Positions 1-64,000 of a DNA stretch of 64,000 nt are shown piece after piece. Made by a program: the position numbers and the translations under genes. The stretch comes from Parasaccharibacter apium. Lineage in GTDB: Bacteria; Pseudomonadota; Alphaproteobacteria; Acetobacterales; Acetobacteraceae. The DNA lies in assembly GCF_002592045.1 (NCBI RefSeq), contig NZ_MEJG01000001.1, forward strand, positions 1-64,000, read 5' to 3'. Under the pieces are notes generated by a model that saw nothing but the letters and a program-made list of their open reading frames with translations, had not been told where the DNA came from and made no database searches. Position 1 is the stretch's first letter. Each line of letters begins with the position of its first letter.

Positions 1-745
1 CCTTCTGCAACCGCTCAATCGATGGCGCATAAGGGTCTTCCGCATTCGGGTCTTGATACATCCGCCCAATATCGCAAATGCCCTCCGCCGTTGCAGAAGG
101 TCGAAGATTCACTTGTCGAGCTTCATCATAACTAATCGGCATACCAGGTGCTCGGCGATACATATTATACACTGCCATAGCACAATCCCAGTATCTGCCT
201 TTTTGAGAGGTCACCAATATAGCCGCACTCTCCGCAACATTCTTCTCCACACCGGCCTGCACCATCTCATCAATCATCCCCTGCCGGTCTTGCTGAAAAC
301 TTCGCGCCATAATCTGAACAGGATCATTCTCCGGATTATAAGCGGGCTTCGCAGGCGTCTTATCCAAAAAAGCCTTACTACAAATATGTACCTGCTCAAT
401 ATCGTAAACAAATCGCCATGACCCAGAATTCGCTAGGCGAATACGCTCCCGCCTATCCTTATCCGGCGGCCCATCATCAGGGAACTCAGGGTGCAACGCA
501 TCATACCCGCTCAACAGCAAACTCACATGCTGCGCGCACATAGACTCAGGCTTATACTTCGCCCCCCACAAAGCCTGCCGCGCTAACGCCGCACTTAAAC
601 CCATCCGTTGCAACGCATATTGCTGCTGCGCCGCAACCATCTTCAACCCCTCCTCTATAGGCGGTATCCCATCAGCACAAACACCCAAACCAGGCACAAA
701 AACAAACGCCGCAAAACACAAAATACCCGCAACAAATCCCCGCAT
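1..745 (-). CDS. Secreted protein of unknown function, 3' part cut off by the window edge
   Basis: An open frame on the minus strand starts at ATG 745 and runs off the left edge, giving 248 complete codons with no stop. The first 24 residues look like a Sec signal peptide: MRGF, then a hydrophobic stretch, with likely cleavage after GVCA. The mature part is mostly polar and has four scattered cysteines (motifs MCAQH, HICSK, WDCAM and GICDIG), which would suit disulphides in the periplasm. A purine-rich GGGGG sequence lies a few bases before the ATG. I do not recognise a family. The downstream end is not in the window, so length and operon context are unknown. Confidence 0.72.
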   Translation of the reverse strand, partial: MRGFVAGILCFAAFVFVPGLGVCADGIPPIEEGLKMVAAQQQYALQRMGLSAALARQALWGAKYKPESMCAQHVSLLLSGYDALHPEFPDDGPPDKDRRERIRLANSGSWRFVYDIEQVHICSKAFLDKTPAKPAYNPENDPVQIMARSFQQDRQGMIDEMVQAGVEKNVAESAAILVTSQKGRYWDCAMAVYNMYRRAPGMPISYDEARQVNLRPSATAEGICDIGRMYQDPNAEDPYAPSIERLQK

Positions 746-1129
746 CACTACCCCCAATACGCAATAGAGCTTAGCTATCTTCCACAATTTGCACGCTGCA
801 AACGTGCCAGCAAGGCTTATGCTCCGCTCTGTAATAATTGTTATCTTTAGCATGACGGTAACGTGCTCTATAGGCACGATAATGAGGCTACACAGCCGAC
901 CCTCTATCATCAGTGCATCTCCCCATTACAGATGCGGCCGCTGCTTCCATATGATCGCGCTGGACCATGCCATTAAAGAAAGGGGCACTTATGGCAGAGG
1001 GAAATCCCTAAAAATGAATGGACAAAACTCTTGGACGCTCGCACATTTTCACGATCATGCGTAAATGACGATGAACAACATACCGGCCGTTACCGATATC
1101 TAAAAACACTCACTTTTCAGGAAGATTTA
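746..1129. other. Gene-poor interval between the secreted protein and tRNA-Val
   Basis: These 384 bases hold no coding region I can support. The longest open frame (789-1064, plus strand) starts without a ribosome binding site and its sequence suggests no family. The stretch must hold the promoter of the minus-strand gene starting at 745 and the 3' trailer of tRNA-Val. I see no repeat, insertion-sequence end or clear hairpin terminator. Confidence 0.5.
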
Positions 1130-1204
1130 TGGTGGATGCGACAGGGATTGAACCTGTGACCCCTGCCGTGTGAAGGCAGTGCTCTACCGCTGAGCTACGC
1201 ATCC
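1130..1204 (-). tRNA. tRNA-Val (CAC)
   Basis: Read on the minus strand, this is a complete 75-base cloverleaf with an encoded CCA end. The acceptor stem pairs GGATGCG with CGCATCC. The D-arm is TAGCTCAGCGGTAGAGC, the T-loop is GGTTCAATCC, and the anticodon stem CTGCC/GGCAG encloses the loop TTCACAC, giving anticodon CAC (codon GUG, valine). It lies just downstream of the 629-residue unknown gene on the same strand. Confidence 0.95.
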
Positions 1205-1214
1205 CCGGTGGGGT

Positions 1215-1232
1215 GAGTGGCTTCTACCACTC
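1215..1232 (-). other. Short hairpin between the unknown gene and tRNA-Val
   Basis: GAGTGG (1215-1220) and CCACTC (1227-1232) form a perfect 6-bp stem with a 6-base loop. No T-tract follows on either strand, so it is at best a weak terminator or a structure in the tRNA-Val leader. It is short enough to be chance. Confidence 0.3.
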
Positions 1233-1259
1233 GTTCTCTTCCCACACAAGAGGGCTACT

Positions 1260-3149
1260 TTAAAAACCAAACATATGATCTAATGAAAAACCACCAGCCC
1301 CATTCTCTAGACCATGATACCCAAAAAGGCGGCATGTTAGGTCACGAATTAAGACATAACCGCCCTCCCCTGCTTGGTCCAACAATGAAGCATCAAACAG
1401 CTTATGCGGTTGAAGAAGGTAAGAGCCAAAAGGCTGGATGGTAATATCAGCCTGAGCCAGCTCCGCCCCATCAGCCGCATGAAGATGCAAGCGCGTTTGG
1501 GATGGGGCGCGGCCTTCACGCAGGGAGGTCGGGTAAATCAGGTAACAAAAACTCCGTAGTACTGTGCCATCAAGAATTTGACCAAGCTTTAAAAAGAGCC
1601 GCGTTGTCAGTCCCGGCGGGGGACCAGCATAAGACTGCGGCTCGTTACGCCATGTCATCATAGTGTTGAAGATATGCCCGCCAAAGCTCGTCTCCGCCGC
1701 ATGGTCCGTTTTGCGATGGCGATAACGCATTAAAGCATGAGGCCAGCCGTCAGCCTCCCCACCATCGCGGAAGTCATATACAAGCTCTGCATGTCCGGGC
1801 TTTTGGAGAAGCTCGTGCAGGGCAATCGCCCCTTGATAATTACGCGGTAAATTGCCAAGAAAGTGCTGGCCACATTCCTGACCGGCTTCATCAAACACAT
1901 CCAACCGCAGCGGCATATGTGTTAGTGCTTCCGACATCGGGTTGGGTTGGACGAAACTTTCATACAAAGCGGGATTAGGGATGGGGAAAGGCAGTACAAA
2001 CCCGCGCCCTAAGAGGGGCGACATAGTGCGAAGTGCGGGATCGGGTTGTAAATTGGCGCGCTCGACATTCATATGGGCAATGCGTGTGCGCCCCCGCTGT
2101 ACAATTTCGTACCGTGGGCGAACCAGATGTTGGCCAGAGCGTAACTCCAACTGGGCAGGCCACCGCCATTTAGGCAATAACGCGCCGACATCCAGCGCAA
2201 CCGTCTCATAAGGGCCGATAGGCTGAGCGATGGGGTAATGCTCATCCTCCCCCATAGGGTTGAGTGTTATAGCCCCTGCGGGAATGGTTGTGCCGTGGCT
2301 ATTTTGCAGCCAGAGATATACGGCCTCATCATCATCAGGCGCGGGAAGGGTCGCAAAGCGCATGGAGGGCCACGCATTAGCGTCATGCGTCACAGAAAGG
2401 CTCGGGTCACCTTTGCGACCAAAACTATCAAGAGCATATTTTACGACATCATGCCCTTTTGCCCCAATCACATGAATGAAAAGCTGCCCTGTAAAATGAG
2501 GGAGATTGAAGCGCTCCCTCACCTCTTGACTATCAATCACCACACCGGCGGCGGGGTTCTCTACATCGTGATGCCATTCTGCCAAAATAAGGCCCTGCTC
2601 ATCGTAAAGACGGAACCAATAGCGTAAAGACTCCGCCCCGTAATTAGACCAATAATTCGCCGTAACTAAGCGGGTGCTGAAATGTTCTGTCTCGCGAAAG
2701 AAGGCAAAATTAGTTGCGAAATTACATTTATCCAAATAAGGCCGCTTATAGGGAAAGAACATATCTGGCAGGCGCGCTACACCCAATGTATAAAGCGGTA
2801 TAGCCCCTATAAATGCTCCAAGGCGGGAACGCATTTTAGCATCCTCAAACGACAAAGCGAGGATGGCATCAACATCACAATTAGCCGCATGAACAACGGC
2901 GCACTTCTGCCCGCCTAGGCCATCAACCTGACCAACTTGCTCACTATCATGCGTTAAAATCAAAGCGGGTTGAATAGCGGGATAAAGCCCACATAACGTA
3001 GGGGCGTACTCATCAGGGTCATAAAAAGCAACTCTCTTGCCTTTTAACACCGCCTCCAGCGTTTTCATCTCCTCAACAATCAGCGGGTGAGAGAGAGCCT
3101 TATAGAGGACATTACCGCCCTGCGGTCCAAAAGTTTTAATGTCCAACAT
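1260..3149 (-). CDS. Conserved-looking protein of unknown function, 629 aa
   Basis: A full-length 629-residue frame whose ATG follows the ELM1-like stop codon by four bases, with GGGATGA just upstream, so the two genes are very likely one transcript. There is no signal peptide or membrane segment. The N-terminal third includes a Tyr/Phe-rich stretch around FFPYKRPYLDKCNFATNF. The middle reads like beta-rich repeats (GQLFIHVIGAKGHDVVKYALD). The C-terminus ends in the aromatic sequence RLFGYHGLENGAGG followed by SLDHMFGF. I cannot name a family or an activity. Pairing with a GT-B-like ELM1 protein hints at cell-envelope sugar chemistry, but that is inference only. Confidence 0.85.
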   Translation of the reverse strand: MLDIKTFGPQGGNVLYKALSHPLIVEEMKTLEAVLKGKRVAFYDPDEYAPTLCGLYPAIQPALILTHDSEQVGQVDGLGGQKCAVVHAANCDVDAILALSFEDAKMRSRLGAFIGAIPLYTLGVARLPDMFFPYKRPYLDKCNFATNFAFFRETEHFSTRLVTANYWSNYGAESLRYWFRLYDEQGLILAEWHHDVENPAAGVVIDSQEVRERFNLPHFTGQLFIHVIGAKGHDVVKYALDSFGRKGDPSLSVTHDANAWPSMRFATLPAPDDDEAVYLWLQNSHGTTIPAGAITLNPMGEDEHYPIAQPIGPYETVALDVGALLPKWRWPAQLELRSGQHLVRPRYEIVQRGRTRIAHMNVERANLQPDPALRTMSPLLGRGFVLPFPIPNPALYESFVQPNPMSEALTHMPLRLDVFDEAGQECGQHFLGNLPRNYQGAIALHELLQKPGHAELVYDFRDGGEADGWPHALMRYRHRKTDHAAETSFGGHIFNTMMTWRNEPQSYAGPPPGLTTRLFLKLGQILDGTVLRSFCYLIYPTSLREGRAPSQTRLHLHAADGAELAQADITIQPFGSYLLQPHKLFDASLLDQAGEGGYVLIRDLTCRLFGYHGLENGAGGFSLDHMFGF

Positions 3150-3153
3150 GAAG

Positions 3154-4104
3154 TCATCCCTTCTGATCGAGCTGAATACGTCGTCTTACTTCTTCCGCCG
3201 CTAACCACGTATCGTCAAGATGGTGCGAAGGCATAAATGATGTTAAATCTAAGGAGGACTGAACACGTCCCGCTTTTTGTAAGGTCTTTACAAAACTCTC
3301 AATGCGTGAGGACCGCCCCTTTAAGGGCAAAATACATACGGGTTTATCTGTTGCCACCGCCTCTGAAATCATCGAGACACTATCTTGGGTTACAGCTAAA
3401 ATATCAGCACAGGCGAGCAAGCCCATATAAGGGTTCTCCTCCCCCTCGCCATCCATCACCACAGCCCCTAAAGGCTGAAGATGCGCACGCATAAAAGCAA
3501 GAGCCTTAGGGGAGGTACGGCGCGATGGCGTGATAACACATCGAACTGACGTTTTGCGTATAAAGCGGGCAATGTGTGCAGCAAGAGCTGCGGCTTCACT
3601 CTCCTCAAAACGATACCGCCCATTAGAGCCGCCAAGAAGAACCCCTAGAACCCTCTCCGCCCCTGCACGGATAGGACTATGCCAGCGCTGTGCAGCCTCT
3701 GCTAAACGGGCGGGGGTGACATCATGCAACGCCGTGCGAATGGATAATATATTCGGCCCGCTAAGCTTATCATGCTCATTAACAATCACTAACGCATAGG
3801 GGGAAAGGCGCGCTCTAGGGTGCTGAATCTGCACGACAGGAAGGCCATAATGCGCCCCCAGAGCCGCCCCTGCGACCCCGCCCTTCCCCCCGAGGCTGAT
3901 AATAAGACGGGTTGCAGAGGATAGATGAAATGGTGCAAAAAGACCCAAAGAACGCGGCCAAAACCGAACGGGTAAGCAAAGGGCCCATGAATCTTTTTGT
4001 GTTATAACAGGCTGAAAATCCCAAGAGAAACCCGCCCTTTCTGCCAAGCCTCGCCCTTGTGAGCGCATCCCGGCATAATCCTCGGCAATAATCGTGGCGT
4101 GCAT
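3154..4104 (-). CDS. Mitochondrial-fission ELM1-like protein
   Basis: A 316-residue protein resembling the bacterial ELM1-like family, which has a GT-B glycosyltransferase-like fold and is named after plant ELM1; its bacterial role is not established. Typical signatures are LIISLGGKGG in the N-terminal half, VLLGGSNGRYRF after the linker, VITPSRRTSP, and VTQDSVSMISEA near the C-terminus, which in GT-B proteins sits at the nucleotide-sugar side. There is no signal peptide. The ATG at 4104 follows GGGAG by about ten bases. It leads the two-gene unit with the 629-residue unknown protein and is divergent from the DEAD-box helicase, so the short gap to 4169 must hold both promoters. Confidence 0.82.
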   Translation of the reverse strand: MHATIIAEDYAGMRSQGRGLAERAGFSWDFQPVITQKDSWALCLPVRFWPRSLGLFAPFHLSSATRLIISLGGKGGVAGAALGAHYGLPVVQIQHPRARLSPYALVIVNEHDKLSGPNILSIRTALHDVTPARLAEAAQRWHSPIRAGAERVLGVLLGGSNGRYRFEESEAAALAAHIARFIRKTSVRCVITPSRRTSPKALAFMRAHLQPLGAVVMDGEGEENPYMGLLACADILAVTQDSVSMISEAVATDKPVCILPLKGRSSRIESFVKTLQKAGRVQSSLDLTSFMPSHHLDDTWLAAEEVRRRIQLDQKG

Positions 4105-4168
4105 TGTGAAAAGGCTCCCTCGGGTATTAGGCCATCATCATTTCCTCTCTCTAGCAAGACTATCCTCC

Positions 4169-5326
4169 ATGACCCATAGTGATTTTACCACCCTTGGCCT
4201 CTCCGATGCTCTTACACATGCTGCACAAAAAGCGGGCATGACGAAACCGACAGCGATTCAACAGCACGCTATTCCGCCCCTTCTGGCAGGGCGGGATGTT
4301 CTGTTACCCGGCCAAACAGGGACGGGCAAAACCGCCGCTTTTGTTCTCCCTGCCCTCCAAAAACTTGCTCATCTTAAAGAGGATGGCTCTACCCCCTCTA
4401 TCCCGCGCATCCTCATCTTAGAGCCAACGCGCGATTTAGCCATGCAGACCGCAGCAGTGTGCCGCCAGTTGGGCCGTCAACTCCCGCTCAAAACGCGTGT
4501 GATTTGCGGGGGTGTCCCACGCGAGCAACAAGCTCTCTCCTTAGCGCAAGGGGCCGATATTATCGTTGCCACTCATGGCCGTTTGCTCGATTTTGTGGAG
4601 AAAGGCGACCTATCGTTAGAGCATATTCTCTATCTTGTGCTGGATGAGGCAGACCGCCTTTTAGATGAGGAGTTCTCAGCCAGTATGACGGCCCTTGTCC
4701 CCTATATTGCTGACCGTCCCCAAACGGTCTTTTGCTCAGCCACCCTGCCTGCGCCTGTCATGGCTCTTGCCAAACGCGTAACAAAAGACCCTATCCGGGT
4801 CGAACCGGGAGAAGAAGAAGTCACGCCGCGACGTATTCGCCAGCAAGCCCTCTTCATCACAGATGACCAAAAAGAGCCACTCCTGCAAAAACTACTGGAA
4901 ACTACCCCCCACCTCAAAGACGGGAAAACAGGCCGCACCATTATTTTTACTAAAACGAAACAGCGGGCTGATTCTGTTGCCAAATTGTTGAGGAAGGCAC
5001 GGTATAAAGCCATCGCCCTGCATGGTGGACAAACCCAAGGCGAGCGGAAAAAGACGTTAGAGCGTTACCAAGAGCAGGCTGGAGCCATCCTCGTAACAAC
5101 CGATATAGCAGCCCGTGGGCTGGATATTGATGATATTCAACTCGTCATCAATATGGACCTGCCTCAAACGCCAGAGCTTTATATTCATCGCATTGGCCGT
5201 ACAGCCCGGGCAGGGAAGCAAGGCCGTGCCGTAACCTTCGCGACATTTGATGAACGCGCCCGCCTACGCGATATTGAAAAACATATCAACTACCGCATCC
5301 GCATCATCACGACCGAGACGCTCTAA
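4169..5326 (+). CDS. DEAD-box ATP-dependent RNA helicase
   Basis: An RNA helicase that remodels RNA or ribosome precursors in the cytosol. From the ATG at 4169 (385 residues) the sequence opens with the Q-motif region (FTTLGLSD, then KPTAIQQ). Next come Walker A GQTGTGKT (residues 48-55), PTRDLA, the DEAD box (159-162), the SAT motif and the C-terminal HRIGRTAR (340-347). There is no long basic tail, so it is a minimal RhlE-like core. A GTG at 4094 would add 25 residues but overlaps the divergent gene and lies before the conserved start of the family, so I prefer 4169, although neither start has a strong ribosome binding site. It is convergent with glyA. Confidence 0.93.
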   Translation: MTHSDFTTLGLSDALTHAAQKAGMTKPTAIQQHAIPPLLAGRDVLLPGQTGTGKTAAFVLPALQKLAHLKEDGSTPSIPRILILEPTRDLAMQTAAVCRQLGRQLPLKTRVICGGVPREQQALSLAQGADIIVATHGRLLDFVEKGDLSLEHILYLVLDEADRLLDEEFSASMTALVPYIADRPQTVFCSATLPAPVMALAKRVTKDPIRVEPGEEEVTPRRIRQQALFITDDQKEPLLQKLLETTPHLKDGKTGRTIIFTKTKQRADSVAKLLRKARYKAIALHGGQTQGERKKTLERYQEQAGAILVTTDIAARGLDIDDIQLVINMDLPQTPELYIHRIGRTARAGKQGRAVTFATFDERARLRDIEKHINYRIRIITTETL

Positions 5327-5333
5327 ACCCATC

Positions 5334-5371
5334 CCCCTATGGCCGAATGGCGACCATCACGACCATAGGGG
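5334..5371. terminator. Inverted repeat between convergent helicase and glyA
   Basis: CCCCTATGG (5334-5342) pairs perfectly with CCATAGGGG (5363-5371). Inside the 20-base loop, ATGG and CCAT can form a second small stem. The element sits between two convergent stop codons, where a shared terminator is expected, but neither strand has a T-tract, so intrinsic termination would be weak. Confidence 0.45.
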
Positions 5372-5388
5372 AGCAGGCTACCAGCCTT

Positions 5389-6684
5389 TTAAGCAGAGGC
5401 ACGATCATAAATTGGGAAGCGAGCGCATAGCTCCTTCACCTCTTTGCGCACGCGGGCGAATGTTGCTTCATCCTCCTCATCGGCACTCAGCACCGCATCA
5501 ATCATACGCGCCACTTGGCGGAATTCCGCCTCACCAAAACCACGCGCTGTTGCTGCCGGGCTACCGAGGCGCACGCCGGAGGTCACAAAAGGCTTTTCTG
5601 GGTCGAATGGTACGGCGTTCTTGTTCGCGGTAATGCCAGCACGCTCCATGAGAGCTTCCGCCTTCTTGCCAGTCACCTTCTTAGGACGCAGGTCCACCAA
5701 AACGAGATGCGTATCGGTCCCACCTGTTACGATGTCGAAGCCACATTTCAACAGCTCATCAGCCAGAGCCCGCGCATTAGCCTGCACACGCTGCTGATAA
5801 TGTTTGAACTCCTCTTGCAGAGCCTCACCAAAAGCTACAGCCTTACCTGCAATCACATGCATCAAAGGGCCACCCTGAAGGCCCGGGAACACCGCCGAGT
5901 TAATTTTCTTCGCGATGTCTGCATCATTCGTCATGATGATACCACCGCGCGGGCCGCGTAATGTTTTATGCGTTGTGGAGGTCGTAATATCTGCATGCGG
6001 AACCGGGCTTGGGTAAAGGCCAGCCGCTACAAGCCCGGCAAAATGGGCCATATCGACCATCAAATAAGCCCCGACCTCATCAGCAATCTTGCGGAAACGA
6101 GGGAAGTCAATCACACGCGGATACGCAGAGCTGCCCGCTACGATGATGCGCGGCTTATGCTCGCGAGCCAGACGCTCCATCTCCTCATAATCGAGCAGAC
6201 CATCTTCTCCGCGCACGCCATATTGCACCGCATTGAACCATTTGCCGGAATAATTCGGCGCGGCACCATGGGTGAGATGCCCCCCCGCTGCGAGGCTCAT
6301 ACCGAGGATGGTATCACCGGGCTTAGCCAATGCCATAAAAGCGGCCTGATTCGCATTAGCCCCAGAGTGAGGTTGCACATTGACAAACTCCGCGCCGAAA
6401 ATCTTCTTCAAACGCTCAATGGCAAGATTCTCAACCTTATCAACATCAACACAGCCACCATAATAACGGCGACCGGGCAGACCTTCCGCGTATTTATTGG
6501 TCAGAACAGAGCCTTGAGCCTCCATCACTGCGAAAGACGCCATATTCTCCGAGGCAATTAACTCAATACCATCTTGTTGACGCTCCAACTCGGCATTCAG
6601 AATCGCGCTAACCTCCGCATCACGCTCCTTCAAAGGCGCATGATAGAAGGAATGGAGGGTGGATTTTTTGATGTTGTCGGACAT
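5389..6684 (-). CDS. glyA: Serine hydroxymethyltransferase
   Basis: A PLP enzyme that interconverts serine and glycine, passing the C1 unit to tetrahydrofolate; this feeds purine synthesis and methylation. The 431-residue length is typical. Visible signatures are IELIASEN near residue 40, the YYGG motif ([12 protein letters not shown]), [11 protein letters not shown], and the PLP-binding lysine K240 in [15 protein letters not shown]. The C-terminal end is intact. It is a single gene, convergent with the helicase and divergent from the first permease. Its glycine product is also a substrate of the purine pathway encoded further along. Confidence 0.98.
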
Positions 6685-6792
6685 TCGCTACGCATCTCTC
6701 TGCAAAAAAACTCTTCCTTTTTATAGGCGTGAGAGCTAAGCGCGTCTATCGTTGCGGGATAATTACGTTCAAAAAATACTGTGAGGGCCATC

Positions 6793-8241
6793 ATGACCAC
6801 ACCCCTTTGGCAGAGAAAACCAGTTACGCCCCCCACAAACCACCCTAACGGGTTAAAGCGTGTCTTTGGCCCGTGGCGGCTTATCACGATGGGCATTGGT
6901 GTTACGGTTGGGGCTGGGCTTTTCTCCCTCACCGGTGTGGCCGCTGGGCAAAATGCTGGCCCTGCGGTGGTTATCTCCTTCCTCATCGCCGCTATTGCCG
7001 CAAGTTTTGCCGGGCTATGCTATGCCGAGCTTGCCGGGATGCTCCCCGCCGGCGGGTCGGCTTATGCCTACGCTTATGCTGGCCTTGGTGAGATCATCGC
7101 ATGGATTATCGGCTGGGATTTGATTTTGGAATATACCGTTGGTGCTGGGGCAGTGGCCTCTAGCGCTTCTGGATACATCACCTCCCTCCTTAAAGGCTGG
7201 AACATCCTCATAGACCCCCGCCTCCTTAATCCGCCTCTCACAACCCTCACCTTGCCTAATGGCCAAACCACCCATGCGTGGTGCAACCTTCCAGCAATGC
7301 TCATTCTTTTCATCATCACACTTTTGCTCATGCGGGGGACGAATTTTTCTGCCCGCCTGAATGCGCTGGTCGTCTTTATTAAGCTTTTGGTCATTGTTGG
7401 GCTTATTGCTGTCTGCACACCCTTTGTCGATGTCAGCCATTTCCACCCCTTTATCCCCCAAAATACGGGAAGTTTCGGGCATTTTGGTGTCAGCGGCATT
7501 ATGCGCGCTGCGGGTATGGCTTTCTTTGCCTATATCGGCATTGATATTGTCTCGACCGCCGCACAAGATACCAGCAACCCTCAACGCAATATGCCCATCG
7601 GTATTTTAGGCAGCCTACTGGCCTGTGCTGTCATTTACATTGTTTTTTCAACTATTCTTGTAGGCGTGGTTGATTATCGTTTACTCGCCCATGACCCAAG
7701 CCCTGTTGCCACCGCTATGGATAAAATCCACATGCCATGGATGGCTGTATTGGTAAAAATCGGCATTACCTTCGGCTTTATTTCTGTCCTTTTCGGCCTC
7801 CTCATTGGGCAAAGCCGTATTGCTATGAATATGGCAGAAGATGGCCTCCTCCCCAGCTTTTTAGGGCGTGTTCATAAGGGTACACGCACCCCTTGGACAG
7901 CCCATATCATTACCGCCTGCGCAGCCGCCCTGCTCGCCGGGTGCGTCCCTATCGCCACCTTGGGCGAGATGACCTCCATCGGCACGCTTCTTGCCTTTGT
8001 CATTGTCTGTGCTGGGGTGACGACTCTGCGCCTACGTGCCCCCAATGCCCCACGCAGCTTCCGCGTACCCGGTGGGCCAATTATCATCCCCTTTTTAGGG
8101 ATCATCACCTGTGGGGTTGTTATTGCCTCCATGAGCCCACTCACCTGGGCGCGATTGCTCATTTGGTTGGTCATTGGGTTTATCATTTATTTCGCTTATG
8201 GCATCCGCAAGAGCAAATTACGCAACAATTCTTCCCTTTAA
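6793..8241 (+). CDS. APC-superfamily amino-acid permease, tandem copy 1
   Basis: A 12-helix amino-acid transporter of the inner membrane (APC superfamily, similar to cationic/YfnA-type permeases). The first helix carries the unwound substrate site VGAGLFSLTGVAAG, followed by GLCYAELAGMLP, IIGWDLILEYTV and FFAYIGIDIVSTAAQ. The ATG at 6793 has GAGGG five bases upstream, better than the GTG at 6781. It is followed by two close paralogues in the same direction. Substrate cannot be read from the sequence; the family commonly moves small neutral or basic amino acids with protons. Its promoter would lie in the short gap to glyA. Confidence 0.93.
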   Translation: MTTPLWQRKPVTPPTNHPNGLKRVFGPWRLITMGIGVTVGAGLFSLTGVAAGQNAGPAVVISFLIAAIAASFAGLCYAELAGMLPAGGSAYAYAYAGLGEIIAWIIGWDLILEYTVGAGAVASSASGYITSLLKGWNILIDPRLLNPPLTTLTLPNGQTTHAWCNLPAMLILFIITLLLMRGTNFSARLNALVVFIKLLVIVGLIAVCTPFVDVSHFHPFIPQNTGSFGHFGVSGIMRAAGMAFFAYIGIDIVSTAAQDTSNPQRNMPIGILGSLLACAVIYIVFSTILVGVVDYRLLAHDPSPVATAMDKIHMPWMAVLVKIGITFGFISVLFGLLIGQSRIAMNMAEDGLLPSFLGRVHKGTRTPWTAHIITACAAALLAGCVPIATLGEMTSIGTLLAFVIVCAGVTTLRLRAPNAPRSFRVPGGPIIIPFLGIITCGVVIASMSPLTWARLLIWLVIGFIIYFAYGIRKSKLRNNSSL

Positions 8242-8312
8242 GGGTAGAAAATTATAATAATCTTCCATAGAAGCGAGGCATGAACTAGAGAGACGATGAG
8301 AGTACCCCCACC

Positions 8313-9776
8313 ATGAAGTCATCCCTGTGGCGTAAAAAAACTATTACCTCTTCCGTCGAGGCCAGCGGACTAAAACGAGTCTTCGACACATGGCAACTTA
8401 TTGCCATCGGGGTTGGCGTCACTATAGGTGCAGGGCTTTTCTCCCTCACGGGCGTAGCCTCTGGCCTTTATGCTGGCTCGGCTATACCGCTCTCCTTCCT
8501 CATCGCTGGTATTGCCGCCAGTTTTGCAGGCTTATGTTATGCCGAACTCTCTGGCATGATCCCTTCTGGTGGCTCCGCCTACTCCTACGCTTATGCTGCC
8601 TTGGGGGAGGTTGTGGCGTGGGTCATCGGCTGGGATTTAATCTTGGAATATACCGTCAGCACAGCGGCTGTTGCCTCTAGCTGGTCGGGCTATATTGTCT
8701 CCTTCCTCAAGGGCTGGGGAGTCGTCATAGACCCTCGCCTCCTCCACCCGCCCATGACACTTGTTACCCTCCCCGATGGGCAAACAGCGCATGCATGGTT
8801 TAACGCCCCTTGTTTGTTCATCCTCTGGCTTGTCACCTTTATGCTCACCCGTGGGGTGAAGGAATCAGCACGGATGAACGGCCTTGTCGTGGCTATCAAG
8901 TTCTGTGTGCTTGTTGGGATGATTATTGCCGCGCTGCCTCACATCAATATGGCGCATTTTCATCCCTTTATTGCCCCTAATACAGGTCAGTTTGGCATTT
9001 TTGGCTTTAGCGGCGTTATGCGTGCCGCAGGGATGGCCTTCCTCGCTTATATCGGCTTCGACATCGTTTCGACCGCCGCACAAGATACCAAAAACCCGCA
9101 AAAATCCATGCCCTTTGCGATTTTGGGCAGCTTGATTATCTGCACGATTATCTATGTGGCTTTCTCGGCTGTGTTGGTTGGTGTGGTGGATTATCACCGC
9201 TTTGCAAACGACCCGAGCCCCGTTGCCACGGTTATGGATGTCATCAACCTTCCTTGGTTAGGTTTGCTCATTAAGGGAGGGATTTGCCTCGGTTATTTAT
9301 CTGTCCTTTATGGGTTGTTAATGGGCCAAAGCCGTATCCTCCTCGCTATGGCACAAGATGGTTTACTACCCGCCTTCTTCCGCCGTCTTAACCCCAAAAG
9401 CCATACCCCTGTACCCAGCCATATGCTGAGCTTCCTCGTTAGCGGGGCACTCGCTTGCTGCTTACCCATCAATATCCTTGCTGATATGGCCTCTATCGGT
9501 ACGTTAGCGGCCTTCATCATCGTATGCGCGGGCGTTATTGCGCTGCGCTTTAGGGCACCCCATGCCCCACGTACCTTCCGTTTGCCAGGTGGGCCATGGC
9601 TTATCCCCGGCTTAGGCATCCTCTCATGTGGTAGTGTCATGCTCTCCATGAGTCTTGTCACATGGATGCGGTTTATTCTCTGGTTAGCCATTGGTGCCGT
9701 TGTTTATTTCGCTTATAGCATAAAACATAGTCACCTGAGAGTAGGGCACCACCCTACTTCGTCTCATTCTGATTGA
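8313..9776 (+). CDS. APC-superfamily amino-acid permease, tandem copy 2
   Basis: Second of three paralogous permeases (487 residues). It shares the same landmarks: GAGLFSLTGVASG in helix 1, GLCYAELSGMIP, the identical block IGWDLILEYTV, and FLAYIGFDIVSTAAQD. Compared with copy 1, differences cluster in loops and in small residues of helix 1 (GLYAGSA), which could change substrate preference. The 71-base gap to copy 1 holds no obvious terminator, so the three genes may be co-transcribed. The start at 8313 lacks a strong ribosome binding site but matches the N-termini of the neighbours. Confidence 0.93.
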   Translation: MKSSLWRKKTITSSVEASGLKRVFDTWQLIAIGVGVTIGAGLFSLTGVASGLYAGSAIPLSFLIAGIAASFAGLCYAELSGMIPSGGSAYSYAYAALGEVVAWVIGWDLILEYTVSTAAVASSWSGYIVSFLKGWGVVIDPRLLHPPMTLVTLPDGQTAHAWFNAPCLFILWLVTFMLTRGVKESARMNGLVVAIKFCVLVGMIIAALPHINMAHFHPFIAPNTGQFGIFGFSGVMRAAGMAFLAYIGFDIVSTAAQDTKNPQKSMPFAILGSLIICTIIYVAFSAVLVGVVDYHRFANDPSPVATVMDVINLPWLGLLIKGGICLGYLSVLYGLLMGQSRILLAMAQDGLLPAFFRRLNPKSHTPVPSHMLSFLVSGALACCLPINILADMASIGTLAAFIIVCAGVIALRFRAPHAPRTFRLPGGPWLIPGLGILSCGSVMLSMSLVTWMRFILWLAIGAVVYFAYSIKHSHLRVGHHPTSSHSD

Positions 9777-9800
9777 TCTAAACAACGTGGAGCAAGCCTC

Positions 9801-11246
9801 ATGAACAGGCCCTTCTGGCGTACAAAACCAATCGCTCACACCATCACGGCCAAAACAGGGTTACGCCGTGTCTTAGGCTTATGGCAGTTAATTGCCCTTG
9901 GTGTGGGTGTGACTGTAGGGGCCGGTCTGTTCTCGATGACAGGTGTTGCGGCGGGGCAATATGCTGGCCCTGCTGTCACACTCTCCTTCCTCATCGCGGC
10001 CATCGCCTGCGCCTTCGCTGGCCTTTGCTATGCGGAACTCGCTGGAATGATTCCCGAAGGGGGCTCCGCCTATACTTACGCTTATACAGGCATGGGCGAA
10101 GGCATTGCATGGATTATCGGCTGGGATTTAATCCTCGAATATACCGTTAACGCCTCCACCGTTGCCGCCAGCTGGTCGGGCTATTTTGCCGCTCTCCTCC
10201 ACGGGCTAGGCATCCATCTTGATCCCCGTTTCCTCGCCCCAACGGGGGCGGCTGTTATGACGCCCGATGGTCATTTTGTACATGCTTGGTTTAATGCACC
10301 AGCCGTCTTCATCATCTGGGCCGTGACGGCGTTGCTCATGTACGGGACACAAATCTCGAGCAAAATTAACCTCTCTATTGTCATCCTCAAACTCGTTATC
10401 ATTGGTAGCGTTACGGCCGTATGCTTGCCTTATATTAGAGGCACTCACCTCCATCCTTTCATTCCCCCCAATACCGGGCAATTCGGCAATTTTGGTGTTA
10501 GTGGGGTTATGCGCGCAGCAGGGCTTATCTTCTTTGCCTATATTGGGTTTGACATCGTCTCTACCGCAGCGCAGGACAGTAAAAACCCACAACGCAATAT
10601 TCCTTTAAGTATTCTTGGTAGCCTTATAGTCTCCGCTGTCATTTATATGATTTTCTCTTTTGTTATTGTCGGCGTTGTTGATTACCGCGCCATGCTGCAT
10701 GACCCGAACCCTGTATCGACTGTCCTTGATAGTCTTCATATGTCATGGTTCTCTAGTATCATTACATTAGGCATTGCCTTTGGATATATTTCCGTTATTT
10801 ATGGTTTGCTCATGGGGCAGAGCCGTATTTGCCTCTCCATGGCAAAAGATGGCCTCCTCCCCCCTCTCTTCTCAAAACTTAATGAGCGTAGCCGTACACC
10901 GTGGAGCTCCCACATCATCACCGCTATTGTGGCAAGCCTTCTCGCCGCGTGCCTTCCTATTGATATTCTCGGGAAGATGACCTCCATCGGCACGTTATTG
11001 GCGTTCATCATCGTTTGCCTGGGCGTGATGATTCTACGCATTCGCCAGCCTGACGCTGTGCGGCGTTTTCGCACCCCCGGCGGGCCGTTCCTCATTCCCA
11101 TTTTAGGGATTATCTCCTGCGGTGCTGTCATGCTCGCTATGGACCTCATGACATGGATCAGGCTTGTCGTATGGTTGCTAATTGGTATGGGCGTCTATCT
11201 TTGCTACGGGTTGCATCGTAGCCATATTCGTCATTCACACCATTAG
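9801..11246 (+). CDS. APC-superfamily amino-acid permease, tandem copy 3
   Basis: Third of three tandem permeases (481 residues), with GAGLFSMTGVAAG in helix 1, GLCYAELAGMIP, IGWDLILEYTV and FFAYIGFDIVSTAAQD. The ATG at 9801 is preceded by GGAG at a suitable distance and lies 24 bases after the copy 2 stop. Only 23 bases separate it from hemB, so read-through into hemB is likely. Retention of three full-length copies with intact motifs argues that they are used and may have divided substrates among them. Confidence 0.93.
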   Translation: MNRPFWRTKPIAHTITAKTGLRRVLGLWQLIALGVGVTVGAGLFSMTGVAAGQYAGPAVTLSFLIAAIACAFAGLCYAELAGMIPEGGSAYTYAYTGMGEGIAWIIGWDLILEYTVNASTVAASWSGYFAALLHGLGIHLDPRFLAPTGAAVMTPDGHFVHAWFNAPAVFIIWAVTALLMYGTQISSKINLSIVILKLVIIGSVTAVCLPYIRGTHLHPFIPPNTGQFGNFGVSGVMRAAGLIFFAYIGFDIVSTAAQDSKNPQRNIPLSILGSLIVSAVIYMIFSFVIVGVVDYRAMLHDPNPVSTVLDSLHMSWFSSIITLGIAFGYISVIYGLLMGQSRICLSMAKDGLLPPLFSKLNERSRTPWSSHIITAIVASLLAACLPIDILGKMTSIGTLLAFIIVCLGVMILRIRQPDAVRRFRTPGGPFLIPILGIISCGAVMLAMDLMTWIRLVVWLLIGMGVYLCYGLHRSHIRHSHH

Positions 11247-11254
11247 GAAGATAA

Positions 11255-12653
<1,399 letters not shown>

Positions 12654-12659
12654 AGCATC

Positions 12660-12694
12660 AAAAAAGCCTCACCGAATTACTTCAATGAGGCTTT
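12660..12694 (-). terminator. Intrinsic terminator, mainly for the minus-strand gene
   Basis: AAAGCCTCA (12663-12671) pairs with TGAGGCTTT (12686-12694) across a 14-base loop. On the minus strand the stem is followed by a run of T, as expected for termination of the small secreted-protein gene. The shorter T stretch on the plus strand could also stop the hemB-yraN transcript. Confidence 0.75.
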
Positions 12695-12727
12695 AGAGCG
12701 GATCACACGGCGGTAGAAAAGAAAATT

Positions 12728-13030
12728 TTACCCACGCCGATGATGAAGATTCCTATGATGCTTCACAACGACATGACTGTAATAAGAGACGTTACGCACT
12801 GTCGCACCATTATGATGCCGGCTAGACGCCAAACGAACCCCTGTAGCACGACCATGAGATAGATGACGGACCGCATGATGAAATGCCGAAGGCGGCGCAA
12901 TAAGAGCATCAAAGGTTAGTTTACTTGCCTCATGCTCAGTCAACACACGCTCAGCATGAGCCGGAGCTACAGCCAACCCTGCCAACCCAAAGAGCCCTAA
13001 AATAGCGCCCCCTTTTCGGGATTTCTTCAT
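12728..13030 (-). CDS. Small His/Arg-rich secreted protein, unknown function
   Basis: 100 residues starting MKKSRKGG with a hydrophobic segment and a signal-peptidase site after APAHA (about residue 26). The mature part of about 74 residues is rich in His and Arg, with FHHAVRHLSHGRA, SSRHHNG and the C-terminal KHHRNLHHRRG, and has no cysteine. Metal or polyanion binding is possible but unproven. GAGGGCGGAAC directly precedes the ATG. It is a stand-alone gene between a terminator and the glutaredoxin gene; a TTGACA-like -35 element lies upstream on the minus strand near 13110. No family recognised. Confidence 0.75.
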   Translation of the reverse strand: MKKSRKGGAILGLFGLAGLAVAPAHAERVLTEHEASKLTFDALIAPPSAFHHAVRHLSHGRATGVRLASSRHHNGATVRNVSYYSHVVVKHHRNLHHRRG

Positions 13031-13177
13031 GTTCCGCCCTCTTCTTATATCTCCGCCTTATCCAGCAGAGTCAGCTCTCATACCAAAATGATGGTTACTC
13101 TAATCATGTCAAAAAAAAGAAAAGCAACAAAAACCCGCCTTCCTTAACATTTATTTAGAAAAACCACCTCGTCGCGA

Positions 13178-13513
13178 TCATCCCTCGCTCTTTAGCAACC
13201 CTTTCTCCACGAGTAAGCTTTCCAGCTCACCGCTCTGATACATGTCTGTGACAATATCACAGCCCCCGATAAACTCACCCTTTACATAAAGCTGAGGAAT
13301 TGTCGGCCATTGTGAAAAATCCTTGATCCCTTGCCGAATTGCAGGATTTTCCAAAACATTTTCCGTCTCAAACTCAACGCCAATATGGCTCAGAATCTGC
13401 ACAACACGCGCAGAGAAACCACATTGCGGAAACTGCTTATCCCCTTTCATAAAAAGCATGACAGGGTTTTTATCGACTAATGCCTGAATCGTCTGAAAAA
13501 CAGCATCATTCAT
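13178..13513 (-). CDS. grxD: Monothiol (CGFS) glutaredoxin
   Basis: A Grx4-type monothiol glutaredoxin that carries and transfers [2Fe-2S] clusters with glutathione in the cytosol. The single active cysteine is C31 in the CGFS motif (31-34). KGDKQFPQCGFS, WPTIPQLYVKGEFIGGCDI and the TVP-like cis-proline region are all present. The ATG at 13513 has AAGGA seven bases upstream; a GTG at 13531 directly after the bolA stop is less likely. It is the last gene of the purine operon and lies directly behind bolA, its usual functional partner. Confidence 0.96.
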   Translation of the reverse strand: MNDAVFQTIQALVDKNPVMLFMKGDKQFPQCGFSARVVQILSHIGVEFETENVLENPAIRQGIKDFSQWPTIPQLYVKGEFIGGCDIVTDMYQSGELESLLVEKGLLKSEG

Positions 13514-13531
13514 CTTATCTGTCCTTTCCAC

Positions 13532-13762
13532 TCACTCAGGAGCCCGCGTCTTAACGGCCAAAGCATGTAGCTCTGTCCCCACACGATCCCCGAAGGCGTC
13601 ATAAACCAGCTTATGCTGTTTCACCCGTGATAACCCACGGAATACATCACTCACAACCTCACAGGCGAAATGATCTCCATCGCCTGCAAGGTCTTCAACC
13701 ACAATCTGCGCGCCAGGGAAAGCCGTCCGAAGGGTTTTTTCAATCTCTTCCGCTGTCATCAT
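13532..13762 (-). CDS. bolA: BolA-family protein
   Basis: A small protein of the BolA family, which forms [2Fe-2S]-bridged complexes with CGFS glutaredoxins and takes part in iron sensing and Fe-S cluster delivery. About 76 residues; the conserved C-terminal pattern is FRGLSRVKQHKLVYDAFGD, containing the helix-turn-helix-like segment and the invariant-type histidine in VKQHKLVY. I prefer ATG 13762, which has GAGAGG six bases upstream; ATG 13786 would overlap purL. The stop is followed within about 20 bases by grxD. Confidence 0.93.
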   Translation of the reverse strand: MMTAEEIEKTLRTAFPGAQIVVEDLAGDGDHFACEVVSDVFRGLSRVKQHKLVYDAFGDRVGTELHALAVKTRAPE

Positions 13763-13772
13763 GGCAAGCCTC

Positions 13773-16016
13773 TCAGGATATTTCATCTAAATGCACAACC
13801 GGCGCATCATCCCGCATATCCCCCATAAAGCGCGGGAAGAAAGACGCATGCAGCTCTCTCAAATGCGAAATTGACACTGAGACATCCGCACCAATCTTCA
13901 ACGCATCGCCGCCTATACGTCCCAAACGATGAACAGGAATCCCCCGCGCTTGAGCCGTCTTTATCACAGAATCGGGCTGTGTCGTTACTAAAACATAACG
14001 CGCCTGGTCTTCCCCAAACCAATAAGCATGAGCAGCTACATCCGTAGGAGGCGCAACAAGAGTACAGCCTACCCCACCGGCCATAGCCATCTCAGCCACA
14101 GCAAGAAGTAAACCACCATCGGAAAGATCATGACAAGCTGTTACGGAGCCTTCTTGAATAAGGCCGCGTACAAAATCGCCATTCCGCCGCTCGGCTTCAA
14201 AATTAATCGCAGGAGGCGCACCTTCCTCACGATTGAGAATTTCCTTCAACCATAAAGACTGCCCGAGCGTGCCTTCCGTCTCCCCAATGAGGAGAATCTC
14301 TCCTGCGTCTGGGAAGGCAAGACCAACAGCTTTATGCACATCCTCCAGCACACCAACGCCACCAATCACAGGGGCAGGTTGAATGGCTGTGACGCTCCCA
14401 TCATCACCACGCGTCTCGTTATAAAGAGAGACATTCCCGCTAACGACAGGGAAGTCCAACGCGCGCCCAGCATCGCCGATACCTTTTACAGCCTCGACAA
14501 ACTGCGCCATGATGCGTGGATTTTCTGGGCTGGCGAAATTAAGATTATCCGTCATCGCCAAAGGCTTTGCCCCAGTGGCAGTTATATTACGCCACACTTC
14601 CACCACAGCTTGCGCACCACCAATATAAGGGTCCGCCTGCCCATAACGCGGGGTGCAATCGGTCGTCATTGCGAGGCCACGATTCGTTCCCTCGACCCGT
14701 ACAATCGCCGCATCAGCCCCACCGGGGCGTTTTACTGTCTGGCCGCCTACGCCGCTATCATACTGATTCCAAATCCATGCACGAGACGCCCCATTTCCGC
14801 TAGCCACAAGGCGGCATAAGGCCATCTTTATTCCACATGGATCAGCAGGCACAGGAAGTGGAGGCTGACGTTCATACGCGACCGTGGGACGGTCATAAAT
14901 CGGGGCTTCATCAGCTAAGGGGCCCAGTGGGATATCAGCTTCTACAACCCCTTTATGCCGCACCGTAATCCGACCACTATCTGTCAGCTTACCGACAATC
15001 GCAAAATCTAACTCCCACTTCTCAAATATCTTGCGGGCTTCCTCTGTCCGATCAGGCCGCAGCACCATCAGCATACGTTCCTGACTTTCAGAGAGCATCA
15101 TCTCATAAGCCTGCATATGCGTTTCACGCTGGGGCACATGGTCTAGGTCTAGGTCAATCCCAACCCCACCCTTACTGGCCATTTCCACCGCAGAAGAGGT
15201 CAAACCTGCTGCCCCCATATCCTGAATGGAAATCACAGCATCCGTTGCCATGAGCTCCAAACAAGCCTCAAGCAACAATTTCTCTGTGAAGGGGTCCCCA
15301 ACTTGGACAGTCGGCCTTTTAGAGCTGGATTCGGAATCGAACTCCGCGGAGGACATCGTCGCCCCATGGATGCCATCACGTCCTGTTTTAGACCCGACAT
15401 AAACAACAGGGTTCCCCACCCCCGCCGCAGCGGAGAGGAAGATACGATCTTGCCGAGCCAAACCAACGGTCATGGCATTAACAAGTGGGTTGCAGTTATA
15501 GGAATGATGGAAGTTTACCTCGCCCCCAACGGTTGGCACCCCCATGCAATTGCCATAACCGCCAATGCCGCGCACCACACCATCCACAACGCGCTTTGTG
15601 TCTTTATGGGAGGGGTCGCCAAAACGTAGGGCATTCAAATTCGCAATAGGGCGCGCGCCCATTGTGAAAACATCACGCAGGATGCCCCCAACCCCTGTCG
15701 CTGCCCCTTGATATGGCTCGATAAACGAAGGATGGTTATGGCTCTCCATCTTAAATACAGCCGCCAAGCCATCCCCAATATCAATAACCCCGGCATTTTC
15801 ACCAGGACCATGAATAACCCAGGGGGCCTTAGTCGGAAGCGTTTTAAGATGTAAACGTGACGATTTATAAGAACAATGCTCCGACCACATAACAGAAAAA
15901 ATGCCAAGCTCCGTAAGGCTTGGCGTGCGTCCCATAATGGTCAGTACCTTCTCATACTCATCATCTTTAAGACCAAAAGAGCGCGCTAGATCAAGGTCAA
16001 CAGATGCAGCTGTCAT
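13773..16016 (-). CDS. purL: Phosphoribosylformylglycinamidine synthase subunit PurL (small form)
   Basis: The catalytic ATP-dependent subunit of FGAM synthase, step four of purine synthesis. At 747 residues it is the small PurL that needs separate PurS and PurQ, both encoded just upstream. Visible features are [12 protein letters not shown] near residue 43, [13 protein letters not shown], the nucleotide-binding stretch [25 protein letters not shown] (cited in part), and [16 protein letters not shown]. Its ATG overlaps the purQ stop in a TGATG junction, so the two are translationally coupled. The 3' end approaches bolA. Confidence 0.98.
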
Positions 16017-16714
16017 CAGCCCAGAGCCTCCAAAATCCCACTAAACAGGGGTAAACCATCTGTCCCGCCCAAAATCTCTTCTGTCAGATTTTCTGGATGC
16101 GGCATTAACCCACATACACGACGATTCTCGCTCAAAACCCCGGCGATAGAACGAGCACTCCCATTCATGTTGATATGCTCGTCATCATCTTTCACACGAC
16201 CCGCAGCATCACAATAACGAAACGCCACACGTCCCTCACCCTCTAGCCGGTCCAAGACATCCCGGCTTGCTGTGTAATTGCCATCCCCATGCGCTAACGG
16301 CGCACGAAAAACTGCACCGCTCTTCCATCCTGCGGTAAAAACACTATCGCGCCCTTCCACCTTGAGATGACAATCCTGCGCTAAAAAACGCATCCCAGCA
16401 TTACGCAACAAAGCCCCGGGGAGCATTTGTGCCTCTGTTAAAAGCTGAAAACCGTTGCACACACCCAGGACATAGCCGCCTTTTTCCGCAAACTGACGGA
16501 CAGCCCGCATAATAGGAGAATGTGCCGCCATAGCCCCGCTACGCAAATAGTCGCCAAAGCTAAAGCCCCCTGGCAGGACGATTAAATCGAACCCATCAAC
16601 ATTGTCTTGCTGATGCCAGAGCATTTCTGGCGCCTGCCCAGAAGCCACCTGAAACGCTTGTGCCATATCCCGTTCACGATTCGTGCCAGGAAAAACGACT
16701 ATACCTATTTTCAT
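16016..16714 (-). CDS. purQ: Phosphoribosylformylglycinamidine synthase subunit PurQ (glutaminase)
   Basis: The class I glutamine amidotransferase subunit that supplies ammonia to PurL. 232 residues with the nucleophile cysteine in [12 protein letters not shown] (near residue 95) and the His/Glu of the triad in [11 protein letters not shown] near the C-terminus. The N-terminal [13 protein letters not shown] is typical. Its ATG overlaps the stop of the preceding Rap1a-like gene (ATGA) and its own stop overlaps purL (TGATG). Confidence 0.98.
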
Positions 16715-17448
16715 CTGTTATCCCCTGCCGAAATGGCAGAATAGCAAGGATAGTTATCATGAAACGCGCGATAAATACCACGACCAGCAGGCTCATCCAA
16801 CGCATCTTCATGCCCCGCATACCAGCCAACGATGAGCGAGCGTAGCTGTGCCATTCTGATTTCTTTAGGGACACAAAAAGCAAGTGGCTTATGAGCGCCT
16901 TCCACGGTCGAAAAATTCCGCGACCAGATTTCACTATCCATAGTCCCAGCAAGATAGCCATTACAGGCAGGCAGGCCGGCATCATGACTACATAACGCCA
17001 CCAATCCCTTGCCAGGCAGAGAGGAAATACGCTGCGCTTGCGCCCGCTTCTCAGAATACAACCCAGCAACACCAGAAGGGCACGTATAGTTATCATGCAA
17101 CGCCTGGAACACGCCACGCCCTGCGGGCTGTGTAAGAGCGACATCATGCCCGGCTAACCACCCTACCACTAAGGAGCGAATCTGCACCCCTTTAACCTGC
17201 GCTGGGATACAAAAAGCAGGCGACGGGGCAGAACCCAGCAACAAGCCAAAGCTCTGTGACCATGAGGCACCATCTGTGATACCGGCAAGGTAGGCACTAC
17301 ACGCTGCAAAACGCGACTGTTTTGCACAGCTCCGTGCCAATTCCTCGCCCGAAACTGTGGAGATACGTTGCGCCTGGGCCGTATGCCCTGCCAACAAGGA
17401 GACAATCCCTAGGGCTAAAATAAACCCCATATTACGGATGAATGTCAC
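16711..17448 (-). CDS. Secreted protein with two Rap1a/Tai-like repeats, inside the purine operon
   Basis: 245 residues: a signal peptide (1-26, cleaved after AQA) and two homologous units. The cysteines sit at 41, 50, 80 and 123 in unit 1 and at 153, 162, 192 and 235 in unit 2, an identical spacing of 9, 30 and 43 with an offset of 112. Both units carry C-x8-C..YLAG, then CxP followed by a QxRSLxVGW helix, GH, PAGRG and a final NYxC. This pattern resembles the Rap1a/Tai immunity family (periplasmic, disulphide-bonded); that assignment is from memory. Even AQAQRIS is repeated (24-30 and 136-142). A GTG start with GGAGG upstream overlaps the purS stop by 4 bases, and the stop overlaps purQ by 4. 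No purine role is evident. Confidence 0.85.
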
Positions 17449-17687
17449 GCACTTACCTCCACATAAAAATCTTCAATCACTTCGTTAGCCAACAGAGCGC
17501 GAGCCATTTTCTCACCCTGTTTTTTTGCCTCTTCTGCCTCAGTTGTTTTTATGTGCAGGTCAACCACACGGCTGATCCGCACATCTGAAGCATTATTAAA
17601 ACCGAGAGAATGCAAAGCGTGCTCCACCGCTTTTCCTTGCGGATCCAAGACGCCTTTTTTCAGATAAACGAAAACTCTGACCTTCAC
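17445..17687 (-). CDS. purS: Phosphoribosylformylglycinamidine synthase subunit PurS
   Basis: An 80-residue accessory subunit that bridges PurL and PurQ and helps form the ammonia channel. It reads [18 protein letters not shown], then [10 protein letters not shown] and [11 protein letters not shown], all typical of PurS. The start is GTG with GGAGG seven bases upstream, overlapping the purC stop by four bases (GTGA), so PurS is coupled to PurC translation. Confidence 0.96.
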
Positions 17688-18448
17688 TGCACACCCTCCG
17701 TAGATACGCTCTCTGTTTGCCCGTTCTCTGGCAAAATACCAAGACGGCGAGCCACCTCCTGATAGGCCTCACCAACGCCACCCATATCCCGGCGGAAACG
17801 GTCTTTATCCATTTTTTCCTGCGTTTGACTATCCCAAAGGCGACAATTATCTGGTGAAATCTCATCGGCCAAAACGATGCGCATCTCATCATCTTGCCAA
17901 AGACGACCAAATTCCAGCTTAAAATCTACCAATGTGATCCCTACACCTGTAAATAATCCACATAGAAAATCATTCACCCTTAAGGCCAACGCTTGTATCT
18001 CCTCCAGTTCTTGAGGATGAGCCCAGCCAAAGGTGATAATATGTTCCTCAGAGATGAGAGGATCATTTAAGGCGTCATTTTTATAGTAATATTCTACCAA
18101 AGTACGCGGTAGACGCTCCCCCTCTGGCAAACCAAAACGCTTCGAGAGAGAGCCTGCTACGACATTCCGCACGACAACTTCTAGCGGAATAATCTCAACC
18201 TCTCGGACGAGCTGTTCCCGCATATTTAAACTACGGATGAAGTGCGTTGGAATGCCCATCGCTCCAAGGCGCAACATTAAATACTCGCTAATGCGGTTAT
18301 TCAGGACGCCTTTACCAGTAATAATGCCGCTTTTAGCACCATTTCCAGCCGTTGCATCATCTTTGAAATACTGAACCACTGTTCCTGGCTCAGGCCCTTC
18401 AAAGATAATTTTGGCTTTTCCTTCATAAATCTGCCGACGGCGAGCCAT
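17684..18448 (-). CDS. purC: Phosphoribosylaminoimidazole-succinocarboxamide synthase (SAICAR synthase)
   Basis: Joins aspartate to CAIR in purine synthesis. 254 residues with the N-terminal [24 protein letters not shown] (cited in part), [26 protein letters not shown], and the [13 protein letters not shown] motif. GAAGAGG lies just before the ATG. It starts the tightly overlapping set purC-purS-X-purQ-purL. The 116 bases up to purB hold no gene I can see. Confidence 0.98.
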
Positions 18449-18564
18449 GCCTCTTCATCCTTACGTAATGGGCCTATAATAAAGCCATTTCGGCCCCCTA
18501 TATCACAAGAAATACCCTTATACGAGCCTCGCCCTTAAATTGAGGCTCTCTCCATAACATCCCC

Positions 18565-19896
18565 TTAACCAAACACTCGCGTAAAAACCTGATCCACCGC
18601 CCGCAAATGACGAGCGGGGTCCAACGCGTCATCCAACACAGCGGCCTCAACACGCTTTGCAACTTCTGGATCAGATTCCAAATTTTCGCGGAAGGTACGA
18701 CCTTCTGGCGTGCCTAATTTTGTCCAAGTTGCCATAGCAGCACGCTGAACAATCCGATACGCATCTTCACGCGAGATACCAGCACGCGCTAGCACCAACA
18801 AGACTTCACCAGAATGAACGACCCCACCCAGGCTTTCAACATTGGCAAGCATTTGCTCTGGATAGACGACCAATTTTTCCATCATGCCAGAAAGGCGCGC
18901 AAGAGCGAAATCCAACACAATAGTCCCATCGGGGCAGATATTCCTCTCTACAGAAGAATGGCTAATGTCGCGTTCATGCCACAGAGCCACATCTTCCAAC
19001 GCCGGGGTAACATAAGAGCGCACCAACCGTGCTAAGCCTGTGAGATTCTCGGACAAAACGGGGTTACGCTTATGCGGCATGGCCGAACTCCCCTTCTGCC
19101 CAGCATGGAAGAATTCTTCCGCCTCACGCACTTCAGAGCGCTGGAGGTGACGCACCTCTGTAGCAAGCCGCTCAATCCCACTAGCAATCACACCCAAAGC
19201 GCAGAAAAAGGCTGCATGGCGATCCCGCGGAATTACCTGTGTAGAAACCGTTTCCGCCTTTAGCCCCAGATGAGAGGCAACATATTCTTCCACCTCTGGG
19301 TCGATATGGGCATATGTCCCTACCGCACCGGAGATAGCACATACGGCAATTTCCTCCCGCGCAACTTCCAGACGACGACGATTACGGGCAAACTCAGCAT
19401 AATGGCCCGCCAATTTTTGCCCAAAGCTTATCGGCTCGGCATGGATGCCGTGGCTACGACCAATCGTAACGGTGTGTTTATGCTCAAAAGCACGCTTCTT
19501 CAGGGCAGCGAGAAGGATATCCATATCCTCCAACAAAATATCCGCTGCTTGTGTTAGTTGCACCGCCAAACATGTATCCAGCACATCCGAAGATGTCATC
19601 CCCATATGGACAAAACGGCTCTCCGGCCCGACTTTCTCCGCCAACCATGTGAGAAAGGCAATCACATCATGGCGTGTCTCTGCCTCAATCTCATCAATCC
19701 GCGCTACATCAGCCTCACTAAAAGCGGCCATCGCGGCATCACCTTTTGTGCGAATAACTTTAGCTGCCTCTGCCGGAATCTCCCCCCGGCGCGCTAAAGC
19801 CTCACACGCCAAGGCCTCAATCTCAAACCAGATGCGATACCGGTTTATAGGGGACCAAATGGCTGTCATCTGTGGGCGCGAATAGCGGGGGACCAT
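18565..19896 (-). CDS. purB: Adenylosuccinate lyase
   Basis: Cleaves fumarate from SAICAR and from adenylosuccinate, acting twice in purine synthesis. 443 residues of the fumarase/aspartase superfamily. Signatures are RHDVIAFLTWLAE and HMGMTSSDVLDT in the N-terminal half, GRSHGIHAEPISFGQKLA in the middle, and the signature loop GSSAMPHKRNPVLSENL. AGGAG precedes the ATG by seven bases. It lies upstream of purC in the same direction and may be co-transcribed with it. Confidence 0.98.
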   Translation of the reverse strand: MVPRYSRPQMTAIWSPINRYRIWFEIEALACEALARRGEIPAEAAKVIRTKGDAAMAAFSEADVARIDEIEAETRHDVIAFLTWLAEKVGPESRFVHMGMTSSDVLDTCLAVQLTQAADILLEDMDILLAALKKRAFEHKHTVTIGRSHGIHAEPISFGQKLAGHYAEFARNRRRLEVAREEIAVCAISGAVGTYAHIDPEVEEYVASHLGLKAETVSTQVIPRDRHAAFFCALGVIASGIERLATEVRHLQRSEVREAEEFFHAGQKGSSAMPHKRNPVLSENLTGLARLVRSYVTPALEDVALWHERDISHSSVERNICPDGTIVLDFALARLSGMMEKLVVYPEQMLANVESLGGVVHSGEVLLVLARAGISREDAYRIVQRAAMATWTKLGTPEGRTFRENLESDPEVAKRVEAAVLDDALDPARHLRAVDQVFTRVFG

Positions 19897-20100
19897 GTTA
19901 TAACTCCTGCTAGAAGGGCAATTATCCCCTGATTAGCCTAAAACTGCCCCTTTTGCCCAGAGCATAAAACCTCTCCCACCGCTAGCAATGCAGAAAAACG
20001 CTTAAAGCGTCTTTAAATGCATCCTCTACCCTCACGTTAAAAAAGTTTTTTGTTTATAGATGAACATCTAACACTCCATTTATGCGGCTTAAGTGAAATC

Positions 20101-20751
20101 ATGACCATGTCGGCTCCTCTTTATTTCATTATGATGGTCTGCCTCACCATCATCCTGAATTTGGCACTAAGTGGTTATAATGTGGTGATCCTAAAACGGA
20201 TCATCGACCATATCAGGCCACCACAACTAGATATTGAGCGACAAAATCATCCTCTTTTAGCCAAAAAACGCCTTCGCGCTTACCGGCGTACAGCACTCAT
20301 CTTTGGGACGGCCTTAGCGGCTTTTTTACGCATTGGTCTTACGCTCATCCTAAGTGACATCCTTGTATTTTCGTTTACAAAAATTATCGCTGCCCTACTC
20401 CTCCTCTGGACAAGTTGGGTTTTGTTTCGCTCGCTCACATCACCCACGCCAGACGATGACAGCTCACATTCAGCCAGCTTAATAGAAGCCATCCCCAAAA
20501 TTATTATTGCAGACCTCGCCTTAGGGTTGGATAACATCCTCGCCGTTGCCTGTGTTTCGATTCACCACCATGCTATCCTTATTAGCGGCCTTGCTATTTC
20601 CATCATCGCTATAACCCTCGGTGTCATGATGGCCCCTGCCCGCCTTTTGCAATTACGCTGGTTAGAATGGGTGGGGTTGGTCATTATGATCGGCCTAAGC
20701 ATCCACCTTCTTATTCATGGTGTTCGCGATGTTTCATTCCCTCTTTTTTGA
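20101..20751 (+). CDS. TerC-family (YjbE-like) integral membrane protein
   Basis: A multi-helix inner-membrane protein resembling the TerC/YjbE family, linked in other bacteria to metal (often manganese) export. About 216 residues from ATG 20101, with two copies of the acidic membrane motif in degenerate form: NLALSGYNVVIL in the first helix, and ADLALGLDNILAVA in the second half, where LGLDN is the classic signature. The loop between the halves is basic, then Asp/Ser-rich (PDDDSSHS). A TTG at 20050 could extend it, but ATG 20101 or 20107 fits better. I saw no yybP-ykoY-type manganese riboswitch upstream. Its last 35 bases overlap the next gene. Confidence 0.82.
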   Translation: MTMSAPLYFIMMVCLTIILNLALSGYNVVILKRIIDHIRPPQLDIERQNHPLLAKKRLRAYRRTALIFGTALAAFLRIGLTLILSDILVFSFTKIIAALLLLWTSWVLFRSLTSPTPDDDSSHSASLIEAIPKIIIADLALGLDNILAVACVSIHHHAILISGLAISIIAITLGVMMAPARLLQLRWLEWVGLVIMIGLSIHLLIHGVRDVSFPLF

Positions 20752-22639
20752 TAAGCCATACTTACTGCGGCAATGGAGCAAGCTTTGCCTCGTTTTCATC
20801 TTTACCTTACCCTTGGATGCTTGGAGCCAATCCTCCTCTCGTTTTGAGGAATGGCGAGCATTAATTGCCCCAGATGGCAACACGTATTCTGCAACGCGCT
20901 ATGCTGCCTTCCTATCTCAAAAACCAGATTGGCCATTACAAAAACGAATCGAAAGTCGCTACGAGCACGCACTCCTCGTAACAACTGATCCCCAAGAACG
21001 ACGAACCCTTTGCCCCTCACGTCCTATCAGCCGTGCGGACCTCCTGATCAGCTGCGCACCGTTTCTCTCTGACGTGGCACCTCAAGCAAGAAGGCTCTGG
21101 CGCGAGCAAGTTATAAATCCTGAAGAGGCAAAACTATTTGTCGAGCATTTTGCCCCCTATCTCACCCCTGAAGATGAAATAATACGCTACACAAAACTAG
21201 AATATTCAGGCCCTTTAGAGATAGCAAAACAACAAATCCAACGAACACCAGAAGAATGGCACTCTCTCTTTTATGCACGTCTTGCCAATCGATTTTCTAT
21301 GCCAGACGCGGATGAGTTATATCAAGCTAATGCGGCAAACCCTGATCCCACTCTTATTTATTACCGTTTAAAATATCTACGCTTACATGACCGACTAGAT
21401 GAAGCTACGCAACTTTGGCTCTCAAAACCCATAAATACGGATAACATACTCCCTACCCCACTCACCGCTATAGAGTGGCAAACTGAACAAACTAATTTTA
21501 TCCGAGCATTACTGCGTACGGAAAACCCGGGGAGCGCACAAACTAGCTTCACCATTTTGCAGGCGACGCCTTTTTACCAACAAACAGCTGAGACGCGCGC
21601 TCTCATGGGCTATATTGCCCTAACCCTCCTCCATAACCCAGAGCAAGCGCGCCCTTATTTTAAAGCGTTAAGTGAAGAAACAGACCTTAATAAACGCGCT
21701 GAAGGCCTCTATTGGCTAGCCCGTACAGAGGAGGATAATTCGCACCCTCACTCTGCCCTTGAATTTTATAAAAAGGCGCGTGAATACCCCACAACATTTT
21801 ATGGTCAACTCGCTTTAGCACATCTAACGCATACGCCTTTCTTATCATCTAATATACGCAGCCCCACCTTCCTGACAGCCTTAGCAAAAGAGCTTGCCAA
21901 ACAGCCTGCATCACCAACAGGACATACCCTAGCCCGAACGGATTTAGTGGATGCCTGTACACAATTATCGCAGGATGGAGATGTATCTAATGCTACATTT
22001 ATCCTTGCTTATCTCCAAGCTCATACAATGGCCGACCATACAGCACAGGCCGACATTGCCCGTCTCGCATTGTCCCTCCACATACCTAAAATAGCTGTTC
22101 TATCCACCAGACAACTAACACGATTAGGGATTAGCTTTTATCCCGAAGGGTATCCGCCCTTACCCCTTGAGACAACCACCACACTACCATATGGACTCCT
22201 CCCCGCCTTAGTCCGGCAGGAAAGCAGCATGGATGCCAGTGCCATTAGTCCCCGTCATGCTATTGGTTTGACGCAACTTCTCTTGCCTACTGCCAAGCAA
22301 GTGATCCGCCAACATCAACTCCCTTATTCATTAATAACGGCAGAGGCGCTAAAAGACCCAGAAATCAACCTAACAATCGGCAGTCATTACCTAGCAGATA
22401 TGCTCTCCCGATTTGAAAATGTTATTCCTTATACATTAGCTGCCTATAACGCTGGCCCCACACGGTCCCAACGCTGGCAAACCCAAATGAATAGCCCACA
22501 AGCACCAACCCTGGATGATGAAGATATATTGCTACGCTGGATTCTATTACTCCCCTTCAAGGAGACACGTTTATATATTGAACATATTGAGGCTGATCTC
22601 TCCCTTTACGCGCTGGCGCCTTATCAAAAAAGCCCATAA
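20717..22639 (+). CDS. Soluble lytic murein transglycosylase (Slt-type)
   Basis: Cleaves peptidoglycan glycan strands in the periplasm, forming 1,6-anhydro ends. 640 residues: an N-terminal signal sequence (hydrophobic LCLVFIFTLPLDAWS), a long alpha-helical superhelix typical of Slt70 (about 60-480), and a C-terminal goose-lysozyme-like SLT domain. The catalytic glutamate is E502 in ALVRQESSMDASA, followed by GLTQLLLPTA and YTLAAYNAGPTR. The start is uncertain: ATG 20717 or ATG 20729, both inside the end of the TerC-like gene and neither with a clear ribosome binding site. The overlap suggests co-transcription. A strong hairpin terminator follows directly. Confidence 0.94.
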   Translation: MVFAMFHSLFFDKPYLLRQWSKLCLVFIFTLPLDAWSQSSSRFEEWRALIAPDGNTYSATRYAAFLSQKPDWPLQKRIESRYEHALLVTTDPQERRTLCPSRPISRADLLISCAPFLSDVAPQARRLWREQVINPEEAKLFVEHFAPYLTPEDEIIRYTKLEYSGPLEIAKQQIQRTPEEWHSLFYARLANRFSMPDADELYQANAANPDPTLIYYRLKYLRLHDRLDEATQLWLSKPINTDNILPTPLTAIEWQTEQTNFIRALLRTENPGSAQTSFTILQATPFYQQTAETRALMGYIALTLLHNPEQARPYFKALSEETDLNKRAEGLYWLARTEEDNSHPHSALEFYKKAREYPTTFYGQLALAHLTHTPFLSSNIRSPTFLTALAKELAKQPASPTGHTLARTDLVDACTQLSQDGDVSNATFILAYLQAHTMADHTAQADIARLALSLHIPKIAVLSTRQLTRLGISFYPEGYPPLPLETTTTLPYGLLPALVRQESSMDASAISPRHAIGLTQLLLPTAKQVIRQHQLPYSLITAEALKDPEINLTIGSHYLADMLSRFENVIPYTLAAYNAGPTRSQRWQTQMNSPQAPTLDDEDILLRWILLLPFKETRLYIEHIEADLSLYALAPYQKSP

Positions 22640-22640
22640 A

Positions 22641-22669
22641 AAAAAGCGGCCCATAAAGAGCCGCTTTTT
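22641..22669. terminator. Bidirectional intrinsic terminator
   Basis: AAAAAGCGGC (22641-22650) pairs with GCCGCTTTTT (22660-22669) around a 9-base loop. It has A-tracts and T-tracts on both sides, so it can stop the lytic transglycosylase transcript and the convergent His-rich gene. Confidence 0.88.
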
Positions 22670-22697
22670 CCCACTATATCCAGTGTATCACACCGGC

Positions 22698-23021
22698 TTA
22701 GTGCTTCGAATTTGCATCCGAAACGCCCGTGTTGGACGGTGCGCCAGCAGGAGCTTCCGGTGCAGCAGGAGCCGCCGGAGCTGCAGAAGGCTGAGACTTC
22801 TCTAAGGAAGCACTGTTCAGGTCATCAGTAGCCTGCGGAGCTTTACCATCTTCCTTCTTCTGACCATGCTTCATGTTGCATTTTTTGCCATGATGATGGT
22901 GATGAGCACCAGCGTGATGCGCATGGTGGGCCGGAGCAGCAGACTCATCAGCCGCAAAAGCAGGGGCAGCAGCCGCTGTCAGACCGAGCAGAGCGATAGC
23001 GGAAAGAGATAGTTTCTTCAT
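22698..23021 (-). CDS. Small His-rich secreted protein, unknown function
   Basis: 107 residues. The signal peptide is clear (MKKLSLSAIALLGLTAAAAPAFA, cut after residue 23; cited as a whole only to locate it). The mature N-terminal part is histidine-rich (HHAHHAGAHHHHHGKKCNMKHG) with one cysteine, which suggests metal binding. The C-terminal half is low complexity, rich in Ala, Pro and Ser (AAPAAPAAPEAPAGAP), and ends in H. GAGGAGG precedes the ATG at ideal spacing, implying strong expression. A 26-base dyad lies upstream. It is monocistronic, with its own terminator. No family recognised; copper, nickel or zinc binding is inference. Confidence 0.8.
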   Translation of the reverse strand: MKKLSLSAIALLGLTAAAAPAFAADESAAPAHHAHHAGAHHHHHGKKCNMKHGQKKEDGKAPQATDDLNSASLEKSQPSAAPAAPAAPEAPAGAPSNTGVSDANSKH

Positions 23022-23089
23022 AAAATCCTCCTCAAATCATCCTTTGTTACGATGATGAGGGTATCCTAGAATGGATAAGCGCTTAGGAC

Positions 23090-23115
23090 AATCATTCTTA
23101 TATAAAAGAATTATT
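23090..23115 (-). promoter_or_regulatory. AT-rich dyad upstream of the His-rich secreted protein
   Basis: AATCATTCTT (23090-23099) and AAGAATTATT (23106-23115) form a 10-bp inverted repeat with one mismatch around ATATAA. It lies about 70-95 bases upstream of the start codon, in the likely promoter zone. Its size and AT-richness suit a dimeric repressor such as a Fur-family regulator, but it is not a clear match to the classic Fur box. Confidence 0.45.
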
Positions 23116-23169
23116 ACATTAAATTAGTATAGCCTATGACAGGCTGCACATTACCGTAAAAAGCCGAAG

Positions 23170-23616
23170 TCAAAGCTGACCGCGCGGTGGGCCATAAACC
23201 TTGCCTGCCCGCGTGATAAAGGCTTTTACCATCAAGCGGACGCCCTCATTAAAAACCATCCCAATAGCATTGCCTAATAAACGAGAGCGAAATTCAAAAT
23301 CGACAAAGAAATCAACGCGGCAATGCTCTCCCTCAGGGGTGAAACGCCATATATTTTTGAGATGCTTAAAAGGCCCGCGCTCATACCCTACTGTAATCTG
23401 ATGAGGGCGATCTAACTGAACACGGCTTGTATAAGTCTCCCGGAAAGGGCCAAAACCAATGGTCAAATCAGCCAATAACTCATTCTTAGAATGAGAGCGC
23501 ACAGCAGCCCGCACACACCAAGGGAGGAACTCCGGATATTTCTCTATATCCGCCACAAGGTCAAAGAGCTGCTCGCTAGAGTAAGGAATTAACCTTTGCT
23601 CGGCATGTGTTGGCAT
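23170..23616 (-). CDS. Coq10/RatA-like SRPBCC (START-fold) protein
   Basis: 148 residues of the polyketide cyclase/START-like family whose members are annotated as ubiquinone-binding Coq10 or as RatA toxin. Signatures are YSSEQLFDLVADIEKYPEFLPWC at the N-terminus (cited in part), ADLTIGFGPFRETYTS, and the C-terminal helix FNEGVRLMVKAF. No RatB-like partner is adjacent, and the place at the end of a pyruvate dehydrogenase operon suits a lipid or quinone-handling role better than a toxin. The start overlaps the lipA stop in a TAATG junction. Confidence 0.88.
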   Translation of the reverse strand: MPTHAEQRLIPYSSEQLFDLVADIEKYPEFLPWCVRAAVRSHSKNELLADLTIGFGPFRETYTSRVQLDRPHQITVGYERGPFKHLKNIWRFTPEGEHCRVDFFVDFEFRSRLLGNAIGMVFNEGVRLMVKAFITRAGKVYGPPRGQL

Positions 23617-24593
23617 TAGCTCTCCCCTTTTAAACGGCGCGCACGGGCTTCGCGTAGCTCTGCAAAATCACGATCCGCATGATAAGAGGAGCGCGTGAGA
23701 GGAGATGCACTAACCTGCAAAAACCCCTTCGCCCGCGCCATAGCCCCATAGTCAGCGAATTGCTCTGGCGTGATAAAATCTTTAACCGCGGCATGTTTAA
23801 CCGTAGGTTGCAAATATTGCCCTAATGTTAGGAAATCGACCTCCGCAATACGAAAATCATCCATCACTTGCGCGACTTCCATCTTCTCCTCCCCCAAACC
23901 CAACATCATGCCGGATTTCGTAAAAAGAGATGGATCAAGCCGCTTAGCATCATCCAATAAGCGAATAGATTGATAATAACGCGCCCCCGGTCGAATCCCC
24001 GGGTATAAACGCGGGACGGTCTCAATATTATGGTTAAACACATCCGGCCGTGCAGCAACAACAACCTCTAACGCACCCGGTTTACGCAGAAAATCCGGCG
24101 TTAAAATCTCAATCGTTGTTTCTGGTGCAAGGGCACGAATCGCTTGGATGACATCCGCAAAATGTTGCGCCCCCCCATCGGGCAAATCATCACGATCCAC
24201 CGATGTAATAACGACATGCTTGAGCGCCAACTTCGCCACAGCTTCCGCGACATGAGCCGGCTCGTCTGGGTCCAATTTATGCGGGAGACCTGTCGTAACA
24301 TTGCAAAACGCACAAGCGCGCGTACAAATCTCCCCCATAATCATCATAGTCGCATGGCGTTGGGACCAACATTCCCCAATATTGGGGCATGCAGCCTCCT
24401 CACATACTGTCGTCAGGCCATGTTTCCGCATGAGGCCGCGCGTCTCATCATAGACCGGATTGCTCCCCGGAGCCCGCACCCGAATCCATGAAGGTTTCTT
24501 CTGGATAGGGTTATCGGGCCGGTGCGCCTTCTCTGGATGACGCAAAGCGGCCATCCGGTCTTTTTGATGATTAATGACGATGCGCTGAGCCAT
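23616..24593 (-). CDS. lipA: Lipoyl synthase
   Basis: A radical-SAM enzyme that inserts two sulphurs into protein-bound octanoyl groups to make lipoate. 325 residues with the auxiliary cluster cysteines C64, C69 and C75 ([13 protein letters not shown]) and the radical-SAM cluster C90, C94 and C97 (CTRACAFC). The C-terminal serine motif region SSYHAD is present. It follows lpdA by two bases and precedes the Coq10-like gene by a one-base overlap, so the cofactor-making enzyme is made together with the complex that needs it. Confidence 0.98.
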
Positions 24594-24595
24594 TC

Positions 24596-26008
24596 CTAAA
24601 TATGCAGCGCACCCTCATAAGCGGCGAGGACAGCCTCATGCATTGTCTCAGAGATGGTTGGATGGGGGAACACCGTCTCCATCAACTCGGCATCAGTCAA
24701 CTCACCCGTTCGGGCGATGACATAGCCTTGAATCATCTCCGTGACCTCAGCCCCAATCATATGGGCCCCTAGCAATTCGCCCGTTTCAGCATCAAAAACC
24801 GTTTTGGTCATGCCGTCAGGCTCACCCATAGCAACGGCTTTCCCATTCGCTAAGAAGGGGAACCGCCCCACGCGGACCTTATAACCTTCGGCTTTTGCCT
24901 TCTCCTCGCTAAGCCCCACAGAAGCCACCTGCGGGCGTGCATAAATACAGCCGGGGATGTTGCGAATATGGAGCGGCTCTGGGGAGCGACCGCTGATTTT
25001 CTCCACGCAAATCACCCCTTCATGGCTTGCTTTATGAGCAAGCCACGGTGGAGCCGCCACATCACCAATGGCATAAATGCCCGGCTCTGCCGTGCGGCAA
25101 AACTCATCTGTTTGGATATGGGAGCGATCAACCTTCACCTTGGTGCCTTCAAGGCCAAGCTCCTCCACATTCCCCACGATACCGACCGCGCAGATTACAC
25201 GGTCCACCGTAAGGTCCAGCTTGCCTTTCGCTGTCTCAATAGTGGTGGAGACCTCATTAGCACCCTTCTTCAGCGGGCCAACTTTTGCCCCTGTATGGAT
25301 GGTCATACCCCGCTTCTCAAACGCTTTATGCGCTTGTGCGCTAATCTCGGCATCTTCGGTCATGAGGATACGCTCTGCGACCTCGGCAATCGTGACCTCA
25401 CAGCCCAAATCCCGATAGAAGGACGCAAACTCAATCCCAATCGCCCCTGAGCCAATAACCAAGAGACGCTTTGGTAGACTATCTGGCGTCATCGCCTCAC
25501 GCGCGCCCCAAATGAGCTTGCCGTCTGTCTCCAACCCCGGTAGCTGCCGTCCCCGCGCACCAGTTGCCAAAATGACATGCGGGGCACGAATCTGGCCAGT
25601 CTCTTTACCATTTTTTGTAATAGAGACTTTATGCGCCTCACCCTCACGGCCTGCTAATTTAGCGTGGCCATCAAAGGTTTTAACTTTCGCCTTCTTTAAG
25701 AGATGAGCCACACCTTTGCCCATTCTCTCCGCTACCGAGCGAGAGCGTTTTACAATCGCCTCTAGGTCGAAGGAAGGATTACTGGCCGAAAGCCCGTATT
25801 CCTTCAAGTGCCCTAGGCTGTGGTAAACCTCCGCAGAGCGCAACAGAGCTTTGGTAGGGATGCACCCCCAATTAAGGCAGACGCCCCCCATATGGGTACT
25901 TTCCACCAAAGCGACATTCATCCCAAGCTGACTAGCCCGCAAAGCCGCCACATAGCCACCCGGACCGCCGCCGACCACAATAAGATCAAAAAGGTCAGAC
26001 ATGATCAC
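24596..26008 (-). CDS. lpdA: Dihydrolipoyl dehydrogenase (E3)
   Basis: A flavoprotein that reoxidises dihydrolipoyl groups with NAD+. 470 residues: FAD-binding [12 protein letters not shown], the redox disulphide C44 and C49 in [13 protein letters not shown], the NAD-binding [13 protein letters not shown], the second FAD motif [17 protein letters not shown], and the active-site base region FPHPTISE. The ATG at 26008 overlaps the pdhC stop (ATGA); an ATG two codons later is an alternative. Confidence 0.98.
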
Positions 26009-27252
26009 AGCACCAGTGAATAAGGGTTTTGAATAAGGTCACGCAATTTATTAAGCCATTGCGCACCAAGGGCACCATCGACCGCACGATGATCCACCGA
26101 GAGAGTAGCCGTCATCACCGTTGCAACAGCAAGCTCACCATCGCGTATCACAGCGCGTTTCTCACCCGATGCCACAGCCAAGATAGCCGCCTGCGGTGGA
26201 TTGATAATCGCAGCGAAATCTTTCACCCCGAACATCCCCATATTGGAGATAGAGAATGTCCCGCCTTGGTAATCCGCTGGGGAAAGCTTGCCCTCCCGCG
26301 CACGGGTCGCAAGGCTGCGGGCCTCTTGGCTAATCTCCTTCAAGCTCTTGCGATCAGCTTGGCGGATAACCGGTGTCACCAACCCATCCGGCACGGAAAC
26401 CGCCATGGAAATATCCACATCCTCAAAATGCAGCATCTCGGTTTCGGTAAACTGGACGTTCAGGCCCGGCTGTTGCTTCAACGCCAAAGCCACGGCCTTA
26501 ATCATCATGTCATTGACAGAGATTTTGCAGCCTTCAGCTTCAAGAGCCTTATTAAGGCGACTGCGTAGGGCCAAGAGCGCATCAAGCTCAATATCCACCG
26601 AGACGTAAAAATGCGGCACTTGTGTTTTAGATTCCGTCAAGCGGCGAGCGATAACCTTCCGCATACCGGAATGTTTTACACGCTCAACAGAGCCCGCTGC
26701 TGAGGCCGCTGTGGCAGATGATGCAGTGGTGCTAGATGTCTGCCCTTTTGCTTTCTCCACATCGCGGCGCAGAATACGGCCATTCGGCCCTGTCCCGGTG
26801 AGGCTGGCAATATCAACACCATTTTCTTTCGCAATACGGCGGGCCAAGGGGGAGATGAAAATCCGCTCCCCTTTATCCGCTTTCTGCGTTGATGTTTGTT
26901 GAGCCGGGTCAAAAGAAGAAATCACCACTGGCTCGGACTTTTCAGCTTGTGCAGGGGCTTCAGCCTTCGCCGCAGTAGGTGCAGTTTCAGGAGCCTCAGG
27001 GACAGCTTCTCCCTCCTCCACAAGGATGGCGATGGGCGTCTTTACTGCCACATGCTCCGTCCCCTCTGGGATGAGGATTTTACCAAGAATCCCCTCATCC
27101 ACAGCTTCGACTTCCATCGTGGCTTTATCAGTCTCAATCTCGGCAATAACATCACCGGACTGAACGGCATCGCCTTCCTTTTTCACCCACCGGGCCAGCG
27201 TCCCTTCTGTCATAGTCGGAGACAGAGCGGGCATTAAGATATTGGTTGCCAT
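26005..27252 (-). CDS. pdhC: Pyruvate dehydrogenase E2, dihydrolipoamide acetyltransferase
   Basis: The core acetyltransferase of the pyruvate dehydrogenase complex. 415 residues: one lipoyl domain (1-80) with the lipoylated lysine K43 in [11 protein letters not shown]; an Ala/Pro/Glu linker; a subunit-binding domain ([16 protein letters not shown]); a second Ala/Ser linker; and the catalytic domain ending in the active-site [21 protein letters not shown] precedes the start, which lies six bases after pdhB. The lipoyl domain is strikingly similar to the one fused to pdhB. Confidence 0.98.
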
Positions 27253-27257
27253 TGGTT

Positions 27258-28634
27258 TTAGTCTCCCAACTGCTTACGCACAGCCTCAACAATCCACTCA
27301 GGCTTAGGCAGGGCCAGTTTCTCTAAATTCGCAGCATAAGGCAAAGGAATATCCAACCCGCACACACGCGCTGGCGGGGCGTCCAGCCAATCAAATGCTT
27401 GCTCCACCGCGATGGTGCAAATCTCGGAGCCAATACCCGCTACAGGCCAGCCTTCCTCAACCGAGACAATCCGGTTGGTTTTCTTCACGCTCTTGATGAT
27501 CGTTTCCGTATCAAGCGGACGGAGCGAACGGAGGTTAATCACCTCAGCCTCAATGCCTTGAGCGGCAAGCTGCTCTGCGGCCTCTAGCGCAACACCCACC
27601 ATGATGGAAAACGCCACCAAGGTGACATCCTTCCCTTCGCGTTCGATTTTAGCCTTACCGATGGGCAGAACAAAATCCTCATCCACCGGGCAAGGGAACT
27701 TCTTGCCATAGAGAATCTCATTCTCCAGCACCACGACAGGGTTCGGGTCCCGAATAGCAGCACGAAGCAGCCCCTTCGCATCCGCCGCAGACCATGGCGC
27801 GACAACTTTAAGGCCGGGGATATGCGCGTACCAACTGCCAAAACATTGGGAATGTTGCGCCCCTACACGCGCCGCTGCCCCATTCGGCCCACGGAAAACA
27901 ATCGGGCACGACATTTGCCCACCGGACATATAACGCGTTTTCGCTGCGGAGTTGATAATGTGGTCCACCGCTTGGAGGGAAAAGTTCATCGTCATGAACT
28001 CAACAATCGGCTTCACACCAGAGAGAGCCGCCCCGACAGCCATACCGGTAAAGCCATGCTCGGTAATGGGCATGTCCATAACACGCTTCTCACCGAACTC
28101 ATCTAACAAGCCCTGACTAACCTTGTAAGCCCCTTGATATTGGGCGACTTCCTCACCTAGCAGAAAGACATCCTCATCACGGCGCATCTCCGCAGCCATC
28201 GCATCACGCAAAGCCTCGCGCACTGTAATGTCTGCTGTCTCACCCCATTCAGGCTCGACAAGTTCAGCAGTAGAGCGTTGAGCAGGGCCTTGCGGAGCAG
28301 ATGCCGCCGCGTTGGGGACAATCTTCTCCACCTTGGGGGTGGGTTTGGCTTTTGAACCAAGGTCCAGCCCGTCCGCTGCGGAGGCATCCTCGCCTTCTTC
28401 CAACAGAACGGCAATAGGCGTGTTTACCGCCACATGCTCTGTACCTTCATCGATGAGAATACGGCCTAGCACGCCATCCTCGGCAGCTTCCATCTCCATC
28501 GTGGCTTTGTCAGTCTCGATCTCTGCGATAACCTCGCCAGAGCGAACAGCATCACCCTCTTTTTTAACCCAACGGGCCAGAGTCCCTTCCTCCATTGTAG
28601 GGGAAAGAGCGGGCATAAGAATTGGAGAGGCCAT
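27258..28634 (-). CDS. pdhB: Pyruvate dehydrogenase E1 beta with N-terminal lipoyl domain
   Basis: The beta subunit of the thiamine-diphosphate decarboxylase. 458 residues, longer than a plain E1 beta because residues 1-80 form a lipoyl domain with K43 in [11 protein letters not shown]. After an Ala/Pro linker the E1 beta core begins around 135 ([17 protein letters not shown]) and contains [34 protein letters not shown] and [17 protein letters not shown]. This fusion is known in alphaproteobacteria. GGGAGA lies upstream of the ATG, four bases after pdhA. Confidence 0.98.
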
Positions 28635-28637
28635 GGC

Positions 28638-29642
28638 TTATTCTCCCACCAGAACATCAGTCCACAGCTCAGAAGCATCCGGCTCTGGGCTTGTTTCGGC
28701 AAATTCGGCTGCGTCTTTTACAACGGCCTTCACGTCGTGATCCACAGTTTTGAAGAACGATTCATCAATTCCCTGTTTAATCATCTCCGCCTTTAACGAT
28801 TCAATCGGGTCACGCGTTTGGCGCATCTCATCCACCTCCGAACGCTGGCGATATTTCGCCGGGTCAGACATGGAGTGCCCACGGTAACGATATGTTTCCA
28901 TCTCTAACAAGAAAGGTCCTTTGCCAGAGCGACAATGCTCCATGGCCTCTTTTGCTGCTTGATAAACAGCAGCGACATCCATCCCATCTACTTTGCGTGA
29001 TGGAATCCCCCACGGGGTAGCATTCTTTGAGAGGTCCTTAGAGGCAGAGGCACGCTCGATCGATGTCCCCATGCCGTAACGGTTATTCTCAATCACATAA
29101 AGGCACGGCAATTTATGCAGAGCGGCAAGGTTGAAACTCTCATAAACCTGCCCTTGGTTGGAGGCACCCTCCCCAAAATACACAATGGAGATAGCCCCGT
29201 CCTTTTTATACGCGCTGGTAAGGGCAAGGCCTGTCCCTAACGCCACTTGCGCGCCAACGATGCCGTGCCCCCCATAGAACTCTTGCTCCTTAGAGAACAT
29301 ATGCATAGAGCCGCCCTTCCCGTGGGAATACCCACCAGAACGACCCGTAAGCTCGGCCATCACGCCACGCGCTGTCATCCCAGCAACGAGCATCTGCCCA
29401 TGATCGCGATAAGAGGTAATGGAACGATCACCCTTCTTCATCGCAAGGCCAATCCCTGCGACAACGGCCTCTTGACCGATATAGAGATGGCAGAACCCGC
29501 CAATCAGCCCCATACCGTATAATTGACCGGCTTTCTCCTCAAAACGGCGTACAAGGAGCATCTCCCTATAAGCACGTTCCATTTCCTCCTTCGATAGCAC
29601 CGGGCCATTCTGGCGGTTCGGCGCATCCGTCATAGAACCCAT
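28638..29642 (-). CDS. pdhA: Pyruvate dehydrogenase E1 alpha
   Basis: The alpha subunit of pyruvate dehydrogenase E1. 334 residues with the ThDP-binding motif from YFGEGASNQGQVYESFNLAALHKLP (cited in part) to ENNRYGMGT, and the phosphorylation-loop-like region YRYRGHSMSDP. GGGAGA precedes ATG 29642 at good spacing, favouring it over the ATG three codons on. It is the first gene of pdhA-pdhB-pdhC-lpdA-lipA-coq10/ratA; its promoter should lie in the 114 bases before it. Confidence 0.98.
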   Translation of the reverse strand: MGSMTDAPNRQNGPVLSKEEMERAYREMLLVRRFEEKAGQLYGMGLIGGFCHLYIGQEAVVAGIGLAMKKGDRSITSYRDHGQMLVAGMTARGVMAELTGRSGGYSHGKGGSMHMFSKEQEFYGGHGIVGAQVALGTGLALTSAYKKDGAISIVYFGEGASNQGQVYESFNLAALHKLPCLYVIENNRYGMGTSIERASASKDLSKNATPWGIPSRKVDGMDVAAVYQAAKEAMEHCRSGKGPFLLEMETYRYRGHSMSDPAKYRQRSEVDEMRQTRDPIESLKAEMIKQGIDESFFKTVDHDVKAVVKDAAEFAETSPEPDASELWTDVLVGE

Positions 29643-29739
29643 GACACTCTCCCAGGATCAACAATTTTGTGATGGAGCGGAGTTGTAACAACACTCCCCC
29701 CAAAATGCCAGCATTTCACACCAAGCTGAGTTATTTTTA

Positions 29740-29752
29740 TACCAAAATGGTA
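29740..29752 (-). promoter_or_regulatory. Small perfect inverted repeat between trpC and pdhA
   Basis: TACCA (29740-29744) and TGGTA (29748-29752) flank AAA. The repeat lies just after the trpC stop and about 100 bases before pdhA, and on the minus strand it runs into TATAAAAAT, which could be a -10 region. It may be an operator for the pdh operon, but five-base arms are short. Confidence 0.3.
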
Positions 29753-29756
29753 CTCT

Positions 29757-30719
29757 TTAGAAACCTAACAACCGACGCGCTGCAAGGCCGGGGTCCTCTT
29801 CACGGAGAAGCGATTCCCCCACAAGGACGGCACTGCACCCCGCCTCTCCGACTTTGGTTAGATCCTCCGATGTAGCAATCCCACTCTCTGAGACAACAAG
29901 ACGATCAGGCGGTACCTGCGGGGCAAGGTCTAATGTTGTTTGGATGTCCGTCTTTAACGTCTTCAAGTTACGGTTATTAATACCGATGAGGAAGCTATCA
30001 TAAGCAAGAGCCTTGTTAAGCTCCTCCTCATTATGGACCTCCAACAATACATCCATATCCAGCCCTCGCGCGAGAGCGATAAGCTCGGCCGTTTGTTCTT
30101 CCTTCAAGATAGCCATAATCAAAAGGATGCAATCTGCCCCAATCAAACGGCTCTCATGCACTTGCCAGGGCTCTAAAATAAAGTCCTTCCGCAAAATCGG
30201 TAGGCTACATGCTGCCCGCACAGCTTTAAGGTCCTCCGCACTCCCATGGAAGCACGACCCCTCTGTTAGAACAGAAATACAGCTCGCCCCTGCCCGTTGA
30301 TACGATAGAGCGATCTGAGCGGGATCATAATCTGGCCGCAGCACACCCGCAGAAGGAGAAGCCCGCTTCACCTCTGCAATCAGCCCAACACGTCTATCAG
30401 CTGTGATATGTTGCAAGGCTTGCCCAAAACCACGGGTCGGCATGGCGACCTCTTTCGCCTTCGCCGCGATCTCCTTAAGAGGCAGGACTTGCATCCGTTG
30501 CTCGACATCAAGGCGAGTCCGCGCGCAAATGCGCTCCAACACGCTAGCCCCGCTCTCCGCAGCGGTACCATCCCCCTCGCCTACAGAGGGTGGAGTAGCA
30601 TCTTCCGGTTTAGCGGCCTCTGCTGCATCACCCCCAGCTGGGGACTCAGATGTTGGCGATTGTCCACCATCCTCTACAGGAGCAAAAACAGCCATCGATC
30701 GCTGTGGCAAGAAAATCAT
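29757..30719 (-). CDS. trpC: Indole-3-glycerol phosphate synthase with low-complexity N-terminal extension
   Basis: Converts CdRP to indole-3-glycerol phosphate in tryptophan synthesis. The TIM-barrel core begins near residue 58 (SVLERICARTRLDVEQR) and has LIAEVKRASPSAG, ILRKDFILEPWQV, LLEVHNEEEL, IGINNRNLKTLK, VSESGIAT and VLVGESLL. Residues 10-57 form an acidic Ala/Pro/Gly/Ser-rich tail (GGDAAEAAKPEDATPP) absent from ordinary TrpC. ATG 30719 has AGGA five bases upstream, so the extension appears translated; the next ATG (30695) lacks such a site. It is the last gene of the trp operon. Confidence 0.96.
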   Translation of the reverse strand: MIFLPQRSMAVFAPVEDGGQSPTSESPAGGDAAEAAKPEDATPPSVGEGDGTAAESGASVLERICARTRLDVEQRMQVLPLKEIAAKAKEVAMPTRGFGQALQHITADRRVGLIAEVKRASPSAGVLRPDYDPAQIALSYQRAGASCISVLTEGSCFHGSAEDLKAVRAACSLPILRKDFILEPWQVHESRLIGADCILLIMAILKEEQTAELIALARGLDMDVLLEVHNEEELNKALAYDSFLIGINNRNLKTLKTDIQTTLDLAPQVPPDRLVVSESGIATSEDLTKVGEAGCSAVLVGESLLREEDPGLAARRLLGF

Positions 30720-30768
30720 GATCGTCCTGAATCTTTACCTTAAAACAAATTAGGAACGGTATCCGCGT

Positions 30769-31842
30769 TCAACTCTCTGCCCTTACACCCCTTTGAGCGC
30801 GGATTAAAGCCTGTTGCGCTTGTCCTTCATCCAAAGAACGCGCCGCTTGGGCAATGTTGCGCCGCAATGCGGGGGCGGAAAGCGCACCATTCTCTAACAA
30901 ATTGCCACGCCCTGCGACATGTAGGCCTATCGCGGCATTTAACAAAACAGTGTCCCGATAACAGCCTTTTTCCCCGGCGAATAACCGCTTCATCGCCTGC
31001 GCATTTACCTGTGCGTCCCCACCTTTGAGGGCTGCAATCTCATAACGGGGTAAGCCTGCCATCTCGGGCGTGATGTCAAAAGAAAATATCTGACCCGCCT
31101 CCCACACCTCATTATGCGTGGGCCCTGCTAAAGTGAGCTCATCAATGCCACCTTCATCCGTGTGGCCATGCACAACCCAAATGGACGTACCGCCCAACTC
31201 GCCCAAAACCTGAGCAACAGGCTGGCACCAAGCTTCATCAAACACGCCAACCAACTGTCGCCGCACCCGCGCAGGATTGCATAATGGACCAAGTAGATTA
31301 AATAATGTCCTAAAGCCCAAGCCTTTTCGCACTGGGGCGGCAATCCGCATGGCCGGATGGTGATAAGGGGCGGCAAGAAATGCAAGACCATCCTCTCGCA
31401 GACGCGTCTCCTGCACAGCGTGATTAGCCTCGGCGGGAATGCCCAGTGCCTCCAGCACATCAGTCGCTCCAGCACGAGAGGATAAAGCCCGCCCCCCATG
31501 TTTCGCCACAGGCACACCCAGGCCTGCCAAAACAAAGGCTGTCGCAGTGGAGACATTCAACGTCCCCAACCCGTCTCCCCCCGTCCCGCAGACATCTACC
31601 GCATCCTCTGGAACATCCTTTAAAGCTTGCATGGTACGCCGCACAGCTCGTACCGCACCAGAGAGCTCAGCGGAGGTTTCCCCACGCATATAAAGGGCCG
31701 TCAAGAACGCAGAAAGCTCAATCTCCGAGACATGCCCTTCCATAATGAGCGTAAAGGCAGCTTCGGCCTCCTCGATGCTCCATGACTGGCCTGCAACAGC
31801 CTTACTCAAGAAAGGTGCGAAGGGCTTCCCCTGCCGTGCCAT
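30769..31842 (-). CDS. trpD: Anthranilate phosphoribosyltransferase
   Basis: Transfers the phosphoribosyl group of PRPP to anthranilate. 357 residues from ATG 31842, which overlaps the trpG stop (TGATG). Motifs are VDVCGTGGDGLGTLNVST near residue 85, VAKHGGRALSSRAGATDVLEALG (cited in part), and FNLLGPLCNPARV. It is typical in length. A 49-base gap separates it from trpC. Confidence 0.97.
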   Translation of the reverse strand: MARQGKPFAPFLSKAVAGQSWSIEEAEAAFTLIMEGHVSEIELSAFLTALYMRGETSAELSGAVRAVRRTMQALKDVPEDAVDVCGTGGDGLGTLNVSTATAFVLAGLGVPVAKHGGRALSSRAGATDVLEALGIPAEANHAVQETRLREDGLAFLAAPYHHPAMRIAAPVRKGLGFRTLFNLLGPLCNPARVRRQLVGVFDEAWCQPVAQVLGELGGTSIWVVHGHTDEGGIDELTLAGPTHNEVWEAGQIFSFDITPEMAGLPRYEIAALKGGDAQVNAQAMKRLFAGEKGCYRDTVLLNAAIGLHVAGRGNLLENGALSAPALRRNIAQAARSLDEGQAQQALIRAQRGVRAES

Positions 31843-32441
31843 CAACCTACCGCCGCTTTGCTTTGTGGTAAAACATTGGCCAGCCGAAGGAAATTCGCAA
31901 GCAATTCCCGCCCGGAATTAGACGCAATACTCTCTGGGTGGAACTGCACACCATGGATGGGATAATCCCGATGCCGCACCCCCATCACTACCCCATCTTC
32001 TGTCCGGGCATTAACGATAAGCGAAGCAGGAATAGTCGCTGGGTCTAGCGTTAGACTATGATAGCGCACCATATCCACCGGGTTAGACAACCCTGCAAAA
32101 ACCCCACTTCCATCATGATGAATGGCGTTAATCTTGCCATGCATTGGCACATCTGCCCGCACAACATCCGCCCCAAAGACCTGCCCTATCGCCTGATGCC
32201 CGAGACAAACACCCAAAACAGGCACCTTACCCGCTGCTTTTTCGATCAACGCGCAGCAAATCCCCGCTTCATCAGGTGAGCAAGGACCGGGGGATAGCAC
32301 AATCGCAGAGGGCTTCATCTCTAAAGCGCGCTCGACTGTGAGAGCGTCATTCCGCTTTACTGCGCATTCCACCCCCAAGGCTCCAAAATGATGGACCAGA
32401 TTGAAGGTGAAACTATCATAATTATCAATCAACAAAATCAT
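31842..32441 (-). CDS. trpG: Anthranilate/aminodeoxychorismate synthase glutaminase component
   Basis: A class I glutamine amidotransferase supplying ammonia to TrpE, possibly also to a PabB. 199 residues with DNYDSFTFNLVHHFG at the N-terminus, LSPGPCSPDEAG, the nucleophile in VLGVCLGHQAIGQ, and HGVQFHPESIAS near the end. GGAGA lies seven bases before the ATG. It sits between trpE and trpD, coupled to trpD by a TGATG overlap. Confidence 0.96.
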   Translation of the reverse strand: MILLIDNYDSFTFNLVHHFGALGVECAVKRNDALTVERALEMKPSAIVLSPGPCSPDEAGICCALIEKAAGKVPVLGVCLGHQAIGQVFGADVVRADVPMHGKINAIHHDGSGVFAGLSNPVDMVRYHSLTLDPATIPASLIVNARTEDGVVMGVRHRDYPIHGVQFHPESIASNSGRELLANFLRLANVLPQSKAAVG

Positions 32442-32504
32442 CTGGCTGTCTCCTCAATCGCAGCACATTTTGCTGTTATCTCAGATGAGGTGTCGCGCGG
32501 TATT

Positions 32505-33953
32505 TTACATCCCCCGCGGGGCAGAATGCTTTTGCTGCCCTAAATGCACCGCTTGCTCAATCGCTGCTTCTGCTGCGCTAAAGAGCGCACGTGCCTTCGC
32601 TCTCGTCTCTTGATACTCCGCCTCGGGGTTGGATTCAGCCACGACACCACAACCGGCCTGTACATACATATGCCCGTCTTTCAACAAGGCCATACGCAAG
32701 CCGATGCAGGTATCCATGTCCCCATCCGCACCAAAATAACCAACACACCCAGCATAGGGGCCTCGCCGTGTTGGCTCTAGCTCATCAATAATCTCCATAG
32801 TGCGAATCTTTGGGGCCCCTGTGAGCGTCCCCGCTGGGAAAGCCGCCGAGAGAGCCTCCAACGCACCGCACTCTGCCTTCACCTTCCCCGTCACAGTGGA
32901 GGAAATATGCATGACATGGCTATAACGCTCCACCACAAAGCGTTCTGGCACCTCTACCGTGCCAAGCTGCGCTACGCGGCCAACGTCATTACGCCCTAGG
33001 TCAATCAGCATAAGATGCTCGGCAAGCTCCTTGCCATCGGCAAGAAGTTCTTTCTCCAAAGCAAGGTCATGCGCGCGGTCCCGCCCACGCGGGCGCGTAC
33101 CTGCCAGAGGACGCACCGTGACGACCCCTTGGCGCATCCGCACCAAAATCTCTGGGGAGGAACCAACAAGCGTAAAGCCCCCAAGGTCCATCAAAAATAA
33201 GAATGGTGCGGGGTTAATCCGCCGTAAGCTGCGATATAATGCCAAACCAGAAAGGGGAAAGGGCGTTGTAAAACGCTGGCTTGGCACAATTTGGAAGGCA
33301 TCACCCGCCGCAATATAATCCTGCGCTTTTTTGACGTTCTGCAAAAAAGCTTCATGCGTGATGTTGGAGACAGGCTCCGCCAGTGTCGTCCCTTCAGAGA
33401 GGGATTCGGCAGGGTCTGCTACAGGTTGACGCAAGGCCTCCACTGCTTTGGCTAGCAAAGCCTCACCATCTTGCTCTGTCCTCCCCTCACGCAGCGGTGT
33501 GGCTAAAATCAACTCATCCCGCACTGTATCAAATACAGCAAAAAGCCGCGGACGAATCATCACCCCTTCGGGGAGGTTTAGGTCATTAGGCGGGGGATTA
33601 GGTAAATCCTCCATCTGCCGAACCATATCATAACCCAGCACCCCAAAGACGCCGCCAATCATCGGCGGCAAGCCTTCTGGCAGGATCATCCGGCTTTCAT
33701 CCAACAAAGCTTTAAGCGAGGTCAGTGGGGCTACTGCCTCCGGCTTGCCATCCCGAAAGGCCTGCCCATCTTGGCACCGCCAAACCGTATCGGGCAGCAA
33801 AGCGATGATGGAATAACGCCCCCGTGCAGCCCCACCCTCTACACTCTCAAAAAAGAGACGATAGGGATCATCCGCTAAACGAGATAGACGCAAAAACACC
33901 GAGAGTGGTGTGAGGAGGTCTGCCGCTTCTACCCTATGAAGAATCTTACACAC
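32505..33953 (-). CDS. trpE: Anthranilate synthase component I
   Basis: Makes anthranilate from chorismate, the first committed tryptophan step. 482 residues with the conserved C-terminal chorismate-binding half: QIVPSQRFTTPF, NPAPFLFLMDLGGF, RPLAGTRPRGRD, HLMLIDLGRNDVGRV, FPAGTLTGAPKIRTMEII and AGCGVVAESNPEAEYQET. The start is GTG and overlaps the ppiD stop (TAGTG), leaving no room for a trp leader peptide or attenuator directly before it. Confidence 0.97.
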   Translation of the reverse strand: MCKILHRVEAADLLTPLSVFLRLSRLADDPYRLFFESVEGGAARGRYSIIALLPDTVWRCQDGQAFRDGKPEAVAPLTSLKALLDESRMILPEGLPPMIGGVFGVLGYDMVRQMEDLPNPPPNDLNLPEGVMIRPRLFAVFDTVRDELILATPLREGRTEQDGEALLAKAVEALRQPVADPAESLSEGTTLAEPVSNITHEAFLQNVKKAQDYIAAGDAFQIVPSQRFTTPFPLSGLALYRSLRRINPAPFLFLMDLGGFTLVGSSPEILVRMRQGVVTVRPLAGTRPRGRDRAHDLALEKELLADGKELAEHLMLIDLGRNDVGRVAQLGTVEVPERFVVERYSHVMHISSTVTGKVKAECGALEALSAAFPAGTLTGAPKIRTMEIIDELEPTRRGPYAGCVGYFGADGDMDTCIGLRMALLKDGHMYVQAGCGVVAESNPEAEYQETRAKARALFSAAEAAIEQAVHLGQQKHSAPRGM

Positions 33954-35914
33954 TACTGCCCCAACCTTCCCGAAACACTGCTAAAGACCCGATTATTAAT
34001 GTCATTAAACAAGCCTGCATTAAAGTGCCGTGGCGGGGCAGAACGCGTATAAGACATGCCCAATGTCTCACGCAGATCAGCCCGATAGGCCTCTGCCATT
34101 TGGGTCATAATATTCTGCCGCAATGAGGCTGTTAACGTTGGCGATTCCTCATAACTACCCGTCACATTCACCAGCCAATAAGCATCCCCCTCTTGGAGCA
34201 TAACGGTCTCACCCTCTTTCTGCTCCATAGCCGCACGCAGGATCAACGCTGGGACATCCTGCCGTTGCTGAAGGCGAGAGAAATGCTCATCCTTTTGCAG
34301 AAGGGACGCCTCGCTCTGGCCATCCACAGCACGGCGCAAGCCATCCGTTTTAGCATGCTGATACAGGCTGGTTGCACGTTGCTCCATCGCATGTTTACGC
34401 GCATCATCCAGCCATGCCTCTTTGACCTTATCGCCCATTTCCTCATAACTGCCTTGATGGGCTGGTACGATATTATCTACCAAGACTGCAAAGGCACTCC
34501 CATCAGGTTGGGTGACAATATGGGGAGGCTCATCCTTCTTTTGGCTAAAGACCTGCTGTAATAACGCCTCACGCAAAGCAGCATCGCCAGGCAAAGGGGC
34601 CGGCTCCCCGCCGGGGATATTGCCTTTCTCATCCATTGTGCCTGCTAAGGGGAATGCCCCAATATCCGCAGGAATCTGATCTAGAGTGGCAGATTTCGCC
34701 ACTTCCTCCTCCAAACTCCGCGCACGCTCTTTTAGCAGAGGCACGGCACGGGCGTTAGCAATATCCTCCCGCAGACTGTCCTTCATGTCAGTAAAATTAG
34801 CCTGATAAGCAGGCTTCACAGAGACGACATGAACCACACTCCATCCAGCTGCCGTCTGAATAGGATCAGAAACCACCCCAGCTCCTGTCGCAAAAACGGC
34901 CTTCCCTAACATTGGATCTGGGAAGTCCGTCATCCGGGCGTCATTCAAGGAGGCAGGAATCGCACTCGGATGCTGCTTTTGCAGCGATTCCCAAGAGGCA
35001 CCCTTCTTCCACATTGCTGCAATTTTCTGAGCGAGGGTCTTATCCGTTACCGCAAGAACCTCCACCGTGCGCAACTCTGGCCTATTATACCGCGCTGCCT
35101 CGGCAGGATCTTTCATTTTTTGATCGTAAGCAGCTTTTACATCTTCATCAGAAACAGAGAGTGTTTTTGCCACACTTCCCGCCGTCATCACGACCAAACG
35201 CGCATGACGATATTCTGGTACATGAAACTGCCAAAGATGATTCTGATAATAGCGCTTTAATTGCTCATCTGTCGGCTGGGTCGCGACATCTCCCAAGGAG
35301 AAAGGCAGACGAATCAGATCCACAACACGCCCATGGGTGAAGAAATTCACCATCCAATCGACTTGTGCAGTAGGGGCTACCATGCCCTGCCCAAAATTGA
35401 ATGTTGTTGCAGAGCCATAAAGCATATTGCGCGTCTCATTTACCAAGCTCTGATGATCAAGTTGGTTGCCCTTCAACACAGCTTCCATCTTCTGCGGGTC
35501 AAACTTACCCGTTGGGTCTTGAAAGACAGGCATAGAAAATACAACCGCCCGAATCGTATCATCGCTTGGGGTTAAGCCATTGCGTTGGCCAGCCACTTCC
35601 CCCTCTCGTGTAAGGATAAGGGTACGCAACGCAGCACGCCCTAGCTCCTCACGCGCTTGCGGTGCTTTAAGGATCTCTGGGGAGCCACCATTTTGTTGAA
35701 TCGCATAAGCAATCTGCCGTTGTATAGCTTGCTGGAGCTCCATAGACGTCACGCTATGGCCGCCAATGCGTACCACAACGTCTCCCCCCAAACCGGCCCC
35801 CCCGCCTATACCAAAAAATGTTCCCCCTAAAACAACGAAGGAGGCAAAGACTAACAAGGCGAGTACCCGCCCTAACCAAGAGTCAACCAGGAAATGACGC
35901 AGAGCAGTAATCAT
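33953..35914 (-). CDS. ppiD: PpiD/SurA-type periplasmic peptidyl-prolyl isomerase, membrane-anchored
   Basis: A folding factor for envelope proteins, anchored in the inner membrane by one N-terminal helix (about 15-40, LALLVFASFVVLGGTFFGIG). 653 residues: a SurA-like N-terminal chaperone region (VVVRIGGHSVTSMELQQAIQ onward), then a parvulin-like region around 260-390 (ATGAGVVSDPIQTAAGWSVVHV), and a long C-terminal chaperone-like tail. It is the first gene of the trp transcription unit and is divergent from tpiA, an order common in alphaproteobacteria. Confidence 0.92.
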   Translation of the reverse strand: MITALRHFLVDSWLGRVLALLVFASFVVLGGTFFGIGGGAGLGGDVVVRIGGHSVTSMELQQAIQRQIAYAIQQNGGSPEILKAPQAREELGRAALRTLILTREGEVAGQRNGLTPSDDTIRAVVFSMPVFQDPTGKFDPQKMEAVLKGNQLDHQSLVNETRNMLYGSATTFNFGQGMVAPTAQVDWMVNFFTHGRVVDLIRLPFSLGDVATQPTDEQLKRYYQNHLWQFHVPEYRHARLVVMTAGSVAKTLSVSDEDVKAAYDQKMKDPAEAARYNRPELRTVEVLAVTDKTLAQKIAAMWKKGASWESLQKQHPSAIPASLNDARMTDFPDPMLGKAVFATGAGVVSDPIQTAAGWSVVHVVSVKPAYQANFTDMKDSLREDIANARAVPLLKERARSLEEEVAKSATLDQIPADIGAFPLAGTMDEKGNIPGGEPAPLPGDAALREALLQQVFSQKKDEPPHIVTQPDGSAFAVLVDNIVPAHQGSYEEMGDKVKEAWLDDARKHAMEQRATSLYQHAKTDGLRRAVDGQSEASLLQKDEHFSRLQQRQDVPALILRAAMEQKEGETVMLQEGDAYWLVNVTGSYEESPTLTASLRQNIMTQMAEAYRADLRETLGMSYTRSAPPRHFNAGLFNDINNRVFSSVSGRLGQ

Positions 35915-36076
35915 CGAAAGCGCGTATCACTTATCTAATGGTGGAATGGCGTTAAGCGGAAAAACCCGCTAAGCTGCCCTAGCATAGAGATGCTGAGACA
36001 AATTGACCAGCACGCCACGGCCATCTTTTACGCGATACCGCGTGAATAAGGCCACAGCGAACCGGGGGAGAGCGGA

Positions 36077-36871
36077 ATGACCACTGTACCCAAATTCGTC
36101 ATTGGGAACTGGAAGATGCAGGCCCGCCACGAATATGGCCTAGAACTCGCAGAGGGTGTTGCTCAAGGGTTAAAAAAGACACCTCCCCCTAGCCATCTCC
36201 ATACCATCCTTTGCCCCCCTTTCACGCAGCTCTCTGGGGTGCATGACGTACTTAGTAAGGTCGCTCTGCCCGATGATCAGCTTGCCTTAGGGGCACAAGA
36301 TTGTTACCCGGCTTCCTCTGGTCCTTTTACGGGGGATATTTCTCCACAAATGATCAAGGCCCTAGGGGCAAATTATGTCATCCTTGGGCATTCAGAGCGG
36401 CGACAAAATCATGGTGAGACAGATGCCGTGATTCGCCAAAAGGTCAAAGCCGCTACCGCTGCGGGATTAACGCCGATTGTCTGTATTGGCGAGCATCTTG
36501 CTGAACGTAACGAAGGCCGTGCGGCAAGTGTGCTTGCTAGCCAGATTGAGGGCTCCCTGACGCGCGGCTTCCGCGGAATCGTCGCGTATGAGCCTGTTTG
36601 GGCCATTGGGAGCGGGATCACCCCCTCCCATGAAGAACTACAAAGGAAGTTAACACTCATCCGTGCTTTATTGCCGATGAGGCTCATGACAGATGACATT
36701 CGCGTCCCGGTCCTGTATGGCGGGTCCGTAACATCTGTTCAAGCACCTTCCATTATGTCCATTGAGGCCTTAGATGGTGTGCTTGTCGGCAGTGCTAGTT
36801 TGGAGGCGCAAAGCTTCTTAGATATTATCACCGCTGCGGCTGAGGCCACCACACCTCAACTGACCTCATAA
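36077..36871 (+). CDS. tpiA: Triosephosphate isomerase
   Basis: Interconverts dihydroxyacetone phosphate and glyceraldehyde 3-phosphate. 264 residues, slightly long, with the N-terminal FVIGNWKMQ, the catalytic histidine in VILGHSERRQ, the catalytic glutamate in VAYEPVWAIGSG, and the phosphate loop VLYGGSVTS. GGGGGAGAGCGG directly precedes the ATG. It starts the plus-strand run tpiA-secG-pyrG-kdsA. The 162 bases to ppiD must carry divergent promoters. Confidence 0.98.
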   Translation: MTTVPKFVIGNWKMQARHEYGLELAEGVAQGLKKTPPPSHLHTILCPPFTQLSGVHDVLSKVALPDDQLALGAQDCYPASSGPFTGDISPQMIKALGANYVILGHSERRQNHGETDAVIRQKVKAATAAGLTPIVCIGEHLAERNEGRAASVLASQIEGSLTRGFRGIVAYEPVWAIGSGITPSHEELQRKLTLIRALLPMRLMTDDIRVPVLYGGSVTSVQAPSIMSIEALDGVLVGSASLEAQSFLDIITAAAEATTPQLTS

Positions 36872-36889
36872 CTTTTGGACCCTGATTGA

Positions 36890-37273
36890 ATGACCACATT
36901 ATTGCTTATCCTCACTGTTCTGGTTGCCCTAGCCCTTATCGGCGTTATCCTGATTCAGCGTAGCGAAGGCGGTGGTCTTGGCGTTGGCAATAGTCAGGGG
37001 CTTGGCTCTTTTATGTCTGGGCGTGGCACAGCTACTCTGCTCACCCGTAGCACGGCGGTGCTAGCTGGCCTGTTTATGATTCTTTGCTTAGTCCTTGCCA
37101 TCTTAAATCGCGGGGCTTCCTCTGGGGCGAGCAATGGGCGTGATATTCTCGCTCATCCGCCTGTATCTCAGCCAACAGCGCAAACTACGCCACAAGCAGC
37201 TACGCCGCAGGCTCCTGCTGCTCCCACACAAACGCAAGAACAAACACAAGGTGAGCAAACACCTGCTCACTAA
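36890..37273 (+). CDS. secG: Preprotein translocase subunit SecG
   Basis: A small membrane subunit of the Sec translocon. 127 residues: a first helix (TLLLILTVLVALALIGVILIQ, cited to place it at 2-22), the conserved loop RSEGGGLGVGNSQGLGSF, a second helix around 55-74, and a long Ala/Pro/Gln/Thr-rich cytosolic tail (AAPTQTQEQTQGEQ) typical of alphaproteobacterial SecG. It starts 18 bases after tpiA. Confidence 0.94.
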   Translation: MTTLLLILTVLVALALIGVILIQRSEGGGLGVGNSQGLGSFMSGRGTATLLTRSTAVLAGLFMILCLVLAILNRGASSGASNGRDILAHPPVSQPTAQTTPQAATPQAPAAPTQTQEQTQGEQTPAH

Positions 37274-37346
37274 TTTTTAAGGTACTAATTTTTAGGGGAA
37301 GTTAAGCCATAATCTACTTCCCCTTCCCTGCCTCTTCGCTATATAA

Positions 37347-39813
<2,467 letters not shown>

Positions 39814-39823
<10 letters not shown>

Positions 39824-40296
39824 CCTTGCGGAGAAAGAAGCGCGAGCGCGAAGCCAATCACGCATAAAATGCTGCTAATCACCCGTACCAGGAAATAACC
39901 GGGCGGGAAGTCACCATACCGATTTGCGAGTCGCTCTAATAAGATGAGGCTGAGAAAGCCCCCTATTTCCAGCGCAAAACCTATTTTTAAAGAGCCAGAG
40001 GCCCCAACACCCATGGCCAGCCATCCCCATAAAAACGCAAAACCTCCTAAAAGAATCGCCCGCTTATCGCGCAGGCTTTCCCCTTTTGGGAGGATGATGG
40101 TGGGCTTGCAGGCTAAGAAACCCCAATTCATCGCCCCATAAAAGGGTAAGAGACAGCCCCCATACGTAAGCAAAACAAGCGTTAAATGCGGTAGAGGCAT
40201 GACAATCCCTGCCAAAAAGAGCCAGCCGCCCATTAACAAAGGCAGAACACCGCCAAGCACAATAAGCATGGCTGCCGTGACAGGAAATTGTCGCAT
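39814..40296 (-). CDS. DUF3429 membrane protein
   Basis: 160 residues with about five hydrophobic segments (near 8-30, 38-56, 83-100, 108-122 and 138-155) and few charges, an inner-membrane protein resembling the DUF3429 family (function unknown). GGCLLPFYGAMNWGF is the most distinctive stretch. It lies on the opposite strand between kdsA and eno, two genes that are often neighbours in alphaproteobacteria, and its 3' end overlaps kdsA. Confidence 0.8.
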
Positions 40297-40370
40297 CTTA
40301 ATTGACCTCAGGCCCGGTTTTTGAGACTAAAATAGGGTGGAAGCGGATGTTGCTTCGCGCCTGATGATAG

Positions 40371-41693
<1,323 letters not shown>

Positions 41694-41718
41694 TCTTCAG
41701 CCAGACCGTCGGTCTAAG

Positions 41719-41749
41719 AAAAACCCCGCCTTAAAGGCGGGGTTTTTTT
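41719..41749 (+). terminator. Strong intrinsic terminator after eno
   Basis: AACCCCGCC (41722-41730) pairs with GGCGGGGTT (41736-41744) around TTAAA, followed by seven T residues (41743-41749). The stem extends outward with flanking A and T. A textbook plus-strand terminator. Confidence 0.95.
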
Positions 41750-41790
41750 CACTCTGCTTCAGACCTTGCCTCTTTTAGAAAAGATTCATA

Positions 41791-41814
41791 GAATAAGACG
41801 TTATTACCTTATTC
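41791..41814. promoter_or_regulatory. Inverted repeat upstream of ftsB
   Basis: GAATAAG (41791-41797) and CTTATTC (41808-41814) are perfect 7-base arms around a 10-base spacer, ending 24 bases before the ftsB ATG. It could be an operator or an mRNA hairpin near the ribosome binding site; no known family box matches. Confidence 0.35.
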
Positions 41815-41838
41815 ATAAACGATGTTAGGAGAGCGGGG

Positions 41839-42162
41839 ATGATCATCTTTTTGCGGCGTGGTATGAGTACCATCTGCGCTCCCCTCTTGTTCCTACTATT
41901 AACTGCTTATTTTCTATGGAATGCCCTGCATGGGGACCTTGGGATCAAAGCGTATCAGCACCAAAAAACATTACAAACAGAAGCACAATCCGCTTTAGCT
42001 GACGCTCACAAAGAACAAACCATCTGGCGGAGGCGTGTGCTCGCCCTTAATGAAAGAGCTTTGGACCCAGATATGTTAGATGAGCGCAGTCGCGCAATGC
42101 TCAATAGCAGCCTCAAGGATGATCTTGTCATCCCATACGGAGAAAAGCACCCGCTTTATTAA
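41839..42162 (+). CDS. FtsB/DivIC-type septum formation protein
   Basis: A 107-residue bitopic inner-membrane protein of the cell-division FtsB/DivIC type. It has a short cytosolic N-terminus, one helix (about 12-31), then a predicted coiled coil (KAYQHQKTLQTEAQSALADAHKEQ, cited in part) and a C-terminal domain with DPDMLDERSRAML. In other bacteria this type recruits FtsL and FtsQ to the divisome. AGGAG precedes the ATG. It follows eno, as in many alphaproteobacteria, but here has its own promoter region after the eno terminator. Confidence 0.87.
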   Translation: MIIFLRRGMSTICAPLLFLLLTAYFLWNALHGDLGIKAYQHQKTLQTEAQSALADAHKEQTIWRRRVLALNERALDPDMLDERSRAMLNSSLKDDLVIPYGEKHPLY

Positions 42163-42186
42163 AAAGCATGATGAGATATCATCTAT

Positions 42187-42219
42187 AAAAAAAGCGGCCC
42201 CTCAAAGGCCGCTTTTTTT
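42187..42219. terminator. Bidirectional intrinsic terminator between ftsB and rpmG
   Basis: AAAAAAAGCGGCC (42187-42199) pairs with GGCCGCTTTTTTT (42207-42219) around a 7-base loop, with A and T tracts on both sides. It serves the convergent ftsB and rpmG transcripts. Confidence 0.92.
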
Positions 42220-42241
42220 TACATCACGCGATGCCGCCTTA

Positions 42242-42409
42242 TTACTTAATCTTTGCTTCACGAAAGACAACATGCTTGCGCACAACGGGGTCGTACTTAC
42301 GCACTTCCATCTTGCCTGTTGCTGTACGTGCATTCTTCTTCGTGACGTAGAAATACCCCGTATCTGCGGAAGAAACGAGACGAATCATAATAACATTTGT
42401 CTTGGCCAT
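42242..42409 (-). CDS. rpmG: 50S ribosomal protein L33
   Basis: A 55-residue ribosomal protein of the large subunit. Translation gives [20 protein letters not shown], then [20 protein letters not shown] and a C-terminal [14 protein letters not shown]. It lacks the CxxC zinc motifs, so it is the zinc-free type. GAGGG lies just upstream of the ATG. It is a single gene between the terminator and a 182-base gap. Confidence 0.96.
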
Positions 42410-42591
42410 ACTACCCTCGGACTGCTGCCATGATGGGATGCCGCTTTACCATTTACTCAAGAGCAGCATATCCCCTAATACTTGGACGGGAGAATGATAC
42501 CTTGTGCCTTCCAGGTCAAGCCTTTTTGGTGGAAGTTCTCTCAGTAAAACGGATTATCATCATTTTCTCCCGCCCTATCACCGTCTTTCTC

Positions 42592-44379
42592 TTATTTATC
42601 ACCAAAATCATCCAACGAATCATAATGGTCATGCACAACATGATGCCGAGCTGAACCTTTCTTCCCGCCCATTCCAGCATGTTTATGGGACGGATGACGC
42701 CGCCCAGACGTAGCATGAGGCATAGCCACCCCAACTGTCTCGGAGAGCTTGATGACATCGCCCTCCCAATCATATCGACTGGCCTGATGAGGCCCAGCTG
42801 CGGGCCTATAATGCGGCATCGGAATAGGCCTCTGCATTACAGTAGAATCCCGCTCATACCGCGCTGGTTGTTTGGCACTCTCTTGAAGAGAGGCCCCTCG
42901 TACCTCATGAACCACCTTAATATTACCATCTGGACGAATAAGCGTGAACGTCCCATCCCCATTAGGAATAGACACCGTCCCCGGGGCAATCGCCTCAGCT
43001 GATGCAGCCACTTGCTCATGATGACGAGGGATGGACGACGATTTAGCACCGCCAACCCCCTCATCAAAATCATTCCCTTGACGAACAGAAGGTGTAGAGC
43101 TGTCCATCTCTTCAGGAATCACAGAGACGGCAGGCGGATTATGCGACAGGCCATTAATAACGGTATTCTTATTGGATTCATGCAGAGGTAACGCCCCTCC
43201 ACCCGCTGCAAAAACAGCAGCAACGTCATTATTATACCGACCAGAACGAGCCGAAGGCGGAGCCACTGTCGGTTTTCTATCCTGCCGGGGCACTTCCTTC
43301 TCCGCAACCGGCTCTGGCGCAGAGGGAACAACAATCGAGGGCAGCGGTGGCAAGGTAGCCTCATGTGTAGCCACTTCTTCACGGTGCGTAATAGCGGCCT
43401 CATGCGGGCTAGAAACAGGCAGTGCAGAGGCAAACGGCATCGTCTTAACAGGCTGCTGCGGTGCTGGTACTGCCTGAGCTGCCATCTCTTTTTGAGGCAC
43501 CATAGATGGTCGCTTAACTGGTGCAGCCGGTGGCAAAGGAGGGATAACAATCAAAGCAGGCGGCGGTAAGGTAGCTTTACGCACAGCCACTTCTTCACGG
43601 TGCGGAATGACAGCCTCATGCTGCCTAGAAACAGGCAGCGCAGACGCAAACGGCATCGTCTTAGCAGGCGGCTGCGGTGCCGGCGTTGCTTGAGCTGCCA
43701 CCTCTTTTTGAGGCACCAAAGACGGCCGCTTAACGGGCTCAGCCTGTGGTAAAGGAGGGACAACAATCAAAGCAGGCGGCGGCAAGGGGGCTTGTGCAAC
43801 AACGTTCTCTTTATGCCCCTCTTGCTGCGGCGGAATCGTAGCAGGAGACGCAGCTGAAACGGTATGATTCACACTCTTGAGCGCTTTGGCAGATTGAGCA
43901 GCCTCCTGCTCATCCAATGGCTCCAGATAAGCGGAAGCATTATCCTGCACATGCGACGGCAAGGTTTTATCAAGCGGCATTACAACCTTGCCAGAACCAT
44001 AACGCTTGCCGACACCTTCCCCAACCGTTATGCCCTGCCCATCGGCAAGTTGATGCTGCAAATCTGCTTCTAATTGCGGTCTTAATTGATGCCATTTATC
44101 AATAAAATGACTATTAGAGCGACTAACATCCTGCAAGCTAGGTACTGGGTCTGGCTGACCAGGCCAAATATCACCTTCCTCAGGTAAAATAGGCGTCGTA
44201 CTGACCACTTCGCCACGTACACGCCGGGCGACCTCACTCTGTGCATCAGGTGAATTAGGATTACCTAAAGGATTAAACATCTCCCCTGCATGTCTGTCCC
44301 AGCCTGTGCAACTTGCTGTCAAAACAGAGAGGATAAGGAGGCTCGCTCGCTTTATTTTATCTTCTTTGCCCTTTACCAT
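42592..44379 (-). CDS. Proline-rich repeat lipoprotein, unknown function
   Basis: 595 residues from ATG 44379. A basic N-terminus (MVKGKEDKIKR) and hydrophobic core end in the lipobox LTASC, so it is a likely outer-membrane or periplasm-facing lipoprotein with Cys near residue 24. The mature part has a conserved-looking segment (LPEEGDIWPGQPDPVPSLQDV) and then long Pro/Ala-rich disorder with two full 72-residue repeats (199-270, 271-342) plus the start of a third. Near the C-terminus GDGTFTLIRPDGNIKVV stands out, followed by a His-rich end (SGRRHPSHKHAG, ARHHVVHDHYD). A longer start (44478) would bury the lipoprotein signal, so I reject it. A role as a flexible envelope spacer is inference. 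Confidence 0.82.
   Translation of the reverse strand: MVKGKEDKIKRASLLILSVLTASCTGWDRHAGEMFNPLGNPNSPDAQSEVARRVRGEVVSTTPILPEEGDIWPGQPDPVPSLQDVSRSNSHFIDKWHQLRPQLEADLQHQLADGQGITVGEGVGKRYGSGKVVMPLDKTLPSHVQDNASAYLEPLDEQEAAQSAKALKSVNHTVSAASPATIPPQQEGHKENVVAQAPLPPPALIVVPPLPQAEPVKRPSLVPQKEVAAQATPAPQPPAKTMPFASALPVSRQHEAVIPHREEVAVRKATLPPPALIVIPPLPPAAPVKRPSMVPQKEMAAQAVPAPQQPVKTMPFASALPVSSPHEAAITHREEVATHEATLPPLPSIVVPSAPEPVAEKEVPRQDRKPTVAPPSARSGRYNNDVAAVFAAGGGALPLHESNKNTVINGLSHNPPAVSVIPEEMDSSTPSVRQGNDFDEGVGGAKSSSIPRHHEQVAASAEAIAPGTVSIPNGDGTFTLIRPDGNIKVVHEVRGASLQESAKQPARYERDSTVMQRPIPMPHYRPAAGPHQASRYDWEGDVIKLSETVGVAMPHATSGRRHPSHKHAGMGGKKGSARHHVVHDHYDSLDDFGDK
43320..43785 (-). repeat. 216-bp tandem repeat, two copies plus partial third, inside the lipoprotein gene
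   Basis: On the minus strand, unit A covers 43785-43570 and unit B 43569-43354. A third start is recognisable from 43353, where the sequence reads LPPLPSIVV in place of LPPPALIVV. The period is exactly 216 bases (72 codons), so the frame is kept. By eye the two full units differ at about 15 of 72 residues. Each unit holds KRPS(L/M)VPQKE and KTMPFASALPVS. Confidence 0.9.
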
Positions 44380-44478
44380 CTGAGGCGCATATCTCTTCCT
44401 ATAAACATCCTCCGATAAGAGGAGGAGACGATGCGCCCCTATCTGGGCTTTATATTTATCTAACTGATGTCCCACCAT

Positions 44479-45042
44479 TTATACCCGCATCCGTGCCACG
44501 GTTGCTTTAAGATACCCCGTCCCTGTCAAAAGGGTAGGAATTACAGACAACCAAAGCAATGCCGCGCCAATCACCCCGAAATATCGGGCTATATCATGAA
44601 AAGAATTAATAACCCCTTGCCCGAGGATGAGAAAACCTATAGCGACCATCTGCATCCCTGTTTTCCATTTCGCCAAGCGGGTCGATGGGATGGTCTGATT
44701 CTGAGACGCCATATATTCCCGCAAACCACTAATTAAAATCTCTCGCAGCATAATTAAAATAGCCGCATAAAGGGACCAAAACCGCAATCCCCCCGTCCCT
44801 GCCAGAGCCAACAATAAGCCCCCTACCAAAAGCTTATCAGCAATAGGGTCCATCATACGACCTAAATCTGAGGTCAACCCTTGCCGACGTGCCAAGGCCC
44901 CGTCCAGATAATCCGTCACACATGCCCCAACATAGAGAAAAAACGCAATATCTGCCCATAAGCCACCACCGGCGAGACATCCAATCAAAACCGGGATAAC
45001 AAGAATACGGAACAATGTAAGAAGATTGGGTAGGTTAATCAC
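44479..45042 (-). CDS. pgsA: CDP-diacylglycerol-glycerol-3-phosphate 3-phosphatidyltransferase
   Basis: An inner-membrane enzyme making phosphatidylglycerol phosphate. 187 residues with NLLTLFRILVIPVLI at the N-terminus and the CDP-alcohol phosphotransferase signature in DYLDGALARRQGLTSDLG followed by RMMDPIADK (D-x2-DG-x2-AR-x8-G-x3-D-x3-D). The start is GTG. It lies 53 bases after uvrC in the same direction, a conserved pairing. Confidence 0.95.
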   Translation of the reverse strand: MINLPNLLTLFRILVIPVLIGCLAGGGLWADIAFFLYVGACVTDYLDGALARRQGLTSDLGRMMDPIADKLLVGGLLLALAGTGGLRFWSLYAAILIMLREILISGLREYMASQNQTIPSTRLAKWKTGMQMVAIGFLILGQGVINSFHDIARYFGVIGAALLWLSVIPTLLTGTGYLKATVARMRV

Positions 45043-45095
45043 TACAAATCTCTATCCGGCAGGTCATGCCCCAACATATATCTCGGTCAGGGTTT

Positions 45096-47018
45096 TTAGG
45101 AGATGTCACTCTGTTCTCTTACCCATTCTGGATGGAAATATCCATAAATGACCTGCGCCATTTCACGATTAATTCCTGGTACATGTTCTAACTCCTCTAT
45201 AACGGCCTGTCGCACTTGCCGAACAGACCCAAAACGTGTCAACAACGCCTTCTTTCGGGCAGGCCCAATCCCCGGGATGTCATCCAACCCCGAATGAGTC
45301 AGCGCTTTTGAGCGGCCCGCCCTATGGGTTGTAATAACAAAACGATGCGCCTCATCTCGTAAACGTTGCAAGTAATATAAGACAGCATCGTTAACAGCTA
45401 ATTGAAACGGCTCTCGTCCTTCAACAAAAAACCACTCCCGCCCCGCATTACGATCCACCCCTTTAGCAATCCCAACGACTGGGATGGACGCAAGACCTCT
45501 CTCAATTAACATTTCTTTTACAACTCGTACCTGCCCTTTACCACCATCAATAAGCAATAAATCTGGCCATGTCTCACACCCCGCATCCTCTTCACTTAAC
45601 TGTGCAAAACGCCGACTCATAACCTCTTTCATCATTCCAAAATCATCACCAGGGGCAATGGGGCCACGAATAGAAAATTTCCGATAAGCTCGTTTCACAA
45701 ATCCCTCTGGCCCACCAACAATCATTGCCCCATAAGGGGCTTGGCCCATCAAATGAGAATTATCGTATACCTCAATTCTTTTTGGTGGAGCGGGCAACCC
45801 AAATAAATCTGCCACTTTCTGCAACAAGATGGCCTGGCCTGCGGTTTCTGCTAAGCGGCGTTCTAACGCTTCACGCGCATTAAGGATGGCATGATCTAGC
45901 ACATCCTTTTTCTCTCCTCTCTGCGGCTGGAGTAGCTGTACTTTATGCCCACGCTGTAACGTGAGCGCCTCTATAAGCAACGCCTCTTCTTGTGGGATGA
46001 TGTTTGTCAGTATCTGAGCAGGAGGCTGCTTATCTTCATAGAACTGAAGTAAAAAAGCCGCCAATATATCAGCTGCGAATGCATCCTCCGCATGACGTGG
46101 GTAGAAAGCGCGGTTCCCATTATTTCGTCCGCCCCGGATGAAGAAAACCTGTATGCAGCTCTGTCCCGCTTGCTGCCACAAAGCCACAACATCTGCCTCT
46201 CGAATAGTAATGGGATTAATCGCACCTGAGGCTCGAAGATTCGCAAAGCCGCGGATACGGTCCCGAATCAAAGCAGCACGCTCAAAAGCCATCTCCTCAG
46301 CCGCCTCTTCCATCTCTTTTGTGAGGCGTTGTTGTAGTTCCCGCCCCCCACCGCTGAGGAATTCTTTTGTCTGTTCTACTAACGCTTGATATTCCTGCGC
46401 GCTAATCCGCTCCACACAGGGGGCAGAACAACGCTTAATTTGATAAAGCAAACAAGGCCGGGTGCGGGATTCAAACACGCTATCGGTGCATGTCCGCAGC
46501 ATAAAAGCCCGTTGAATAACCTGGATCGTCTGATCCACCGCACGAGATGACGCAAAAGGCCCCCAATAAGTTGCTCCCTTTACCGGTTTCCCCCTTTGGC
46601 GCATCAAGCGGGGATAGGTATGGTCCCCACTCAGCAACAACCAAGGGTAAGATTTATCGTCCCGCAAGAGGATGTTAAAGCGTGGCTTCATCCGCTTGAT
46701 GTAATTGGCCTCCAGTAACAAAGCCTCAGCCTCTGTTCGCGTAACAACAATCTCCATCCCCACAGTAAGCGTTACCATCAAGCGGATACGCTCGGGCAAG
46801 CGAGAGAGAAGCGTGTAAGACGTAACACGCTTTTTTAAATTTAACGCCTTACCAACATATAAGACCTCCCCTTTACTCCCGAGCATACGATAAACGCCTG
46901 GAGTATCAGGAATCGTTTTTAAGGCTTTACGAATCGCAGCCACACCTTGAGGGATTTCAGCCATATCTCTTATTTTTCCGCTGATTTTTCCTAATTCTAC
47001 GGAGCCTCTCAAACTCAT
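45096..47018 (-). CDS. uvrC: Excinuclease ABC subunit C
   Basis: The dual-incision nuclease of nucleotide excision repair. 640 residues: a GIY-YIG domain ([20 protein letters not shown]), a Cys-containing linker ([20 protein letters not shown]), a UVR motif region, an RNase H-like domain ([29 protein letters not shown]) and C-terminal helix-hairpin-helix motifs ([13 protein letters not shown]). ATG 47018 has AGGA seven bases upstream; ATG 46964 is closer to the usual family start. The 249 bases upstream hold no gene, only AT-rich promoter-like DNA. Confidence 0.97.
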
Positions 47019-47267
47019 CCACTATTCCTGTGGAAAAAGCTGTGAATACCCCAAGGGTAAAACGCCGCATCGTAGAGTTTCTCTTCCTTTCAATAGATTG
47101 CCTATTTTTTGGTCACTAAAAATAACCCATTGAAAAATAAGGATTTATAAAAGGTTTTCTAGAACGTAACACGTCTGCTTCCGCCTTTCTTCCCAATATA
47201 ACTGTCAATCCCGTTTCTGAAAAAAAGAGTGGACAAAATGCGATAACATCCACTTGAAAAGAGTAAT

Positions 47268-48296
47268 TTATGTTTGACTCTTCGTCATTCTTCGTTCTGC
47301 CTTTTCAAGCAATGTTAACATATTGCCACTCGCCACGGCTTGCAGCTCACTCTCATCTAACCCTTGGTCCCGTAGAGCCTGCAGCAATTGAGGTGTCTCA
47401 CCAGCATCCTGCCAGCCCTCTATGCCGCCCCCGCCATCAAAGTCGGAGGAGAGACCAACATGCTCCACACCTATCCGGCGGATAACGTACAGCACATGCT
47501 TCGCAAAATCCGTCGCTGTGCCACCACCGCCACGTTTTAAAAACGCCCCCATGGCTGTGATTTGGATGAGCCCACCACTCGCCTTCAACGCATCTAGCTG
47601 CCCATCATCCAGATTACGCGGATGGTCACACAAAGCCCGCACGCAAGAATGACTCGCAAAAACAGGCACCTCGGAAAATTCTACAGCCTGCATCATCGTC
47701 TTACGCGATGCATGTGAGACATCCACCAACATGCCATGACGATTCATCTGTTGAATCACACGGCGGCCCAACGAGGATAAGCCGCCATGCGCTTCCTCTG
47801 GGCCTTCTCGTACCACTGCGGAATCCGCTAAGAGATTATGCCCATTATGGGTAAGGGTCATATAACGCACCCCATAACGCTGAGCGAGCCAACCAATGCG
47901 GCTATCATCCTCTCCTATCGGATAACCATTCTCCATCACCGGGATGAGCGCGACGTCGCCATTTTGCGCCGCTTGCCGTATATGCGCGGCTGTGTGACAT
48001 AGAGCCGCCTGTCCCTCAAGATAATGGGGGACCATATCCTCTATTGCCTCTAACATAGCTTGCGCCCGCCGCCATGCCGCCGCATGACCAGCTTCATCAA
48101 GGCCTGCTTGTGGTGTATAGGCTGCCAAACAAGCCGCCCCTAACCCGCCCGCTTTCGCTTTGGGGACCGTAAACCGCCGCTCTACATCTCGCTGGGCGCA
48201 ATCAGCTTGGTCACGCTTGTGCCAACTGGGAAGGCCATCCGCCGTTTTTTCCTCCCACGGAATATCAATATGCGTATCCATGATGAAAATAGACAT
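47268..48296 (-). CDS. Membrane-dipeptidase-type metallopeptidase (peptidase M19)
   Basis: A zinc dipeptidase of the renal dipeptidase family. 342 residues with the HxD metal motif in MDTHIDIPWEE, the bridging glutamate in IPVMENGYPIGED, LTHNGHNLLADS, the metal histidines in LVDVSHASRKT and FASHSCVRALCDHPRN, and GLSSDFDGGGG near the end. I see no signal peptide, so it is probably cytosolic; substrates may be dipeptides from nutrients or cell-wall turnover. Confidence 0.93.
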   Translation of the reverse strand: MSIFIMDTHIDIPWEEKTADGLPSWHKRDQADCAQRDVERRFTVPKAKAGGLGAACLAAYTPQAGLDEAGHAAAWRRAQAMLEAIEDMVPHYLEGQAALCHTAAHIRQAAQNGDVALIPVMENGYPIGEDDSRIGWLAQRYGVRYMTLTHNGHNLLADSAVVREGPEEAHGGLSSLGRRVIQQMNRHGMLVDVSHASRKTMMQAVEFSEVPVFASHSCVRALCDHPRNLDDGQLDALKASGGLIQITAMGAFLKRGGGGTATDFAKHVLYVIRRIGVEHVGLSSDFDGGGGIEGWQDAGETPQLLQALRDQGLDESELQAVASGNMLTLLEKAERRMTKSQT

Positions 48297-48397
48297 CTAT
48301 AAGGCCCCTTCCTTCGCTATACGCTTCAATGTGGCGTAATGCGCCGTAATCGCAAGATCATACTTGAATTTTTCCGCTTAAAGAGGGATCAAAAGCC

Positions 48398-49195
48398 ATG
48401 CGTCTTATTACATGGAATATCAATTCACTTCGCCTCCGGCTGCCCCTCTTAACGCGTCTGAGCGAAGAATACGCCCCTGATGTCATCTGCCTTCAGGAAA
48501 CCAAGGTCCCCGACCCGCTCTACCCCCAAGAGGCGTTAACGGCCCTAGGCTATCCGCATCAGCTTTATCGCGGGATGAAAAGCTATAATGGCGTGACGAT
48601 TCTATCACGCATACCGTTAGAGCCCGCCCTACCTCATGCACCTGATTGGTGCGGCAAGATGGATTGCCGCCATGTTGCTGCGCGCCTTCATCCAGACTCC
48701 GGCCCGGTGAATCTTCATAATTTCTACGTCCCTGCTGGTGGCGATATACCAGACCCAGACGAGAACGAAAAATTCGCCCATAAGCTCGCTTTTTTAAAAG
48801 AAGCCAAAGAGTGGTTTACAGCCCACCCTCCTAAAAGAAGCATCCTTGTGGGGGATTTAAACATCGCCCCGCTAGAGCATGACGTATGGAGCCATAAACA
48901 GCTCCTCAAAATTGTTAGCCATACACCCATTGAGACATCCGGCTTGTTAGACTGGATGCACACAGGCTTTAAAGATGCCATGCGTACTGCCATCCCAGAG
49001 CCAGAAAAACTCTATACATGGTGGTCATATCGCAACCGGGATTGGAAGAAATCTAACCGTGGACGTCGATTAGATCATATCTGGACCACGCCAGATATTC
49101 TCCCCAACATGCAAAAAATCACCGTTCTCAGCGCGCTACGCGATTGGAAATCCCCCTCCGACCATGCCCCGGTCGTGATGGACATCACCCTCTAA
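48398..49195 (+). CDS. xth: Exodeoxyribonuclease III (AP endonuclease)
   Basis: Cuts DNA at abasic sites and trims 3' ends in base excision repair. 265 residues of the EEP nuclease fold with TWNINSLRLRLP, ICLQETKVPD, FYVPAGGD, ILVGDLNIAPLEHDVW, RRLDHIWTTPDI and the catalytic SDHAPVVMD. AGAGGG precedes the ATG. It is divergent from the dipeptidase and followed by a hairpin terminator. Confidence 0.97.
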   Translation: MRLITWNINSLRLRLPLLTRLSEEYAPDVICLQETKVPDPLYPQEALTALGYPHQLYRGMKSYNGVTILSRIPLEPALPHAPDWCGKMDCRHVAARLHPDSGPVNLHNFYVPAGGDIPDPDENEKFAHKLAFLKEAKEWFTAHPPKRSILVGDLNIAPLEHDVWSHKQLLKIVSHTPIETSGLLDWMHTGFKDAMRTAIPEPEKLYTWWSYRNRDWKKSNRGRRLDHIWTTPDILPNMQKITVLSALRDWKSPSDHAPVVMDITL

Positions 49196-49216
49196 CAATA
49201 CCACCCTATAAAGAGT

Positions 49217-49252
49217 GCAGGCTGACCTAACATGATAGGACCAGCCTGCTTT
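49217..49252 (+). terminator. Hairpin terminator between xth and the response regulator
   Basis: GCAGGCTG (49217-49224) pairs with CAGCCTGC (49242-49249), and the inner CCTA/TAGG extends the stem. TTT follows on the plus strand. It lies between convergent stop codons and probably ends the xth transcript. Confidence 0.7.
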
Positions 49253-49263
49253 AAAGAGCGCCT

Positions 49264-49965
49264 TTACAAATTAGGGTTAAGGCAATAGCCCCCACCCTCT
49301 GTTAGCAAAATCCCAGCTCGGCCATGAGCAGGCTCTATCTTTTGGCGAAGGCGATAAATATGGGTCTCTAATGTATGGGTCGTTACAGAGGCATGATACC
49401 CCCAGACCTCATGCAACAACACATCACGCTCTACTGGCTGCCCCCCAGCACGGTAGAGATATTTTAAAATGGCTGTTTCTTTTTCTGTCAGATGGATACG
49501 CCGCCCTGTTTTTTGATCCAAAAGCTGTTTATTTGCAGGACGAAACACATAAGGACCAATATCAAAAACAACGTCCTCACTATTTTCGAACAAGCGTAAT
49601 TGGGCACGCACCCGCGCTTGTAATTCCCCTACACGGAAGGGTTTAGCGACATAATCATTCGCCCCTGCATCAAGACCACGAATGACATCATCTTCATCAT
49701 GAGAGCCCGTCATGATGATAATAGGGATTGCTAAGCCTTTTTTACGCAATGCCGCACAAAATTCCCGGCCATCGCCATCGGGAAGATTCACATCCAACAA
49801 GACAATATTAATCCGCCCCTCAGAACGACCCAATACTTCCTCTGCAAGAGCAAGCGTGGTTGCGCGCTCTACCCGATAAGCCGCTCCCTCTGACAACTGA
49901 GCCGCTAAGACGGAACCTAAACCATCATCATCGTCAACAATTAATATTGAGTGACGAGTATTCAT
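49264..49965 (-). CDS. OmpR/PhoB-family response regulator
   Basis: A DNA-binding regulator, 233 residues. The receiver domain has the acidic pocket DDDD (11-14), the phospho-acceptor D58 in VLLDVNLPDGDG, the T/S in IMTGSHDE and the lysine in YVAKPF. The C-terminal winged helix ends in HTLETHIYRLRQKIEP and GGGYCLNP. No sensor kinase lies beside it, so its partner is elsewhere or it works alone. Its targets cannot be read here. Confidence 0.94.
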   Translation of the reverse strand: MNTRHSILIVDDDDGLGSVLAAQLSEGAAYRVERATTLALAEEVLGRSEGRINIVLLDVNLPDGDGREFCAALRKKGLAIPIIIMTGSHDEDDVIRGLDAGANDYVAKPFRVGELQARVRAQLRLFENSEDVVFDIGPYVFRPANKQLLDQKTGRRIHLTEKETAILKYLYRAGGQPVERDVLLHEVWGYHASVTTHTLETHIYRLRQKIEPAHGRAGILLTEGGGYCLNPNL

Positions 49966-50099
49966 GTCTCAAAAATCCTGTTCATAAATACAGTTCAGTT
50001 ACTGCACCGCCTCTACCATTCCCCAAAAAAAGGAAGCCTGAAAAGCATAGCACTGCAACTAACAACCAACACTACCCTAATCCGTTTAAAAACAGAAGG

Positions 50100-51950
50100 C
50101 TATGCCTCCTCACGTAGCTGTGCATCCTCTTTTGCAAGCGTGACGGCTTCTTGACCATCGGGCGAGACCATAGCAACCACTAAATCCCCTACTACGGGGA
50201 TCGTCTTTGCGCGATCTTCTGCTGATCGTATAAATATCCCTGTGCCACGACGAACAATGAGTAATTCAAGCCGATTTTCTTCTTTCTCCAATAATTCAAC
50301 GGTTGATTCCGTTACAATGTAACTAACAAATCGCCAACCACGACTAAATAACGTATCAAAAAACGTATAGTTCCACCCCGGCTCTCCCAGTACTTTACCA
50401 CGCGCATCACGCGAGAGACCACGATAGAGGTCCAGCCGTGCCACACCGGGGCTGACCTGATAAACGCGCTCCCGCCCCATATGAGGGGCTAAATGCCCGC
50501 AGACCATACCATTATAAATCGCATCCCCTGTTGTCGCGATCAGATAATCGGCGGGCCGCTCCTCCAAGGCTTCTTGCCCGGCTGCGGAGAGAAGTTCCGT
50601 CTTTAAAACAGGCACGCCGCGCCGTGCAGCCGGCATAAGCTCTTGCGCTGTTGTATCAACAAGCAAGACGGGTACTTTCTCCTCATTCAAGCATGCAGCA
50701 AGGTCCGTTGACCACGCATTACCGCCTAAAATAACCAAAGCGGGCTCGTTAGAAAGTGTCAGATGTAGCCGCCGTGCGAGGGGACCGAGGGAGAAGCCAT
50801 GGCAAATCATCGTCACAGCAATGACCGCAAACACCGCAGGCATCACCAACTCTGCCGAAGGATACCCCGCCTCCGCCAATTTAATCCCCGCAGCCCCAGC
50901 CACAGCCGCTGCAACAATACCGCGCGGGGCAATCCAGCCAACAAAAAGCCGCTCTTGCCAGCTCATCGTTGTGCCTAATGTGGAGAGGAAAATCCCCAGT
51001 GGCCGCACCACAAACAACACCACTAAGGTCAGTAATAAAATCGGGACCGAGAGCCGTGCCAGAACCCCACGATGCAAATCCGCCGCGAGGAGGATGAACA
51101 ATACCGAGACCATCAGCACGACAAGGGATTCTTTTGTGCGTTTTAGCTCATTCATCCCCGGCGGGTGTAGGTTGGTCAGCATCATGCCAAAAACGGTTAC
51201 GGCGATTAGCCCCGCACCTTCCATCGCCAATGTGCAGGCCTCAAAAATAACCAGGGCTAGTGTTAGAATGACAGGGACCTTTAGCAGCTCCGGCATTAAG
51301 TCCCGCGTAAAGAGATAGCTGAGCAAATAAGCAGGCAATATCCCCGCAGCAACAGACAAAGCCCCCGCCACAACCATATCAGGCAAGGTGTGGACAAAGA
51401 GCATCTGCTTATGCAGGTCGAGATGCAGCAACATAACCTGCATTACAACCGCAGCAAGAATGGCCCCTAGCGGGTCATTCACAATCGCTTCCCACCGTAA
51501 AAAGGCAGCAACACGCGGTTGTAGCTTGGCACTGCGTAGCAAGGGCAGAATGACCGTAGGCCCCGTCACCACGATAATCGCCCCAAAGAGAAAAGACGGC
51601 CCCCACTCCAGCCGTGCAACATAATGTGCGGCTAAGGAGCCTAAGAGCCAATTGATAGGCAAGGCCACCATCGTCAAACGTGCAACCCCTTGCCCAGCCT
51701 CGCGTAACTGACGAATATCCAGCGCAAGGCCGCCTTCAAACACGATCAAGGCGACCAGCATGGAGACAAGCGGGCGAAAGGCATGGCCTAATGTCTCGGA
51801 GGGGTTCAACCAGCCTAGCACAGGGCCAAAAAGAAGCCCCATAGCAAACAGCAACACAATCGCTGGCAGGCGCAGACGCCACGCCACCCATTGCGCCAGC
51901 ATACCAGCCCCAAATGTTAGCACCACACCAAAGAGAACATCATAGGCCAT
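50100..51950 (-). CDS. CPA1-type Na+(K+)/H+ antiporter with cytosolic C-terminal domain
   Basis: An inner-membrane cation/proton antiporter, 616 residues. The first about 400 form 12-13 helices, with the ion-binding motif in FLRWEAIVNDPLGAIL (Asn-Asp pair) and LFVGWIAPRGIVAAAV. The rest is cytosolic: a TrkA-N-like Rossmann segment (PALVILGGNAWSTDLAACL, then LLVDTT and ADYLIATTGD) and a C-terminal part ending in a possible TrkA-C-like fold. The tail suggests gating by nucleotide or redox state. Transport of protons against Na+ or K+ would aid growth at low pH (inference). Confidence 0.92.
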   Translation of the reverse strand: MAYDVLFGVVLTFGAGMLAQWVAWRLRLPAIVLLFAMGLLFGPVLGWLNPSETLGHAFRPLVSMLVALIVFEGGLALDIRQLREAGQGVARLTMVALPINWLLGSLAAHYVARLEWGPSFLFGAIIVVTGPTVILPLLRSAKLQPRVAAFLRWEAIVNDPLGAILAAVVMQVMLLHLDLHKQMLFVHTLPDMVVAGALSVAAGILPAYLLSYLFTRDLMPELLKVPVILTLALVIFEACTLAMEGAGLIAVTVFGMMLTNLHPPGMNELKRTKESLVVLMVSVLFILLAADLHRGVLARLSVPILLLTLVVLFVVRPLGIFLSTLGTTMSWQERLFVGWIAPRGIVAAAVAGAAGIKLAEAGYPSAELVMPAVFAVIAVTMICHGFSLGPLARRLHLTLSNEPALVILGGNAWSTDLAACLNEEKVPVLLVDTTAQELMPAARRGVPVLKTELLSAAGQEALEERPADYLIATTGDAIYNGMVCGHLAPHMGRERVYQVSPGVARLDLYRGLSRDARGKVLGEPGWNYTFFDTLFSRGWRFVSYIVTESTVELLEKEENRLELLIVRRGTGIFIRSAEDRAKTIPVVGDLVVAMVSPDGQEAVTLAKEDAQLREEA

Positions 51951-52065
51951 AGGGAGCGTATTTCCTCCATTGCGCGTAGCCGAATATCAGCCATTCTCAC
52001 AATAAATACACAAACGCTCCATGGCAGAAAAGCTCCGCCATCACGCTAATGAGGCTGTAAGAGGC

Positions 52066-53379
52066 TCAATTTTGTGCGCTACGCTCCATCACCGCAACAA
52101 AAAAGCCATCTGTCCCATAGCTATGGGGGGTAAGGGCAAAGGCAGAATCTTGGCGCAAGCTCTCTGGCAAGAATAAAGACCGCCGCGCTGAAGGGAGGGG
52201 CTGATAATCAGCCCTTCTTTTAAGGAAGGCCTCTATCTGCTGGATATTCTCCACCCCTAAGAGAGAGCATGTGGCATAAACCAATTTACCACCGGGGCGA
52301 ACAAGCCGTGCGGCAATATCCAAAATAGCGGCTTGCTTTACGCAAAGCTCTTGTACATCCGTCTCACTTAGCCGCAGCCGTGCATCAGGGTTACGCCGCC
52401 ATGTTCCCGTACCAGAGCAAGGCGCATCGACCAATACCGTCTCAAACTGCCCTTCCCGCCGTTTGGCCCATTTATCTCCCTCTTTGAGGAGATGGCGCGT
52501 CACATTATGCACACCCGCCCGGCGCAACCGCTTTACAGCCCCCTCCAACCGTATAGAGGAGACATCACATGCGACAATTTGACCCTTATTTTCCATCGTC
52601 ATGGCAATGGCTAAGGTCTTTCCCGCCGCACCAGCGCAATAATCAAGCAACCGCTCGCCGGGGCGGGCATCCACCGCCGCAGCGATGAGCTGGCTTCCTT
52701 CATCCTGAATCTCTACCAGACCATCCCGAAAAAGTGCCGCAGCGGTAATGGGCTGGCGACCCTCAAGGCGAATCCCCCAAGGGGAAAGAGGCGTTGGCTG
52801 CCCATCAAACCCTTCCCGCTTAAGGCGGCGCAAGGCTTCCTCACGCGTTCCTTTCAGCAGATTCACGCGGAGGTCGAGCGTTGGAGCCCCCATGAGGGCA
52901 CGCATTTCCTCCTCCAACCGCTCGCCGAAATCACGCTCTAAATAAGGGTGCAACCAATCAGGATATTCCAACCTGACAGGGAGGGATTGTTTCTCATCTG
53001 TGATGGATTGGCCCTCTAATGCCGCCAGCATCGCATATTCACGCTCACTCAATGGGGCTGGTGCGTAACGCTCCCCACTAAATAACGCTTGAATGGAGGA
53101 TAAAGGCTGCCCCACAAAATGCAGCATCGCCGCGCATAAAAGCCGTGGGGAAATATCCTCATACCGGTACCGTAACTCTGCCCGTAAATGCCAATGCAGC
53201 CGCCGCCACGCCCGCAGCACATCCCACGCTAAGGTCGAGATAGCCCTGCGATCCCCACCACCAATATAGCGGCGTTCGCGGAAGAAGTTATTAGCCACGG
53301 CATCAGCCGGACGATGAGGCGCATTTTGAATCGCACAAAGCAGATCAATCGCACCAGAGAGACGAGCAGCGGGGGTCAT
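52066..53379 (-). CDS. RsmB/NOP-family RNA (cytosine-C5) methyltransferase
   Basis: 437 residues of the NOL1/NOP2/Sun family, which methylates C5 of cytosine in rRNA (RsmB acts on 16S C967). The N-terminal NusB-like region is followed by a methyltransferase core with LLDYCAGAAGKTLAIA for SAM, VLVDAPCSGTGTWRRNPDAR with the first cysteine, and LVYATCSLLGVEN with the catalytic cysteine. The N-terminal half is divergent enough that the exact target is uncertain. It follows guaB on the same strand by 48 bases. Confidence 0.9.
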   Translation of the reverse strand: MTPAARLSGAIDLLCAIQNAPHRPADAVANNFFRERRYIGGGDRRAISTLAWDVLRAWRRLHWHLRAELRYRYEDISPRLLCAAMLHFVGQPLSSIQALFSGERYAPAPLSEREYAMLAALEGQSITDEKQSLPVRLEYPDWLHPYLERDFGERLEEEMRALMGAPTLDLRVNLLKGTREEALRRLKREGFDGQPTPLSPWGIRLEGRQPITAAALFRDGLVEIQDEGSQLIAAAVDARPGERLLDYCAGAAGKTLAIAMTMENKGQIVACDVSSIRLEGAVKRLRRAGVHNVTRHLLKEGDKWAKRREGQFETVLVDAPCSGTGTWRRNPDARLRLSETDVQELCVKQAAILDIAARLVRPGGKLVYATCSLLGVENIQQIEAFLKRRADYQPLPSARRSLFLPESLRQDSAFALTPHSYGTDGFFVAVMERSAQN

Positions 53380-53427
53380 GGCCCCCGCCTACCCTGTTTC
53401 CGTCCTTCAGGAAAGGGAAAAATCACC

Positions 53428-54957
<1,530 letters not shown>

Positions 54958-55057
54958 TCAGCTTAACCCTATTGATAGGTTTCAAGCCGTTGGCAGGGTC
55001 TCATAACGCACTCTGCAAAGGGAGGCAAAGAAAATCCGCCACTATGACCCTTCTATC

Positions 55058-56446
55058 TCACAATGAGGCCGAAAAACGCGGCGTCGCTTGGCCCGCTTGC
55101 TTTGCGGCAAGCTCTTTCTGCCGTGCATCAAACACCGCTGCCACATGCCGGAGGAAGGGCTTGCCCTTTTCTGTCAAGCTAAGGTGATTCCCTTGCCAGT
55201 GAATCAGCCCATCTTCCTCAAAAGAGCGTAAAGCCTCTAGCTCCGCAGCAAAAGCCTGACTTAGAGCCTGCCCTTCTGGAATATAAGGGGTAAGGTCCAC
55301 AGCAGAGAGGCACATAATGGTCTCAATCACCTTCCCCCGCCAACGATCATCTTGTGTGCGAAAGACACCACGGGCGATGGGCAAGCCGTCTTGCTCCTTC
55401 AAAGCACGGCCATAAGCGGCTGTGGAGGGGATATTCTGATAATATCCCTCTGGCGTCATGGAGATAGACGAGGCCCCCATCCCCAGCAAAACAGGTGAGG
55501 AATCAATCGTATAGCCTTGGAAGTTCCGATGCAGTGTCCCGGCCTCATAAGCGCGCGCCATTGCATCATCTGGATGGGCGTAATGGTCTAGCCCAATGGG
55601 CTTATAGCCCGCCTCTACCAAGACGTGATCAATCATCGCCGCTTGCTCGACCCTCTCCTCCGTACCGGGTAAGGCCTCCTGAGGGATGAGTTGCTGGCGT
55701 TTCTGCTTCCACGGGACATGAGCATAACCAAAAACAGCCAATCTATCTGGTCGCATCGCCCCAATACGTTGGGCGGTGTCCTTCACACTCTCCACCGTTT
55801 GATAAGGCAGACCATAGATGAGGTCGATATTCACCCCATGCACCCCGGCAGCATGGGCTTGCTGCACACAGGCGAGAGTTTGCTCATAAGATTGTACGCG
55901 CCCGCATGTCTCTTGTACGCGTGGGTTAAGGTCCTGCACCCCAAAGCTGATGCGATTAAACCCCAACTCCGCCAAGAGTGGCAACATCCCCTCTGGAACA
56001 TGACGCGGGTCCATCTCCATAGCCAACTCTGCATCTGGAGCTATCTGGAACGCCCTACGCACAGCGGCCATGACCTCCCGCAAAACATCCTGCGGTAAGG
56101 TTGTCGGCGTCCCTCCCCCAAAATGAAGATGCCGTACAAGGCGGCCTTGCCCTATCAGGGCGATAACGCGGCGCATCTCCTCTAGCAATAACGCCCCATA
56201 TGCCTTGCGTCCCTCCTCCTGCCGCATCACAGCCGTATTACAGGCACAAAAGCGGCATAGCTCATCACAAAAAGGGACATGAAAATAAAGCGAGACCGAT
56301 TGCTCAGCTGGCAAAGCCTTTAGCCAGCTTGCCACATCTTGCGGACCAATAGCATCAGTGAAGCTAACAGCGGTTGGGTAGCTGGTATAACGCGGCAGAT
56401 TGCCCGCATAACGCGCTATTAAATCAGATGAGATTTTTGCAGCCAT
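55058..56446 (-). CDS. hemN: Oxygen-independent coproporphyrinogen III oxidase
   Basis: A radical-SAM enzyme that makes protoporphyrinogen IX without oxygen. 462 residues with the cluster motif C-x3-C-x2-C in FHVPFCDELCRFCACNT near residue 60, then LHFGGGTPTTLP, and YGLPYQTVESV. The C-terminal HemN domain (FEEDGLIHWQGNHLSLTEKG) is present, which separates it from HemW. Its presence implies haem synthesis can go on at low oxygen. tRNA-Gln genes lie just upstream. Confidence 0.97.
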   Translation of the reverse strand: MAAKISSDLIARYAGNLPRYTSYPTAVSFTDAIGPQDVASWLKALPAEQSVSLYFHVPFCDELCRFCACNTAVMRQEEGRKAYGALLLEEMRRVIALIGQGRLVRHLHFGGGTPTTLPQDVLREVMAAVRRAFQIAPDAELAMEMDPRHVPEGMLPLLAELGFNRISFGVQDLNPRVQETCGRVQSYEQTLACVQQAHAAGVHGVNIDLIYGLPYQTVESVKDTAQRIGAMRPDRLAVFGYAHVPWKQKRQQLIPQEALPGTEERVEQAAMIDHVLVEAGYKPIGLDHYAHPDDAMARAYEAGTLHRNFQGYTIDSSPVLLGMGASSISMTPEGYYQNIPSTAAYGRALKEQDGLPIARGVFRTQDDRWRGKVIETIMCLSAVDLTPYIPEGQALSQAFAAELEALRSFEEDGLIHWQGNHLSLTEKGKPFLRHVAAVFDARQKELAAKQAGQATPRFSASL

Positions 56447-56564
56447 ATCGTGCCATGATGCTCCAACCTTGAAGAAGGGAGCTCTCCCTTACAGCGGCAT
56501 ACGCTGATACGCAAATCTGAAGCGTATGTTAAGCGAACCTGCGCATCATTTAAGCTAAAATAAC

Positions 56565-56638
56565 TGGCTGGGAGACCTGGATTCGAACCAGGGCTGACCG
56601 GGTCAGAGCCGGTAGTTCTACCGCTAAACTATCTCCCA
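56565..56638 (-). tRNA. tRNA-Gln (CTG), copy 1
   Basis: A complete 74-base cloverleaf on the minus strand with encoded CCA. The acceptor stem pairs TGGGAGA with TCTCCCA, the anticodon stem ACCGG/CCGGT encloses CTCTGAC (anticodon CTG, codon CAG, glutamine), and the T-loop is GGTTCGAATCC. It is identical in sequence to copy 2, 128 bases away. Confidence 0.95.
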
Positions 56639-56692
56639 AGCGGCACTGTGAGACCGCTCTAAGACGGCCTGCTAAACATAACACCCTCATAA

Positions 56693-56766
56693 TGGCTGGG
56701 AGACCTGGATTCGAACCAGGGCTGACCGGGTCAGAGCCGGTAGTTCTACCGCTAAACTATCTCCCA
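56693..56766 (-). tRNA. tRNA-Gln (CTG), copy 2
   Basis: A second gene, identical base for base to the tRNA-Gln at 56565-56638, with the same anticodon CTG. The 54 bases between the copies are unrelated to the tRNA and carry no gene, so the duplication seems limited to the tRNA, or the spacers have diverged. Both read toward hemN. Confidence 0.95.
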
Positions 56767-56851
56767 AGGCGGTGTATGCAGTCGGGTTTCTAACGTCATT
56801 CATTTTCAGGCGCAAGAGGGCAGGCACGTTTTTCCCCCCTCATCTATCCCA

Positions 56852-57874
56852 TCAGCCCGAACGCCTCTGGGCTATGCTCGCCAAAAAGGCCCCGCCTATC
56901 AATAATAGCCCGACCAGCCCCGTTATCCATTCTGGCACAGAGACCAACACGCCACATAGCATCAAAAGAGACAGAATAAGGATGGTATAAAACGCCCCAT
57001 GCTCTACATAAACATACTCTGCCAAAGCGTTCGTTTTCAGCATGGAGAGGGTCATAGACCGTACAAACATGGCCCCTACACCAAGACCAAGGGCAATTGT
57101 GATAGGGTCTGTCGTAATAGCAAACGCCGAAATGACACCATCAAAAGAGAAGCTCGCATCAATAAACTCTAGGTAGAGGAAGCTAAGCAAGCCGCCCTTC
57201 ATCATAAGGGGGGCCGCACCGGGCTCACCAATCAACCAGACGAGACCTTCTTTGCCCAATATATAGGCAACAATCCCCCCACAGCCCCAAAAGAGAAAGG
57301 CTAACGGGTCATGCCCAGGGCCCATCAAACGGCTTACCCCCATCAACACCGCTAATGTCACCCCCACAGGCAAGGCGGGGACCCCACCAAGCCGTGCTAC
57401 TGGTTTTTCCACCCATGTGACCCAATGATGGGTTTTATCATCATCTAAAAAGTAATTCAGCGCGATAAGGAGGAGGAATGCCCCACCAAAAGAGGCGATC
57501 ATATCCCGCGCACCGAGCATGATATGGGCATAACGCTGCGGCTCCATCATCGCCAAACGCGCCGCTTGCCACGGGGAAAGCCCTGCGACAATAGCCACAA
57601 GCAGAATGGGGAAAAGAAACCGCATCCCTAAAACTGAAATCGGCATCCCCCAGCTCATATAACGGCGTTGCCATTGTGGGGACATGGTTTTGAGAATACC
57701 GTAATCGACAATCGCATTATCCATGGATTCAGCAGTTTCCATCAGGGCTAGAATCGCTACAGCCTCCACCCCTATAAGCATCCCCGTAAGGCTCGCTGTC
57801 TGCCAATATCCTAAGCCTGCCCCTATACATAAGGCGAAGGCTGCAACCATAAAGGCGGCGTAAAATTGTCTCAC
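56852..57874 (-). CDS. DUF475 (TerC superfamily) membrane protein
   Basis: 340 residues with nine or so membrane helices. The TerC-superfamily acidic motif appears twice: LMETAESMDNAIVDYG near residue 45, and LEFIDASFSFDGVISAFA near 235, giving paired Glu/Asp in the membrane that could bind a cation. The family is related to metal or tellurite resistance proteins, but its exact role is unknown. It starts with GTG, preceded by AAGGG, and is divergent from rlmE. Confidence 0.85.
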   Translation of the reverse strand: MRQFYAAFMVAAFALCIGAGLGYWQTASLTGMLIGVEAVAILALMETAESMDNAIVDYGILKTMSPQWQRRYMSWGMPISVLGMRFLFPILLVAIVAGLSPWQAARLAMMEPQRYAHIMLGARDMIASFGGAFLLLIALNYFLDDDKTHHWVTWVEKPVARLGGVPALPVGVTLAVLMGVSRLMGPGHDPLAFLFWGCGGIVAYILGKEGLVWLIGEPGAAPLMMKGGLLSFLYLEFIDASFSFDGVISAFAITTDPITIALGLGVGAMFVRSMTLSMLKTNALAEYVYVEHGAFYTILILSLLMLCGVLVSVPEWITGLVGLLLIGGAFLASIAQRRSG

Positions 57875-58011
57875 AAAATGCCCTTATCTTCTCTAGTGCA
57901 ACGGCTAACGCAATGTCTCTGCCAGCCCCTTACAAGCAAAAAGCCTCTTACAGCAACAAAAAGACGAAGCGGCCTTTGCAGATATGGAGGAAGAGCTTAT
58001 CTTCTCGCATT

Positions 58012-58803
58012 ATGAGCCCAAAAGATACGCCTCCTTCATCCCGCCGCCCTGCTAAAGAGCGAGCCGCAAAACGTGTTCCCGGCAAGCCCTTGCGTCACTC
58101 ACGCACACCCGGCACGCGCGACCCTGCCGATGATGCCTCTGCCTCCCAAACCTTACGGACGCAGACCGTCAAACTACGCAAAGCCCGTGGGCGCACCCCT
58201 GCCCAGCAACGCTGGCTCAATCGCCAATTAAATGACCCTTACGTCAGTGCGGCACGCCAACAAGGCTGGCGGTCCCGCGCGGCCTTCAAATTGCTGGAGA
58301 TGGATGACCGCTTCCACTTCATCAAACCCGGTAGCCGCGTTGTGGACCTGGGTGCCGCACCGGGGGGCTGGGCGCAGATTGCCGTTAAGCGCGGGGCGGC
58401 TAAGGTCATTGGGGTGGACTTACTACCAGTGGACCCCGTACCAGGGGCCGACATCATCGAAGGGGATTTTATGGAAGCCGACATGCCAGAGCGGCTCCAA
58501 AACATGCTTGGCGGGCGCGCAGACCTTGTGATGTCCGATATGGCACCTAACACCACAGGCCATGCTGCAACTGATCATATCCGCATTATGGCCTTAGCTG
58601 AAAATGCACTCGACTTCGCCTTAAAAATCCTCGCTAAGGACGGCGCCTTTATTGCAAAAGTCTTCCAAGGGGGGTCAGAAAAAGAGATGCTAGACCTGAT
58701 GAAGCGCAACTTCGCCGTTGTAAAGCACGTCAAACCGCCTGCCTCCCGTAAGGAATCGAGCGAGCTTTACGTCATCGCCACTGGCTTCCGTGATGAGCTC
58801 TGA
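58012..58803 (+). CDS. rlmE: 23S rRNA (uridine-2552-2'-O)-methyltransferase
   Basis: An FtsJ/RrmJ family enzyme that methylates U2552 in the ribosomal A-loop late in 50S assembly. From ATG 58012 it has 263 residues; about the first 70 are a basic, Pro/Arg-rich extension (SRRPAKERAAKRVPGKP) before the core. Core motifs: RSRAAFKLLEMD (catalytic Lys), VVDLGAAPGGWAQ for SAM, LVMSDMAPNTTG (Asp), FIAKVFQGG (Lys) and SRKESSELYVIA (Glu), so the K-D-K-E tetrad is complete. ATG 57913 would add 33 more residues; neither start has an ideal ribosome binding site. Confidence 0.94.
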   Translation: MSPKDTPPSSRRPAKERAAKRVPGKPLRHSRTPGTRDPADDASASQTLRTQTVKLRKARGRTPAQQRWLNRQLNDPYVSAARQQGWRSRAAFKLLEMDDRFHFIKPGSRVVDLGAAPGGWAQIAVKRGAAKVIGVDLLPVDPVPGADIIEGDFMEADMPERLQNMLGGRADLVMSDMAPNTTGHAATDHIRIMALAENALDFALKILAKDGAFIAKVFQGGSEKEMLDLMKRNFAVVKHVKPPASRKESSELYVIATGFRDEL

Positions 58804-58839
58804 TTTCCTTGATTAGCCCGCTCCCTTCCAAAAGATGTT

Positions 58840-61800
58840 TCAAGCGGCATCACTCTGGTGCGCTTTCTCCAGCAATTTACCTAGAGAAGCGAGGATTTTC
58901 CGCGCCATATTAATGCGTACGGCGTTTGTCATTTCCCGCACCATCGCAAGCTTATGGTCCGGGCGTATCTTCACCCCGGCTTTCTCATTCCGCGCAGCCC
59001 AGCGGATTAACCCATCTGGATTAGCAAACTTATTCTTGCGGAACTGAAGCACCATGCCTTTAGGGCCAGCCTCCAGCCGCTCCACCCCGGTATCGCGGCA
59101 GAGTTTTTTAATCATCACAACATCAAGCAGATTTTCTACCTCTTGGGGCAGCGGGCCGAAGCGATCCACCAGCTCTACCCGCATCGCATCCACATCAGCT
59201 TCGTCCTTCAAAGCGGCGATGCGGCGATATAGACCAAGCCGAACAGGCAGGTCTTTTACATAATCCTCCGGCAAGAGAACAGCCAAACCGAGAATGATGT
59301 TCGGTGTCCAGCCTATATCCTCCTCATCGCTCTCATCACGCATCCGCCGCAAATCCGTCACCGCATCTTGCAGCATCTGTTGATACAGCTCGATCCCCAC
59401 CTCCCGAATATGGCCAGATTGCTCATCGCCTAAGAGGTTCCCCGCCCCGCGTAAATCGAGGTCATGCGAGGCGAGCGTAAAGCCTGCCCCCAAGGAATCC
59501 AACGTCTGCATAATCTCTAAGCGTTTGATGGAAGATGAGGATAATACATGCGTTTGTGGCCATGTCAGATAGGCATAACCACGCTGTTTGGCCCGCCCTA
59601 CACGACCACGAAGCTGATAAAGCTGGCCAAGGCCAAACATATCCGCCCGGTGAATAATAATCGTATTGACACGCGGCATATCCAAGCCGCTTTCCACAAT
59701 ATTGGTGGAGAGCAGAATATCGTACTTCCCCTCCGAAAACTCCGTCATCACCGTTTCTAGCTCGGTAGGGGTGAGGCGGCCATGCGCCTCGGTAATGCGG
59801 GCATCTGGCACAATCTCTTTAAGCCGCTCTGCCATATGCCGCATATCCGATAAACGCGGCACAACGCAGAAAATCTGCCCCCCGCGAAAGCGTTCTCGCT
59901 GAATGGCTTCATGAATCATCACTTTATCAAAAGGCGTGATGAAAGTACGGACCGAGAGCCGGTCTGTCGGCGGGGTGGCAATCAAGCTCATCTCCCGCAC
60001 ACCAGAGAGCGATAGCTGAAGCGTGCGGGGAAGCGGGGTTGCGGAAAGGGTCAGCACATGGACATCCTCGCGCATGGCCTTCAGCTTCTCTTTATGCGCC
60101 ACACCGAAATGCTGTTCCTCATCAATAATCAGCATCCCTAGCCGCTCAAAAGACACTGCTTTGGAGAGGAGCGCATGAGTCCCGATAACAATATCCACCG
60201 TACCATCAGCCAACCCATCGCGCACTTTTGTGGCTTCTTTTGCGCTCACCATGCGTGAGAGCTGCTCTACCCGCACAGGTAGCCCCTCAAAACGCTGTTT
60301 AAAGCCAAGATAATGCTGCCGTGCAAGCAAGGTTGTGGGCACCACGACAGCCACTTGCATACCAGAAAGAGCCGCGACAAACGCCGCGCGTAAGGCGACT
60401 TCTGTCTTACCAAAGCCGACATCCCCACAAACGAGGCGGTCCATCGGCTTGCCGCTGCTTAAATCCTCCAACACATCGGCAATCGCGCGCGATTGATCCT
60501 CCGTCTCCATAAAAGAAAAACGCGCGCAGAACTCATCCCACAACCCCTCTGCGGGAGCCATGATGGGGGCCTCCTTCATCGCCCGTGCCGCTGCGGTGCG
60601 AATCAGCTCCCCGGCCATTTCGCGCAGGCGTGTCTTCATCTTCGCCTTACGCGCCTGCCATGATGTCCCACCTAGCCTATCAAGCTGCACCGTCCCTTGC
60701 TCGGAGCCAAACCGGCTAAGCAAATCGATATTCTCCACAGGCAGAAGCAAACGTTGCTCCCCATCATAAAGGATGGAGAGATAATCATGCGCTACACGCC
60801 CTTCGCGCACGGTCTCTAGCCCAACATAACGCCCAATGCCGTATTCCTCATGGACGACAAGGTCACCCTCGGCAATTTCGCCAATTTGGGTGATAAAATC
60901 TTGACCCTTTCGCCGCCGCCTTGGTGGGCGGGCTAACCTCTCTCCTAATAAATCTTGCTCGGAGACAAAGGCGACTCTTCCCCCCGTAAAGCCACGCTCT
61001 AGCCCCAGAACAACCAGCCCAACCGCCCCACGCGCCATAGCTGCGGCCTCGGGCCAGCCTTCAAAGCTCTCACACGCAATATCATGATCGCGTAAGAGGG
61101 TCGCAATCCGCTCCCGCGAGCCATTGCTCCATGCCGTTAGGTAAGTGCGCCGCCCCTCTTTCGCCCATGCTTGTACATGGGTTGCAAATTGCTGAAAAAT
61201 CCCTTCTCGCCCCGCACCGCCCATGCTGGCAAAAACAGGCCCCGGCTTATAGCCCGCCTCTATCCCCTCAGCTCCATCAGGGCGCGCAAAGGGTGATAAT
61301 AGGACGGTGGGATGGCCCTTCAACATCCCTTCCCACCCATGGCGATTGAGATATAAACGATGCGGCGGTAGGGGCCGGTAAGGCAGCTCCCCCTCATGCC
61401 CCGCCGCGCAACGCGCTTGGTAATGGTCGGCAATCATCTCCAACCGGGCGGTAAGAATCTCTGGCGTCTCACGCTCAAAACTCACCGCGGCATCTGGCAG
61501 ATAATCCAACAAAGTTTCCATATGATGGCCATCACCATAATGAAAAAGCGGTAGATAATGCTCTGCCCCGCTGGCCCGGCGTCCCTCCAATAATTGCCGG
61601 TACAGCACATCCTCCATCGCACCGCTGCCAAACACATCCCGCCATCCTGTCTGAAAACGGCTGAGGCTGGCTTTATCCAATGCATATTCCGACACGGGCG
61701 TAAGGCTGAACCCCTCCCGCGCCTCTGTCGAACGCTGGGTTGCAGCATCAAAATTACGGATATTATCAACCTCATCTCCGAAGAAATCGAGCCGCACAGG

Positions 61801-62334
61801 CTCCCCCGCATCAGCGGGATAGAGGTCGAAGATGCTCCCGCGCATAGCAAATTCGCCGCGCTCCATCACGGTATCAACACGGCTATAGCCACTCCCCACC
61901 AGCTGCTCAGCAAGGTGATTAGCCTCCACCATATCACCACGTTTGATGTGGAGTGTCTGGCCCGCAAAAGCGGCACGCGGCGGTACACGTTGAATCATCG
62001 CATGGATTGTCGTCAGCACAATGCGGCCTGTGGGCGGTGCGGGCTCCAATAAATGGCTTAAGGTTGCTGTACGCTCTGCAACGATGGACGGATTAGGCGA
62101 GATACGATCATAAGGTAGGCAATCCCACGCAGGAAAGCGCAGCACCATTACCTCTGGCACAAGCCAACTCAGCATATCAGCCAGGGACGCTAAAGCGGCA
62201 TCATCATGAGCGACGTGCACAATCGTCCCTTGATGCTCTGACAAACGCTGACGCAGCAAAAACGCCACCGCGCCATCTGGCACACCCCAGATAGTCGGAC
62301 CAAAAGACGCCATGGCAGAATCTTCAGCGTGCAT
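58840..62334 (-). CDS. mfd: Transcription-repair coupling factor
   Basis: A DNA translocase that removes stalled RNA polymerase and recruits UvrA. 1164 residues from ATG 62334: UvrB-homology region (to about 350), RNA-polymerase-interacting domain (EEYGIGRYVGLETV), and a RecG-like motor with Walker A GDVGFGKT (637-644), DEEQHFGV, and RGRVGRAKQRGYAYL. The C-terminal domain is present. GGGGAG lies nine bases before the start. It works with uvrC, also encoded in the window. Confidence 0.98.
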   Translation of the reverse strand: MHAEDSAMASFGPTIWGVPDGAVAFLLRQRLSEHQGTIVHVAHDDAALASLADMLSWLVPEVMVLRFPAWDCLPYDRISPNPSIVAERTATLSHLLEPAPPTGRIVLTTIHAMIQRVPPRAAFAGQTLHIKRGDMVEANHLAEQLVGSGYSRVDTVMERGEFAMRGSIFDLYPADAGEPVRLDFFGDEVDNIRNFDAATQRSTEAREGFSLTPVSEYALDKASLSRFQTGWRDVFGSGAMEDVLYRQLLEGRRASGAEHYLPLFHYGDGHHMETLLDYLPDAAVSFERETPEILTARLEMIADHYQARCAAGHEGELPYRPLPPHRLYLNRHGWEGMLKGHPTVLLSPFARPDGAEGIEAGYKPGPVFASMGGAGREGIFQQFATHVQAWAKEGRRTYLTAWSNGSRERIATLLRDHDIACESFEGWPEAAAMARGAVGLVVLGLERGFTGGRVAFVSEQDLLGERLARPPRRRRKGQDFITQIGEIAEGDLVVHEEYGIGRYVGLETVREGRVAHDYLSILYDGEQRLLLPVENIDLLSRFGSEQGTVQLDRLGGTSWQARKAKMKTRLREMAGELIRTAAARAMKEAPIMAPAEGLWDEFCARFSFMETEDQSRAIADVLEDLSSGKPMDRLVCGDVGFGKTEVALRAAFVAALSGMQVAVVVPTTLLARQHYLGFKQRFEGLPVRVEQLSRMVSAKEATKVRDGLADGTVDIVIGTHALLSKAVSFERLGMLIIDEEQHFGVAHKEKLKAMREDVHVLTLSATPLPRTLQLSLSGVREMSLIATPPTDRLSVRTFITPFDKVMIHEAIQRERFRGGQIFCVVPRLSDMRHMAERLKEIVPDARITEAHGRLTPTELETVMTEFSEGKYDILLSTNIVESGLDMPRVNTIIIHRADMFGLGQLYQLRGRVGRAKQRGYAYLTWPQTHVLSSSSIKRLEIMQTLDSLGAGFTLASHDLDLRGAGNLLGDEQSGHIREVGIELYQQMLQDAVTDLRRMRDESDEEDIGWTPNIILGLAVLLPEDYVKDLPVRLGLYRRIAALKDEADVDAMRVELVDRFGPLPQEVENLLDVVMIKKLCRDTGVERLEAGPKGMVLQFRKNKFANPDGLIRWAARNEKAGVKIRPDHKLAMVREMTNAVRINMARKILASLGKLLEKAHQSDAA

Positions 62335-62441
62335 CAAAGCAGGCTCCCCTCATGAGATAAGAGTATTTTTATTATCTGATGGTTTTGCTACCCTATAACG
62401 CTCCCTCGGCCCTCTGTCAGCACAAAAGCCGTTTACACGCT

Positions 62442-64000
62442 ATGCCCCTTGCCCCTCCCTCTTTGCGGATTACCCCGCTTTTGGCCCCGCTGACGAGCTT
62501 GCCGGGACTCACAGCACGCCATGCCACATTATTAAACAAAATTAGCGGCGGCAAACGGGTGATTGACCTGCTCTTTACCCTGCCAGAAAAGCTCATTGAC
62601 CGCCGAAAAATAATGACCCTTGCCGAAGGACGCGCCCTCCCAACGGGGGACGTACTCACAAGCCATGTCCGCGTCTTAGGCATCCGCCGTCCTGCACGGC
62701 CTTCTCAACCAACCATCCTCACCGCCCATGATGAAACGGGCATGTTGGAGATTACCTTCTTCCAAAAAGGGCGACTGTTCCTCCCCCCTGAAGGCACGGA
62801 GATTCTCGTCTCTGGTAAAGTAGGGCATTATCACGACCGCCTCACACTCTCCCGGCCAGACCATATCATCGCGTGGGAGAAGAGAGATAACTTCCCGTGG
62901 TTAGAGCCTGTCTGGCCCTTAACGGCTGGATTATTCCCCTCCACCGTGCGCCGTGCCATGAAGGCCGCTTTGGCCCTCATCCCCGATGACCTCCCCGAAT
63001 GGTTAGATGCCCCCCTCCTGCAAAAACATCGCTGGCCGTCCTTCAAAACGGCATTAGAAACTTTACATCTGCCCGAAAGCCTCTCCCAACAAGGGGACCC
63101 CACCCCCTTTTTAGAGCGCGCACGCGCACGCCTTGCCGCTGATGAAGTCCTCGCCGACCAGCTTTGCTTAGGGATGGCCCGCCAACAAGCGCAAGCGCGC
63201 GAGGGGCGTGCCCTTATTGGAGATGGCACACTCCGCCAACAGCTTTTGGAGCGTTTTGGCCATCGCCCCACCGCAGCCCAAAGCCGTGTCATGGATGAAA
63301 TTGCCGCTGATATGAGCCAACCCACCCCGATGATGCGCCTTTTACAAGGTGATGTAGGGGCAGGGAAAACCCTTGTCGCGATGATGGCCATGCTCCATGC
63401 TGTAGAGGCCGGCACTCAAGCGGCCTTCATGGCCCCGACCGAAATCCTCGCTCAGCAACATGCCAGCACCTTTGAAGCCCTCTGCCCTGTACCCTTTGTC
63501 TTTTTAAGTGGCTCCATCAAAGGGCGTGCCCGGCGGATTGCCTTAGCCAAACTAGCCGATGGTCATGCTAAAATCGCCATCGGCACGCATGCACTCTTTC
63601 AAGATGGTGTCATCTTTGCTGACCTCGGGCTTGCTGTCATTGATGAACAGCATCGTTTTGGGGTGGAGCAGCGTATGAAGCTCGCCACAAAAGGCCCTGC
63701 AACTGATGTGCTGGTCATGACAGCCACCCCCATCCCCCGTACACTTCAACTCACAGAATGGGGCGAGATGGGCGTTAGCCGGCTGGATAGCAAACCCGCC
63801 GGACGCCAACCCATCCATACGACTGTTCATAATATGGGCCTATTGGATGATATTCTCGCAGGGATAAAGCGCGCCTTAGAGCAAGGAAAACAAATCTTTT
63901 GGGTCTGCCCTCTTATTGAGGAGAGTGAAAGCCAAAGTGCCGCCGCAGCGGAGGAACGCTGGGCCGCACTCACCAAACGATTCGGCTCCATCATCGGCCT
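62442..64000 (+). CDS. recG: ATP-dependent DNA helicase RecG, 3' end beyond the window
   Basis: The branch-migration helicase that rewinds stalled forks. 519 codons are present from ATG 62442 with no stop; the full protein is usually near 690, so about three quarters is here. The N-terminal wedge domain includes an OB-fold-like part (LTAHDETGMLEITFFQKG), then HRPTAAQSRVMDEI, Walker A GDVGAGKT (303-310), APTEILAQQH, DEQHRFGVEQR (DEQH at 401-404) and MTATPIPRTLQL. It is divergent from mfd across 107 bases, which hold no further gene. Confidence 0.97.
   Translation, partial: MPLAPPSLRITPLLAPLTSLPGLTARHATLLNKISGGKRVIDLLFTLPEKLIDRRKIMTLAEGRALPTGDVLTSHVRVLGIRRPARPSQPTILTAHDETGMLEITFFQKGRLFLPPEGTEILVSGKVGHYHDRLTLSRPDHIIAWEKRDNFPWLEPVWPLTAGLFPSTVRRAMKAALALIPDDLPEWLDAPLLQKHRWPSFKTALETLHLPESLSQQGDPTPFLERARARLAADEVLADQLCLGMARQQAQAREGRALIGDGTLRQQLLERFGHRPTAAQSRVMDEIAADMSQPTPMMRLLQGDVGAGKTLVAMMAMLHAVEAGTQAAFMAPTEILAQQHASTFEALCPVPFVFLSGSIKGRARRIALAKLADGHAKIAIGTHALFQDGVIFADLGLAVIDEQHRFGVEQRMKLATKGPATDVLVMTATPIPRTLQLTEWGEMGVSRLDSKPAGRQPIHTTVHNMGLLDDILAGIKRALEQGKQIFWVCPLIEESESQSAAAAEERWAALTKRFGSIIG

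Follow-up and report, generated by a model that had tools for sequence, protein, structure and literature searches.

The outer-membrane lipoprotein LpoB contains a long disordered stretch rich in Pro, for which a maximal length of 145 Å is given (PMC4632607). Pal, RcsF and LpoB are all reported to depend on the length of their linkers (PMC12826056). We analyzed a stretch of 64,000 nucleotides from Parasaccharibacter apium (NZ_MEJG01000001.1, positions 1 to 64,000; hereafter the window), which encodes a predicted lipoprotein of similar general plan. A long Pro-rich disordered region behind a putative lipid anchor would be shared with LpoB, and a disordered linker with Pal and RcsF, where its length matters. 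LpoB ends in a globular PBP1B-binding domain, whereas in the window protein a meander of some 25 residues is all that is modelled with confidence apart from one helix, and Pfam did not detect the LpoB domain in this protein or its family. In contrast to Pal and RcsF, no OmpA-like or RcsF domain was detected in the window protein with Pfam; separate OmpA-family genes are found in the same genome (8 matches, 7 over the cut-off). Because the domain tests for these families fail, the protein is best read as one that may work like LpoB or Pal, being unrelated to them in sequence, and not as a member of the LpoB, Pal or RcsF families. BamF (DUF3035, PF11233), which we take to be a small lipoprotein of Alphaproteobacteria whose motif looks similar, served as a lead only. 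This identity was rejected, as no Pfam or NCBIfam model, PF11233 included, matched the window protein at E ≤ 1 and the genome carries a separate DUF3035 gene (G000, C6:42745-43122). Such a gene was present in 11/11 genomes searched.

The 595-aa translation begins at the ATG at position 44379, and an alternative in-frame ATG further upstream would yield 628 aa. The shorter form was favored because the lipobox LTAS-Cys then falls at residues 20–24. A candidate lipobox Cys was present in all 27 aligned homologs, in agreement with the original prediction of a lipoprotein; where two such Cys residues were available, as in some Bombella species, the choice was made by alignment. Under the sorting rule of E. 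coli, a lipoprotein whose residue +2 is not Asp goes to the outer membrane. The window protein has Thr at this position and, of 111 rows counted with duplicates, one has Asp, the rule being that of E. coli, which may not hold in this family. Promoter and terminator counts were at chance level. The features of the locus are collected in Table 1.

Table 1. Features of the lipoprotein locus in the window
Feature	Position	Strand	Basis
Lipoprotein gene, 595 aa	42592..44379	-	ORF and translation; orthologs and position after pgsA
Predicted signal peptide, residues 1-23, lipobox LTAS before Cys24	44311..44379	-	sequence; candidate lipobox Cys in 27/27 aligned homologs
Conserved N-terminal module, residues 24-153 (NPN...GDIWPGQPDPVPSLQDV...DNASAYLEP)	43921..44310	-	alignments; omega 0.02-0.03 in four pairs
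Pro/Ala-rich disordered spacer, residues 154-465, between AYLEP and GTVSIPNGDGT	42985..43920	-	alignment; Cys-to-element distance; pLDDT
Repeat unit 1, residues 197-268	43576..43791	-	TRF, offset self-match, unit alignment
Repeat unit 2, residues 269-340	43360..43575	-	TRF, offset self-match, unit alignment
Partial third unit, ~13 residues (about 341-353)	43321..43359	-	TRF, unit alignment
NGDGT..PDG element, residues 467-492, modelled as three-stranded beta-meander	42904..42981	-	family conservation; AlphaFold
His-rich tail, residues 493-595, ending LDDFGDK	42595..42903	-	sequence, composition
pgsA-like gene, upstream neighbor of the lipoprotein gene	44479..45042	-	Pfam CDP-OH_P_transf E 1.4e-34; synteny

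TRF detected a single array within the gene (43322..43787, period 216 bp, 2.2 copies, 84% matches). Units 1 and 2 are identical at 182/216 bases (84%) and at 56/72 residues (78%). The best self-match comprised 49/60 residues at offset 72, whereas 500 shuffles of residues 156–460 gave no more than 19. The in-frame tandem units of 216 bp, or 72 residues, that had been proposed from the letters were thus recovered by TRF and by the shuffle control. Comparison of the two units gave a dN/dS of 0.125/0.341 (0.37). Since the synonymous divergence between the units is 0.34, against 2.8 (near saturation) for the core between species, the duplication probably took place after the split from strain ESL0385, if rates are comparable. 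A further tandem repeat in the window (22745..22786, 2.3 copies of 18 bp) has no closed ORF of at least 120 aa listed over it.

The composition of the repeat region (23.6% Pro, 16.6% Ala) and an AlphaFold model (14 sequences, mean pLDDT 48), in which the spacer remains without structure at a pLDDT mostly below 50, bear out the predicted Pro/Ala-rich, disordered body. Confident parts of the model are a helix around residues 90–112 and the element, where a block at 469–491 reaches a pLDDT of 80–93 and forms strands at 469–472, 477–481 and 487–491. The same three strands were obtained when the Saccharibacter protein was modelled with the same rows, at a pLDDT of about 70. The end of the protein had been described as basic and His-rich. 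It is indeed rich in His, with 10 His in the 96 residues from 500 to 595, but it is hardly basic: this region has a net charge of +2 and the last 60 residues one of −1. Foldseek with the low-confidence model returned no match at E ≤ 0.001. A resemblance to wall-binding or periplasm-spanning proteins had also been proposed; domain searches revealed no peptidoglycan-binding domain of known type. Weak matches were obtained to Tcp10_C (Pfam, 3/27 family members, best E 4e-4), to CFSR (E 0.007) and aRib (E 0.07) in a single outgroup member, both on its terminal element, and to Sas-4 in a PDB search (E 1.1); these may reflect short glycine-turn beta sequence. A PDB match to 5i4d (E 0.004) was provisionally attributed to low-complexity sequence.

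The N-terminal part of the protein was found in 27/60 genomes, namely the genome itself, 9/9 of the same genus, 17/26 of the same family and 0/24 of the same class. A profile of these 27 members was used to look for the conserved N-terminal region in Acetobacteraceae, as the original prediction had suggested, and it matched in 270/299 genomes and 94/102 genera (E ≤ 0.001). In a class-wide draw, 4/190 genomes matched, three of them Acetobacteraceae (the window's own included) and the fourth a weak match with an E of 2e-4. The family is therefore largely restricted to Acetobacteraceae. Residues C24, G56, G69, W72, P73, L82 and G474 (window numbering) are invariant in the 27 homologs, and near-invariant positions include N473, G476, T477, T479 and G485. 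The family plan thus joins a core at the N-terminus (NPN...VWPG..P.P.L.DV) to a terminal element, NGDGT..PDG. The usual mature protein has about 150–210 residues and runs from the lipobox Cys through the VWPG core to the terminal element. The window protein bears all these marks, with lipobox Cys, NPN...VWPG core, the NGDGT..PDG motif at residues 473–485 and a position downstream of pgsA. It is thus the Bombella form of a widespread predicted lipoprotein of Acetobacteraceae that has no name. Among the titles and abstract openings listed for Bombella and for lipoproteins of acetic acid bacteria, none describes this protein. A list of Acetobacteraceae signature proteins dates from 2007 (PMC2241609), and the family may already stand on a list of this type.

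The position of the gene is conserved as well. pgsA adjoins it in 40 of 41 loci (L001-L027 and L035-L048, several genomes being represented twice); the exception, L023, has no pgsA within the 1.5-kb flank. In all 23 loci of Bombella (genus g1), ESL0709 and Saccharibacter (L001-L010 and L035-L047, with overlapping genomes) the gene follows uvrC-pgsA. In seven distant loci inspected, an open frame that looks mobB-like by eye lies between pgsA and the lipoprotein gene in each, and the one that was checked encodes MobB (E 2.4e-50). Elsewhere in the window, a gene for a DUF3429 protein (39814..40296, minus strand, E 1.1e-13) separates kdsA from eno and is convergent with the former, and a homolog occupies the same kdsA-eno position in 13 named loci (L035-L047). 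A tandem pair of tRNA-Gln(ctg) genes, 54 bases apart, lies at 56565..56766 on the minus strand.

The region after the element was surveyed in 88 genomes of 62 genera, drawn from the better-scoring matches. In 62 genomes (53 genera) the protein continues for fewer than 10 residues beyond the element, a group that counts seven genomes in which the pattern missed the element and one in which the Cys was missed. Another 10 genomes (6 genera) have 10–39 residues. The remaining 16, with at least 40 residues, belong only to Bombella (11 genomes), to genus g85, which includes ESL0709 (2), and to genus g125, which includes Saccharibacter floricola and Saccharibacter sp. EH611 (3). Bombella, the ESL0709-like genus and Saccharibacter live with bees, insects and flowers, in acid. 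One g85 genome (G167; L058 / L124) has a tail of 182 residues and net charge +76, resembling by eye a polycation of histone H1 type, on a predicted lipid anchor.

Within Bombella the spacer occupies two positions. The first candidate Cys and the element were 123–178 residues apart in 77/80 measured genomes, compared with 378 in ESL0385 and 449 in both the window genome and B. saccharophila. In these three, a spacer of about 300 aa precedes the element, and in seven other named species of the Bombella group the spacer is C-terminal to it. FastTree analysis of UvrC, PgsA and enolase fragments joined the three with a support of 1.000 and placed the seven in one group with weak support (0.618). 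Movement of the element itself was also considered, by comparing the post-core sequence of the window lineage (two queries) with the post-element sequence of the seven others. No flanking homology was found, as 273–901 of 1000 shuffles scored as well in 14 comparisons. Therefore, we limit the claim to an insertion between AYLEP and GTVSIPNGDGT.

TRF found arrays in 8 of 14 coding sequences: 2.1 × 216 bp in the window and B. saccharophila, 2.4 × 117 bp in B. pluederhausensis, 2.2 × 81 bp in B3987, 6.1 × 81 bp in B. mellum, 4.3 × 78 bp in B. apis, 7.3 × 6 bp in ESL0385 and 2.9 × 18 bp near the C-terminus in B. dulcis. B. favorum, B. intestini, an uncultured MAG, ESL0709 and two Saccharibacter gave no array. 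Repeat units differ in sequence between Bombella species. The periods of the main arrays (216, 117, 81, 81, 78, 39, 18 and 6 bp) are all multiples of 3, and the C-terminal VYQFDWDK is identical in 7/7 species of the other Bombella group despite their differing spacers; the sequence beyond the spacer is therefore kept in frame. Mature length ranges from 239 to 572 aa within the genus, and the tree neighbors B. mellum and B. dulcis (493 and 342 residues) differ by 151. Copy number had been expected to change by recombination. Between species, both unit and number do differ. Variation between strains found no support, as the one other genome of the species that was compared, B. saccharophila TMW 2.2558, is identical in copy number and length, with 7 substitutions in 1788 bases and no indel. 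The gene thus has 3.9 differences per kb, the eight neighboring genes 2.9–14.5.

Constraint was estimated as NG86 dN/dS in the pairs favorum/intestini, favorum/B3987, mellum/dulcis and window/ESL0385, given in this order. The core yielded 0.003/0.165, 0.015/0.652, 0.026/0.774 and 0.091/2.807 (ratios 0.02, 0.02, 0.03 and 0.03) and the element 0/0.094, 0/0.781, 0.015/0.436 and 0.127/1.165. For the spacer we obtained 0.049/0.236, 0.214/0.931, 0.374/1.349 and 0.605/2.058 (0.21, 0.23, 0.28 and 0.29). Tail values were 0.027/0.233, 0.161/0.928, not computable for mellum/dulcis, and 0.707/1.471 (0.48). Hence constraint is tight on the core and loose on the spacer, which stays below neutral between species and evolves rapidly, yet not without restraint. 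Between repeat copies, the ratio was again 0.37 in B. pluederhausensis, 0.68 in B. mellum (15 pairs, inflated by copy 1, which is out of register) and 0.70 in B. apis (5 usable of 6 pairs). The copies of the B. apis array and the tail of the window lineage are under weak constraint.

The reading we favor, tentatively and at just under an even chance, is that of an outer-membrane lipoprotein with a core and a small element, in which the Pro/Ala spacer of Bombella acts as a flexible tether. Lipid on Cys24 would anchor the protein, most likely at the inner face of the outer membrane, and core and NGDGT element, judging from their conservation, would do the work of the family together with a partner. 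The disordered segment of Bombella would grow by in-frame tandem duplication and let the parts beyond it act away from the anchor, so that repeat number may alter reach over species time. An anchored core, a variable disordered segment and a small folded element with a tail correspond to the plan of tethered envelope lipoproteins, and the AlphaFold models, with an unstructured spacer and a folded element (at lower confidence in Saccharibacter), support a tether. The range of mature lengths is a poor fit to a precise ruler. Where the spacer follows the element, as in the other Bombella group, only the tail would be moved from the anchor. Against a tether counts that most family members read lack such a spacer, and that the window-lineage tail (0.48) and the B. 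apis copies (0.70) are closer to neutral than the spacer. The main rival is near-neutral filler, tolerated low-complexity Pro/Ala sequence added by tandem duplication while only core and element matter. We consider this rather doubtful. The same two ratios speak for it, as do the variation of unit, copy number and insertion side among species, the presence of arrays with units of at least 78 bp in 5/10 Bombella lineages and their absence from the others, and the location of all four amino-acid changes relative to B. saccharophila TMW 2.2558 (S376P, D426Y, R433G and H531Q) in spacer or tail. However, the spacer ratios between species (0.21–0.29) and those of the window and B. pluederhausensis units all lie below 1.

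Other readings place the function at the C-terminus. A tethered His/Lys-rich polycation could bind anionic polymers, be it peptidoglycan, LPS or extracellular polysaccharide, and would bind them better under acid conditions, which charge His. Among the 16 genomes with at least 40 residues after the element, the Saccharibacter tails carry +10 and +11 with 13 His in 52 aa, G133 +7 with 17 His in 97, ESL0709 +24 in 103 and G167 +76 in 182 residues. However, in Bombella the post-element region is near neutral in 9/11 genomes (−3 to +4, against +6 and +11 in the other two), the negative last 60 residues of the window protein do not fit, and most genomes surveyed (62/88) have hardly any tail. We regard a polycation as the point of the protein as quite improbable. 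Covalent attachment of the Braun type, with the C-terminal Lys joined to peptidoglycan, was mostly rejected and appears extremely unlikely. A C-terminal Lys is present in the window protein and in 7/7 species of the VYQFDWDK group, but ESL0385 ends in Arg. A search for the YkuD family (PF03734) found no member in five Bombella genomes (G000, G004, G006, G008, G009) compared with 6/14 control genomes, which argues against attachment by that enzyme family. Returning to the flexible tether, an extended form is improbable in our view: in acid-living insect and flower bacteria, arrays that arose repeatedly de novo on either side of the element would tune the reach of an acid-charged His/Lys tail from the outer membrane.

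The family, the candidate anchor motif, the architecture, the duplications and the constraint can be read from the sequences themselves, and the finding is real, well defined and lineage-specific. Lengthening a linker by such a repeat is nothing unusual. Less ordinary are the widespread, nameless lipoprotein of Acetobacteraceae, the arrays whose units differ between Bombella species and the two positions of the spacer. Together with mature lengths of 239–572 aa, they offer a natural length series within one genus for asking if selection acts on the length of disordered linkers in the bacterial envelope.
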